The notes under the pieces: generated by a model
What the model was told of the DNA's origin: nothing
Databases searched by the model: none
The model's input: only the letters and a program-made list of their open reading frames with translations
Assembly: GCA_947459875.1 (NCBI GenBank)
Contig: CANHFG010000011.1
Location: 1-44,334, forward strand
Length of the DNA stretch: 44,334 bases
Direction of reading: 5' to 3'
From: Ignavibacteria bacterium
GTDB lineage: Bacteria; Bacteroidota; Ignavibacteria; Kapaibacteriales; Kapaibacteriaceae
Shown: positions 1 through 44,334 of the stretch, one piece after another
Position numbering within the stretch: the stretch's first letter is position 1
How the letters are laid out: each line of letters opens with the position of its first letter
Position numbers and translations under genes: made by a program

Positions 1-2
1 AC

Positions 3-758
3 GGCAGAGGCATCTGGGAGATTGACGTCGCGCAGTGTGCGGCCACCAGGCCAACGGTCACAGCGGTCACAAAGACCACGATCTGTGCCGGTGATTCCGT
101 CGTTCTTGAGGCTAATGCCGGCTACTCCGCCTATCGTTGGTCGAATGGTGACACAACGCGGCGCATAGTCCTGACCAACAACGTTCAGACTGGCATCTAT
201 CAGGTCGGTGTTGAAGATTCGAAGGGGTGTCGCGCGGTCTCGTCATCGGTGACCGTTACGATTAACAGGCTGCCATCAAAGCCCCTTGTCACAAAGATCG
301 CCCGCGACACGCTGCGTTCTTCGGCTCTGGGTGGTGTTTCGAAGTTCCAATGGTTCAAGGACGATGTGGCAATTGCGGGTGCAACCAGCCGCAACCTGCC
401 GGTCACACAAAGCGGCAGCTACCGGGTTGTGGTTTCCGATGCGTCATGTTCGAACACATCCGATGGGTTCAATTTCACGTATGAGCCCGCTACCAGTGTC
501 GATGAGCAGGAATCGCCGTTTGCCGGGTTCTCGGTCGTACCGAATCCCATTGAAGACGTTTTGACGCTGCGCCTTCAGGGGATTCAGGGAGCGATGATCA
601 CGATCATGGATATCAATGGTCGATTGGTCTTCACGACGCAGCAGGACAGGCTGGTCGATGAACTGCGCGTGGATGCTTCCACATGGAGCGCGGGCATGTA
701 TATCGTGCAGGTCCGTTCATCGGGCGCTGTCTGGACGTCGAGCGTTGTGAAGAGATAG
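3..758 (+). CDS. T9SS-sorted secreted protein, C-terminal part (5' truncated)
   Basis: The frame is open from the window edge, so the ORF-track start at 249 is internal; about 251 residues are visible. The fragment has at least two immunoglobulin/PKD-like beta-sandwich modules: the first contains CAGDSVVLEA and a YRWSNGD strand, the second KFQWFKDD and GSYRVVVSD. A type A Por sorting domain follows, starting near VVPNPIEDVLTL with the usual MDINGRLV and GMYIVQV strands and a short basic end (SSVVKR). Such domains direct export by the type IX system and release or anchoring at the cell surface. The catalytic or adhesive part lies upstream of the window, so function cannot be told. It converges on plsC with 18 nt between stops. 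Confidence 0.85.
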   Translation, partial: GRGIWEIDVAQCAATRPTVTAVTKTTICAGDSVVLEANAGYSAYRWSNGDTTRRIVLTNNVQTGIYQVGVEDSKGCRAVSSSVTVTINRLPSKPLVTKIARDTLRSSALGGVSKFQWFKDDVAIAGATSRNLPVTQSGSYRVVVSDASCSNTSDGFNFTYEPATSVDEQESPFAGFSVVPNPIEDVLTLRLQGIQGAMITIMDINGRLVFTTQQDRLVDELRVDASTWSAGMYIVQVRSSGAVWTSSVVKR

Positions 759-776
759 CAAGTCCGCACGCAGCGC

Positions 777-1538
777 TTAACGCTCCGTGTAAGGGCGACG
801 TCCGAGGAGGGCGTCGAAGCGCTTCTCCATGGACATTCTTCCTTTGATGAAGGATTCATAGCCGTCCTGGCGCTCGCCCATGGCATCGCTGCGCAGTCTG
901 TCGCGCACCTGTGTCAGGGCATCGCAGCAGAGTGCCTGCGCATTCCTGATCGGTGTTCCGGAATCGATGACAAGGGGCTTAGCAAAGCGCACCCAGCAGG
1001 CGGGACGTTGTTCACGCAGTAACTCGTATCGCATTGCCACGGGTAGGATGCGGCACGTGCCGACAAGGTGCGCAAGGATGCCGATCCCTGGTTCGCATTC
1101 AATGCGGTCGACGTCTTGGTGGATGAGTTCGCCCTGCGGATACATCCACAACATGCGGTTGCTGCCGCGGATTCTGCTAGCCCCGTAGCGAAGTGACTTC
1201 ATCGCGCTGGCAGCATCTTCGCGGATGACGCTGAAAAGGCCAAGTCGGGAAAAGAACCGATACCGCGACAGCTGACGATACTCCATCATGCCGTCCATGT
1301 CTAAGCTATGGCGTCCCCACGCCAATGACATTGCAACAGCAGCATCCCACCAGGAGGCATGTGTCGAGACGATGACCGTCGGGATGCCATCAGTAGCGGA
1401 ACTTGCACCGAGCAGGTGCTGCTCACCAGCCAGGTAACCACGCGAGAAGTGCCTCCTGAGTGTCAGCGTAAAGTACTGACCCCAGAACAGGCGGTCAAGT
1501 TTCCGAGGGCGGGCCTCGATGAAGGGTGTCTCAGACAT
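777..1538 (-). CDS. Lysophospholipid acyltransferase (PlsC/LPLAT family)
   Basis: A 253-residue protein with the acyltransferase HX4D motif at residues 60-65 (HASWWD) and a block-III-like YPQGE near residue 133, where many PlsC enzymes have FPEGT. The family transfers acyl groups to lysophosphatidate or related lipid acceptors at the inner leaflet of the cytoplasmic membrane. There is no obvious membrane helix, so it is probably peripheral. The substrate cannot be read from sequence; it could be 1-acyl-G3P or an ornithine- or glycolipid-type acceptor. The gene is divergent from mnmA with only 36 nt between the starts, so the mnmA promoter overlaps its 5' end. I see no good Shine-Dalgarno sequence before its ATG. 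Confidence 0.8.
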   Translation of the reverse strand: MSETPFIEARPRKLDRLFWGQYFTLTLRRHFSRGYLAGEQHLLGASSATDGIPTVIVSTHASWWDAAVAMSLAWGRHSLDMDGMMEYRQLSRYRFFSRLGLFSVIREDAASAMKSLRYGASRIRGSNRMLWMYPQGELIHQDVDRIECEPGIGILAHLVGTCRILPVAMRYELLREQRPACWVRFAKPLVIDSGTPIRNAQALCCDALTQVRDRLRSDAMGERQDGYESFIKGRMSMEKRFDALLGRRPYTER

Positions 1539-1540
1539 GG

Positions 1541-1548
1541 TAGTTTTG
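1541..1548 (+). promoter_or_regulatory. Bacteroidetes-type -7 box upstream of mnmA
   Basis: TAGTTTTG is an exact match to the TAnnTTTG -7 box of Bacteroidetes housekeeping promoters, and lies 3 nt beyond the divergent plsC ATG. It would start transcription near 1553, just before the mnmA ribosome binding site. I see no clear TTTG at -33. Confidence 0.5.
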
Positions 1549-1558
1549 CATCTCTAAC

Positions 1559-1565
1559 AGGAAAG
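1559..1565 (+). promoter_or_regulatory. Ribosome binding site deciding the mnmA start
   Basis: AGGAAAG lies 9 nt before the GTG at 1575. With the promoter box at 1541 it argues for the GTG start rather than the ORF-track start at 1359, which lies inside plsC. Confidence 0.6.
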
Positions 1566-1574
1566 CTAGCACCA

Positions 1575-2687
1575 GTGGAACGGAATTCAAATCGCGTCAT
1601 TGTCGGAATGTCCGGCGGAGTCGACTCCAGCGTAGCCGCCGGCCTGCTGGTTGAGCAGGGATATGACGTTATCGGCATCACCATCAAGACCTACAAGTAC
1701 GAGGACGTTGGTGGAAACGTTGGCAACGATTCCACATGCTGTTCACTCGACGGAATCAACGATGCTCGGCGGGTAGCCCTTGGCCTGGGTGTGCCGCATT
1801 ACACGGTGGACTTTACCGAGACGTTCAAGGATCAGGTGATCGATTACTTTGTTCAGGATTACCTCGAAGGCAACACCCCGAATCCCTGTGTCAAGTGCAA
1901 CCGGCAGATCAAGTGGGCCGAGATGCTTAAAAAGGCCGACGCTCTCGGTGCGGAGTTCATCGCCACGGGACACTATGCAAGCATTATGCACGATGAGACC
2001 TCGCAAAGGCGTTGGATTCGCCGCAGTCCGGATGTGCAGAAGGACCAGTCCTACATGCTCTGGAGCGTCCGGCAGGAACACCTTGCGCGCACTCTCTTTC
2101 CGCTGTCCGGCTTTACCAAGCCGCAGTCACGTGCCGAAAAAGAGCGTCTGTCGCTGGATCTGGCTCCCAAGCCTGAATCGTACGAGATCTGCTTCATCGC
2201 TGACAACGACTACCGTCGGTTTCTTCGTGACACCGTGCAGGACATCGACCAGCGTGTCGGTATGGGTGAGATTGTTCTTGATGGAAAGGTGATCGGCACG
2301 CACGAAGGCTATCCATTCTATACGGTTGGTCAGCGAAGGGGGCTTGGCATTGCGCATCCTGAGCCGCTCTACGTGCTGAACGTTCTTCCGTCGAGCAACA
2401 CCGTTGTGGTTGGAACGGAGGACAAGCTCGAGTCGACCACACTTACAGCGCATAGTGTGAATCTTCAGAAGTACGCCGATCTGAACGATCCCCGGAAGTT
2501 CATGGTCAAGGTTCGCTACAAGGACGAGGGTGCTATGGCTACCTGCCACACCGATGAGCAGGGCTTGCTTTGGGTGGAGTTCGATGAGCCGCGCAGGGCC
2601 ATTGCTCCGGGTCAGTCGGTTGTTCTCTACGAAGGCGATGACCTGGTTGGCGGCGGAATCATTCAACGACCTGCCCGGGACGTCTGA
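1575..2687 (+). CDS. mnmA: tRNA-specific 2-thiouridylase MnmA
   Basis: A 370-residue enzyme that thiolates U34 of tRNA (Lys, Glu, Gln), using ATP and persulfide sulfur. The ATP PP-loop SGGVDSS is at residues 13-19. The first catalytic cysteine sits in NPCVKCN (about residue 105) and the second in YEICFIADN (about residue 205), so both active-site Cys are present. The C-terminal beta-barrel follows from about residue 285. I start it at GTG 1575, because the usual MnmA begins only a few residues before the VIVGMSGG strand and the longer ORF runs over the divergent plsC. The stop is 2 nt before the tgt start, so the two tRNA-modification genes are probably co-translated. Confidence 0.95.
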   Translation: MERNSNRVIVGMSGGVDSSVAAGLLVEQGYDVIGITIKTYKYEDVGGNVGNDSTCCSLDGINDARRVALGLGVPHYTVDFTETFKDQVIDYFVQDYLEGNTPNPCVKCNRQIKWAEMLKKADALGAEFIATGHYASIMHDETSQRRWIRRSPDVQKDQSYMLWSVRQEHLARTLFPLSGFTKPQSRAEKERLSLDLAPKPESYEICFIADNDYRRFLRDTVQDIDQRVGMGEIVLDGKVIGTHEGYPFYTVGQRRGLGIAHPEPLYVLNVLPSSNTVVVGTEDKLESTTLTAHSVNLQKYADLNDPRKFMVKVRYKDEGAMATCHTDEQGLLWVEFDEPRRAIAPGQSVVLYEGDDLVGGGIIQRPARDV

Positions 2688-2689
2688 AC

Positions 2690-3844
2690 GTGCATCCTGT
2701 TTCGCCCCTTGACAATCCTTTCCGGCTTACGGCAACGTGCGCTGACACCAACGCGCGTGCCGGCGAGCTCCTGACCGATCACGGAGTTGTTCCAACACCG
2801 ATCTTCATGCCTGTCGGCACGCAGGGGGCTCTGAAGGCCATGGATCATCGCTCTCTTCGCGAGCTCGATGTTCCGATCATACTCGCCAATACCTACCACC
2901 TGTATCTGCGGCCCGGCGTGGAAACGCTTTCAAGGATGGGCGGGCTGCACAGGTTCAGCACATGGGACAGGCCGATCCTGACAGACAGCGGTGGGTTTCA
3001 GGTCTTTTCGCTTCGCGACCTCCGCACCATGAGTCAACAGGGCGTCGAGTTTCGGTCGCATATCGACGGCTCAAGGCATCTGTTCACACCGGAGAATGTC
3101 GTCGATACGCAAAGAGCTATAGGCAGTGACATCTTCATGCTGCTCGACGAATGCACGGCCTATCCGGCCGATCATGACGTGGCACGCCGCTCAATGGACC
3201 TGACACTCCACTGGGCGGAACGGGGGCGGGCACGTCATCTGAGCACGCCGTTTCACTATGGCCACCGTCAGTTTCAGTTTGGGATCGGACAGGGCAGTGT
3301 GTACCCGGACCTCAGGCGCACGTGTATGAGCGCACTCGTGGACATGGGGTTCGACGGTTATGCCATTGGCGGTCTAAGCGTTGGTGAGCCTGCAGAAAAC
3401 ATGTACGAGATCGTAGCCTGTTCAACAGAGGCCATGCCCGAACAGAGCGCTCGGTATCTGATGGGCGTCGGTACGCCCGAGAACATCCTCCGGTGCATCG
3501 GATTAGGCGTGGACATGTTCGACTGCGTAATGCCGACGAGAAATGCCAGGAATGGCACACTCTTTACCAGCACGGGACGCGTCAACATCAAGAATGCGAC
3601 ATGGAAACAGCGCGACGAGCCCATTGATGCGAATGTAGGATCGGCAAGCAGCCGAAACTACTCCTTGGCGTATCTTCGCCACCTGTTCAACGCTGGAGAG
3701 ATCCTCGGACTCATGCTGGCTACCGAGCAAAATGTTGCTCTCTACAGGTGGCTGGTAAGAACAGCACGTGAAAAAATTCTTGAAGGGACGTTCCGTCAAT
3801 GGGCGGCCGAAACGATCGACATTCTCAATCAACCACGAACCTGA
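2690..3844 (+). CDS. tgt: tRNA-guanine transglycosylase with all zinc ligands replaced
   Basis: A 384-residue TGT, the enzyme that exchanges G34 for the queuosine precursor preQ1 in GUN-anticodon tRNAs. It starts at GTG 2690, 2 nt after mnmA. Catalytic elements are intact: general base Asp99 in TDSGGFQVF, LLDECTAYP around residue 153, GGLSVGEP at 227-234, and nucleophile Asp278 in FDCVMPTR. The zinc site is not. The family CxCxxC before the SRAYLRHL-like helix reads V316-x-S318-x-x-S321 (DANVGSASSRNYS), and the fourth ligand, His in TEHN, is Gln347 (TEQN). Spacing to the family motif is exact with no gap, so this is substitution, not misalignment. I checked the codons. The enzyme is probably active but zinc-free. 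Followed by yajC, a common neighbour. Confidence 0.93.
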   Translation: MHPVSPLDNPFRLTATCADTNARAGELLTDHGVVPTPIFMPVGTQGALKAMDHRSLRELDVPIILANTYHLYLRPGVETLSRMGGLHRFSTWDRPILTDSGGFQVFSLRDLRTMSQQGVEFRSHIDGSRHLFTPENVVDTQRAIGSDIFMLLDECTAYPADHDVARRSMDLTLHWAERGRARHLSTPFHYGHRQFQFGIGQGSVYPDLRRTCMSALVDMGFDGYAIGGLSVGEPAENMYEIVACSTEAMPEQSARYLMGVGTPENILRCIGLGVDMFDCVMPTRNARNGTLFTSTGRVNIKNATWKQRDEPIDANVGSASSRNYSLAYLRHLFNAGEILGLMLATEQNVALYRWLVRTAREKILEGTFRQWAAETIDILNQPRT

Positions 3845-3867
3845 TCATCATTTTCCAGGATTGAACT

Positions 3868-4173
3868 ATGCTCCTTATGGCCCCGCCACCGTCTGCCGGT
3901 GCAGATCCAACCGCACAGCTGATGCAGACACTGTTCATGTTTGCCGCCGTCATCGGCATCTTCTACTTCATGATGATCCGTCCGCAGCAGAAGCGTGCGA
4001 AAGAGCATCAGAAGCTCCTGTCGAACCTTAAGAAGGGTGATAGCGTTGTGACCTCCTCAGGCATCCATGGTACGGTGCACGAGGTCGACGAAGCAACCAT
4101 TTCGGTGACAATCGCCTCGGGCTGTAACGTTAAGTTCGACAAGGCATCAATCGCTACGGTTGTCCAGAAGTAA
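3868..4173 (+). CDS. yajC: Sec translocon accessory subunit YajC
   Basis: A 101-residue protein with one N-terminal membrane helix (about residues 18-37, LMQTLFMFAAVIGIFYFMM) followed at once by the family signature IRPQQKRAKEH, then a small cytoplasmic barrel containing LKKGDSVVTSSGIHGTV. YajC associates with SecDF and YidC in protein export; SecD and SecF are not in the window. The ATG has AGGA 7-8 nt upstream. The gene lies 23 nt after tgt, the usual tgt-yajC arrangement in many bacteria, so it probably belongs to the same transcript. Confidence 0.95.
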   Translation: MLLMAPPPSAGADPTAQLMQTLFMFAAVIGIFYFMMIRPQQKRAKEHQKLLSNLKKGDSVVTSSGIHGTVHEVDEATISVTIASGCNVKFDKASIATVVQK

Positions 4174-4194
4174 TCGATAAATACCATCCTTTCT

Positions 4195-5394
4195 ATGTTC
4201 GACACCATAACGACTGCCGTCGAGGCACTTCAAGCGGGTCGGTGCATCATCGTCGTCGATGATGAAGATCGTGAAAACGAGGGCGACCTTGTTTGTGCTG
4301 CGGAGCTGTGCTCGGAGCAGAACATCAATTTCATGGCGTCGCATGGCAAGGGGCTGATCTGCGTCAGCGTGACCGAAGAACGCGCACGGCAGCTGGACCT
4401 CCCGTTGATGGTGCGCGACAATACGGCTCTGCACGGAACGCGTTTCACCGTCAGCATCGACTACGTTCATGGTACTGCCAGCGGCATCTCAGTCAGTGAC
4501 CGCACGGCAACGGTTCGTGCGATGGCCTCTGATTCTGCCGCTCCGGCGGACTTCGGTCGTCCGGGTCACATCTTTCCGCTGATCTCCGTCAACGGCGGCG
4601 TATTGCGGCGCGCGGGGCACACCGAAGCCGTGGTCGACCTTATGAAGCTTGCCGGCCTCAAGCCCGTCGGAGTTCTCTGCGAGATCCTGAAGAGCGACGG
4701 CTCTATGGCACGTGTGCCCGATCTTATGCTGATGGCCAAGGAGCAGGGACTGCCCATCATCACGGTGCAGGATCTGATTGCCTATCGCCGCAGAACTGAG
4801 ATCCTTGTGCGGTTCGTTGCAGAGGCAAAGCTTCCGAGTGAGCATGGTGACTTCATCGTCAAGATCTTTGAGAACACCGTCGATGGCAAGGAGCACGTCG
4901 CTATCGTAAAGGGTGATGTCTCAACCGCCGAGCCGGTGCTCGTGCGCGTGCACAGCGAGTGCCTGACGGGGGACATCTTCGGATCGTTCCGTTGCGATTG
5001 CGGTCCGCAGTTGCACACAGCGCTCGACCAGATAGAGCAGGAAGGGCGTGGCGTGGTCTTATACATGCGTCAGGAGGGGAGGGGCATTGGTCTAACCAAC
5101 AAGATCAAGGCCTATGCCCTGCAGGAGCAGGGTCTCGACACAGTCGAGGCCAACGTTCATCTCGGATTCCTACCCGACCCGCGCGACTATGGCATCGGCG
5201 CGCAGATCCTGCATGAGCTCGGTATCCAGAAGATGAAGCTCATGACAAACAACCCCAAAAAGCGCGTCGGCCTGCAGTCCTACGGCCTTGAAGTGACCGA
5301 GCTGGTGTCCCTTGAAGTTCCAGCTACGGCCGATAATCAGGTTTACCTTGAAACAAAAAGAGATAAAATGGGGCACATTCTACGGCATCTCTAG
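4195..5394 (+). CDS. ribBA: Bifunctional DHBP synthase / GTP cyclohydrolase II
   Basis: A 399-residue fusion making both riboflavin precursors. RibB (about residues 1-200) converts ribulose 5-phosphate to 3,4-dihydroxy-2-butanone 4-phosphate; it shows the acidic metal site DDEDRENEGDL at 22-32 and the GHTEAVVDL motif. RibA (about 205-399) opens GTP to the pyrimidine precursor; it has the zinc site SECLTGDIFGSFRCDCG with all three cysteines, the MRQEGRGIGL catalytic region, and a C-terminal NNPKK segment. Both halves look active. It follows yajC by 21 nt and is closed by a strong terminator. The other riboflavin genes (ribD, ribE, ribH) are not in the window. Confidence 0.96.
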   Translation: MFDTITTAVEALQAGRCIIVVDDEDRENEGDLVCAAELCSEQNINFMASHGKGLICVSVTEERARQLDLPLMVRDNTALHGTRFTVSIDYVHGTASGISVSDRTATVRAMASDSAAPADFGRPGHIFPLISVNGGVLRRAGHTEAVVDLMKLAGLKPVGVLCEILKSDGSMARVPDLMLMAKEQGLPIITVQDLIAYRRRTEILVRFVAEAKLPSEHGDFIVKIFENTVDGKEHVAIVKGDVSTAEPVLVRVHSECLTGDIFGSFRCDCGPQLHTALDQIEQEGRGVVLYMRQEGRGIGLTNKIKAYALQEQGLDTVEANVHLGFLPDPRDYGIGAQILHELGIQKMKLMTNNPKKRVGLQSYGLEVTELVSLEVPATADNQVYLETKRDKMGHILRHL

Positions 5395-5443
5395 AGTTGC
5401 GGTTGCACCAACGAACGCCCCTGCGTAGATTCGACTCATAAGG

Positions 5444-5473
5444 AACAAAGCCGCCAGCGGCTTTGTTTTTTTT
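5444..5473 (+). terminator. Intrinsic terminator after ribBA
   Basis: A perfect 10-bp stem (AACAAAGCCG / CGGCTTTGTT) with a 4-nt loop runs into a tract of eight T. It sits 49 nt after the ribBA stop and 45 nt before the greA start. It could also attenuate greA if a promoter lies at 5431-5438 (TAGATTCG). Confidence 0.85.
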
Positions 5474-5517
5474 ATCGCCAACACCATCACCCATCGACAT
5501 CTAATCGGAGACTTCCC

Positions 5518-5994
5518 ATGGCTGGGGATGCCGTCTACGTTACAAAAGAGTATCTGCATCAGATTCAGGCAGAAGTGCAAGAATTGACCACCAACGGTCG
5601 TCGTGACATCGCGCAGAAGATCGCCGAGGCGCGCTCGCATGGTGATCTGTCGGAAAACGCCGATTATGACGCTGCCAAGCATGCCCAGGAGCTGCTTGAG
5701 ATCCGCATCTCTCGGCTTCAGACCATGCTTTCCAAGGCACAGGTCATCGACGCCAAGGACTTCCCGGATGATAAGGTCTACATCCTTTCTCGGGTGGAAC
5801 TGCTCAATAAAAAGACAAATAAGAAGATTCAGTACCTGCTTGTTTCACCTGAAGAAGCTGACTTCGAACAGAACAAACTGTCGGTGACAAGCCCCCTTGG
5901 AAAGGCGCTACTCGGCAAGGTCGTCGGCGAAACGGTCGAGACAAAGGTGCCTGCGGGCGTGATCCAGTACGAGATCCTCACGATCGGCAAATAG
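5518..5994 (+). CDS. greA: Transcription elongation factor GreA
   Basis: A 158-residue protein of the normal GreA length. The N-terminal coiled coil (about residues 1-75) ends in the hairpin tip SHGDLSENADYDAAK, with the acidic residues that coordinate Mg in the RNA polymerase secondary channel and stimulate cleavage of backtracked RNA. The C-terminal FKBP-like domain contains VTSPLGKALLGKVVGETVE. The ATG is preceded by GGAG 9 nt upstream. It is probably a single-gene unit, bounded upstream by a terminator and downstream by a gene with its own promoter box. Confidence 0.96.
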   Translation: MAGDAVYVTKEYLHQIQAEVQELTTNGRRDIAQKIAEARSHGDLSENADYDAAKHAQELLEIRISRLQTMLSKAQVIDAKDFPDDKVYILSRVELLNKKTNKKIQYLLVSPEEADFEQNKLSVTSPLGKALLGKVVGETVETKVPAGVIQYEILTIGK

Positions 5995-6030
5995 CCCTGT
6001 CTAGATCTAGGTGCGTATGTGGCGTGCGAT

Positions 6031-6038
6031 TATCTTCG
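6031..6038 (+). promoter_or_regulatory. -7-like box 4 nt before the esterase ATG (leaderless start?)
   Basis: TATCTTCG matches TAnnTTyG and lies 4 nt before the ATG at 6043. The same arrangement is seen at three other genes in this window. It also argues for the 6043 start, because the longer ORF from GTG 6019 would include the box. Confidence 0.4.
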
Positions 6039-6042
6039 TCAC

Positions 6043-8301
6043 ATGCAAAAGCTCTCCGCTCTTTTGATGACGGGGCTCATTAGCGCCTGTCTCATCACCG
6101 CACAAACCATGCCGCCGGGCCTGCGCCTGTGGCTTCGGGCCGATACGCTGACGGCGGACTCCGCCGGTGTTGTCAATCGCTGGGGGTCGATCGTAGGAGG
6201 GCACATCGCAGTTGCCCAGCAGGGGGCCGGACTGACGCCCGGTACGATCAATGCGCGACCGGCCATCGTCTTTGCTAATGCAGGTTACTACTCAGCCCCT
6301 TCCGTGTTTCCTGTCAGACGGGACTACACGATGTATGTCGTCTACAACTGGAACGGCGTCCACGCGGCCAACAACATGGTATCGGGGCAGAACAGAGCGT
6401 TCTTCACGAGCGCTCCCGGCGTGCCGACGGTTCTACATCAAGGCGACTTTGGGCGGCTGAGCACAAGCTCTGCAGCGCTATCGGGTCCAACCGTTCTGAG
6501 AGTTCGCCACAAGGACCTCACCGGCCAGACCTCGATCTCGCTCAACAACCGCAAGACTTCGGACGACAACATTCCGACAAACACCGATTCGGTGATATTC
6601 GTTGGCGCATATCAAGGGGGCTATGGGCTCAACGGCGCCATCGGTGAGATCCTCATTTTTGAGCGATCACTTACGGCAGTCGAAGAGCTTTCGGTTGAAC
6701 GCTATCTGCACGATAGGTATGCAATCGAGCGCGTCCCCGATCCGCCCACGCCCATGATACGGTTCATAACGGTGCCCGGCTCTCTGCGAGTCATTCATTG
6801 GAGAGACCTCATCAGTGTTCGCGGTGTGGTCATTTCCGATAGTGTCGATGAGGCCCTTATTGAGATCCGCCGAGACGGTGATACGGTAGCCACGAGGCGC
6901 TACGTAAGGCCAATGTCGGGCGACACGGTTTTCTGTACGACAACGCGGGCAACAGCCCCGCCGCAAGAGAGAGTCTCATTCTCGGCAACTGTGACAGTTC
7001 GTCGAACCGGTCGGACTTCGTTTGACACGATGTACTCGGCTACGGACATCACTCCCGGGATTGCATTCTCGGTCAACGGCCAGTCGAACTCGATCTTCGG
7101 TGATGCTTCTGCTTCTCCCTCAGTCTGGGCGCGCACGTTCGGTGGGAACTTCAGTCAGAGTTTGTCGGATACGGCGTTTGCGCTCAGCAGTGCCGCCGGA
7201 AATGGCGGAGGACCTAACGTTGGTGCCTGGGCTCTCTATCTCCAGAATGCACTTGCCGAGCAGGGCATTTCAAGTCTTTGCATAAGCGGCGGCGTGGGTG
7301 GAACACGCATCGAGCAACATTTGCCCGATCCGAACAATCGACTGAATCTTTCGACGATCTATGGCAGCTGGCTCTACAGGGTCATCAAGAGCGGTATGCG
7401 AAATCGAATCGAGTATCTGTTTTGGTATCAAGGGGAGTCCAACACGTCGGCCGACGATTACATCTCCGTTTTTGATCAGCTGCGAGCAGCGTGGAAGCTG
7501 GATCTCCCCGCACTTGAAAAGATTATCGTCATCCAGATCCGCCCGGGATGCGCCGGGCCAAATCATGCCAAGCTGCGCGATGATCAGCGCAAACTCGCTC
7601 TGCTGTACAATGATGTGATCGTACATGCGGCGTCGGGTCTGCCGGGTCATGATGGCTGTCACTACAACGGTCAGGGCTACGCCGAGCTCGGACGTCAGAT
7701 GGTCGAGGTTTTCGATGATCTGAAGTACAACTCAAATACCGATAGACCTTGGTCACACTCTCCGCGGCCACTATTGGCCCGGAACACGGGCGATGGTACG
7801 GTTGTGATTGATTTCAGGGGGCAGAAAAACGGACTACGAATGACCAGTGATTTCGTCAGGGATGGCAAGGTCAGAAGGGCTGCGGACGCATGGTTCGCTG
7901 ATAACGACCCGAGGCTGCGGCCGACGAGCGTGCGCGTTGAGAATCTTTCCTGGCCCGTTCTGAATCAGTATGCGGGACGCGTGACACTGACGTTTTCCAA
8001 GCCCGTCATGAGCGTAAGTTATGTGCCGGACTACGCCTACGATGATGGTGCCATTTTTCAGGGGCCCTGGCTGGTGACCGATGACGGAGTCGGTGCCCTG
8101 TCCTTTCACAATTTTCCGGTGGAAACAGTGAGTGTCGCAGATGACATTGAGCATGAGCTTGATGATGACGGCGAGGCGACTGTCTATGATCTCGCCGGTC
8201 GCCTCGTAGCGCGCAGTTCCGCCGAGTTTGCGCAGCTTCCGTCAGGACCGTACATCAGAACCGATCAGAGCGGGCGACGCTCCATGTACCTCATACGGTA
8301 A
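6043..8301 (+). CDS. Secreted SASA-family carbohydrate esterase with N-terminal lectin-like domain
   Basis: A 752-residue exported protein. The N-terminal signal peptide is MQKLSALLMTGLISAC...; the ISAC could act as a lipobox, but a signal peptidase I site after ITAQ is equally possible. Residues about 25-225 form a LamG/concanavalin-like sandwich (LRLWLRADTL, IFERSLTAVEEL). A less defined beta-rich linker follows. Residues about 340-560 are an SGNH hydrolase of the sialate O-acetylesterase-like type: VNGQSNS nucleophile block (about 344), FWYQGESNTS (about 460) and DGCHYNGQGY with the catalytic Asp-x-x-His (about 534). The end (VYDLAGRLVARS ... GPYIRTD) resembles a short T9SS sorting domain. 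It probably deacetylates a surface or environmental polysaccharide; the substrate is unknown. Confidence 0.75.
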   Translation: MQKLSALLMTGLISACLITAQTMPPGLRLWLRADTLTADSAGVVNRWGSIVGGHIAVAQQGAGLTPGTINARPAIVFANAGYYSAPSVFPVRRDYTMYVVYNWNGVHAANNMVSGQNRAFFTSAPGVPTVLHQGDFGRLSTSSAALSGPTVLRVRHKDLTGQTSISLNNRKTSDDNIPTNTDSVIFVGAYQGGYGLNGAIGEILIFERSLTAVEELSVERYLHDRYAIERVPDPPTPMIRFITVPGSLRVIHWRDLISVRGVVISDSVDEALIEIRRDGDTVATRRYVRPMSGDTVFCTTTRATAPPQERVSFSATVTVRRTGRTSFDTMYSATDITPGIAFSVNGQSNSIFGDASASPSVWARTFGGNFSQSLSDTAFALSSAAGNGGGPNVGAWALYLQNALAEQGISSLCISGGVGGTRIEQHLPDPNNRLNLSTIYGSWLYRVIKSGMRNRIEYLFWYQGESNTSADDYISVFDQLRAAWKLDLPALEKIIVIQIRPGCAGPNHAKLRDDQRKLALLYNDVIVHAASGLPGHDGCHYNGQGYAELGRQMVEVFDDLKYNSNTDRPWSHSPRPLLARNTGDGTVVIDFRGQKNGLRMTSDFVRDGKVRRAADAWFADNDPRLRPTSVRVENLSWPVLNQYAGRVTLTFSKPVMSVSYVPDYAYDDGAIFQGPWLVTDDGVGALSFHNFPVETVSVADDIEHELDDDGEATVYDLAGRLVARSSAEFAQLPSGPYIRTDQSGRRSMYLIR

Positions 8302-8314
8302 GCCCCTTACCGTA
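8294..8314. promoter_or_regulatory. Perfect 21-bp palindrome between the esterase and accD
   Basis: TACGGTAAG-CCC-CTTACCGTA is a 9-bp perfect inverted repeat around CCC. It contains the esterase stop codon and ends 24 nt before the accD -7 box. There is no T tract, so a repressor or activator operator for accD is as likely as a terminator. Its core AAGCCCCTT is an oligomer repeated across the window. Confidence 0.5.
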
Positions 8315-8338
8315 GCCCACGAGGTCAGCGCTTTTCCG

Positions 8339-8346
8339 TACTTTTG
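8339..8346 (+). promoter_or_regulatory. Bacteroidetes-type -7 box 3 nt before the accD ATG
   Basis: TACTTTTG is an exact TAnnTTTG match ending 3 nt before the accD ATG at 8350. Transcription from it would begin at or next to the start codon, giving a leaderless message. Confidence 0.5.
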
Positions 8347-8349
8347 TGC

Positions 8350-9201
8350 ATGGCTTGGTTCCTCCGCAAGAGTAAAAACATCACCACCGAGACCCAGTCC
8401 CGGGAGATGCCCGACGGCCTCTGGACCAAATGTCCGGAGTGTTCAACGGTGATCTATCGCAAAGAACTCGAAGAGAATTGCTTCACCTGCCCTTCGTGTT
8501 CGCATCATTTCCGCATCGGAAGTGCGAAGTATGTCGGGATCCTTTTTGACGAAGGAACGTGGGTTGAAACGGACGCCAACGTCCGCTCGGCCGACCCGCT
8601 GGACTTTGTCGATACGCGTCCTTACAAGGCGCGTCTGAAGGAGGCATACAGCAAGAGTGATCTGCCCGATGCTGTGACCACCGGAGTCGGCTCCATCAAT
8701 GGCCAACCCATCTCATTTGGGTGCATGAACTTTGGCTTCATCGGCGGCTCGATGGGCTCGGTGGTAGGGGAGAAGTTCCTCCGCGCCGGCCGAAGGGCTC
8801 TGGAGCAGCGAGTGCCGTTTGTCTTCATCTCGGCTTCTGGTGGTGCGCGCATGCAAGAAGCGGCCTTATCGCTCATGCAGATGGCCAAGACCAGCGCTGT
8901 GCTGTCAGAGCTTTCAGAAGCCGGGTTGCCGTATGTGTCGATCCTTACCGATCCGACAACAGGGGGCGTGTCTGCCTCGTATGCCATGCTCGGTGACGTG
9001 ATCATTGCCGAACCCAAGGCGCTGATCGGTTTTGCCGGTCCGCGGGTGATCGAGCAGACGATCAGGAAGAAGCTCCCGGAAGGTTTTCAGCGATCGGAGT
9101 TTTTGCTGGAAAAAGGCTTTGTCGACCTTGTCGTTCCTCGCCGTGACCTCAAACGGACACTGTCGACGGTGCTGAACCACCTAATGAAAACAACGTCCTA
9201 A
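8350..9201 (+). CDS. accD: Acetyl-CoA carboxylase carboxyltransferase subunit beta
   Basis: A 283-residue AccD, which with AccA transfers carboxyl from carboxybiotin to acetyl-CoA in the first step of fatty acid synthesis. The four-Cys zinc ribbon is complete (C28, C31, C47, C50 in KCPEC...CPSC). The crotonase-like core has ISASGGARMQEA and TDPTTGGVSASYA, the oxyanion and CoA-binding glycines. I start at ATG 8350 (MAWFLRK, the usual AccD beginning) rather than the TTG at 8344. AccA, AccB and AccC are not in the window. It appears to have its own promoter, and a 21-bp palindrome upstream may regulate it. Confidence 0.96.
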   Translation: MAWFLRKSKNITTETQSREMPDGLWTKCPECSTVIYRKELEENCFTCPSCSHHFRIGSAKYVGILFDEGTWVETDANVRSADPLDFVDTRPYKARLKEAYSKSDLPDAVTTGVGSINGQPISFGCMNFGFIGGSMGSVVGEKFLRAGRRALEQRVPFVFISASGGARMQEAALSLMQMAKTSAVLSELSEAGLPYVSILTDPTTGGVSASYAMLGDVIIAEPKALIGFAGPRVIEQTIRKKLPEGFQRSEFLLEKGFVDLVVPRRDLKRTLSTVLNHLMKTTS

Positions 9202-9223
9202 TACATTGACGTAAAAGCACGTT

Positions 9224-10141
9224 ATGCGCAAGTCCAGCACTGTTCGGGTTCTTGGTTTTCCAATCGATCTTGGAGCCGACAGGCGAGGAGTGGACATGGG
9301 GCCATCGGCATTGCGCATTGCCGATGTTGACCTCAAGCTCGAGTCACTGGGCTACGAGGTCATCGATGAAGGCGATATCCCAATTCGGAACATTGAGGTT
9401 CAAGAGCTTCAGGATCCAAAGCTGAAGTACCTGCCGGAAGTCGCAGCGATGAGTCACATTCTGGCCGGTCGTGTCAAGTCGATCCTTGATGACGGCCATT
9501 TCCCACTGCTGTTCGGTGGGGATCATTCGATGTCCGTTGGATCCCTGGCAGGTATTGGTGCCCATTGCAAGGAACACAACAAGACGTTAGGCGTGATCTG
9601 GATCGACGCCCATGCCGACATGAACACGGCCGAGACGACGCCAAGCGGAAACATCCACGGGATGCCTCTTGCCGTGGCAATGGGAATTGGGCATCCGACA
9701 CTCACCAAGATTGGAATGGATGGTCCGAAGCTCGATCCGAGAAATCTGGCAATCATCGGCCTGCGAAGCATCGATCCGGGAGAGCGCGAGCTGATCAAGG
9801 AACTCGGTGTGGCGGCGTACACAATGTTTGACGTTGATAGGTTGGGCATGTATGAGATCGCCGAGCGAGTCCTCGAGAACATGTCGCGCAGCGTCGACCA
9901 CCTGCACATCTCGTTTGACGTTGACGGGGTAGACCCAACCGTTGCACCGGGCGTCGGCACGCCCGTGCCCGGCGGGCTGACGTACAGGGAAGCACATGTG
10001 TTCATGGAAATGATCTCACAGATCGATGCCTACGCTTCTCTCGAGGTTGCCGAGGTGAACCCTATCCTGGATGACCGAAACAAGACGGCAGAGTTCGCTG
10101 CCGAGATCATTGCTTCCTCAATGGGCAAACGCATCCTCTGA
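9224..10141 (+). CDS. rocF: Arginase
   Basis: A 305-residue ureohydrolase. The binuclear manganese ligands are present: GGDHS at 98-102, DAHAD at 128-132 and SFDVDGVDP near 231, with the arginase-type loop TPSGNIHGMP at 139-148. The NxH pattern and the VAPGVGTPVPGG segment favour arginase (arginine to ornithine and urea) over agmatinase or formimidoglutamase. Urea use would need urease, which is not seen here. It lies 22 nt after accD, possibly on the same transcript, and runs with an OMP gene start 21 nt downstream. Good confidence in family, moderate in exact substrate. Confidence 0.88.
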   Translation: MRKSSTVRVLGFPIDLGADRRGVDMGPSALRIADVDLKLESLGYEVIDEGDIPIRNIEVQELQDPKLKYLPEVAAMSHILAGRVKSILDDGHFPLLFGGDHSMSVGSLAGIGAHCKEHNKTLGVIWIDAHADMNTAETTPSGNIHGMPLAVAMGIGHPTLTKIGMDGPKLDPRNLAIIGLRSIDPGERELIKELGVAAYTMFDVDRLGMYEIAERVLENMSRSVDHLHISFDVDGVDPTVAPGVGTPVPGGLTYREAHVFMEMISQIDAYASLEVAEVNPILDDRNKTAEFAAEIIASSMGKRIL

Positions 10142-10162
10142 TTGCCTCTCAAGGCCGTGCAC

Positions 10163-10996
10163 ATGCGCCTCGGCATCTTACAACGTCTGGTCGTTATCGT
10201 CCTCCGTGCGGGGCTTGCATTCATTTCCACAGGGCCTCTTTGGGGACAGGCTGTTGATGTCGTCCCAAGGGTGCGACTTGAAGCAACTGTGCTCTGGAAT
10301 CTCGGTATTCAGGCTGCCGATTTTATCCGCGACTATCAAGGCGTCCTTGGCGGCACGGCTTCGTCATTCGGAGTACCTATCGGCGCCAGAGCGTCGGTGA
10401 ATCAGTATCTCACCGACGAGATCTCCGTCGGTGTATCCGGAAGCTTTTTTCGTGCTACGATCCGCGAGAACTATACCTACGACCCCAAGCCCCCTGCTAC
10501 CGCACTTGGGCCTCCACAGAACGTCACACAGAACATTGAAGTCAGTACGGTCCCCGTGCTTTTCAACCTCGATCTGTTTCCAGCCAGACGCCAGTTCACT
10601 GGGTATCTCGGTGTGGGATTGGGGCTCGTGTTCGGGCATGTCTTCTGGAGCGAAGAGATCCAAACCTCGAGACTGCTCGGGGCACGCCGTAGTGGAACAC
10701 GCTATGATGGTTCTCTGATAGCTCCTGCGGCCAAGCTACGCGCGGGTGTTTCGTTAGGGTTTGATGGATCAGTGATGGCACGATCGGCCACCGGTATACG
10801 CATCGAGGTGGGATATACCTTCGCACCATTGCGGGACCGTTTTTTTACCGGTCAATTCGAATCGTTTACCGTACCACCACCGGAGAGACTGCGTCAGGAA
10901 TACCTGATCGATGCCGGCGGTGTGAGTATCGAAATAGGAATTTCGCTTCTGCTGCGTCAACGAGTTTCAAGTACTTCGCCACAAAGTCGCTTCTGA
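10163..10996 (+). CDS. Predicted outer-membrane beta-barrel protein
   Basis: A 277-residue protein of unknown function. An N-terminal signal peptide (MRLGILQRLVVIVLRAGLAFISTGPLWGQA) is followed by alternating hydrophobic/polar strands typical of a small barrel: GARASVNQYLTDEISVGVSGSFF, GYLGVGLGLVFGHVF and the terminal AGGVSIEIGISLLL. It resembles the OMP_b-brl/PorT-like proteins of Bacteroidota but shows no diagnostic motif. I choose ATG 10163, which puts the signal peptide at the N-terminus, over the TTG at 10142. It follows the arginase by 21 nt. The protein ends without a C-terminal aromatic, and it may carry a short periplasmic tail. Confidence 0.6.
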   Translation: MRLGILQRLVVIVLRAGLAFISTGPLWGQAVDVVPRVRLEATVLWNLGIQAADFIRDYQGVLGGTASSFGVPIGARASVNQYLTDEISVGVSGSFFRATIRENYTYDPKPPATALGPPQNVTQNIEVSTVPVLFNLDLFPARRQFTGYLGVGLGLVFGHVFWSEEIQTSRLLGARRSGTRYDGSLIAPAAKLRAGVSLGFDGSVMARSATGIRIEVGYTFAPLRDRFFTGQFESFTVPPPERLRQEYLIDAGGVSIEIGISLLLRQRVSSTSPQSRF

Positions 10997-11069
10997 GCAC
11001 GGCTTTGATTATGTTCGGAGGTGGCGGCAGTCAATAGTCGATGTTTCACCATTCTTCGAAAGGGTTATC

Positions 11070-11363
11070 ATGGACATTCACATCACGGCGCGGCATTGCC
11101 AGATCACCGATGCTGAATACGAAAACGCCGTCAACACTGCCCGACGATTCGAAAAGTTCAATCAGAACATTGTTCGTACGGACATCATTTTCGAAGAGAT
11201 TCCCCTGTTGAAGAGCTGCGAGATCACCCTCCGCATTCACGATCATCTGTTGGTTGCCAAGGAGGCAGCGGCAGACTTTTCCAAGGCTGTGCATGATGCC
11301 GGATTGAAGATAGAACGTCAGCTGTCGAAGGTGCACGACAAGTTCGCCACCGTTCGACCGTAG
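11070..11363 (+). CDS. hpf: Ribosome hibernation promoting factor (short HPF/RaiA family)
   Basis: A 97-residue protein of the sigma-54 modulation/S30AE family (MDIHITARHCQITDAEYENAV). It has the beta-alpha-beta-beta-beta-alpha length of the short form and lacks the C-terminal dimerisation domain of long HPF. These proteins bind the 30S A/P sites in stationary phase and inactivate ribosomes. The ATG follows AAGGG about 8 nt upstream. hprK follows 30 nt downstream; hpf next to hprK is known from proteobacterial rpoN clusters, but ptsN and rpoN are absent here. Confidence 0.85.
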   Translation: MDIHITARHCQITDAEYENAVNTARRFEKFNQNIVRTDIIFEEIPLLKSCEITLRIHDHLLVAKEAAADFSKAVHDAGLKIERQLSKVHDKFATVRP

Positions 11364-11393
11364 GATCCGGAACCACCGTAGGCACACCATCGT

Positions 11394-12401
11394 ATGCGAA
11401 TACCAGAGCCGACCCGAAAACCGTACATCACGGTCCGTGAACTTCTCAATGGTCCGGTACAGTTGCGTCCTCTTACTCATGAAATCGGGTTGGACAATCG
11501 CATCACGGACAAGAGTCTTCACCGGCCGCAGCTGGCTTTGGCGGGGTTCACTGAGCTCTTCACGTATTCCCGGGTTCAGCTTTTTGGCAACACCGAGTTC
11601 TTCTATCTCAAGAGCTGTGAGCCGGCGCAGCGGCGTCAGATGTTTGCCACGATGTGCGGCTTCGACATTCCGGTGATCGTCTGTGCGAACGACCACGTCC
11701 TCGACGACGAACTGGTGGAACACGCCAGAGAGCGGGGGATTGCGGTACTGACGACGCCGTTCGATACAACCAAGACTATCTATGTACTCAGTGAGTTTCT
11801 CGACGATCAGTTTGGTGAGCAGGTTACCATACACGGATCATTTGTGGACGTGTACGGCGTGGGTATGCTGTTTGCCGGCTCGAGCGGTATCGGCAAGAGC
11901 GAGATCGCTCTTGATCTTGTCGAAAGGGGCCACCGGCTCGTAGCCGACGATGCGACAATGCTCACAAAGAAGAGGGAAAGCATCCTCATGGGTACGGGCT
12001 CTTCATTGGTAAAACACCTCGTCGAGATCCGCGGCCTGGGCCTTATCGATATCCGTGAGATGTTCGGCATCAGGTCTATCCGCTTCCAGAAGCGACTCGA
12101 GATCGTGGTTGAGCTCGAGGTGTACGATGAGGCCAAAGAGTACGATCGCCTGGGGCTTGATGAGTCCTCGATCAACATCATGGGCGTTGAGATCCATGCC
12201 GTCAAGCTGCCGATCTTTCCTGGTAAGAACATCACGGTCATCTCAGAAACGATCGCCCTGAACTACCTTCTTCGAACCTATGGATATCATGCCTCCAAGG
12301 TCTTTTCGGAAAATCTCCAATCGCACCTCAAGAATGCCGGTGATTCGGGAAAATCACGCGATCTTCGCAACGTTTCCTACTTCCAAAGCGATGATGAATA
12401 A
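11394..12401 (+). CDS. hprK: HPr kinase/phosphorylase
   Basis: A 335-residue HprK/P. The N-terminal domain (about residues 1-130) is followed by the C-terminal catalytic domain. This has the P-loop AGSSGIGKSE at about 162-171, ADDAT, and the family signature EIRGLGLIDIREMFG, which holds residues needed for phosphorolysis. It phosphorylates a serine in HPr or its homologue in response to metabolic state. No PTS gene (ptsH, ptsI, ptsN) is in the window, so the partner must be encoded elsewhere; in this lineage HprK probably serves regulation rather than sugar uptake. Its stop is 28 nt before the start I prefer for the downstream lipoprotein. Confidence 0.93.
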   Translation: MRIPEPTRKPYITVRELLNGPVQLRPLTHEIGLDNRITDKSLHRPQLALAGFTELFTYSRVQLFGNTEFFYLKSCEPAQRRQMFATMCGFDIPVIVCANDHVLDDELVEHARERGIAVLTTPFDTTKTIYVLSEFLDDQFGEQVTIHGSFVDVYGVGMLFAGSSGIGKSEIALDLVERGHRLVADDATMLTKKRESILMGTGSSLVKHLVEIRGLGLIDIREMFGIRSIRFQKRLEIVVELEVYDEAKEYDRLGLDESSINIMGVEIHAVKLPIFPGKNITVISETIALNYLLRTYGYHASKVFSENLQSHLKNAGDSGKSRDLRNVSYFQSDDE

Positions 12402-12429
12402 CACCATGCACAACGCCTGCGCCTCAACT

Positions 12430-14196
12430 ATGCGTTTCTCCATCAGCCTTCTAACAGTCTTCGTGGCCGCCACGGTGCTCTTCTCTTGCTCCGGTGGGGG
12501 AGAGGGGGCCTCGACCGCCGATGACGGCACCCCGGTCAAGGGCGACTGGATCGTTGTGCACCTTCTCTCCGATCCGGAAGGCCTAAACCCACTGATCACG
12601 AACGACGCGTCATCGAGTGCGATCTTTAACCATGTCTATGAAAAGCTTCTGGATTATGACTTTGAGACCACCGACCTTTATCCGGTGATTGCCGAGTCGC
12701 GTCCTACCGTGTCGGATGACCATCTAACGTATACCTTCAAGCTCAAGAAGGGGGTAACGTTCAGTGATGGCAAGCCCCTTACGGCCAAGGACGTGATCTT
12801 CACCTTCAAGGCCGTCAAGAATCCGCTCATCACCGATGCTGCCGCCCTCAGGAACTACTACGAGTCGCTGTCCGACATTGCAGCCCCTGACGAGCAGACC
12901 GTGGTTATCACAATGTCAAAGCCCTATTTCCTTGCGGAGTACTTTCTCGGTGGACTCTGGATCCTTCCAAAGCACATCTTTGACAAGGAGAATCTGACCG
13001 ACGGATATACCATCGCTGAAACGAATGACATGGCAAAGGCTCAGGCGAACGCATCGATGAAGAAGTTCGCCACATGGTACAACACCCCTGAGGTTAAGCG
13101 CGATCCAGCGTTGAATGTTGGATCGGGCCCGTACACATACGATGAATGGAAGACCGGTGAAAGCGTATCCATTAAACGAAATGACCGCTGGTGGAATGCA
13201 GGCAAGGACAAATGGAATCCAGCGTATGCCGACAAGGTGATATACAAGGTTGTCAATGACCGCAGCTCGGCAGTTGTGGGCGTGAAGAATGGTGAAATGG
13301 ACTTCATGGAGGCCGTGCCGGCAGCCAAGTTTGTCGAGGAGATCGACACGGTTGCAACGCCATTCCTGTCGAAAGCCACCTACTCGATGCAGGTGTACAC
13401 ATACGTTGGCCTGAATTGCCAGAACCCTATTCTCAGCGACAAGAACGTACGTCGAGCACTGGCGCACTGTCTCGACCGGGATGCTCTTATCAAGCAGGTT
13501 GTCCGGGGTCTTGCCACACCGGTCAACTCGCCTGTTTACAGCGACCGTAAGGAGTACGATAAGTCCATCGCGCCGGTGGCATATGACCCGGCGAAGGCCA
13601 AGGATATTCTGGCAAAAGCCGGCTGGTCAGACGTCAACGGGGATGGTGTGCTCGAGAAGAACATCAACGGCAAGCTCGTTCCTTTCGTTGTCTCCATTCT
13701 TGTCAATGCCGGGAATGAATCCCGTGAAGCCATCGCGGTGGCCTTCTCCGATGAACTCCGAAAGGTCGGCATCAAGCTCGAAGTGCGAAAGCTCGAGTGG
13801 AGTGTCTTCCTTGAGAACCTGCGGACGAGAAAGTTCGATATCTCCATCGGCGCATGGGTCAACGATCCGCTGCCGAGCGATCCCTATCAGATATGGCATT
13901 CAAGTCAGATCGGCAACAAGGGTAGTAATTATGCCGGTTTCTCCTCTGCACGGGCGGATCAGCTGATGGAACTCAACCGCATAGAGTTTGATGAAGGTAA
14001 GCGTATTGCGTACATGCAGGAGTTTCAGCGCATCGTTGCCGATGAGCAGCCGTATATCTTCCTGTGGAGTCCGCAGTATCCAGCGATCTATAACAAGCGC
14101 CTGCACGGCGTCCGCTTCAGCCGAGTGCGTCCGGGGTACAACCCGACGCAGTGGTGGATTCCAGCATCCCAGTGGAAGTACTCGCAGGCACAGTAA
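12430..14196 (+). CDS. Oligopeptide-type ABC substrate-binding lipoprotein (SBP family 5)
   Basis: A 588-residue periplasmic binding lipoprotein. The signal peptide MRFSISLLTVFVAATVLFSC ends in a lipobox-like LFSC, so it is probably lipid-anchored. Family 5 signatures follow: EGLNPLITND, YTFKLKKGVTFSDGKPLTAKDVIFTFKAV near residue 110, and GSGPYTYDEWKTGESV. Family members bind peptides, nickel or opines for Opp/Dpp-type importers. No permease or ATPase genes are adjacent, so it is an orphan receptor. I choose ATG 12430 because it gives a clean signal peptide; in-frame ATGs at 12391, 12394 and 12406 would overlap or crowd the hprK end. Codon use matches its neighbours. Confidence 0.85.
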   Translation: MRFSISLLTVFVAATVLFSCSGGGEGASTADDGTPVKGDWIVVHLLSDPEGLNPLITNDASSSAIFNHVYEKLLDYDFETTDLYPVIAESRPTVSDDHLTYTFKLKKGVTFSDGKPLTAKDVIFTFKAVKNPLITDAAALRNYYESLSDIAAPDEQTVVITMSKPYFLAEYFLGGLWILPKHIFDKENLTDGYTIAETNDMAKAQANASMKKFATWYNTPEVKRDPALNVGSGPYTYDEWKTGESVSIKRNDRWWNAGKDKWNPAYADKVIYKVVNDRSSAVVGVKNGEMDFMEAVPAAKFVEEIDTVATPFLSKATYSMQVYTYVGLNCQNPILSDKNVRRALAHCLDRDALIKQVVRGLATPVNSPVYSDRKEYDKSIAPVAYDPAKAKDILAKAGWSDVNGDGVLEKNINGKLVPFVVSILVNAGNESREAIAVAFSDELRKVGIKLEVRKLEWSVFLENLRTRKFDISIGAWVNDPLPSDPYQIWHSSQIGNKGSNYAGFSSARADQLMELNRIEFDEGKRIAYMQEFQRIVADEQPYIFLWSPQYPAIYNKRLHGVRFSRVRPGYNPTQWWIPASQWKYSQAQ

Positions 14197-14242
14197 GGGA
14201 CGGACCGTCAAACACTTTTATCCGGCTCATGCCGGAACGTCT

Positions 14243-14890
14243 ATGAGACGCAATGAACTGCGTGATCTGATCGGGTCAGGCGAGTCCTCGACGCTGGAGT
14301 TCAAGCGCAAGTTCACGACGGTCGAGAAAATCGCCCGAGAACTGATTGCGTTTGCCAACACCACTGGCGGACGGCTACTGATTGGGGTTGACGATAGCGG
14401 CAAGGTCATCGGTGTAGACTCCGAGAAGGAGCAGATCGATCAGGTGCTGGTGGCTCTCAGCTCCATAGAACCGCCACTGGATCATCACATCGAAGTCGTT
14501 GAGATCGATTTCAAGGACGTGATCGTCGTCTCGATCCCATCCAGCAACCGGCGGCCTCATCATTTCTCGCATCCGGACGATCCTGCACGACCGCATGTCA
14601 GACCGGTCTTCATCCGCGACGGCGAGCAGTCCGTGCAGGCCAGCCGCGAGATGACCAAGATCCTGCGTGGCATGAATCCGGATTCACCTCCTATGACGCT
14701 CTCGATCGGGGACCGCGAGCAGCGTCTATTTGCCTACCTCGAGAGGCATCAAAGAGCCAGTGTTGCAGACTTTGCCCGACTTGTCAATATCTCCCGTCGC
14801 CGGGCCTCGCAGATATTGGTCAAGCTCGTACGCGCCGGTGTGCTGCATATACGTCACGATAACGGGCACGACTTCTACACGTTGGTCTGA
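14243..14890 (+). CDS. AlbA_2/Schlafen-type DNA-binding domain protein with C-terminal winged helix
   Basis: A 215-residue protein. Residues about 1-135 form the AlbA_2 (AAA_4, Schlafen-like) fold: LIGSGESSTLEFKRKFT, then ELIAFANTTGGRLLIGVDDSGKVIGV, then FIRDGEQSVQAS. The last 70 residues (VADFARLVNISRRRASQILVKLVRAGVLHI) look like a winged helix-turn-helix, so a DNA-binding transcriptional regulator is the best guess. Many relatives are longer and annotated as ATP-dependent DNA helicases; the helicase part is not present here. The ORF track starts it at 13988 inside the SBP gene; ATG 14243 (MRRNELRDLIG) is the typical family start. Its 3' end overlaps the convergent gene by 16 nt. Confidence 0.75.
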   Translation: MRRNELRDLIGSGESSTLEFKRKFTTVEKIARELIAFANTTGGRLLIGVDDSGKVIGVDSEKEQIDQVLVALSSIEPPLDHHIEVVEIDFKDVIVVSIPSSNRRPHHFSHPDDPARPHVRPVFIRDGEQSVQASREMTKILRGMNPDSPPMTLSIGDREQRLFAYLERHQRASVADFARLVNISRRRASQILVKLVRAGVLHIRHDNGHDFYTLV

Positions 14891-16377
14891 AGCCCCTTTT
14901 CATCGATGTATTGGATGATCAGCCCTGCCAGGTCGCGCAATGGTATTGGAAAGAGCAGATGTTCCGGGATATCCCCTGCATCATGGGTCATGCGCTTGAG
15001 ATAGCGTTTTGTTCGGGCACGAACCCTTGGGTCGGACATGTCATAGTGCGACACAACCCGCAGCATGGTGATGAAAGCACGAAGCGGATCAGCGGCAGGA
15101 AACCGAAGTTTCCGAGAGGCCCGTACCGTGAGGTTGAAGACCTTACGTTCGACCACCTCACCTTGACCTTTGACCAGATAATACAGGATCTCGAAAACAG
15201 CTATCTGGATGTTCAGTCCCGAATGGTCCTGGCCTATCACCGAGACAGAGTTCAGAAAGGTTGTGATCCTCGGCATCCTCTCGACCACACCATGTGAGTG
15301 CAAGCCCATCTGCCGGGTGATCCAGAAGAAGCCCTCAAGAAGGAGCATTCTCTGCTGCTCGTACTCGTCGGACGCTTCCTGGTTCATCAGTCGAAGCTCA
15401 ATGAGCTTTTCGGCCGCAGCATCCCACTGACCTCTGCGCATCAAGCTCATGAGTTGCCACCGGCATACCTCACACTTCAGATGCGGCCGGAGAAGGTTCG
15501 GCGCAGTACCTGTATCATATTCTGCAATCGCCTCAAGCTGAACATCAATGGCGAGCTGCGCACGCATACGCGCGCTTGCAAGCCATCCGGTTAGCCAACG
15601 GTATCCGTCAGGGATGCCTGTTGAGTGCCGGCGTAGTGTGGCGGTAACGGTCGTGATGATCATATGGTTGTGGCCGGCTACCTGACATCGACGGATCTTT
15701 ACCACATTCGATAGGAGACGCTCGGACGCGCGCGTCATGGGGATCTGTTGAAGCTGCAGGTCATACCACATCCGGTCGATGTGCTCAAGAAGCGATGCGT
15801 CTTCGCGGTGCCTTCGATCGATCAGGATATCTTCAAGGAATGCGGCGATTGAACGCTGCTGAAAGTACCGGTCACTCCAGCGGCGAATATGCCTCTGCAG
15901 CTGACGACGAACCGAGATGGATCCTTCGGCCCCCTGCAGTCCGTCTGCAAGATGCAAGGCCTGCAACACGGCAAGGGGCTCATCGAGTTGTGCCGATCGG
16001 CGAATACAACGCTTGACGATCACAAGAGCCTTTTCGTAGTGGCCTGCCGCGATCAACCGTACCGCAACGATCATATCATGATAGCAAGAGATGATCGGAA
16101 CGTCCGGAACTGTCGGTAGTCGCGTCTCGATGGGAACTGAGGCTGCCTCACGATAGAGACGCTCGGTGAAGCGCGACTTTCGGGTATGCGTCCGATGATA
16201 CGTGCGCGCATGCATGCGGTCTTTGTCTGACGTCTCGGTCTGCCTTCGGCTCGGACGTTTCCAGAGCATCGGATCTTCGTAGTCGCTCCCAAGCTTGGCG
16301 ATAACCTCATCGCGGTGGCGTCCCGTCAGGGCGACCACCACGTCTGTCAACGCTGTATGCAGTTCAATCTTCTGCAT
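14875..16377 (-). CDS. Uncharacterised helical-repeat protein
   Basis: I do not recognise this protein. From ATG 16377 (MQKIELHTALTDVV) it has 500 residues; the ORF-track start at 16446 is a TTG that would add 23 residues. It has no signal peptide or membrane helix. A short N-terminal region is followed by a basic stretch (KRPSRRQTETSDKDRMHARTY at about residues 45-65). The rest is long and helical, with TPR-like pairs such as AAGHYEKALVIVKRCI and RRGQWDAAAEKLIEL. A cytoplasmic scaffold or regulator is possible, but no function follows. It overlaps the convergent AlbA-type gene by 16 nt. A TATAAT-like sequence lies at 16429-16434 on its strand, 51 nt before the ATG. Confidence 0.7.
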   Translation of the reverse strand: MQKIELHTALTDVVVALTGRHRDEVIAKLGSDYEDPMLWKRPSRRQTETSDKDRMHARTYHRTHTRKSRFTERLYREAASVPIETRLPTVPDVPIISCYHDMIVAVRLIAAGHYEKALVIVKRCIRRSAQLDEPLAVLQALHLADGLQGAEGSISVRRQLQRHIRRWSDRYFQQRSIAAFLEDILIDRRHREDASLLEHIDRMWYDLQLQQIPMTRASERLLSNVVKIRRCQVAGHNHMIITTVTATLRRHSTGIPDGYRWLTGWLASARMRAQLAIDVQLEAIAEYDTGTAPNLLRPHLKCEVCRWQLMSLMRRGQWDAAAEKLIELRLMNQEASDEYEQQRMLLLEGFFWITRQMGLHSHGVVERMPRITTFLNSVSVIGQDHSGLNIQIAVFEILYYLVKGQGEVVERKVFNLTVRASRKLRFPAADPLRAFITMLRVVSHYDMSDPRVRARTKRYLKRMTHDAGDIPEHLLFPIPLRDLAGLIIQYIDEKGLQTNV

Positions 16378-16459
16378 GTGATCAACAACCAGTAAGTGAG
16401 TAACAACGTATGGAGCCAAGCTAGGATGATTATACTTTGCTGTCAATAGGCCAATAGCA

Positions 16460-16492
16460 AAAGGGGCGATCCAGTATGTGAATCGCCCCTTT
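16460..16492 (-). terminator. Terminator after the pyrG-to-CAP operon
   Basis: On the minus strand an 11-bp perfect stem AAAGGGGCGAT / ATCGCCCCTTT encloses an 11-nt loop and continues TTTTGC. It lies 24 nt after the stop of the CAP-domain gene and just upstream of the next minus-strand gene. Confidence 0.75.
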
Positions 16493-16515
16493 GAGTATGC
16501 GGATGTGAAGATGCC

Positions 16516-18294
16516 TTAGAGCTTGATCAGCGGTAACGAGACCGATGAGCCCGTCACGGAGGACACCACCACCGTATAGAGTCCTGGTACAAGATTGACG
16601 GCCGAAGAAACAGCCATGTTGCTGCGACCCGAGGATACCGGCTGACGCACACTGAGGACCTCGTTGCCGCCCATGCTGAAAATGCGCACGTCAACCACAT
16701 CATCGGACGCGCTTTGAACGACGATGTTTAGCAGATCGGCTACAGGCTGCGGTGAAATGATCGCATCAAAAACCTCGTTATCGAGCTCACTGACGCTGGT
16801 AACCGTCAACGAAAACTGCAACGGGGTGGACCATCCGCTCATTCCACAGGCATTCTTCGGACGGACCTCCCATGTGAAGCTGCCGGTACCGAGAACGCTG
16901 GCCTTGACGTTGCGACTCGTTCCTGTAGCGGCCGAGTCTTCGAAGACGACCGAGAACGGCGAGGCGCTCTTCTTGATGCGCAGGTGATATGACGTGGCCT
17001 CCGAGGCAGTGGACCAAACGAAGGTCACGTTATCATTCGAACCGGCAAGAGCGTTCCCTTTCGGCGATGTACCACTGGAAGACGTCGGCATCTTACCCCC
17101 GGTGGTGAAGGAAAACACCGTCGACCATACACCGTTGCCGGCATCGTTAATCCCACGCACGCGCCAGTAGAACCGAGTATTGCAGGCAGGCACTGTAGCA
17201 GAAGCCGAGCGCTTCGCGGTTTCTCCTTCGGCGATAACACCGGCTGTTGTGAACTGCTGATCCTTCGATACCTGATAGAAATACTTGTCGGCCAGCGGTG
17301 CAGATCCCCATTCAAGCGTTACCAGTGGGTTGACGTTGGTTGCGTTGTTTGCGGGCTTCGACAGCGTTACGGCCCCCGGACCAGCCGATGCCGGTACGAA
17401 GTCAACCTTAACGTTCTGACCCGATACATCGACGGTCTTGTTCATAGCTGCCGGAAGTCCGCCACCTGATGCGGCGAGGCTGATCGAGCCCGTTCCTGTG
17501 TAGGGGATTGCATAGCCCCCTGATGCACTCGAAACAGCATAAAATGAGCCCCGCGACGGTGTGATCTTTACACCTTCGACTCCTTCGCCAATGTCGTAGA
17601 AGCCGTTATTGTTTTTGTCGATATACACGACGCCAAGAATATAGCGCTGAGCGCGGATGCCGAAGTTCTGGGTGACCACGTACGGCCCGACCCAGCCCTG
17701 CATCAGTCCACGTCCGTTGTATGTGATGCCGATGCCTATTTCGGTATAGACCGCATTCTCATAGTTCATGATGTTCTTTCGGTGACCAAGAACGCGCTGG
17801 TTCTCTTCGCCCCAGTCCACATTCAGACCGCAGTGTCCGTGCCATACCGATTCGCTGTAGGCCGCCACGTTCTCGCCGTACATGCCCATGGAAGCGTAGC
17901 CAACCTTTACGTAACGCTGCCCCAACTCATCTCCATTCGAACTGGTGTGCCCCTGAAAGTTCTTCTCGTCCATGTCCTTGGTATGGTTGCGCGATGATTC
18001 GATCAGCTGGGGATGAAAGGCAAGAGGCGGGCGCTCCGGGTAGCCGGCAAAGGCCTGCTTGGTCTTTGCCGCATCGATCTTGAAATAGCTGTACGCACCC
18101 TGCACGGCTGGATCCTTTGTATCCATCATACGGATGCCCTCTTCGGTGGGGTTGGCCCGCCCGCGATTAATGTACTCGAGCATGAGCTGCTCTTCCGGTG
18201 TCGGGTCGCCATGACTGTAGACTTGGGTCGGCTGGGCGACAAGCTGAGTGCCAAACAGCACAAGACAGAACAATGCTGTCACAATGGAACGCAT
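16516..18294 (-). CDS. T9SS-exported CAP-domain (SCP/PR-1-like) multidomain protein
   Basis: A 592-residue secreted protein with signal peptide MRSIVTALFCLVLFGTQLVAQ. Domains in order: a CAP/SCP domain (about 33-215) with EEQLMLEYINRGRANP, RNHTKDM, YGENVA and GHRKNIMN, giving the conserved His/Glu/His pocket; an SdrD B-like module (about 217-300, DKNNNGFYDIGEGV); two fibronectin-III-like domains (about 305-400 and 405-505); and a type A Por sorting domain from SPQPVADLLNI to the end. Bacterial CAP proteins are surface proteins of mostly unknown activity. The ATG directly abuts the upstream SDR stop (TAAATG), with AGGAG 8 nt upstream inside that gene, so translation is coupled. Confidence 0.85.
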   Translation of the reverse strand: MRSIVTALFCLVLFGTQLVAQPTQVYSHGDPTPEEQLMLEYINRGRANPTEEGIRMMDTKDPAVQGAYSYFKIDAAKTKQAFAGYPERPPLAFHPQLIESSRNHTKDMDEKNFQGHTSSNGDELGQRYVKVGYASMGMYGENVAAYSESVWHGHCGLNVDWGEENQRVLGHRKNIMNYENAVYTEIGIGITYNGRGLMQGWVGPYVVTQNFGIRAQRYILGVVYIDKNNNGFYDIGEGVEGVKITPSRGSFYAVSSASGGYAIPYTGTGSISLAASGGGLPAAMNKTVDVSGQNVKVDFVPASAGPGAVTLSKPANNATNVNPLVTLEWGSAPLADKYFYQVSKDQQFTTAGVIAEGETAKRSASATVPACNTRFYWRVRGINDAGNGVWSTVFSFTTGGKMPTSSSGTSPKGNALAGSNDNVTFVWSTASEATSYHLRIKKSASPFSVVFEDSAATGTSRNVKASVLGTGSFTWEVRPKNACGMSGWSTPLQFSLTVTSVSELDNEVFDAIISPQPVADLLNIVVQSASDDVVDVRIFSMGGNEVLSVRQPVSSGRSNMAVSSAVNLVPGLYTVVVSSVTGSSVSLPLIKL

Positions 18295-19005
18295 TTAAAG
18301 GTCTCCTAACTGAGGTCGAATGATCATTTCTTCGATCATCATCGTTGGATGATCGTAACGTAAAATTACGTCAAGGGCAGCTAACGCCACATCCGACGGG
18401 GACATCATTCGGTGCTGATGCTCATGGAGCATTTCCGCCGACCAGATGTCCGTGGCTGTTGCGCCAACCAGCAGGTCGACAATCTTCACACCGTGCTGAC
18501 GTACTTCCTGTCGCAACCCCCGGGTGTATGCCAGCAGTCCGGCTTTGCTAGCCGAATATGCCGTGCAGTTCTGAAAGGCCGTCACGGAAGCAACAGAGTT
18601 TATGGAAAGGATCATGCCACGGCGCCGGGTAATCATGTCGGGCAGGACGCGATGCGAGCACCGTACCGCGCCTAGAAGATTCACCTCGAGATGCGCTACA
18701 TAGTCCTTCATTGGCGTCTGCTCGGCCGGTGAGAACATCGCGATTCCCGCATTGTTGATGAGCACATCGACCGGACCGAAGGTCTCGACGATCCTGGCAT
18801 GTGTTTCAGCAACGGAATCGTCGCTGGCAACATCACATCTGGCAACGCAGGCGCTGGACGAACCTAGCTCCCTCACAAGTTCTTCAAGGGGCTCGTGCCG
18901 ACGTCCAGATAATGACACCATCGCAGCAGAGCCGAGCTGGCGCGCTAAGGCAGCCCCAAGACCCGATCCGGCGCCGGTGATCCAGACATGCATACGCTCA
19001 GACAT
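18295..19005 (-). CDS. Short-chain dehydrogenase/reductase
   Basis: A 236-residue classical SDR. It shows the cofactor motif TGAGSGLG near residue 9, NNAG (about 80), and the catalytic Ser with Y-x-x-x-K in SINSVASV...YSASKAG. The position of Arg after the second strand (SGRRHEP) suggests a preference for NADPH. The substrate cannot be told. I start it at ATG 19005, giving an 8-nt overlap with the GlmU-like gene (ATGTCTGA); ATG 18993 and the longer ORF start 19035 are alternatives. It is third in the pyrG operon. Confidence 0.85.
   Translation of the reverse strand: MSERMHVWITGAGSGLGAALARQLGSAAMVSLSGRRHEPLEELVRELGSSSACVARCDVASDDSVAETHARIVETFGPVDVLINNAGIAMFSPAEQTPMKDYVAHLEVNLLGAVRCSHRVLPDMITRRRGMILSINSVASVTAFQNCTAYSASKAGLLAYTRGLRQEVRQHGVKIVDLLVGATATDIWSAEMLHEHQHRMMSPSDVALAALDVILRYDHPTMMIEEMIIRPQLGDL
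18303..18307 (-). promoter_or_regulatory. Shine-Dalgarno of the CAP gene inside the SDR 3' end
   Basis: AGGAG on the minus strand lies 8 nt before the CAP-gene ATG and within the last codons of the SDR gene. It supports coupled translation of the two genes. Confidence 0.65.
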
Positions 19006-20155
19006 CACGCTCTCTGACGTTGTCGAGCAGTTCACGATGCCGATCCGACAGGGCGTGTCCGCGACGTTGCATCATTGTATCACAGGTATCAAATGCACGG
19101 TTGCGGTCATACACAACTCCGGCTTGCCAGACGAAAGAACGCACACTAGACGGCGCCAGTCCTTCGGACATTATGTGCGAGCATACACCGTAGATGCCAC
19201 CGGTCGGGAGCATGGTGCCTATGGCCGTGCGTGTGAAATCACCGATCATGGACCCAAGAAACAGACGTCCAGATGTCTCTCGTCCCCAGGGCATGATAGG
19301 CCTGACGTCGTGGTAGGTATTCTTGAGGTTTGAAGTGGTCGTGCCCGCACCAAGATTAACCCACTGACCGATGATGCTATGTCCAACAAAACCATAATGC
19401 TGTTTGTTGGAGTAGCTCTGAAAGATCGAGACCGATACTTCACCGCCAACCTTGCAGTAAGGCCCAATTACGGAATGCGTGATGTGGGCATGGGGCTTGA
19501 CAACCGCGTGAGCTCCGATGCTGCACGGACCCTGAAGCACCGCCATCGGTCCGATCACTGCCAGGTCATCGATAAGTACAGCCCCCTTCGACTCATCGAT
19601 GATGGCCGATGGATGAATCACTGCGGTAGGGGAAACACGCGAAACAGACAGTTCGGCGTCCCAGGCGATGGCCTCATCGATCATGTCGAGCACATCCCAC
19701 AAGCGCCGAACCTGACGGGCGGTGACGGAAACAAGATCAACGTCTTCTGCAGCAACAGTATCCAGCGCTGCTATGACATCGTCGAGACTCTCCGGCGTCG
19801 TTGGCAGAATCGCTCCGATGGTGACATCAGCGCTGTTGATCACGCATGGTCGCACGGCACTCGTGGTGCGTTCGGCGAGCCCCTTCATATGTCCCGGGGA
19901 GAGCACAGCCGTAGAGAGCAGCACCAGCAAAGGGGCAGAACGATTGAGCACTCCGGCCGCGACGTCTTCACCATAGAGCTGCTGGTGGAGTGTACGATGA
20001 GTGTGCACAACAACATTGGCATCCGGCAGCGCATGACCCCATCGTTCATGGATCGTGTGACGCCCTGCGCGGATCTGCCATGAATTGCACGTCAAGGCAA
20101 ACGGATACAGTTCTTCTATGGCATCGTCCTCTATAAGGATGATGTTGATGCCCAT
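18998..20155 (-). CDS. Bacteroidetes-type GlmU-like sugar-1-phosphate nucleotidyl/acetyltransferase
   Basis: A 385-residue protein. The divergent N-terminal domain (about 1-170) starts IILIEDDAIEELYPFALT and has RAGRHTIHERW, where canonical nucleotidyltransferases have GxGTRM; this is typical of the alternative GlmU family of Bacteroidota. Residues about 175-345 form a left-handed parallel beta-helix of hexapeptide repeats (AVIHPSAIIDES, AVIGPMAVLQGPCSIGAHAVV, GTMLPTGGIYG). The likely role is in UDP-GlcNAc or another nucleotide-sugar pathway for the envelope. It sits 1 nt after pyrG, which could supply CTP and suggests a nucleotide-activated sugar theme, but that is inference. Not named glmU because the substrate is unproven. 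Confidence 0.8.
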   Translation of the reverse strand: MGINIILIEDDAIEELYPFALTCNSWQIRAGRHTIHERWGHALPDANVVVHTHRTLHQQLYGEDVAAGVLNRSAPLLVLLSTAVLSPGHMKGLAERTTSAVRPCVINSADVTIGAILPTTPESLDDVIAALDTVAAEDVDLVSVTARQVRRLWDVLDMIDEAIAWDAELSVSRVSPTAVIHPSAIIDESKGAVLIDDLAVIGPMAVLQGPCSIGAHAVVKPHAHITHSVIGPYCKVGGEVSVSIFQSYSNKQHYGFVGHSIIGQWVNLGAGTTTSNLKNTYHDVRPIMPWGRETSGRLFLGSMIGDFTRTAIGTMLPTGGIYGVCSHIMSEGLAPSSVRSFVWQAGVVYDRNRAFDTCDTMMQRRGHALSDRHRELLDNVRERDV

Positions 20156-20156
20156 G

Positions 20157-21767
20157 TTAGAGATTCTCCTGAGCTAGAGCCCGGGCCGCCTTGATGAAGG
20201 CAACGAATAGAGGATGTCCCGTGACGGCGCGAGACTTCAGTTCCGGATGGAACTGCACACCGACAAACCAGCGATGCGAGGGAACCTCTACGATTTCGAC
20301 AAGTCTGCCATCTGGCGAGGTGCCGGAGATCTTCAGTCCCGCCGCAGTGAATACTTCTCGAAAGTCGTTGTTGAACTCATAACGGTGTCGGTGACGCTCA
20401 TTGATGTGTTCCGACTTATAAGCAGCGAAGGCCTTGCTTTTTCGCTCTAGGTGGCATGGATATGCCCCCAGACGCATTGTTCCGCCCTTGTCGGTGATCG
20501 AGCGCTGTTCGGGAAGAAGATCGATAACACTGAACTTGTTCCGCTTGAACTCCGAAGAATTTGCCGCTGGCATGCCAAGGACGTTGCGCGCGTACTCGAT
20601 GACGGCGCACTGCATGCCGAGGCAGATGCCGAAAAACGGCACATCGTGCGTGCGGGCCCAGTGAATGCTGGTGATCTTGCCGTCGATACCACGGTGGCCA
20701 AATCCGGGTGCAACGAGAATGCCGTTGACGCCCTTGAGCATCTGATCGACATTCGCGGCGGTCACTTCTTCTGAGTCTATCCAACGGATCACCACACGCG
20801 TGTCGTTGATGGCTCCTGCGTGAGTGAGGGCTTCAATGATCGACTTATAGCTATCGGGATACTTGTTGTACTTGCCAACAAAGCCGATCTCCACCGAGTG
20901 CCGCGGTGACTTGATGCGATGCACAAAGCGTGACCATGTTTCAAGATCACGCCGTGAGCGCTTGAGATTGAGCTTCTCACAGATGATGGTATCGAGCTCA
21001 TGCTTGGCAAACATCATCGGAACTTCATAGATCGTTGGCGCATCGAGTGCTTCGATCACCGATCGTTCCTCGACGTTGCAGAACAGGGCGATCTTAGAGC
21101 GAATATCCTTACCAAGCTTCATCTCAGCACGGCACAGCAGGACGTCTGGCGTGATGCCAAACTCCATCAGAGTCTTGACAGAGTGCTGTGTCGGCTTGGT
21201 CTTAAGTTCATTTGCGCTCTTGATAAACGGCACGTACGTCAGATGAATGTCCATGGCATTGCCACGGCCAACTTCAAGACGCAGCTGGCGGCAGGCCTCA
21301 AGGAAAGGCAAGGACTCAATGTCGCCTACCGTACCACCGATCTCGATGATGACAATGTCATACTTGCCATCGAAGGCCCGCATGCGATGCTTGATCTCAT
21401 CGGTGATGTGAGGAACGACCTGGACTGTCTTGCCCAGATAAGCCCCCTGACGCTCACGCATAATCACGTCATAGTAGACCTGACCGGCAGATGCCGTATT
21501 GGCCTTCGACATGTTCTCATCGAGAAAGCGTTCGTAGTGACCCAGGTCAAGATCCGTTTCCGCGCCGTCATCGGTAACGTATACCTCGCCATGCTGGTAG
21601 GGGTTCATCGTACCAGGGTCGACGTTAATGTAGGGATCCATCTTCTGCACGGTGACGGTAAAACCGCGCTGACGCAGTAGCAATCCGATGGAGGAGGAAG
21701 CAATGCCCTTTCCGAGAGAGGAAAGGACGCCGCCCGTGATGAAGATGTACTTCGACGTCTTCGGCAC
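20157..21767 (-). CDS. pyrG: CTP synthase
   Basis: A 536-residue CTP synthase, which aminates UTP to CTP using ATP and glutamine. The synthetase domain (about 1-270) begins with [16 protein letters not shown], followed by [21 protein letters not shown]. The glutaminase domain (about 290-530) has the Cys nucleophile in [14 protein letters not shown] and the catalytic HPE in [10 protein letters not shown]. The start is GTG 21767; the protein then begins at the normal position. It leads a four-gene minus-strand operon (spacings +1, -8 and 0 nt). Confidence 0.97.
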
Positions 21768-21843
21768 ACGACACCCGTATGTTGATCAGAAATCAGTTCG
21801 GTGCTGCGCCGCCGTCCCATGGGGTCGGCTGCCAGGACGGGCT

Positions 21844-21851
21844 CAAAAGTA
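21844..21851 (-). promoter_or_regulatory. Bacteroidetes-type -7 box upstream of pyrG
   Basis: On the minus strand TACTTTTG matches TAnnTTTG exactly and lies 76 nt before the pyrG GTG. It shares GTACTTTTG with the accD box. Confidence 0.45.
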
Positions 21852-21885
21852 CGCACAAAGACTGACTTTCGAGCGCCCTGTTCCG

Positions 21886-21893
21886 TAGTTTCG
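21886..21893 (+). promoter_or_regulatory. -7-like box 4 nt before the sugar-binding lipoprotein ATG
   Basis: TAGTTTCG (TAnnTTyG) ends 4 nt before the ATG at 21898, the same placement as at 6031, 8339 and 34073. Confidence 0.4.
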
Positions 21894-21897
21894 ATCT

Positions 21898-23124
21898 ATG
21901 CATCCGTCATTCAACCCGCATCGCTTGATCGTTGTCATTCTTTTGATAACCATCGGGGTCTTCTCGGCCTGCCAGCCCGACAGTCAAGAGCAGGGGGCCC
22001 GAGTTATCCGCTTCTGGCATTTTTGGAGCGAGCCGGGTCAGAAGGCTGCGCTTGCCGACCTCGTTTCGGCCTTTGAAAAGGCGAACAATTGTCGTGTGGA
22101 GTTGACAGAATTGAGCTGGAACGACGGCAAGGCAAAACTGCAGGCGGCGTTCAATTCTGGCGCGCCACCTGACGTCGTGGAACTTGGTTCGGACTGGGTA
22201 GCACAGTTTTCCGGTGCCGGCGTGCTTTCACCATTGGCTGGCATAGATACGGCAGCGCTTCTTGGCTATGCTCTCGCTCCCGGACGTCAGGCCGGAACGC
22301 TGTATGCAGCTCCCTGGATCGTGGACACGCGCGTATTGTTTGTCAACATGCAACATGCCTCGGCAGTCGGCAAAGACACGGTCGGCTCCATCGACGATCT
22401 ACAGGCATTGGCAGAGGCGATTCAGGCCAAGGGGCATTTTGGATGGGGGGCTAACGGTGCAGATGCTCATCGTCTCTACAAGAAGATTCTTCCTTTTTTC
22501 TGGTCCTTTGGTGGTGATGTCCTCGATGCTGCCGGGCGCTGTGTCGTCTACTCACCCGAAAATGTTAAGGCCTTGACCTGTTATGCGGAACTGTCTCGAA
22601 CGGGTATCATCGAAACCCAACGGCAGCTTGATGCGACGTTCCTTCAAGGTCGCATCGGGGTGTGGAACTCCGGTTCCTGGCTGATCAAGAAGATTCGCTC
22701 AAATACAAATCTCACAGTGCGTGCCATGACCTTTCCCGGTGTCGATGGCCGGCCGGGCGTATCGTTTGCCGGCGGGGAGTATCTGGCTTCTCCAGCTGCA
22801 TCAAAGCAGAAGGATCTTGCTCAGAAACTGATCCGATACCTCATCGATGCGGATAATGCCAAGAAGTTCTGCTCAAAGATTCCCGAGGCTGGATTCCCGG
22901 CAGCAACATCGGCCTACGATGATCCGGCATTGCGGTCCGATCCATTCAAGGCCGTGTTTGCCGCACAGCTGCGCAATGCGCGCATGACGCCGGTGCACAG
23001 GCGCTGGCTGGACATCGAGTCGGTTCTGGAGAATGCCGTCGTCCGCGTTCTACTGGGTGAGGCTGCAGCTGATCGTGCGCTTCAGGAGGCGCATGAAGAG
23101 ATCTCAGAGATCATTGGCTCGTAA
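21898..23124 (+). CDS. ABC-type sugar-binding lipoprotein (SBP family 1)
   Basis: A 408-residue lipoprotein: signal peptide MHPSFNPHRLIVVILLITIGVFSAC with Cys25 as lipidation site. The mature part matches family 1 solute-binding proteins of maltose/glycerol-3-phosphate type: VIRFWHFWSEPGQKAAL, FNSGAPPDVVELGSDWVAQF, GRIGVWNSGSWLIKKI, and the hinge segment FAGGEYLASPAAS near residue 300. It probably binds a sugar or oligosaccharide. No permease or ATPase genes are next to it; instead an outer-membrane protein gene starts 4 nt after its stop. Its promoter box placement predicts a leaderless transcript. Confidence 0.85.
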   Translation: MHPSFNPHRLIVVILLITIGVFSACQPDSQEQGARVIRFWHFWSEPGQKAALADLVSAFEKANNCRVELTELSWNDGKAKLQAAFNSGAPPDVVELGSDWVAQFSGAGVLSPLAGIDTAALLGYALAPGRQAGTLYAAPWIVDTRVLFVNMQHASAVGKDTVGSIDDLQALAEAIQAKGHFGWGANGADAHRLYKKILPFFWSFGGDVLDAAGRCVVYSPENVKALTCYAELSRTGIIETQRQLDATFLQGRIGVWNSGSWLIKKIRSNTNLTVRAMTFPGVDGRPGVSFAGGEYLASPAASKQKDLAQKLIRYLIDADNAKKFCSKIPEAGFPAATSAYDDPALRSDPFKAVFAAQLRNARMTPVHRRWLDIESVLENAVVRVLLGEAAADRALQEAHEEISEIIGS

Positions 23125-23128
23125 TGCG

Positions 23129-25546
23129 ATGCGCATTGCTGCGCTTATACTGACGTTGCAACTGACGTGTCTTCCGGCCGTGGCGGGCCAGGATGTTTCG
23201 ATCCGTGGTACGGTAACCTCGTCGCAAACAGGCGAAGCGATCCGTTTTGTTACGGTCACCGAGCTTACCTCGAGCCGTCGGGTAATGACCGACAAGACGG
23301 GCTCCTTCGTCATGTCGATCAAGTCTGCGAGTGAAGATTCAGCTGGGACGTCTCGGCTCGTGTTGGTGTTCTCCTGCATGGGATTTGAACGCGATACGAT
23401 TGTGCTTCGCAGGGCCGATACCACGATCAGTGTCACACTCAATGAGCGTCCGGTCTCGGGCAGAGAAGTTGTTGTTACCGCCGAAGATCCTGCCGTAGCG
23501 ATCATGCGACGCGTTCTTGAGCGACGGCGAATTCAGCGAGAGACACTCAGAACCTATGCGTACACGCTTTACACCAAGTTCATCGCCATGACCGATACCG
23601 CCACAGCACTGCGAAGTTCGGGTCGAGGCGACACTACGGTCAACAGCATTCTCGAGTCCTTCTCGCGCGGTTACGTTCAACAGCCGGATCGGTTCCATAA
23701 CGAGATCTTTCAAAAACGTCAGACTGCCAACGTTCCTCCTGAGGCAAACTTTGTTTCATTCGGGACGAATCTCAACATCTTTGATGACGTCGTAACGATC
23801 CTCGGCGAGGAGATCACATCGCCTCTTGCGTCAAATGGCATTGATGTTTATGACTACGTGCTCATGAGCAGTCTGGATGACGACACCGTCAAGCTGAATG
23901 TAAAGACGAAGTCAGCACTGAGAAGGGGTTTTGAAGGCGTGATGTACGTCGATCAGCGGCGCAATGTGCCAATCGAAGTCCAATTCGTTCCCAATGGAGC
24001 GGTTAATCTTCCGTTCGATGCTCGCTTGAGCTACCGGCAGAATCTCATGACGGTTGATTCCATGGTAGTTCCGGAGGCACTATCGATCAGCAGCAGTCTC
24101 GAGGCCTCGATCCTTTATGTGGTCTCTCCACGTCTCGATATTGATATCGAGACGTTCTGTTATGACTACGCGATCAATACTGAGTTACCGGAAGGAATCT
24201 TTGATCGACGTCGTGTTGAAACCACCACCCAGGCGGCTGTCTTTGATTCCAGCTACTGGCAGCAGAACCTTCGTCTGCCTCTTCGACCGCAGGAGCAGCG
24301 GGCATACGACGAGATCCAGATGATCCTGGAGAATCCCGACAGTCTTCAGAACTCGATGTTCGAACAGATACTAGGTCCGGTATCGCGCTTTCTGCAGCGT
24401 CTTGGACGTCGTCCCTTCACCGGGTTCGATGATATCTTTCGGTATAACCTGATCCACGGACCATACCTCGGTATCGGAGTTCGGGATCGTCCCGACACCT
24501 CTCTGCTTCTTGCATCACAGGCGGGCTATGGTTTTGCTGATCACCGGCTGTATGCTTCGGCTTCAGGCACGTGGTTCCCGGACCGGGACCAGCGCTGGAG
24601 TCTCGAGCTCTCTCTTGGTAGAGCCTTGCAGCGTCGGGATAATCCCAATATCGTCCGGACATCCTTCATCACACTGACGTCACTGATCTCCGGATCAGAC
24701 TACGGCGACTACTATCTCAGTAGCGGCGGACAGCTCAGTGTAGGTTATTCATGGGGCCAGTTGCAGTTTGTGCGGAATGACCTCTGGACGCGCCCGAACA
24801 CGATCCGGCTGAGCTGGCGCAACAGTATCGACGAGTCGGTGGCGCAGCAGACGCAATGGTCGATCTTCCCTTCAGGAATGATGCCACGAAGTAATCCGCA
24901 AGTGGCCTACGGACACATGAACACGCTCGGGCTGGACATTTTCCTTTCCTTCTCGCCCCTTCGCAGAGTATCGCGCACCGGAATGGCTCTCTCACTGGAG
25001 GCAGCAAAGCCCGATATCCTCGGCAGTAACTTTGACTTCGTGCTTGCCACATGGAATGCCTCTGCACGCATGCGGACATTACCTCTGTGGACGCTTGATC
25101 TATCAGCAATGGTCCGCTGGGGGTGGGGCAGTACGCCGCCACAACGTTTCGTTTCGTCTGAATCGGGATTTGGAAGCCTTGTGGTAGGCTCTGCATTCCG
25201 TGGAATGCGCGTCAAAGAGTTCTATGGCGACCGGATGGCATCACTGCAGTTCAGCCACAACTTCGGAGAGGTCATCCCGGGTGTTCTGCGCATCCCGAAC
25301 ATCGCCTCGTTTGGTATCGAGTTCCTACTCTTTGGCGGCGTGCAGTGGACGGCATTCAGCCCAGCTACGCTGCGTCAGTTTCCGACGCAGCTGCCGACGA
25401 CAGACGCCACGGCTGATCGCACGTACGTTGAGCTGGGACTCGGCATCAATCGAATCTTGCTGTTCTTCCGGCTCGACGTGAACGCTCGTCTTTCGCAGCG
25501 CGACACGCCTGAGTTGCGCATTACACTGACCAATGCAACATTTTAG
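23129..25546 (+). CDS. DUF5686 / carboxypeptidase-like regulatory domain outer-membrane protein
   Basis: An 805-residue protein. Signal peptide MRIAALILTLQLTCLPAVAGQ is followed by a CarboxypepD_reg-like domain (about 22-110: VSIRGTVTSSQTGEAIRFVTV). The DUF5686 region then begins with VEVTAEDP-like VVVTAEDPAVAIMRRVLERR and TYAYTLYTKF, and a C-terminal half rich in amphipathic strands probably forms a barrel. The family is common in Bacteroidota and its function is not established. I choose ATG 23129 for the clean signal peptide; ATG 23093, overlapping the upstream gene by 32 nt, is possible. The 4-nt gap to the sugar-binding lipoprotein suggests that the two act together in uptake or envelope assembly. 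Confidence 0.75.
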   Translation: MRIAALILTLQLTCLPAVAGQDVSIRGTVTSSQTGEAIRFVTVTELTSSRRVMTDKTGSFVMSIKSASEDSAGTSRLVLVFSCMGFERDTIVLRRADTTISVTLNERPVSGREVVVTAEDPAVAIMRRVLERRRIQRETLRTYAYTLYTKFIAMTDTATALRSSGRGDTTVNSILESFSRGYVQQPDRFHNEIFQKRQTANVPPEANFVSFGTNLNIFDDVVTILGEEITSPLASNGIDVYDYVLMSSLDDDTVKLNVKTKSALRRGFEGVMYVDQRRNVPIEVQFVPNGAVNLPFDARLSYRQNLMTVDSMVVPEALSISSSLEASILYVVSPRLDIDIETFCYDYAINTELPEGIFDRRRVETTTQAAVFDSSYWQQNLRLPLRPQEQRAYDEIQMILENPDSLQNSMFEQILGPVSRFLQRLGRRPFTGFDDIFRYNLIHGPYLGIGVRDRPDTSLLLASQAGYGFADHRLYASASGTWFPDRDQRWSLELSLGRALQRRDNPNIVRTSFITLTSLISGSDYGDYYLSSGGQLSVGYSWGQLQFVRNDLWTRPNTIRLSWRNSIDESVAQQTQWSIFPSGMMPRSNPQVAYGHMNTLGLDIFLSFSPLRRVSRTGMALSLEAAKPDILGSNFDFVLATWNASARMRTLPLWTLDLSAMVRWGWGSTPPQRFVSSESGFGSLVVGSAFRGMRVKEFYGDRMASLQFSHNFGEVIPGVLRIPNIASFGIEFLLFGGVQWTAFSPATLRQFPTQLPTTDATADRTYVELGLGINRILLFFRLDVNARLSQRDTPELRITLTNATF

Positions 25547-25563
25547 AGCACCCTTAGGGTGCT
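25547..25563. terminator. Inverted repeat in the convergent gap, possible two-way terminator
   Basis: AGCACCC-TTA-GGGTGCT is a perfect 7-bp stem between the convergent DUF5686 and purT genes; its loop is the purT stop codon. There is no T tract on either side, so termination strength is doubtful. Confidence 0.4.
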
Positions 25564-26744
25564 GTATCGCCATCAATGACCACACGAACACAGTCGGCAA
25601 TGGTTCTGGCATGAGCCCGCAGAGAATCGATGTCCGCATTCGGCTGGCCATACGATAAGGCTACGCCCATGCGACGATAGCGTCGAGTGGATGGCTTGCC
25701 GAAAATGCGCACTTCACTGTCCGGCAACGCCAGAGCCAGTTCAAGGCCCGCATATGACGGTCGTAGGGGGCTGTCATGCTCGGCAAGGATCACTGCGGAT
25801 GCACCGGCTCTTTCAAGCTCCAGAGATGGAATCGGATACCCAAGGACGGCACGCGCATGCAGTTCGAACTCCGACAATGTGGTAGTCCCGGCAAGTGTTA
25901 CCATACCGGTGTCATGCGGCCTTGGAGACAGCTCGCTGAAATAGACGTGCTCATCGGTCAGAAAGAACTCCACGCCCCAGATCCCAGAGCCTGTCAAGGC
26001 CTTCGTCACCGTTTGAGCCATCTGCTGTGCCTCGGCCAGCAGGTCGGGCCGCACCAGGTGAGGCATCCACGACTCCTGATAGTCTCCTCGTTCCTGACGG
26101 TGTCCGATCGGAGGGCAGAACAGCGTTGGCCCATTGTGCTGCGTTACTGTCAGAAGCGTGATCTCACTGTCAAACCGAATGAACTCTTCAATGATCACTT
26201 CCTTCAAGTCACCCCGACTGCCGTCGATGGCATAAGTCCAGGCACGTTCGACATCGTCGATCGACTTGATCGTGCTCTGCCCCTTTCCGCTTGATGACAT
26301 AAGGGGCTTGACAACGCACGGAATACCGATGTCGGCGACCGCTCCCCGAAACTCCTCGAGAGTTGTTGCGTAGCGATACCGGGCGGTACGAAGACCAAGC
26401 TCGGCCGACGCCAGATCGCGGATGGCCTTGCGATTCATGGTCATGTTTGCCGCGCGCGCGCTGGGAACAACATGAATTCCGAGCTCCTCATAGGCAAAGA
26501 ACCGTTCGGTGCGAATGGCCTCTACCTCTGGCACAATGATGTCAGGGCGGATCTCGTGGACCACTGCGTCAAGTGCGGTGGCGTCAAGCATCGAGATCAC
26601 CCGCCGGTCATCAGCAACCTGCATTGCCGGAGCATCGTCATAGGAGTCGACGGCGACAACGCGGTGACCATATCGCTTGACAGCAATAACGAACTCTTTT
26701 CCGAGTTCACCACTACCGAGTAGGAGAATTGTCTTGACCGACAT
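25554..26744 (-). CDS. purT: Formate-dependent phosphoribosylglycinamide formyltransferase
   Basis: A 396-residue ATP-grasp enzyme that formylates GAR using formate and ATP in purine synthesis, replacing folate-dependent PurN. The N-terminal domain has [15 protein letters not shown] (residues 7-21), then PEVEAIRT, the ATP-grasp loop [12 protein letters not shown] near 155-166, and the metal-binding [24 protein letters not shown] block. Length and motifs are normal. It converges on the DUF5686 gene with 7 nt between stops. A possible -7 box lies 29 nt upstream. The other pur genes are not in the window. Confidence 0.95.
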
Positions 26745-26773
26745 AAAAGAACGCCTTCAGGAGTTGGACCGAG

Positions 26774-26781
26774 CGAACCTA
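26774..26781 (-). promoter_or_regulatory. Possible -7 box of purT
   Basis: TAGGTTCG on the minus strand fits TAnnTTyG and lies 29 nt before the purT ATG. One site with a degenerate pattern, so tentative. Confidence 0.25.
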
Positions 26782-26822
26782 TGATTTTTCTTTGTCCCTA
26801 TCGAAACGCGTGGATAACTCCA

Positions 26823-29330
26823 TCATAGTTGACCACTGGCATCAACGTCGATACTCACCCGCACATCGCGCGATGCATACTGCTGGTGATAGGCCTCCAG
26901 AACCGACCGCAGGAGTCCACGCATCTTCTGTCCTGATGGATCCTCTGTCTTGTTACTGCGGATCACGATCATGCGTCGGTAGTGATTTCGTACACGGCCG
27001 ACCACCGGCGTCAGAACATCTGAACGTTTATGATAGGCCGACCCTTCAGGCAGGAGCGCCTTGATAACACCGGCATGAGCGTCGGCATGCTGTTGATCCA
27101 TCGAAGAGATCTCGATGACAATAAAGCGTGTATACGGTGGATAAAGCACTTCCTTCCGGAGCAATAACTCTTCATCGATCCAGGCGCGAACGTCACCATC
27201 AAGACGCTCACCTTTGGAGACTACGCCGATGACAGGATGTTCCGGACTCGAGGTCTGAATCAGTACCTCACCGGTCATGGATGCAGCACGCCCGGCACGG
27301 CCGGCCACCTGCGTAAGCAACTGAAAGGTCCGTTCGCTTGCTCTAAAGTCGCTCATATGCAGAGAGTGGTCGGCATTGACCACGACGACAAGCGTAACGC
27401 GGGCGATATCGAGCCCCTTGGCGATCATCTGCGTGCCGACGATCACGTCGATGTCTCCCTGAACAAAGGCCTGAAGCGTCGAGCGAAGCATGCCGCGCCG
27501 CGAAGTGGTATCAGCATCCACGCGTGCAATACGAGCATGAAGGCCGCTACGATCTCGCAGTGCCTGCTCAAGTTCGGTTTCCAGACGCTGCGTTCCGGAG
27601 CCAAGTTCGACAACATCGACCGAGCCGCACTCGATGCAGCTTTTCACCAGGTGATTGGCATAGCCACAGTAATGACATCGTAGAGATGACGGTACTCGAT
27701 GATAGGTCAGCGACACATCGCAGTTTGGGCATCGCGGAGTATGACCACAGTCCTGGCACTGCAACTCGCTGGAGAATCCACGCCTGTTAAGAAAGACGAT
27801 CGTTCCCTGGCCACTGCGCACGCGTTCGGCTATAGCATCGATAGCGTCGTGACTGAAGCCGCCGATAACAGTCTTTAGCTTGTGATGCCGGCGCATGTCA
27901 ATGATCCTTATCGCGGGAGCAACCGCGCCATCTGCACGCTCGGGTATCTCAACGCAGGAATAGCGTCCCAGGCGAACATTCTGCAGGGTCTCAAACGATG
28001 GTGTTGCCGAGCCCAGTACGATCGGACATTTGCAGATATGGGCTCGCATCAGCGCAACATCTCGCCCATGATACCGTGGCGCGGGATCCTCCTGCTTGTA
28101 GGATGGTTCGTGTTCCTCATCGACGATGATCAGACGCAGGTCGGGCACGGCACAAAAGATCGCCGATCGTGGACCGATCACCACCGATACGTCACCTTTG
28201 GCGATACGATCAAGTTGGTGCAGACGCTCGGCATCGCTTAGCCGAGAATGAAGGATCGCCACACGTTCACCGAACGCAGCCGTAAACCGATCGCCAAGCT
28301 GCGGCGTCAGCGAGATCTCCGGCACCAGTACAATTGCGGTTCCACCGAGAGCAATAACATGGTGCAATGCATGCTTGTACACCAGCGTCTTACCCGAGCC
28401 CGTCACGCCATGCAGCAGGATAGGGTCGAATTGACCGCCAGACAGCCCCCTGATAATTCGATCTATGGCAACCTGCTGCGAGGGTGTCAATGGCAGCTGG
28501 GACTCGTCAGTGCGTGTATTGACCTCATGTTGCCGTGCAGCCGGCTCGTGACTGAGTATCAACGCCCCTCGCTCGATGAGTGAATCCACCACCGAAGCTG
28601 AAACACCGGCCGTTTCCACGACTTCTGCAAATGGAACGGACTGGCCACTGCCGGAGGTCCTCATCCAGACAGTAGCCAGCGCAAGAGACTGTTTCGGCGC
28701 GCGTTTATCAAGCAAATCAAAAAGCCCCCTCAGGGCGGCTTCATCTTTGCGATAGGCATCAGCCACCGAGACCATGCGCACCGTGCGAAGTGAAGGGGCT
28801 GAGGGCATGCGTGAGACGAGCGAAACATACCCGTCGCGGACAAGTGCGTGCAGCTGGTCAGATACCGATGACGTGCGCAGCTTCTTCTGCAGATACGTCA
28901 GCGTAACGTCACCACGAACCGCGTCGATCACCTCAAGAAGTGCCGCTCGTCTCGGGGCTCGTCGTTTCATATCGTCGAACTCAGCTGCCGTAACGCCACG
29001 CGCGCGGTGTATACTGAGAGCCGAGGATGGCTTCATCCATGAAGGCAGCGCGGCAGCCAGCACCTCTCCCCATGAGCAGAGGTAATATTCGGCCACACGC
29101 CGTGTTAGCTCCAGCATCTCCTGCGTGAAGGTCGGCGTCTGGTCCAGCACCTCATGAATTCTCTTCATTCCTTCCACTGCCGGGGCATCGGTCTCTACGA
29201 TCGTGCCGGCAAGAGTGCGGTTGCCAAGCGGCACCAGTACTCGCATGCCACGCTCGGCCGCAATTCCGGCTGGCAGGTCGTAAGTAAGGGGCTCAAGACG
29301 GGGGATCGGCAGGGCAACACGCACGGGCAT
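26823..29330 (-). CDS. priA: Primosomal replication restart helicase PriA
   Basis: An 835-residue SF2 helicase that reloads the replisome at stalled forks. The N-terminal DNA-binding domain starts MPVRVALPIPRLEPLTYDLP. Walker A GVTGSGKT is at about residue 310, the DEEH box in VDEEHEPSYKQEDP follows, and the zinc region carries four CxxC pairs (CQDC, CPNC, CHYC, CIEC), so all eight zinc cysteines are present. The helicase C domain has VGTQMIAKGLDI and QVAGRAGR. I start it at ATG 29330, because the longer ORF adds 41 residues that do not resemble PriA. Divergent from htrA with 63 nt between starts. Confidence 0.95.
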   Translation of the reverse strand: MPVRVALPIPRLEPLTYDLPAGIAAERGMRVLVPLGNRTLAGTIVETDAPAVEGMKRIHEVLDQTPTFTQEMLELTRRVAEYYLCSWGEVLAAALPSWMKPSSALSIHRARGVTAAEFDDMKRRAPRRAALLEVIDAVRGDVTLTYLQKKLRTSSVSDQLHALVRDGYVSLVSRMPSAPSLRTVRMVSVADAYRKDEAALRGLFDLLDKRAPKQSLALATVWMRTSGSGQSVPFAEVVETAGVSASVVDSLIERGALILSHEPAARQHEVNTRTDESQLPLTPSQQVAIDRIIRGLSGGQFDPILLHGVTGSGKTLVYKHALHHVIALGGTAIVLVPEISLTPQLGDRFTAAFGERVAILHSRLSDAERLHQLDRIAKGDVSVVIGPRSAIFCAVPDLRLIIVDEEHEPSYKQEDPAPRYHGRDVALMRAHICKCPIVLGSATPSFETLQNVRLGRYSCVEIPERADGAVAPAIRIIDMRRHHKLKTVIGGFSHDAIDAIAERVRSGQGTIVFLNRRGFSSELQCQDCGHTPRCPNCDVSLTYHRVPSSLRCHYCGYANHLVKSCIECGSVDVVELGSGTQRLETELEQALRDRSGLHARIARVDADTTSRRGMLRSTLQAFVQGDIDVIVGTQMIAKGLDIARVTLVVVVNADHSLHMSDFRASERTFQLLTQVAGRAGRAASMTGEVLIQTSSPEHPVIGVVSKGERLDGDVRAWIDEELLLRKEVLYPPYTRFIVIEISSMDQQHADAHAGVIKALLPEGSAYHKRSDVLTPVVGRVRNHYRRMIVIRSNKTEDPSGQKMRGLLRSVLEAYHQQYASRDVRVSIDVDASGQL

Positions 29331-29393
29331 GCGGCAATTTACCGACGCTTGTTCGCAATAAATTGCGCTTCGAATCGACGATTGCAACGCTCT

Positions 29394-30593
29394 ATGAAAC
29401 GCACGCCCATTCAACGCCTTCTGGCAGCCCTCTGGCTGACTCTGGCAGCACACCCTCTGTCGATGCTCGCAGGATCCCTCCCGGGCGGGCAGAGCATCAC
29501 GTCACAGGACGACATCGGTCAAAGTCGCCGTAACGCCATTACCCGTGCCGTTACGCAATGCTCGCCAGCCGTTGTGGGCATCAACGTCACCGAGACGCGC
29601 ACGCAGGTATACCGCGATCCGTTCGAGGGGTTCTTTTCTGACCCGTTTTTCGATCAGTTCTTTGGCGACCGCTCACGCGGTTACACACGCGATTACGAAG
29701 TGCGCTCGCTCGGCTCGGGGTTTCTCATCAGTAAGGATGGATACATCGTAACCAACGATCACGTTGCCGGCGGTGCGACGAAGATCGTTGTGACGCTGAC
29801 CGATGGCAGCAAGCACGACGCCAAGGTCGTCGGCACGGATATGGTCACCGACGTTACTCTCCTGAAGATCGAAGGTTCCGGCTTCCCGTTCCTGCGTCTG
29901 GCCAACAGCGATGACATCACCGTTGGCGAGTGGGCCATCGCCTTCGGCAATCCCTTCGGACTATTCGACAACAACGCCAAGCCAACCGTTACAGTGGGAG
30001 TGGTCTCCAATCAGGGCGTGAGTTTTACGCAGCCAGCGCAGGCGGGTGAGGTACGTGTATACCGGAATATGATTCAAACCGACGCGGCGATCTCCTCCGG
30101 CAACTCCGGAGGCCCACTCGTAAATGCCAACGGTGAGGTGATCGGCGTGAACACGGTAATCTACTCGACGGCAAATAGTTCGCGCGGCTCCGGTAGCATC
30201 GGCATTGGCTTTGCCATACCGATCAATCGTGTTAAGCGAATTGTCGACCGCCTTAGGTCAGGGGGCAGTATCGACCGCGACTTTTGGACGGGCATGAAGC
30301 TAGAGACAATCAGCGAAAACATGAGGAAGTACTTTCAGCTCAAGACCACCGATGGCGTACTTGTCCATCAGGTCACCGCTGATGGCCCTGCCGAGCAGGC
30401 GGGAATAGAGCCCGGAGACGTTATCATTGCCATTGATGGCAGGCCCACGCTTCGTGATGAGGATGTCGATATCGCGATCCTCGACGGTGAGGTCAACCAG
30501 AAACTTGCTCTGACGGTGCGCCGTGGTGAGCAGGAGAAGAACCTTACCTTGACCCTGAAGAAACGACCACGGAGCGGCGGTGTCCGAAACTGA
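29394..30593 (+). CDS. Periplasmic serine protease HtrA/DegQ-like, single PDZ
   Basis: A 399-residue exported protease/chaperone for misfolded envelope proteins. After a signal peptide ([20 protein letters not shown]...) the trypsin-like domain has the triad His123 (VTNDHVAGG), Asp153 (TDVTLLKI) and Ser238 (SSGNSGGP). A long LA-loop-like insert [20 protein letters not shown] sits at about 75-93. One PDZ domain (about 295-390) follows, with [21 protein letters not shown]; DegP itself has two. The gene overlaps the lptB start by 14 nt, linking it to lipopolysaccharide transport. The ORF-track start at 29154 lies inside priA. Confidence 0.93.
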
Positions 30594-31329
30594 CAAGAAG
30601 AGCGTACTGACGGCGAAGGGCCTAAGAAAATCCTACAAGGGCCGTGTCGTCGTGCAGGGGAGTTCACTTGATGTGCATCAGGGTGAATGCGTCGGTCTTC
30701 TCGGACCCAATGGTGCTGGCAAGACAACGACCTTTTACATGATCACTGGAATGGTCCCGCCAGACAGCGGTTCGGTGCACTTCGACGACGTCGAGATCAC
30801 TAAGATGCCGATGTACAAACGTGCCCGGCTTGGTCTGGCGTATCTGCCGCAGGAACCATCGATCTTCCGTAAGCTCAGCGTAGAGGATAACATCATGGCT
30901 ATCCTCGAAACTCAGCGTCTAGACAAGGCCCAGCGCGTGGCCCGGCGCGAGGAGCTTCTTGAAGAGTTCGGCATCGGTCATATCCGAAAGAGTAAAGGCT
31001 ACATGCTCTCAGGGGGCGAGCGTCGACGCTGTGAGATCGCCCGTGCCCTGGCAACGGAGCCAAAGTTCATCCTTCTGGATGAGCCCTTTGCCGGGATCGA
31101 TCCGATCGCCGTCGAGGACATCATGGAGATCGTACAGAAGCTCAAGCATAAGGGCATCGGAGTGCTGATCACGGACCATAATGTGCATGAAACGCTCAGC
31201 ATCACCGACCGCTCATACATTCTGATCGACGGTTCAATCTTCGTCAGCGGTACCGCGGATCAGATCGCAGCGAATGAAGAAGTGCGCCGTCGGTACCTCG
31301 GTGAATCGTTCTCGCTGGAACGGTACTAA
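30580..31329 (+). CDS. lptB: LPS export ABC transporter ATP-binding protein LptB
   Basis: A 249-residue ATPase that powers lipopolysaccharide extraction from the inner membrane with LptFG. Walker [10 protein letters not shown] is at 42-50, the Q-loop in [19 protein letters not shown] is the LptB-type wording, the signature is [15 protein letters not shown], Walker [13 protein letters not shown], and the switch His is in TDHNVHETL. It starts at GTG 30580, overlapping htrA by 14 nt. LptC, LptA, LptF and LptG are not in the window. It converges on the TonB receptor gene with 7 nt between. Confidence 0.95.
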
Positions 31330-31336
31330 GTAGTAT

Positions 31337-33556
31337 TTAACGATACTCGACCTGCAGCAGGATCGCCCGAAGGGGTCCGAGGTTACCAATCGATTCGGTG
31401 TAGGCATAATTAGCAAGGTTGCGACCGATAAGCCCGCACCGCACGTGCGAAGATGCGTCAACAAAGACGCGCGCATCGATGATATGCAATGGAACACGAA
31501 CGTCGGCATCGGTAATGAACAGACTCAGCCGGTCATCGATCGCCTGAACGCGATCCTGATAACGATACTCGAACTGCAGGCTTACAGACGAGATAGGCGA
31601 CCACATAAGACGCGAATACCAGAGTATCCTGTTGCGATACTTTAAGATGCTACCGAGCGTCAGATCGCGTGGATCCATGTAGGTAAGACCCGTCTCGGCC
31701 ATTACCCCCTGTGACAGAGCCATTCTGAGCGTTGCCTCTAGTCCGAGAATACGTGCCCTGGTGATGTTTTGGAATACAATCGGGACCTCGGCGGCCGTAA
31801 GATCAAATGTCGGCTCGATGAGACTGAAGAGCTCATTGTTGAAGAGCGCAACGTCGAGCTCGAAAGGGATCACATCAGTATTGCGCCAAGAGCCACCAAT
31901 CTCCGATGACCAGGAACTCTCGGCCAGAACGCTCGGATTGGGTCGCACGCGGAAGGGTCCGTACTGCGTGTTTGCATAACGCTCGGCAACCGTCGGTGCA
32001 CGGAATCCACGACCGACCGAGCCACGAAGTGCCAGTTCAGGTGTCACAGGCCATGACACACCGAACTTTGGCGATAGTTCGAGATGGGGCTCAAGAGTGA
32101 GGGTCTCTTCACGATCAATGCGCAGACCAGCCGTTACAATCGCACCAAGGCCAATGCTGAGTTCTGCCTGAGAAAACGCGCTGACAATGTGCTGAAGCGT
32201 CTGCTGGTATATCGGGCTGGTAACGGTATTGACCCTGGCCGACAAACCGGAGGTAAGCGCAAGATCACTCAGGATCGATGCGGTATGCTGAAGATCCAAT
32301 GAATGCGCAACGGCGCTGGACTGCTCGGAGCGTGAATCGTTGTTGACATATCGGTTTGCGAACACCGTGCGGAAAGCCCCATAGCGAATGATCAGAGACG
32401 AGATATCCGAAAGGATCGAAGAGTACTCCAGACCTACCGCGGTTTTTGACGTCACCACGCGTTCATTTGGATCCTGCGCTGCAGGCGCCCGGGTTGCACT
32501 ATCGAGACTCTTCCAGTAAAGGAAGTTCTGTCGTTCATCTTCGGCATGGAACAGATTTAACCGCAGCACCGACGAGGGACTGATCGAGTACGAAAGCTTG
32601 CCGAAACCAAATCCACGGACGGCCTTATCGAAAGCCCGAAAACCCTCATCGTATCGATACCCCCCGCTGATACTGTAGGACAGATCGCCGACCTTCTGCG
32701 CCATTCGAACGTCTGCACCTCCCATGATTGGAATGCCGTCCCTGTATTCCCACTGCGAAAAAGGCTGCCCGGTATACCCCCCAGCGTACATGCGCGCCGA
32801 TGCTGTAAAGGTCTCCGTCGGCTGCTTGGTCAGTATGCTTACCACTCCACCCAGAGCGCCCGTGCCATAGAGCGCTGATCCAGCGCCCTTGATGACCTCA
32901 ATGCGCTCGATATCGGCAACGGGCATGACGTCGAACTTGATATCACCGTTATCTCCGGAGATCAGCGGAAACCCGTCCATGAGAACCATCGCCCGGCTGC
33001 CAACGCCAAGGGCGAATCCTGACGCACCCCGGATATTGACCTGGTCCCGAGCAATACTGATGCCGCTGACGTAACGCAGTGCTTCGTCCAGCCGAACGAT
33101 TCCTCGTTGATCGAGATCATCACTCTTGACGATCGAAACGCTGATCGGCACGTCCTGAACCGCTTGGACTCGTTTGTTTGCAGATACGATCACCTCTGCC
33201 TGACGTCCGGCAGAAGGTTCAAGTCCGATCGGCGGCAGCTGCATCGGATCCGACGCAGCGGAAAATGACACAACACGTGGCTCATATCCGACAAATGACA
33301 CGCGCACGGACATTGAGTCCATTCGACGCAGTCTAACGGCAAATGAACCGCTGAGATTGGTCACACCTCCACGATTGGCACCGATCTGTTGGATCGTGGC
33401 CCCACGAAGGACCTCGCCGGTGCGGGCATCGCGCACCGTGCCATTCACTCGCAGTAACGATGCATCGGTGACAGGCGTTGTCTGTGCCGGTAGCATGACC
33501 ACCGAGAGCAAGCACAGCAGCAGTGCCAACGGGAACCTCTCAAGCGTGCGGCTCAT
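31337..33556 (-). CDS. TonB-dependent outer-membrane receptor
   Basis: A 739-residue receptor. Signal peptide MSRTLERFPLALLLCLLSVVMLPAQ, then a CarboxypepD_reg-like domain (about 36-115: VNGTVRDARTGEVLRGATI), then a plug domain (about 130-240) with VQAVQDVPISVSIV, ERIEVIKGAGSALYGTGALGGVV, and a 22-strand barrel ending in aromatic ILLQVEYR. The N-terminal carboxypeptidase-like domain is usual in Bacteroidota SusC-type and siderophore receptors, but the length (about 740) is nearer cobalamin/siderophore receptors than SusC (about 1000). The substrate is unknown. It is coupled to an upstream lipoprotein by a 4-nt ATGA overlap. Confidence 0.9.
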   Translation of the reverse strand: MSRTLERFPLALLLCLLSVVMLPAQTTPVTDASLLRVNGTVRDARTGEVLRGATIQQIGANRGGVTNLSGSFAVRLRRMDSMSVRVSFVGYEPRVVSFSAASDPMQLPPIGLEPSAGRQAEVIVSANKRVQAVQDVPISVSIVKSDDLDQRGIVRLDEALRYVSGISIARDQVNIRGASGFALGVGSRAMVLMDGFPLISGDNGDIKFDVMPVADIERIEVIKGAGSALYGTGALGGVVSILTKQPTETFTASARMYAGGYTGQPFSQWEYRDGIPIMGGADVRMAQKVGDLSYSISGGYRYDEGFRAFDKAVRGFGFGKLSYSISPSSVLRLNLFHAEDERQNFLYWKSLDSATRAPAAQDPNERVVTSKTAVGLEYSSILSDISSLIIRYGAFRTVFANRYVNNDSRSEQSSAVAHSLDLQHTASILSDLALTSGLSARVNTVTSPIYQQTLQHIVSAFSQAELSIGLGAIVTAGLRIDREETLTLEPHLELSPKFGVSWPVTPELALRGSVGRGFRAPTVAERYANTQYGPFRVRPNPSVLAESSWSSEIGGSWRNTDVIPFELDVALFNNELFSLIEPTFDLTAAEVPIVFQNITRARILGLEATLRMALSQGVMAETGLTYMDPRDLTLGSILKYRNRILWYSRLMWSPISSVSLQFEYRYQDRVQAIDDRLSLFITDADVRVPLHIIDARVFVDASSHVRCGLIGRNLANYAYTESIGNLGPLRAILLQVEYR

Positions 33557-34068
33557 GGAAACGGCTGCGGAGGAAGGTTCTTGAAATCTACCCGGAAGTC
33601 GAGATCGATTACACCTGCCGAGGGCACAAGCACGCGACCCGGAACAGACGGGTCACCCGTCGGAGCATAGACATCGAGCATGAGCCAGTTCTTGAGAAAG
33701 TCCGGTCCGTTTTGCAAGGCAACGACGACGTACTCAAATGATCGGGGCGTTGCAAGCACCTCCAGCACATATGCCGTGGAGTCTTGCAACGTCGGCAGCA
33801 TCGCGGGGCTAAAGGCCGCCGTCTGCTGGACGATCGCCGCAAGCACATCTTCTGGCACCTGGGGCTTCTTTTCAAAAGCCACCACGCGGAGGTCATAGAT
33901 CGAGTCAGAAGGCCAGGCCTGCGCGCCCCCTACATAACGAATCGTACCTCGCAAGCCTGAAAATGGACGCACGGCGTCAGGATCGATCCCCCCGCAGCCG
34001 GACGATAGGACGGTCAGTGCGACCAAAAGAACAGCGCCGCAGAAATGCAGTTTTTGTGCCGACTTCAT
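33553..34068 (-). CDS. Small lipoprotein coupled to the TonB receptor
   Basis: A 171-residue predicted lipoprotein of unknown function. The signal peptide MKSAQKLHFCGAVLLVALTVLSSGC gives Cys25 as the lipid anchor. The mature part begins a beta-rich domain (GLRGTIRYVGG, SIYDLRVVAFEKKPQ, YVLEVLATPRSFEYVVVALQN, DVYAPTGDPSVPGRVLV). The stop overlaps the TonB receptor start (ATGA), so it is probably a surface or periplasmic partner for that receptor. ATG 34068 is chosen over the ORF-track start 34104 because it puts the signal peptide first and sits 4 nt after a -7-like box. Confidence 0.7.
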   Translation of the reverse strand: MKSAQKLHFCGAVLLVALTVLSSGCGGIDPDAVRPFSGLRGTIRYVGGAQAWPSDSIYDLRVVAFEKKPQVPEDVLAAIVQQTAAFSPAMLPTLQDSTAYVLEVLATPRSFEYVVVALQNGPDFLKNWLMLDVYAPTGDPSVPGRVLVPSAGVIDLDFRVDFKNLPPQPFP

Positions 34069-34072
34069 GCGG

Positions 34073-34080
34073 CGAACATA
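34073..34080 (-). promoter_or_regulatory. -7-like box 4 nt before the lipoprotein ATG
   Basis: TATGTTCG on the minus strand (TAnnTTyG) ends 4 nt before the ATG. A TTGC lies 20 nt upstream of it, which fits the -33/-7 spacing of Bacteroidetes promoters. Confidence 0.45.
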
Positions 34081-34137
34081 CAGCCGTGCGGACGCATCAT
34101 GCAACCGCCTTTTGACATGGGGCTATATTGACCTCGC

Positions 34138-35664
34138 ATGATTAGCGTATACACACCGGAAGCGTCGCGTCGTCTCGATGCCGAATGCCTGCGCAGCGGT
34201 ATCATCGAAGCCGATCTTATCGATCAGGCTTCGGCAAGCTGCGCCGGGATCATCCGGCAGATCATCAGTTCGTCGATATCACACAACAAGCCCGCAACTC
34301 TCCTAATCGTCTGCGGACCGGGAAACAATGGGGCTGATGGGCTCACCATTGCTCGCATTCTTTCACAGTCCTGCGCCGTCACGGTGGCCATAGCGGTGGA
34401 CTCAGAAGTCCTCTCAGAGGGTCATCGTCAGGCACGAGCACGTCTGCCCCTTAGCGTTCGATTGGTCCTGCACCACGAGCTCGACGTTCTGCACACGATA
34501 CAGGCCGATGTTATCATTGATACCATCTTCGGCTCCGGTGCACGCCTGCCGCTTAGTGAGGAGGTCCGTAAGGTTACCAAGGCCATCAACGCTATCGAAG
34601 CACTGAAGGTATCGATCGATCTGCCAACCGGACTCGAGGCAACCACTGGCGAGACTGATCCGGACGTTGTGCGCTGCCAGCACACCATTGCCATGGAAGG
34701 ACTCAAGCCGGGACATCTGCGCGCAAACGGTCCGATGGTCTGCGGCAAGGTTCACGTTGCCCCCATTGGAGCACCGGTGGACATTTCCGCAAGGATATGC
34801 GACGGGGCCATACTCGAAGAGATGGATGTGACTGCAATGCTGCCCGGGCGCAGTGGACGATCCTCAAAGTTTGACTACGGTCATGTGCTTGTTATCGGCG
34901 GAACACTCGGCATGCGTGGGGCTCCCTCAATGACCGCACACGCCGCGCTGGCCATTGGGGCGGGACTCGTCGACCTAGCCGCCGCCTCGATACACCCACT
35001 GACGCCTCGCGAGATCATGACAACGGCCCTGCCACACACAGAAGAGGGTACAATTGCTGCCGAAGCGATCGATCTTCTCGGTCGACGAATGCAAAGAAGC
35101 TCGGTCGTTGCCATTGGACCCGGACTCGGATCCGATCACCGCACCATCTCGATGCTTGCCGAACTGATCGAATCAATTCCGGCCGGACGCGTTCTTGTGC
35201 TTGATGCCGATGGCATTCGATGTCTTCCGCTTGTGCGCAGCCGTAGCTGCGAACTTATCATCACCCCTCATGTGGGCGAGCTGTCGCGGCTGATCGGCAA
35301 GGATCGTCGGCAGATCGAGCTGTCATACGTTGAGCACGCTCAGCGCGCTGCGGCTGAGTACGATTGCATCGTTCATATCAAGCATGTTCCGTCGGCTACC
35401 GTCACTGAAGATTATGTCACATACCTTCAGCGCGGGAACCCGGCCATGGCTACGGCCGGATCGGGAGACGTGCTCACCGGCATCATCGCCGGACTCTGCG
35501 CTCAGGGCATGCAGGCGTATGATGCGGCACGCTGCGGAGCATGGCTTCATGCCACGGCGGGTGACGAGTGTGCTCAACGCACCGGTAAGGTCAGTCTGAT
35601 GGCAACGGAAATGATCGACGCAGCCGCACGTGTGCGCGGCCGTCTTAGGGTCGCTCTGACCTGA
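34138..35664 (+). CDS. nnr: Bifunctional NAD(P)H-hydrate epimerase / ADP-dependent dehydratase
   Basis: A 508-residue fusion that repairs hydrated NAD(P)H. The N-terminal epimerase (YjeF_N, about residues 1-215) has VCGPGNNGADGLTIARIL and the catalytic DTIFGSGARLPL. The C-terminal dehydratase (ribokinase-like, about 225-505) has VIGGTLGMRGAPSMTA, GPGLGSDH, LDADGIR, TPHVGELSRL and the nucleotide-binding TAGSGDVLTGIIAGL. Both halves look complete. It begins 69 nt from the divergent lipoprotein. Its 3' end overlaps dacB on the other strand by 20 nt. Confidence 0.95.
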   Translation: MISVYTPEASRRLDAECLRSGIIEADLIDQASASCAGIIRQIISSSISHNKPATLLIVCGPGNNGADGLTIARILSQSCAVTVAIAVDSEVLSEGHRQARARLPLSVRLVLHHELDVLHTIQADVIIDTIFGSGARLPLSEEVRKVTKAINAIEALKVSIDLPTGLEATTGETDPDVVRCQHTIAMEGLKPGHLRANGPMVCGKVHVAPIGAPVDISARICDGAILEEMDVTAMLPGRSGRSSKFDYGHVLVIGGTLGMRGAPSMTAHAALAIGAGLVDLAAASIHPLTPREIMTTALPHTEEGTIAAEAIDLLGRRMQRSSVVAIGPGLGSDHRTISMLAELIESIPAGRVLVLDADGIRCLPLVRSRSCELIITPHVGELSRLIGKDRRQIELSYVEHAQRAAAEYDCIVHIKHVPSATVTEDYVTYLQRGNPAMATAGSGDVLTGIIAGLCAQGMQAYDAARCGAWLHATAGDECAQRTGKVSLMATEMIDAAARVRGRLRVALT

Positions 35665-37345
35665 CCTTGTCCTGCAGACTGTCCGAGCGCGTCGGCTGCG
35701 GACTGATCACCAGCGGCGCGATCGGTCTCCAGCTGAATGAAGCCAGTGCGATCGCTGCAGCATCTTCGGCCGCTTTGTAGGACGATACCGCGCTGCCATT
35801 GCTGATAAACGAAAAGGCAAGGCGCTCCTGGTCCCGAGTGGCAACATAGCCGGAGAGGGAACTGACGTTGCGCAACGTTCCAGTCTTGGCGTGCACGTTC
35901 TGCATGGCGGGTGTGCCGATCATCCGGCGGCGGATCGAACCATCGACTCCGGCAATAGCCAGCGAGCTGTGAAACTCCTCACGCCATAACTGCCGGTCGC
36001 AGGACCGCAGAAGCTCAACCTGAGTGGTGGCCGATACCGTGTTGCGCCGTGATAGACCGCTACCGTCGTTCAGGACCAGTCCTGCACGCTGGACACCGAG
36101 AGAGTCCATCGCACGAGCAATTGCCGAGCGCGCTATGTCAGCGGTCGACGTCGAAGAGCCAGCACGAAGACCGCACATCTTGAAGGCATGTTCGGCCAGA
36201 TAGTTGTCGCTGCGTTTGTTGATCACACTCGTGAATTCCACAAGAGGCCGTCCCGTAGCGGCCACCAGGGTTGATGTCGACGGGCATGCACGTTCACTTA
36301 CCGCTGACGAGACCACGACGCCCCCTGAACGCAATCGCTGACTGAGCACTCCGGCAAGGATCAGCGCCGGACGCTGCGCCTGGGCGTAGACAGTAGCAGA
36401 GCTGCCAACACTAATGCTGCCTGTTACAACATAGCGCAGAGCCTGACCCTTTAGCGCCGGTGCCAGTTGCACCGACAGTCGAGCCACTGAGTGACGCACA
36501 CGTCGAGGCGGCTCCGGGGCATCACCGCGACGTCGAACCGATGCGCGACGTCGCGCCGCCGGAGTTGCTCTTCGCCGGGGTGAATGCTGCACCTTCCCTG
36601 CACGTTTAGACGAGCGAGCCGAGCGCATCCGCGGGGCAACCACGCGCACGCGCGACTCGATGCTGAAGGCGTCCGAAGCAGGAATCGGCTGCACGTTGGC
36701 AATGCCCCCGCGACTGGCGCTTACGAGAAAGGCGATTGAACCACGCTGCACACTTAGCGCCGAGATCGATCCTGTAGCTTCCACATCTTCGTGATCCCCG
36801 GAGTAGACCGCTCTGTTAGAGACCGCATCGAAGCGGGAGCCGTCACCGATGACACTGCCGGTGATACGCCGAACGCCGCTGGCAATGATGCGGTCTGCAA
36901 GGTCCTCGATATCCGTAACGCTGAGCATGGCATCGCCGCATCCAACGAGATAAAGATTGCCGTTGAGCGTCCCGTCGGACGACAACGACCCGTCGGTTCG
37001 TGCTTCGGTCAGCAGCCTGGCTTGAGCGCCCATATAGTGATGCAGTGCCGCCGTTGTGAAGAGCTTTGTCGTCGATGCCGGGGTAAGAGGCAGATCAGGA
37101 TTCCGCTCATAGAGCACACGGCCAGTCTGCAGCGAGATGACCTTGGCCGAGATCCCCATTGGTCGGTACCCGGGAGAGCTGAAGATCCGGTCCAGACGCT
37201 GCTGCAGGGCCGTTAGCGACGCAGCGCTATCGGCCGATGACGCGGCCATGATGATGGGGCTTTCAACGCGTGCAATGGCCGTCCCATGGATGAGTCTAGC
37301 CGTGCATACCAGTAGGACCGCCGCCGTGAGCGCCACTCTATTCAT
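35645..37345 (-). CDS. dacB: D-alanyl-D-alanine carboxypeptidase/endopeptidase (PBP4, S13) with Arg-rich insertion
   Basis: A 566-residue exported enzyme that trims or cuts peptidoglycan peptide bridges. Signal sequence at residues 1-25 approximately. The penicillin-binding motifs are present: SxxK as S91-T-T-K94, SxN as S379-D-N381, and KTG at 487-489. Between residues about 238 and 289 lies a highly basic stretch with 17 Arg (blocks RRR at 257, 265 and 271), which is odd for a periplasmic hydrolase; the frame is open and continuous through it, so it is not an obvious sequencing frameshift. It is the last gene of the phoH operon and overlaps miaA by 8 nt. Confidence 0.9.
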   Translation of the reverse strand: MNRVALTAAVLLVCTARLIHGTAIARVESPIIMAASSADSAASLTALQQRLDRIFSSPGYRPMGISAKVISLQTGRVLYERNPDLPLTPASTTKLFTTAALHHYMGAQARLLTEARTDGSLSSDGTLNGNLYLVGCGDAMLSVTDIEDLADRIIASGVRRITGSVIGDGSRFDAVSNRAVYSGDHEDVEATGSISALSVQRGSIAFLVSASRGGIANVQPIPASDAFSIESRVRVVAPRMRSARSSKRAGKVQHSPRRRATPAARRRASVRRRGDAPEPPRRVRHSVARLSVQLAPALKGQALRYVVTGSISVGSSATVYAQAQRPALILAGVLSQRLRSGGVVVSSAVSERACPSTSTLVAATGRPLVEFTSVINKRSDNYLAEHAFKMCGLRAGSSTSTADIARSAIARAMDSLGVQRAGLVLNDGSGLSRRNTVSATTQVELLRSCDRQLWREEFHSSLAIAGVDGSIRRRMIGTPAMQNVHAKTGTLRNVSSLSGYVATRDQERLAFSFISNGSAVSSYKAAEDAAAIALASFSWRPIAPLVISPQPTRSDSLQDKVRSERP

Positions 37346-38270
37346 CGATCCATTTCCGCAGTAACATCAGTGATCGTATGGCCGAGGCATTTGTTTTCGG
37401 GTCCGCCTCCAGCCAGGTGTAGCGCAAATCTCGTCGAAACCACGTTAACTGCCGCTTTGCGTACTGCCATGTGGCTGTTTCGAGCCGATTCTTGGCGATT
37501 TCAATCGAGATCGTTCCATCAAGTACATCAGCCGCATCGCGGTATCCGACTGATTGCATCGATTGCGCCTGACGGGAAACTCCGCTCGAGAGGAGGTGAT
37601 CTACCTCGCCCAGAAGCCCCCTTGACCACATCTCTTCACTGCGGCGGTGAATGCGCTGGCGAAGCTCTTCTCGATCACATCCAACAGCCGCGTGCAGAAC
37701 GTCATATCGTGTGCTCTGCGGCTTGACGCTCCAAAGCTCCGAGATAGGGCGCCCTGTAGATCGGTGCACTTCCAGAGCACGAAGCACCCTGCGCGGGTTT
37801 CTATCGGAGTACAGCTTTGCCGCTACCGGGTCCACACGCTCTAGTTCCTGATACAGGACATCACGGCCCCGTGTTTCGAGTTCATCCTGAAGTTCACGGC
37901 GGATCTCGCTGCTAACATCCGTAACAGCAGGGGAGAATCCATCGATAGCAGCTGAGATGTACAGACCCGACCCACCGACGAGCACAGGCACTACATCCGG
38001 AGCCATCTGGTCGATAGCGTGATGAACTTGCTCGGCATAGTCAGCGGCAGTGATCTGCTGCATCGGATCGAGAATATCGAAAAGATGATGCCGCACACGT
38101 TCGCGGTCCTCGGCAGGGGGCTTAGCAGTGCCGATATCCAGCCCACGGTAGAGCTGCCGCGCATCTGCACAGATGATCTCGCATCGTATGAGATTTGCCA
38201 GCTCGAGGGACGTATCGGTCTTGCCGGCGGCAGTCGGTCCGCCGATGACGATCACACGACGCATGATCAT
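37338..38270 (-). CDS. miaA: tRNA dimethylallyltransferase MiaA
   Basis: A 310-residue enzyme that adds a dimethylallyl group to N6 of A37 in tRNAs reading U-codons. The P-loop GGPTAAGKTDTSL is at residues 10-22, the catalytic Asp is in CADARQLYRGLDIGTAKP, and VGGSGLYISA, DRNPRRVLRALEVH and KRQLTWFRRDLRYTWL follow. Length is normal. The ATG overlaps the pcm stop by 4 nt (ATGA); an ATG two codons on is an alternative start. Confidence 0.96.
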   Translation of the reverse strand: MIMRRVIVIGGPTAAGKTDTSLELANLIRCEIICADARQLYRGLDIGTAKPPAEDRERVRHHLFDILDPMQQITAADYAEQVHHAIDQMAPDVVPVLVGGSGLYISAAIDGFSPAVTDVSSEIRRELQDELETRGRDVLYQELERVDPVAAKLYSDRNPRRVLRALEVHRSTGRPISELWSVKPQSTRYDVLHAAVGCDREELRQRIHRRSEEMWSRGLLGEVDHLLSSGVSRQAQSMQSVGYRDAADVLDGTISIEIAKNRLETATWQYAKRQLTWFRRDLRYTWLEADPKTNASAIRSLMLLRKWIDE

Positions 38271-38944
38271 CTACCCGCTGTATCGTCCCAGCCAGAGCGG
38301 CCGATCAGAGGCACGAACTTGGCCTGACCGAGTTCTTCGGCCTTCCAGGACTGCTCGCCGGTTCGCACCACGCGGTAGAGCGCCTGCTCGGTCATGCTGC
38401 CGACGGGGATAACCATACGTCCACCGATCGTGAGCTGGCGCGCAAGAAGCTCCGGAACATCCGGCGCGCCGGCCGTAACGATGATACCATCGTATGGGCC
38501 GCCTTCACGATAGCCGATCGTGCCATCACCGACACGGCAGGTGACCGCGTACCCGGCCGCTGCAAGCACCGTGCGTGCGCGCTGGGAAAGGGCTGCATGA
38601 CGTTCAATTGAGATCACGTGATGCCCCATAGAGGCCAGCACAGCGGCCTGATATCCGCTGCCAGTTCCGATCTCGAGAATTCTGCTCGGTTGGTCAAGCT
38701 CCAGCGCCTGCGTCATGATAGCGACGGTATACGGCTGCGAGATCGTCTGTCGATTATCAATCGGCAGTGCAGAATCCTCGTACGCCCGCATGACAAGCGC
38801 AGGGGGAACGAACTGCTCGCGCGGAACTGCGGCCATGGCTGCAAGGACGCGGCTGCTTGTCACTCCTCGACCGCGAAGAGAGTCAACAAGTGCCTGGCGC
38901 TGCAGTTCAAACGGAGTTGACTGACGTTGTGGTGATGGTTTCAT
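38267..38944 (-). CDS. pcm: Protein-L-isoaspartate O-methyltransferase
   Basis: A 225-residue SAM-dependent enzyme that repairs isoaspartyl damage in ageing proteins. It shows PREQFVPPAL, the family YEDSALPI, TISQPYTVAIMTQAL and the SAM-binding ILEIGTGSGYQAAVLA, followed by GPYDGIIVTAGAP. It is 24 nt downstream of cdaA and overlaps miaA by 4 nt. The normal enzyme is about 210 residues; the extra residues are N-terminal. Confidence 0.95.
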   Translation of the reverse strand: MKPSPQRQSTPFELQRQALVDSLRGRGVTSSRVLAAMAAVPREQFVPPALVMRAYEDSALPIDNRQTISQPYTVAIMTQALELDQPSRILEIGTGSGYQAAVLASMGHHVISIERHAALSQRARTVLAAAGYAVTCRVGDGTIGYREGGPYDGIIVTAGAPDVPELLARQLTIGGRMVIPVGSMTEQALYRVVRTGEQSWKAEELGQAKFVPLIGRSGWDDTAGR

Positions 38945-38968
38945 GTTCGATAGCTGTTTTATCGATCC

Positions 38969-39748
38969 TTAGGTTGAGAGATACGAGCTGATACGCTGCT
39001 GAAGGGTGACTCGCAGCAGTGGCATCGGTATGTCGATCTCCAATTCTCCACCGTAGGCAAGCGATACGGTCCCTCGTTCTTCGGATACGATCACCACCAC
39101 GGCATCGGCCTGCTCCGACAGACCCAGACCGGCGCGATGTCGCGTGCCCAGCGTCCGTGAGCCGACCCTCTGCGTGGTGCTGAGTGGCAGCACGCAGCGC
39201 GCGGCTACAAGCATCTGTCCGTCAATGACAACAGCTCCGTCGTGAAGGGGCGAACGGGGATTGAAGATCGAGGAAAGAAGTTCGGCCGAAGCAGTGGCGT
39301 TGAGCTTCACACCGGTGTCAACGGCGACCTTGATATGATCGGCACGTGAGAACACGATCAGTGCACCGATGTGAGACGATGTCAAGTCTTCGATCGCGTC
39401 AACAACAATGTCAATGACCTCTGTCGATCGCGTACGCAGAAAAAGGCGGAACACACGCCCCCTTGTCAGCAGCAGAACCAGCCGGCGAAGCTCCGGCTGA
39501 AACAGAACCACAAAGGCGATAAGACCGATATCACCGAGCCGACGAAGTATCCAGTTCACCGTCTCCAGCCCGAGAGCATCGGTAAAGAAGCTCAGCACCA
39601 GCAAGATCGACAACAGAAATAGTACCTGCAGGGCAAGCGTGTCACGCAGGCTGCGATACACGAACCAAAAGGCGACTGCAACGATCGCAATGTCGACCAG
39701 ATCTAACCATGAGATCGACAGAAAACCAAACTGCATCACCTCGTTCAT
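38969..39748 (-). CDS. cdaA: Membrane diadenylate cyclase CdaA
   Basis: A 259-residue enzyme that makes cyclic di-AMP from two ATP. Three N-terminal membrane helices (within residues 8-90) precede the DisA_N domain with its two active-site motifs, DGAVVIDG and GTRHRAGLG, and EERGTVSLAYGGEL near the end. In most bacteria cdaA sits with cdaR (ybbR) and glmM; here neither is present, and it is embedded between phoH and pcm. Its ATG overlaps the phoH stop by 4 nt. c-di-AMP controls potassium and turgor, so the downstream cell-wall enzyme dacB is a plausible functional partner. Confidence 0.94.
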   Translation of the reverse strand: MNEVMQFGFLSISWLDLVDIAIVAVAFWFVYRSLRDTLALQVLFLLSILLVLSFFTDALGLETVNWILRRLGDIGLIAFVVLFQPELRRLVLLLTRGRVFRLFLRTRSTEVIDIVVDAIEDLTSSHIGALIVFSRADHIKVAVDTGVKLNATASAELLSSIFNPRSPLHDGAVVIDGQMLVAARCVLPLSTTQRVGSRTLGTRHRAGLGLSEQADAVVVIVSEERGTVSLAYGGELEIDIPMPLLRVTLQQRISSYLST

Positions 39749-40746
39749 TGACGGGAAGCAGCCTTTTCGGGACTGGCACTGAGAGCTTCCGATCGTTCAT
39801 AGGCGGCAACGATCTCGGCCACAAGACGGTGACGCACCACGTCGGCAGTGTCGAAATGCACAAAGTCAATGCCGCGGATGCCTCGGAACAAACGTTCTGC
39901 ATCTGGCAGTCCGGATTCGTGCTTCTTGGGAAGGTCCGTCTGGGTTACGTCACCGGTTACGATGGCCTTGGAATTCCGTCCGAGACGCGTCAGGAACATC
40001 TTCATCTGCGTCCTTGTCGCGTTCTGAGCTTCGTCAAGGATGATGAACGAATTGTTGAGCGTACGCCCGCGCATATAGGCCAGAGGCACGATCTCAACGA
40101 CACGTTTCTCCAACATGCCTTTGAGCTTGTCGGGACTGACCATGTCGCTAAGTGCGTCAAGGAGGGGGCGAAGGTAGGGGTCGACCTTTTCCGAGATATC
40201 GCCCGGCAGGAACCCCAGTGACTCACCGGCTTCGACGGCCGGACGTGACAGAATGATGCGGCTGACCTCATTTGCACGCAGAGCCGCAAGGGCCATGGCT
40301 ACGGCAAGAAATGTCTTGCCCGTACCGGCCGGGCCGATGCAGAACACCAGGTCATTCGAACGGACCTTCATGTAGTAGTCCATCTGCCGGGGCGTTCGAG
40401 CGCGAATCATCTCCCGCTTGCCCCACAGGATCACAGAGTCGAGCTCTTCCTTGCTCATCGAGCTGGGAACCGCTGCGGCTCGATCGCTTTCCACCAGATC
40501 CGTGATCATGGAAACGTCGGCCACCTGCAAGCGCCCCGTCCGCTTGAGCGTGTGCATCAGCTCGGAGAAGATCTGTTCGATCTTGCGAACCTCAGCCGGT
40601 TCTCCACGCAGGACCACAACGTCGCCTCGGACGGTGATCGACGTGTCAAACTTGTTCTCGATCAGCTGCAAATGCTGTTCGTTCGGCCCGAGTAACTCTA
40701 CCGGGTCGACATCACCGATCTTGACTTTCTTTTCTACGATGTGCAT
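39745..40746 (-). CDS. PhoH family ATPase
   Basis: A 333-residue PhoH-like (YbeZ-type) ATPase. A small N-terminal KH-like domain (about 20-70, HLQLIENKFDTSITVRGD) precedes the ATPase core: P-loop GPAGTGKT at 138-145, RPAVEAGESLGFLPGD, and Walker B FIILDEAQNATRTQMKMFLTR. Relatives take part in rRNA maturation with YbeY, which is not next to it here. It is the first gene of the five-gene minus-strand operon phoH-cdaA-pcm-miaA-dacB. Confidence 0.92.
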   Translation of the reverse strand: MHIVEKKVKIGDVDPVELLGPNEQHLQLIENKFDTSITVRGDVVVLRGEPAEVRKIEQIFSELMHTLKRTGRLQVADVSMITDLVESDRAAAVPSSMSKEELDSVILWGKREMIRARTPRQMDYYMKVRSNDLVFCIGPAGTGKTFLAVAMALAALRANEVSRIILSRPAVEAGESLGFLPGDISEKVDPYLRPLLDALSDMVSPDKLKGMLEKRVVEIVPLAYMRGRTLNNSFIILDEAQNATRTQMKMFLTRLGRNSKAIVTGDVTQTDLPKKHESGLPDAERLFRGIRGIDFVHFDTADVVRHRLVAEIVAAYERSEALSASPEKAASRQ

Positions 40747-40763
40747 GGCTGTTGAAAATACAA

Positions 40764-40794
40764 CAAGGGCCGACCACGCAGTGATCGGCCCTTG
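40764..40794 (-). terminator. Terminator after the LysM gene
   Basis: On the minus strand a 10-bp perfect stem CAAGGGCCGA / TCGGCCCTTG with an 11-nt loop is followed by TTGTATTTTC. It ends the LysM/lipoprotein unit just upstream of phoH. Confidence 0.75.
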
Positions 40795-40821
40795 GTTTCA
40801 GGACGAAATGTTCACGTGCTA

Positions 40822-41625
40822 TTACTTCGACGAACCTGCTGAGGCTGGTGCCGTGGTGCCGCTCTCTGGCTGCGCTTCTGCAGCACGCTTCTTGCGCCAG
40901 TATGAACGCTCGGCCTTCATCTCCTCGGATGTCTTTGGTCCGGCAGGAGGTACTGTGAGAACCCAACCTGGCTGGATGATGTCAGGATTCTTAATCTGAC
41001 CCGTGTTTGCCTGCCAGATCTTCGGCCACATGAAAGGATCAGCGTAGATCTCCGTACGGCCGGCGATATTCCACAGACAGTCGCGGTTTTCAGCCCACGT
41101 ACCGACCGTGTAGCCCTTGACGCGCTTTTCCCGGTAGAGGCCCTTGATGTTTCGGCGCAGAGCCGTTATGCGGTCATAGAACTCGGGGATCATGGCCATT
41201 TGCTGGCGTGCGAGTTCGTTGAGTGAACGCTGCAACTCCTTGACGTCGCCCTGACGGTCGGCCAGGACATCGTCGCTCAGGCGCTGCATTTCGCGCACGC
41301 GGCCTTCGAGACGACCGATCTTCTCACGGAATGCTGCGATGTCGGCCTCTGAAGCGCCGACCAGCGAATTGATCTGATCGCCACACTTCTTAAGCGCATC
41401 GACTGCATTCGCGATGTCGGATTCGAACTTCTTGACGTCGCCCTGCAGGTTGGCGAGCTTCTTCTTCTGCGCATCAAGGTCGCCTTGCAGCTGTTTGATA
41501 CGGGCATCGGCCTCCTCACAGGTGAGGAGCTCGTCGGCCTTGCTGACCGGAGGTGGTGGTACGTCCTGCGCCAAGGAAGGCACGAAGCAGGCGCACGCGA
41601 ACAAAATGACGAGTGTCTTCTTCAT
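40822..41625 (-). CDS. Secreted coiled-coil protein with C-terminal LysM-like domain
   Basis: A 267-residue exported protein. Signal peptide MKKTLVILFACACFVPSLAQ, then a long coiled coil (about 35-165: DARIKQLQGDLDAQKKKLANLQGDVKKFESDI, RLEGRVREMQRL), then a LysM-like module (about 170-235) with YTVGTWAENRDCLWNIAGR, MWPKIWQANTGQIKNPDIIQPGWVLTVPP. The tail is low-complexity Ala/Ser/Pro. It probably binds peptidoglycan in the periplasm as a spacer or scaffold. The ORF-track start at 41949 is wrong: ATG 41625 has AGGA 7 nt upstream and starts the signal peptide. It follows a coiled-coil lipoprotein by 19 nt. Confidence 0.8.
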   Translation of the reverse strand: MKKTLVILFACACFVPSLAQDVPPPPVSKADELLTCEEADARIKQLQGDLDAQKKKLANLQGDVKKFESDIANAVDALKKCGDQINSLVGASEADIAAFREKIGRLEGRVREMQRLSDDVLADRQGDVKELQRSLNELARQQMAMIPEFYDRITALRRNIKGLYREKRVKGYTVGTWAENRDCLWNIAGRTEIYADPFMWPKIWQANTGQIKNPDIIQPGWVLTVPPAGPKTSEEMKAERSYWRKKRAAEAQPESGTTAPASAGSSK

Positions 41626-41644
41626 GGATGTGTCCTTTCTTGAC

Positions 41645-41992
41645 TTATTTCTTCGGTTTGCCGGACGGTGCTGGAGCCGGTGTTGGTTCAACCTCTGGAG
41701 CGTTAGGATCCCAGTCACCCCAGATGTTCGGCCACTGCGACTTCTTTTGCTGGATGAACGAAAGCCGGTCATTGCATGTGCGCACTTCTGCCTGGCGTGA
41801 GGCCAACTCACCGGAAGCGCGGGCCTTGTCAGACTCCACCTTGGAGATCTCTGCCGCAGTTTCTTTGTCCTGGGTTCGGATCTGCCGGATTTGTGAAAGT
41901 TGCTCTTCCTTGATCTTGCACGTGCACGATGCAAGGACGAGTGCAACACCGAGGAGGGCGGCCGGCATGGACAGCCTGAACCTTGTTGTCAT
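41645..41992 (-). CDS. Small coiled-coil lipoprotein
   Basis: A 115-residue lipoprotein. Signal peptide MTTRFRLSMPAALLGVALVLASC with LASC lipobox, followed by a single heptad-rich coiled coil (KIKEEQLSQIRQIRTQDKETAAEISKVESDKARA) and a Pro/Ala-rich end with PNIWGDWDPNAPE. The fold and size recall Lpp/Pal-linked tethers, but there is no C-terminal Lys motif that would prove covalent linkage, although the protein does end in KPKK. AGGAG lies 6 nt before ATG 41992, so the ORF-track start 42079 is rejected. It is co-transcribed with the LysM protein and may be its membrane partner. Confidence 0.75.
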   Translation of the reverse strand: MTTRFRLSMPAALLGVALVLASCTCKIKEEQLSQIRQIRTQDKETAAEISKVESDKARASGELASRQAEVRTCNDRLSFIQQKKSQWPNIWGDWDPNAPEVEPTPAPAPSGKPKK

Positions 41993-41998
41993 GTCGAA

Positions 41999-42003
41999 CT
42001 CCT
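41999..42003 (-). promoter_or_regulatory. Shine-Dalgarno deciding the small lipoprotein start
   Basis: AGGAG on the minus strand, 6 nt before the ATG at 41992. Confidence 0.6.
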
Positions 42004-42077
42004 GAATGACGTTCTTCGTGGAATACTTCCTGAATGCTATGATGCTCGTTGTCGGACGGCACAAACGAACATCCGGC

Positions 42078-42085
42078 AAATATAT
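42078..42085 (-). promoter_or_regulatory. Bacteroidetes-type -7 box of the lipoprotein/LysM unit
   Basis: TATATTTG on the minus strand is an exact TAnnTTTG match, 85 nt before the small lipoprotein ATG, in the divergent gap with valS. Confidence 0.45.
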
Positions 42086-42092
42086 TAGCGTA

Positions 42093-42111
42093 TGATGTTT
42101 TTCGCATCATG
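42093..42111. promoter_or_regulatory. Inverted repeat between divergent promoters
   Basis: ATGATG-tttttcg-CATCAT is a 6-bp inverted repeat between the minus-strand box at 42078-42085 and the valS box at 42153-42160. It could be an operator; the arms are short and it may be chance. Confidence 0.25.
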
Positions 42112-42152
42112 CTATTGCGTTACGTATTTACAACCTCGGCCATGATATGGGT

Positions 42153-42160
42153 TATCTTTG
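42153..42160 (+). promoter_or_regulatory. Bacteroidetes-type -7 box of valS
   Basis: TATCTTTG matches TAnnTTTG exactly, 35 nt before the valS ATG. A TTTA lies 22 nt upstream of it. Confidence 0.5.
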
Positions 42161-42195
42161 ACCCATCAATGCGGCAGTAACCACACTCGAAAACC

Positions 42196-44334
42196 ATGTC
42201 CCAAGCACTCGAAAAGACCTACTCTCCATCTGCATCGGAATCGAACTGGTACTCACTCTGGCAGACGAGCGGCATCTACCACTCCGAGCCGTCGGAACGC
42301 ACTCCGTATTCGGTGTTGATGCCTCCTCCGAACGTCACCGGCATTCTGCATTTCGGACACGTTCTGAACAATACCATTCAGGATATCTACATCCGCTGGG
42401 CGCGACTGAACGGACGCGAAACATGCTGGTTCCCGGGGCTTGACCATGCCGGCATTGCAACTCAGACAAAGGTCGAAAAGGAATTGAAAAAGCAGGGCTT
42501 ACGACGTCACGATCTGGGACGTGAGGCCTTTATCGAACGTGTCTGGGAGTGGAAGAACACCTACGGCGGTATCATCCTTGAACAGCTCCGTACGCTTGGC
42601 GTGTCTGCCGATTGGGACCGTACGCTGTTCACGATGGACGAATCGGCAAGTCAGGCTGTTGCCGAGGTATTTGTACGGCTCTTCGACGAAGGCCTCATCT
42701 ACCGCGGCAAGCGCATCATCAACTGGTCACCGGTAGCCCAGAGCGCACTCTCCGACGAAGAAGTGATCTTCCGGGAGGTCCGTGAACATCTTTATACCCT
42801 TCAGTATCATCTTGAAGATGGCTCGGGGATGCTTCTTGTTGCTACTGTGCGTCCGGAGACCATATTCGCCGACGTCGCCGTGGCCGTCAACCCACAGGAT
42901 GATCGCTATCGCCATCTGATCGGGTCGCGCGTTATTGTGCCGCTCACGGGGCGCAGCGTGCCGATCATAGCCGATGATTATGCCGACCCGGCCTTTGGCA
43001 CGGGGTGCGTCAAGATCACACCCGCGCACGACCCGAACGACTTCGAGATCGGCCAACGTCACGACTTGCCGATCCTGCAGTGCATTGAGGCCGACGCCAC
43101 ACTGAATGACCTGGCAGGGGAGTTTGCCGGGCTCGACCGATTCGTGGCCCGTAAGAAAGTCGTGGCACGTCTGGAAGAGACGGGGCTACTGGAGAAGAAA
43201 GAAGACTACACACACAATGTGGGGTTCAGCGAGCGCGGCGAAGAAGCCGTCGAACCTTACCTGAGTGACCAGTGGTTCGTCAGCATGAAGCCCCTTGCCG
43301 AGCCTGCTCTGGAGGCTGTCAGAGGCGGCAGGATCACGTTCTACCCGAATCACTGGGTTCGCACGTATGAACACTGGATGTCGAACGTCCGTGACTGGTG
43401 CATCTCACGTCAGCTCTGGTGGGGACATCGCATTCCGGTCTATTATGCCGAAGACGGACGCTTCACGGCGGCGATGTCCGAGCAGGAAGCACGCGGCAAA
43501 CTCGGTCTTGAGAAGGGGGCTGTCCTGAGGCAGGATCCGGATGTTCTCGACACCTGGTTCTCCTCGTGGCTTTGGCCAATGACGACCATGGGCTGGCGCG
43601 GCCCGATCTCCGACGAGTCGGCTCGTGATGAGGCCGCAGAGAAGCTGATGTCGTACTACCTGCCGACAAATCTTCTGGTGACGGGTCCGGATATCATCTT
43701 CTTCTGGGTTGCCCGAATGATCATGGCAAGTCTGAAGTTCAAGAATGAAACGCCATTCCGCGATGTGTACTTCACCAGCATCATTCGTGATGCCAAAGGC
43801 AGGAAACTCTCCAAATCACTCGGCAATTCGCCTGATCCGCTGAACGTGATCGAAAAGTACGGCTCCGACGCCGTGCGCTTTACCATGATCTATTTGGCGC
43901 CGCTTGGCATGGATGTGCGCCTGGATATCGACGAGAAGACCCAGGACATTGCCTCAATGGAGCTGGGGCGAAACTTTGCCAACAAGGTTTGGAATGCCTG
44001 CCGATTTCTGCAGATGAAGCGGTTCGAGGTAGCGCCGGGAACATCCCCCGATGCGGCCTACGAGCTCAGCACGGCCGACCGCTGGATCCGTTCGCGGTAT
44101 GCCTCGACCGTGCATGCGGCAACGAAGGCACTTGATGAATACCGCATCACCGAATACGCGAAGATCCTTTACGACTTCATCTGGCGCGACTTCTGCGACT
44201 GGTACGTCGAAGTCGTCAAGGTGCAGCTAACACAAGCCCCTTCCGATTCTCATCGGTTGTCCGTTCTTGACAACGCATTTTCAGTGATCGACGGAACACT
44301 GCACCTTCTGCACCCGGTCATGCCCTTCATAACC
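42196..44334 (+). CDS. valS: Valyl-tRNA synthetase, 3' truncated by the window edge
   Basis: The frame is open from ATG 42196 to the end of the window, giving 713 residues; complete ValS is about 880-950, so the tRNA anticodon-binding end and C-terminal coiled coil are missing. The class I HIGH motif is HFGH at 52-55 in MPPPNVTGILHFGH, followed by GLDHAGIATQ. The CP1 editing domain lies in the middle (RPETIFADVAVAVNP). KMSKS is present as KLSKS at about 537-541 (GRKLSKSLGNSPDP). The enzyme charges tRNA-Val and hydrolyses mischarged Thr. This gene is absent from the ORF track because it has no stop in the window. Confidence 0.95.
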   Translation, partial: MSQALEKTYSPSASESNWYSLWQTSGIYHSEPSERTPYSVLMPPPNVTGILHFGHVLNNTIQDIYIRWARLNGRETCWFPGLDHAGIATQTKVEKELKKQGLRRHDLGREAFIERVWEWKNTYGGIILEQLRTLGVSADWDRTLFTMDESASQAVAEVFVRLFDEGLIYRGKRIINWSPVAQSALSDEEVIFREVREHLYTLQYHLEDGSGMLLVATVRPETIFADVAVAVNPQDDRYRHLIGSRVIVPLTGRSVPIIADDYADPAFGTGCVKITPAHDPNDFEIGQRHDLPILQCIEADATLNDLAGEFAGLDRFVARKKVVARLEETGLLEKKEDYTHNVGFSERGEEAVEPYLSDQWFVSMKPLAEPALEAVRGGRITFYPNHWVRTYEHWMSNVRDWCISRQLWWGHRIPVYYAEDGRFTAAMSEQEARGKLGLEKGAVLRQDPDVLDTWFSSWLWPMTTMGWRGPISDESARDEAAEKLMSYYLPTNLLVTGPDIIFFWVARMIMASLKFKNETPFRDVYFTSIIRDAKGRKLSKSLGNSPDPLNVIEKYGSDAVRFTMIYLAPLGMDVRLDIDEKTQDIASMELGRNFANKVWNACRFLQMKRFEVAPGTSPDAAYELSTADRWIRSRYASTVHAATKALDEYRITEYAKILYDFIWRDFCDWYVEVVKVQLTQAPSDSHRLSVLDNAFSVIDGTLHLLHPVMPFIT

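Follow-up and report, generated by a model that had tools for sequence, protein, structure and literature searches.

Zinc in a tRNA-guanine transglycosylase

The zinc subdomain of tRNA-guanine transglycosylase (TGT) has been called a hallmark of the enzyme (PMC6165067), its zinc residues are called highly conserved (PMC4425180), and the enzyme is described as zinc-dependent (PMC9508795). The locus considered here raises the question of whether a TGT can dispense with the metal. Indeed, the window, by which we mean the whole stretch of 44,334 nucleotides that was analysed, encodes a TGT in which every zinc ligand is substituted. For the E. coli enzyme a need for zinc is stated in a passage of PMC9508795 that cites Chong et al. 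1995, so that an uncompensated loss of zinc would be expected to be harmful. Full-text searches of open papers yielded no prior report of a zinc-less TGT, a provisional result.

A single tgt gene with substituted zinc ligands

The gene in question, tgt (positions 2690–3844, forward strand, GTG start), encodes a tRNA-guanine(34) transglycosylase of 384 amino acids. Its identity is given by the TIGR00430 equivalog (453.2 bits, against a curated cut-off of 306.75) and by PF01702 (482 bits, against a cut-off of 26), together with an AF2 model. Upstream lies mnmA, the tRNA 2-thiouridylase gene (1359–2687, forward strand; PF03054, PF20258 and PF20259), and downstream yajC (3868–4173, forward strand; PF02699); the tgt–yajC gene order is likewise seen in Listeria. 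In the mnmA open reading frame (1359–2687) about 78 residues precede the Pfam match, which begins at residue 79, and the true start is probably located downstream.

Where the TGT of Zymomonas and of E. coli carries Cys, Cys, Cys and His as ligands, the window's enzyme shows V316, S318, S321 and Q347, and it thus lacks the CxCxxC plus His ligand set of the Zymomonas/E. coli type. In the alignment with the Z. mobilis sequence (DSECHCAVCQKW in Z. mobilis against DANVGSASSRNY in the window's TGT, then TEHN against TEQN, without gaps), Val316 (GTA, 3635–3637) stands at C318, the first zinc cysteine; Ser318 (TCG, 3641–3643) at C320, the second; Ser321 (AGC, 3650–3652) at C323, the third; and Gln347 (CAA, 3728–3730) at H349, the zinc histidine, all four codons being on the forward strand. 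Ser321 and Gln347 are also the residues of the clasp proposed below. The initial annotation, which had described a substitution of all four ligands at the spacing of the Zymomonas protein, is borne out by both alignment and codons, as positions 316, 318, 321 and 347 fall exactly on C318, C320, C323 and H349.

Two observations had been named in advance as damaging to this reading, namely an intact CxCxxC in close relatives and a second, zinc-containing TGT elsewhere in the genome. The first was not seen among the close relatives: the same VSSQ combination is common to G008, G001 and G009, whose TGTs are respectively 95%, 87% and 87% identical to that of the window, so that a sequencing or assembly error, or a single-strain anomaly, is ruled out. 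The second was looked for and is absent, as the whole genome (99.4% complete) holds one PF01702 match only, in a search that returned matches in all 14 control genomes. Nearly all relatives also have one TGT per genome.

Distribution of zinc-site loss across Bacteroidota

Whether the loss is a clade trait was one of the points left by the initial annotation, and alignment with relatives answers it positively: the site is intact in none of the 53 complete TGTs from the window's order (10 families), and most Ignavibacteria outside the order have it intact. The same annotation had called zinc loss specific to this protein. The loss is not confined to one protein in one organism; it is fixed in the order and extends to most Bacteroidota. 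Among 249 distinct Bacteroidota TGT sequences, CCCH was kept in 59 and the site was lost in 190, figures (59/249 and 190/249) which are not population frequencies because the sample is skewed to the window's relatives. The site was lost in all named Bacteroidia, Flavobacteriia, Cytophagia, Sphingobacteriia, Chitinophagia and Balneolia sampled, and in 33 of the 46 sampled families that carry no group name.

Within the window's class, most families keep CCCH (Ignavibacteria such as Melioribacter), three have lost it (f15, f19 and f22), and one, f24, is mixed, with FSNH in genus L062 and CCCH in genus L090. In the wider phylum the loss affects nearly every family, f26 being the one that retains CCCH. 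The residues found at the four ligand positions differ between groups: mostly G-S/T-D-H in Bacteroidia and Flavobacteriia, S-L-D-H in Sphingobacteriia, mostly L-G-S-H in Cytophagia and F-S-C-H in Balneolia, while the families with F-N-C-H/Q are probably Chlorobi. A half-dismantled site, in which the third cysteine and the histidine remain and the first two cysteines are gone, occurs in L085, L087, L096, L106, L239 and relatives, which belong to families (probably Chlorobi, and Balneolia) where it is fixed across genera.

Outside the phylum, the motif was intact in all nine TGTs compared, which came from plasmid records (Xanthomonas, Monoglobus, Listeria, Sphingomonas, Arthrobacter, Legionella, Klebsiella, Enterococcus and Acinetobacter); the Xanthomonas sequence is counted as intact (CGCHACS), the automatic alignment being one column off. 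On plasmids, the resistance genes rmtG and rmtE2, which encode 16S rRNA methyltransferases, were found directly adjoining a divergent tgt and, on Klebsiella plasmid NZ_KX029332, adjoining rsmH as well.

Number of losses

In the phylum tree (68 representatives, zinc-site columns excluded, rooted on E. coli and Zymomonas), the CCCH sequences are basal, beside the outgroup, and four changes are needed (4–6 over bootstraps). An alternative would be one loss at the base of Bacteroidota, with CCCH later regained by Ignavibacteria and some further families through gene transfer. At the scale of the phylum such a history is compatible with the AU test, which does not reject one single zinc-less group (p-AU 0.231); however, it has to accommodate both the basal position of the CCCH sequences and the 4–6 changes required. 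Moreover, when the tree is built at class level with the f24 pair, L062 and L090 come out as sister genera (support 96/84) and, with L090 added, a single zinc-less group is rejected (p-AU 0.011). As this class-level test rejects a single group, more than one loss within the class is supported, and one basal loss followed by regain appears unlikely. We consider instead that zinc-bound TGT was probably ancestral and that the phylum gave up the metal on more than one occasion, this history forming part of the joint explanation developed below. The loss is much wider and older than the initial annotation could see.

A proposed polar clasp in place of the metal

The initial annotation had treated the four ligands as lost together. 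All four are indeed substituted, but they are not equally lost. Within Kapabacteriales, position 316 is hydrophobic (L, V or I in 46 of 53 sequences) and position 318 is unconstrained, at the 99th percentile of variability, whereas positions 321 and 347 lie near the middle; Ser occupies position 321 in 45/53, and Gln is found at position 347 in all sequences compared from the window's family. The same tendency is visible among the 187 zinc-less TGTs: position 347 is His (125) or Gln (62) and nothing else, and position 321 carries Ser in 94, Asp in 57 and Cys in 24, together 175 of them (94%). None of the 187 retains exactly three ligands. Thus, position 318 drifts, and positions 321 and 347 are limited to a few polar residues.

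Residues 321 and 347 share one metal in zinc-bound TGTs and are therefore neighbours; from the fact that both stay restricted after the loss, we infer that a 321–347 contact acts as a polar clasp, which would replace zinc in holding the loop. The zinc subdomain would then fold without zinc, the former CxCxxC loop being held on the C-terminal helix by the packing of hydrophobic residue 316 and pinned by the side chains of residue 321 (Ser or Asp, with Cys in some clades) and residue 347 (His or Gln). The dimer and the tRNA platform once braced by zinc could thereby be maintained. The counts for the D321–H347 and S321–Q347 associations were suggestive, but not significant after phylogenetic correction, the independent pairs being too few.

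Compensating aromatics were also considered, as W305 occurs in 139 of the 187 zinc-less TGTs but does not figure among the residues common at that position in the 59 CCCH sequences, and W354 is likewise enriched among zinc-less TGTs. They were not retained, since their link to zinc loss was not significant after tree correction, with too few independent changes.

Structural modelling of the former site had been proposed by the initial annotation. The AF2 model of the window's TGT (mean pLDDT 91.5, with blocks of 89–98 from residue 311 on) displays the TIM-barrel TGT fold, with a Foldseek TM-score of 0.92–0.95 to Z. mobilis TGT and an rmsd of 1.5–1.9 Å in most top matches to 1pud and other Z. 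mobilis TGTs, and the helices of its former zinc subdomain agree with those of a Melioribacteraceae CCCH control. As AF2 is blind to metals and its input alignment includes CCCH homologues, the conservation of the fold tests the idea weakly and shows only compatibility. Y330 and H333 of the Z. mobilis enzyme belong to the dimer hot spot (PMC5395182), and their equivalents, Y328 and H331, are invariant in the window's order. A comparison of a Phocaeicola TGT with the PDB gave no solved TGT structure from Bacteroidota, the best match being an enzyme that retains CxCxxC.

Metal use

Rather than being zinc-free, the site might still bind a metal at the same place, in a weakened form, through Ser, Asp, His or the backbone. 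The families that keep C321 and H347, i.e. the Chlorobi-like ones (FNCH) and Balneolia (FSCH), and the pairing of Asp with His in Bacteroidia (G-S/T-D-H), would fit such a site. However, two ligands by themselves do not make a structural zinc site, no cysteine is left at the site of the window's TGT, and in its family Gln replaces His347. Furthermore, a search around the former zinc site found no new conserved set of Cys or His able to form another one. A weakened site is accordingly improbable, and the window's TGT would be zinc-free, as far as can be judged from its sequence.

A different question is why the zinc site was given up. Zinc-sparing paralogues are known, and the loss could represent an adaptation to zinc scarcity comparable to the C-minus ribosomal proteins under Zur; within the queuosine field, PMC9508795 cites the case of QueD2 under Zur. 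This would, however, have to be reconciled with a genome devoid of a zinc-containing twin copy and with a trait fixed over a phylum of very different habitats. The other zinc enzymes of the window also argue against it: as the initial annotation had stated, they retain their ligands, the cysteines being intact in AccD (zinc ribbon PF17848), PriA (PF18319) and RibA (ribBA, 4195–5394, forward strand; PF00926 and PF00925; CLTGDIFGSFRCDC). An origin in zinc sparing is thus improbable.

Indications of a working enzyme

The two catalytic aspartates, whose retention had been noted from the start, do not vary in any of the 251 sequences: Asp99, the general acid/base (D102 in Z. mobilis; 2984–2986, forward strand), and Asp278, the nucleophile (D280 in Z. 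mobilis; 3521–3523, forward strand). Residues conserved without exception across the 251 sequences, whether or not these keep the zinc site, are D99, S100, G101, G102, Q104, D153, C155, G227, G228, D278, R284 and R287, and the preQ1-pocket residues (D156, C158 and GGL in Z. mobilis) are present as D153, C155, G227, G228 and L229. Relative to the two nearest usable relatives (95% and 87% identity), dN/dS is 0.046 and 0.044.

Besides tgt, the genome has queC, queG, queF with adjoining queD, and two queA-family genes. The second of the queA-family pair gives a weaker score across almost the full length of the model and may serve a different function. Three in-frame TGA codons could have indicated a broken queG, but this was ruled out, as the stops fall beyond the open reading frame, in a 7-base repeat on its downstream side. 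This minisatellite (GTGACAA/GTGACGA) lies directly 3′ of queG, at a contig end; the same repeat is found upstream of queF–queD–gltX at another contig end, and it may mark the junction of the two contigs.

At the scale of the phylum, a genomic study found that Bacteroidetes mostly make the surveyed micronutrients, including queuosine (PMC6593275), and another study presents them as main salvagers of queuosine (PMC10570037); in both cases their tgt was counted as functional. For tRNA of Bacteroidota, no direct measurement of queuosine by chemical means was found in the open literature.

The zinc-less TGT looks active, and the presence of Q-pathway genes and purifying selection point, indirectly, to preQ1 exchange. 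It would be a housekeeping enzyme whose customary double-displacement reaction puts preQ1 in place of G34 in the four tRNAs with GUN anticodons. That it has instead degenerated or taken a new role, as a pseudo-enzyme or a partner subunit like eukaryotic QTRT2, might be suspected from the loss of a feature called a TGT hallmark (PMC6165067), but is very improbable given invariant catalytic residues, a dN/dS of 0.045, its position as the sole TGT alongside an otherwise complete Q pathway, and the opposite pattern in QTRT2, where the active site is lost and zinc is kept (PMC6165067, PMC4425180).

Taken together, the explanation we regard as probable is that of an active, ordinary TGT with a zinc-free subdomain, whose loop is held by the packing of residue 316 and by the 321–347 pair, and which arose through multiple losses. 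The zinc-independent, active TGT proposed by the initial annotation remains the best reading, the absence of the metal itself being inferred.

Significance

We lean slightly towards the broader proposition that most Bacteroidota, including the dominant gut Bacteroidales, use an unrecognised class of zinc-free TGT that arose several times with the same Ser/Asp–His/Gln solution. If so, the general statement that TGT needs zinc would be contradicted, zinc in TGT would be structural and replaceable rather than essential, and the automatic ‘binds zinc’ annotation would be wrong for Bacteroidota TGTs. The enzyme is studied both as a target for drugs and as the entry point to the queuosine pathway, and the phylum with zinc-less TGTs includes bacteria abundant in the gut and in the environment. 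In addition, natural before-and-after pairs such as L062 and L090 would offer a view of how a structural metal is given up; because the two members of such a pair are close and differ in the site, a four-residue swap could put the route of metal loss to a direct test.

Comparison with known systems

The window's TGT is a known enzyme in a zinc-less version, not an enzyme of a new kind. With the bacterial TGTs of Zymomonas (1pud) and E. coli it shares fold, length, catalytic and base-recognition residues, the tgt–yajC setting and the Q pathway; it differs in that their CxCxxC…H is replaced by a loop of equal length with V/L..x..S and Q/H. Eukaryotic QTRT1 and QTRT2 belong to the same superfamily and have the same zinc-subdomain architecture. 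However, both retain the zinc ligands, even QTRT2, which has lost catalysis, whereas the window's TGT has kept its catalytic residues and lost the zinc ligands.

The initial annotation had drawn a parallel with the zinc-free paralogues of ribosomal proteins. These C-minus proteins are also related to translation and have also lost all their zinc cysteines, but as a rule they are additional copies, switched on when zinc is limiting. The parallel is a misfit here, as the window's genome has a single TGT with no zinc twin, and it is the sole enzyme itself that has changed. A closer analogy is offered by the LID of adenylate kinase, which carries a four-Cys zinc site in some lineages and a hydrogen-bond network in others. 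The folds are unrelated, and the replacement network of TGT is a proposal based on sequence; in both cases, nevertheless, the only housekeeping copy of an enzyme would have exchanged a structural zinc site for contacts between polar side chains.
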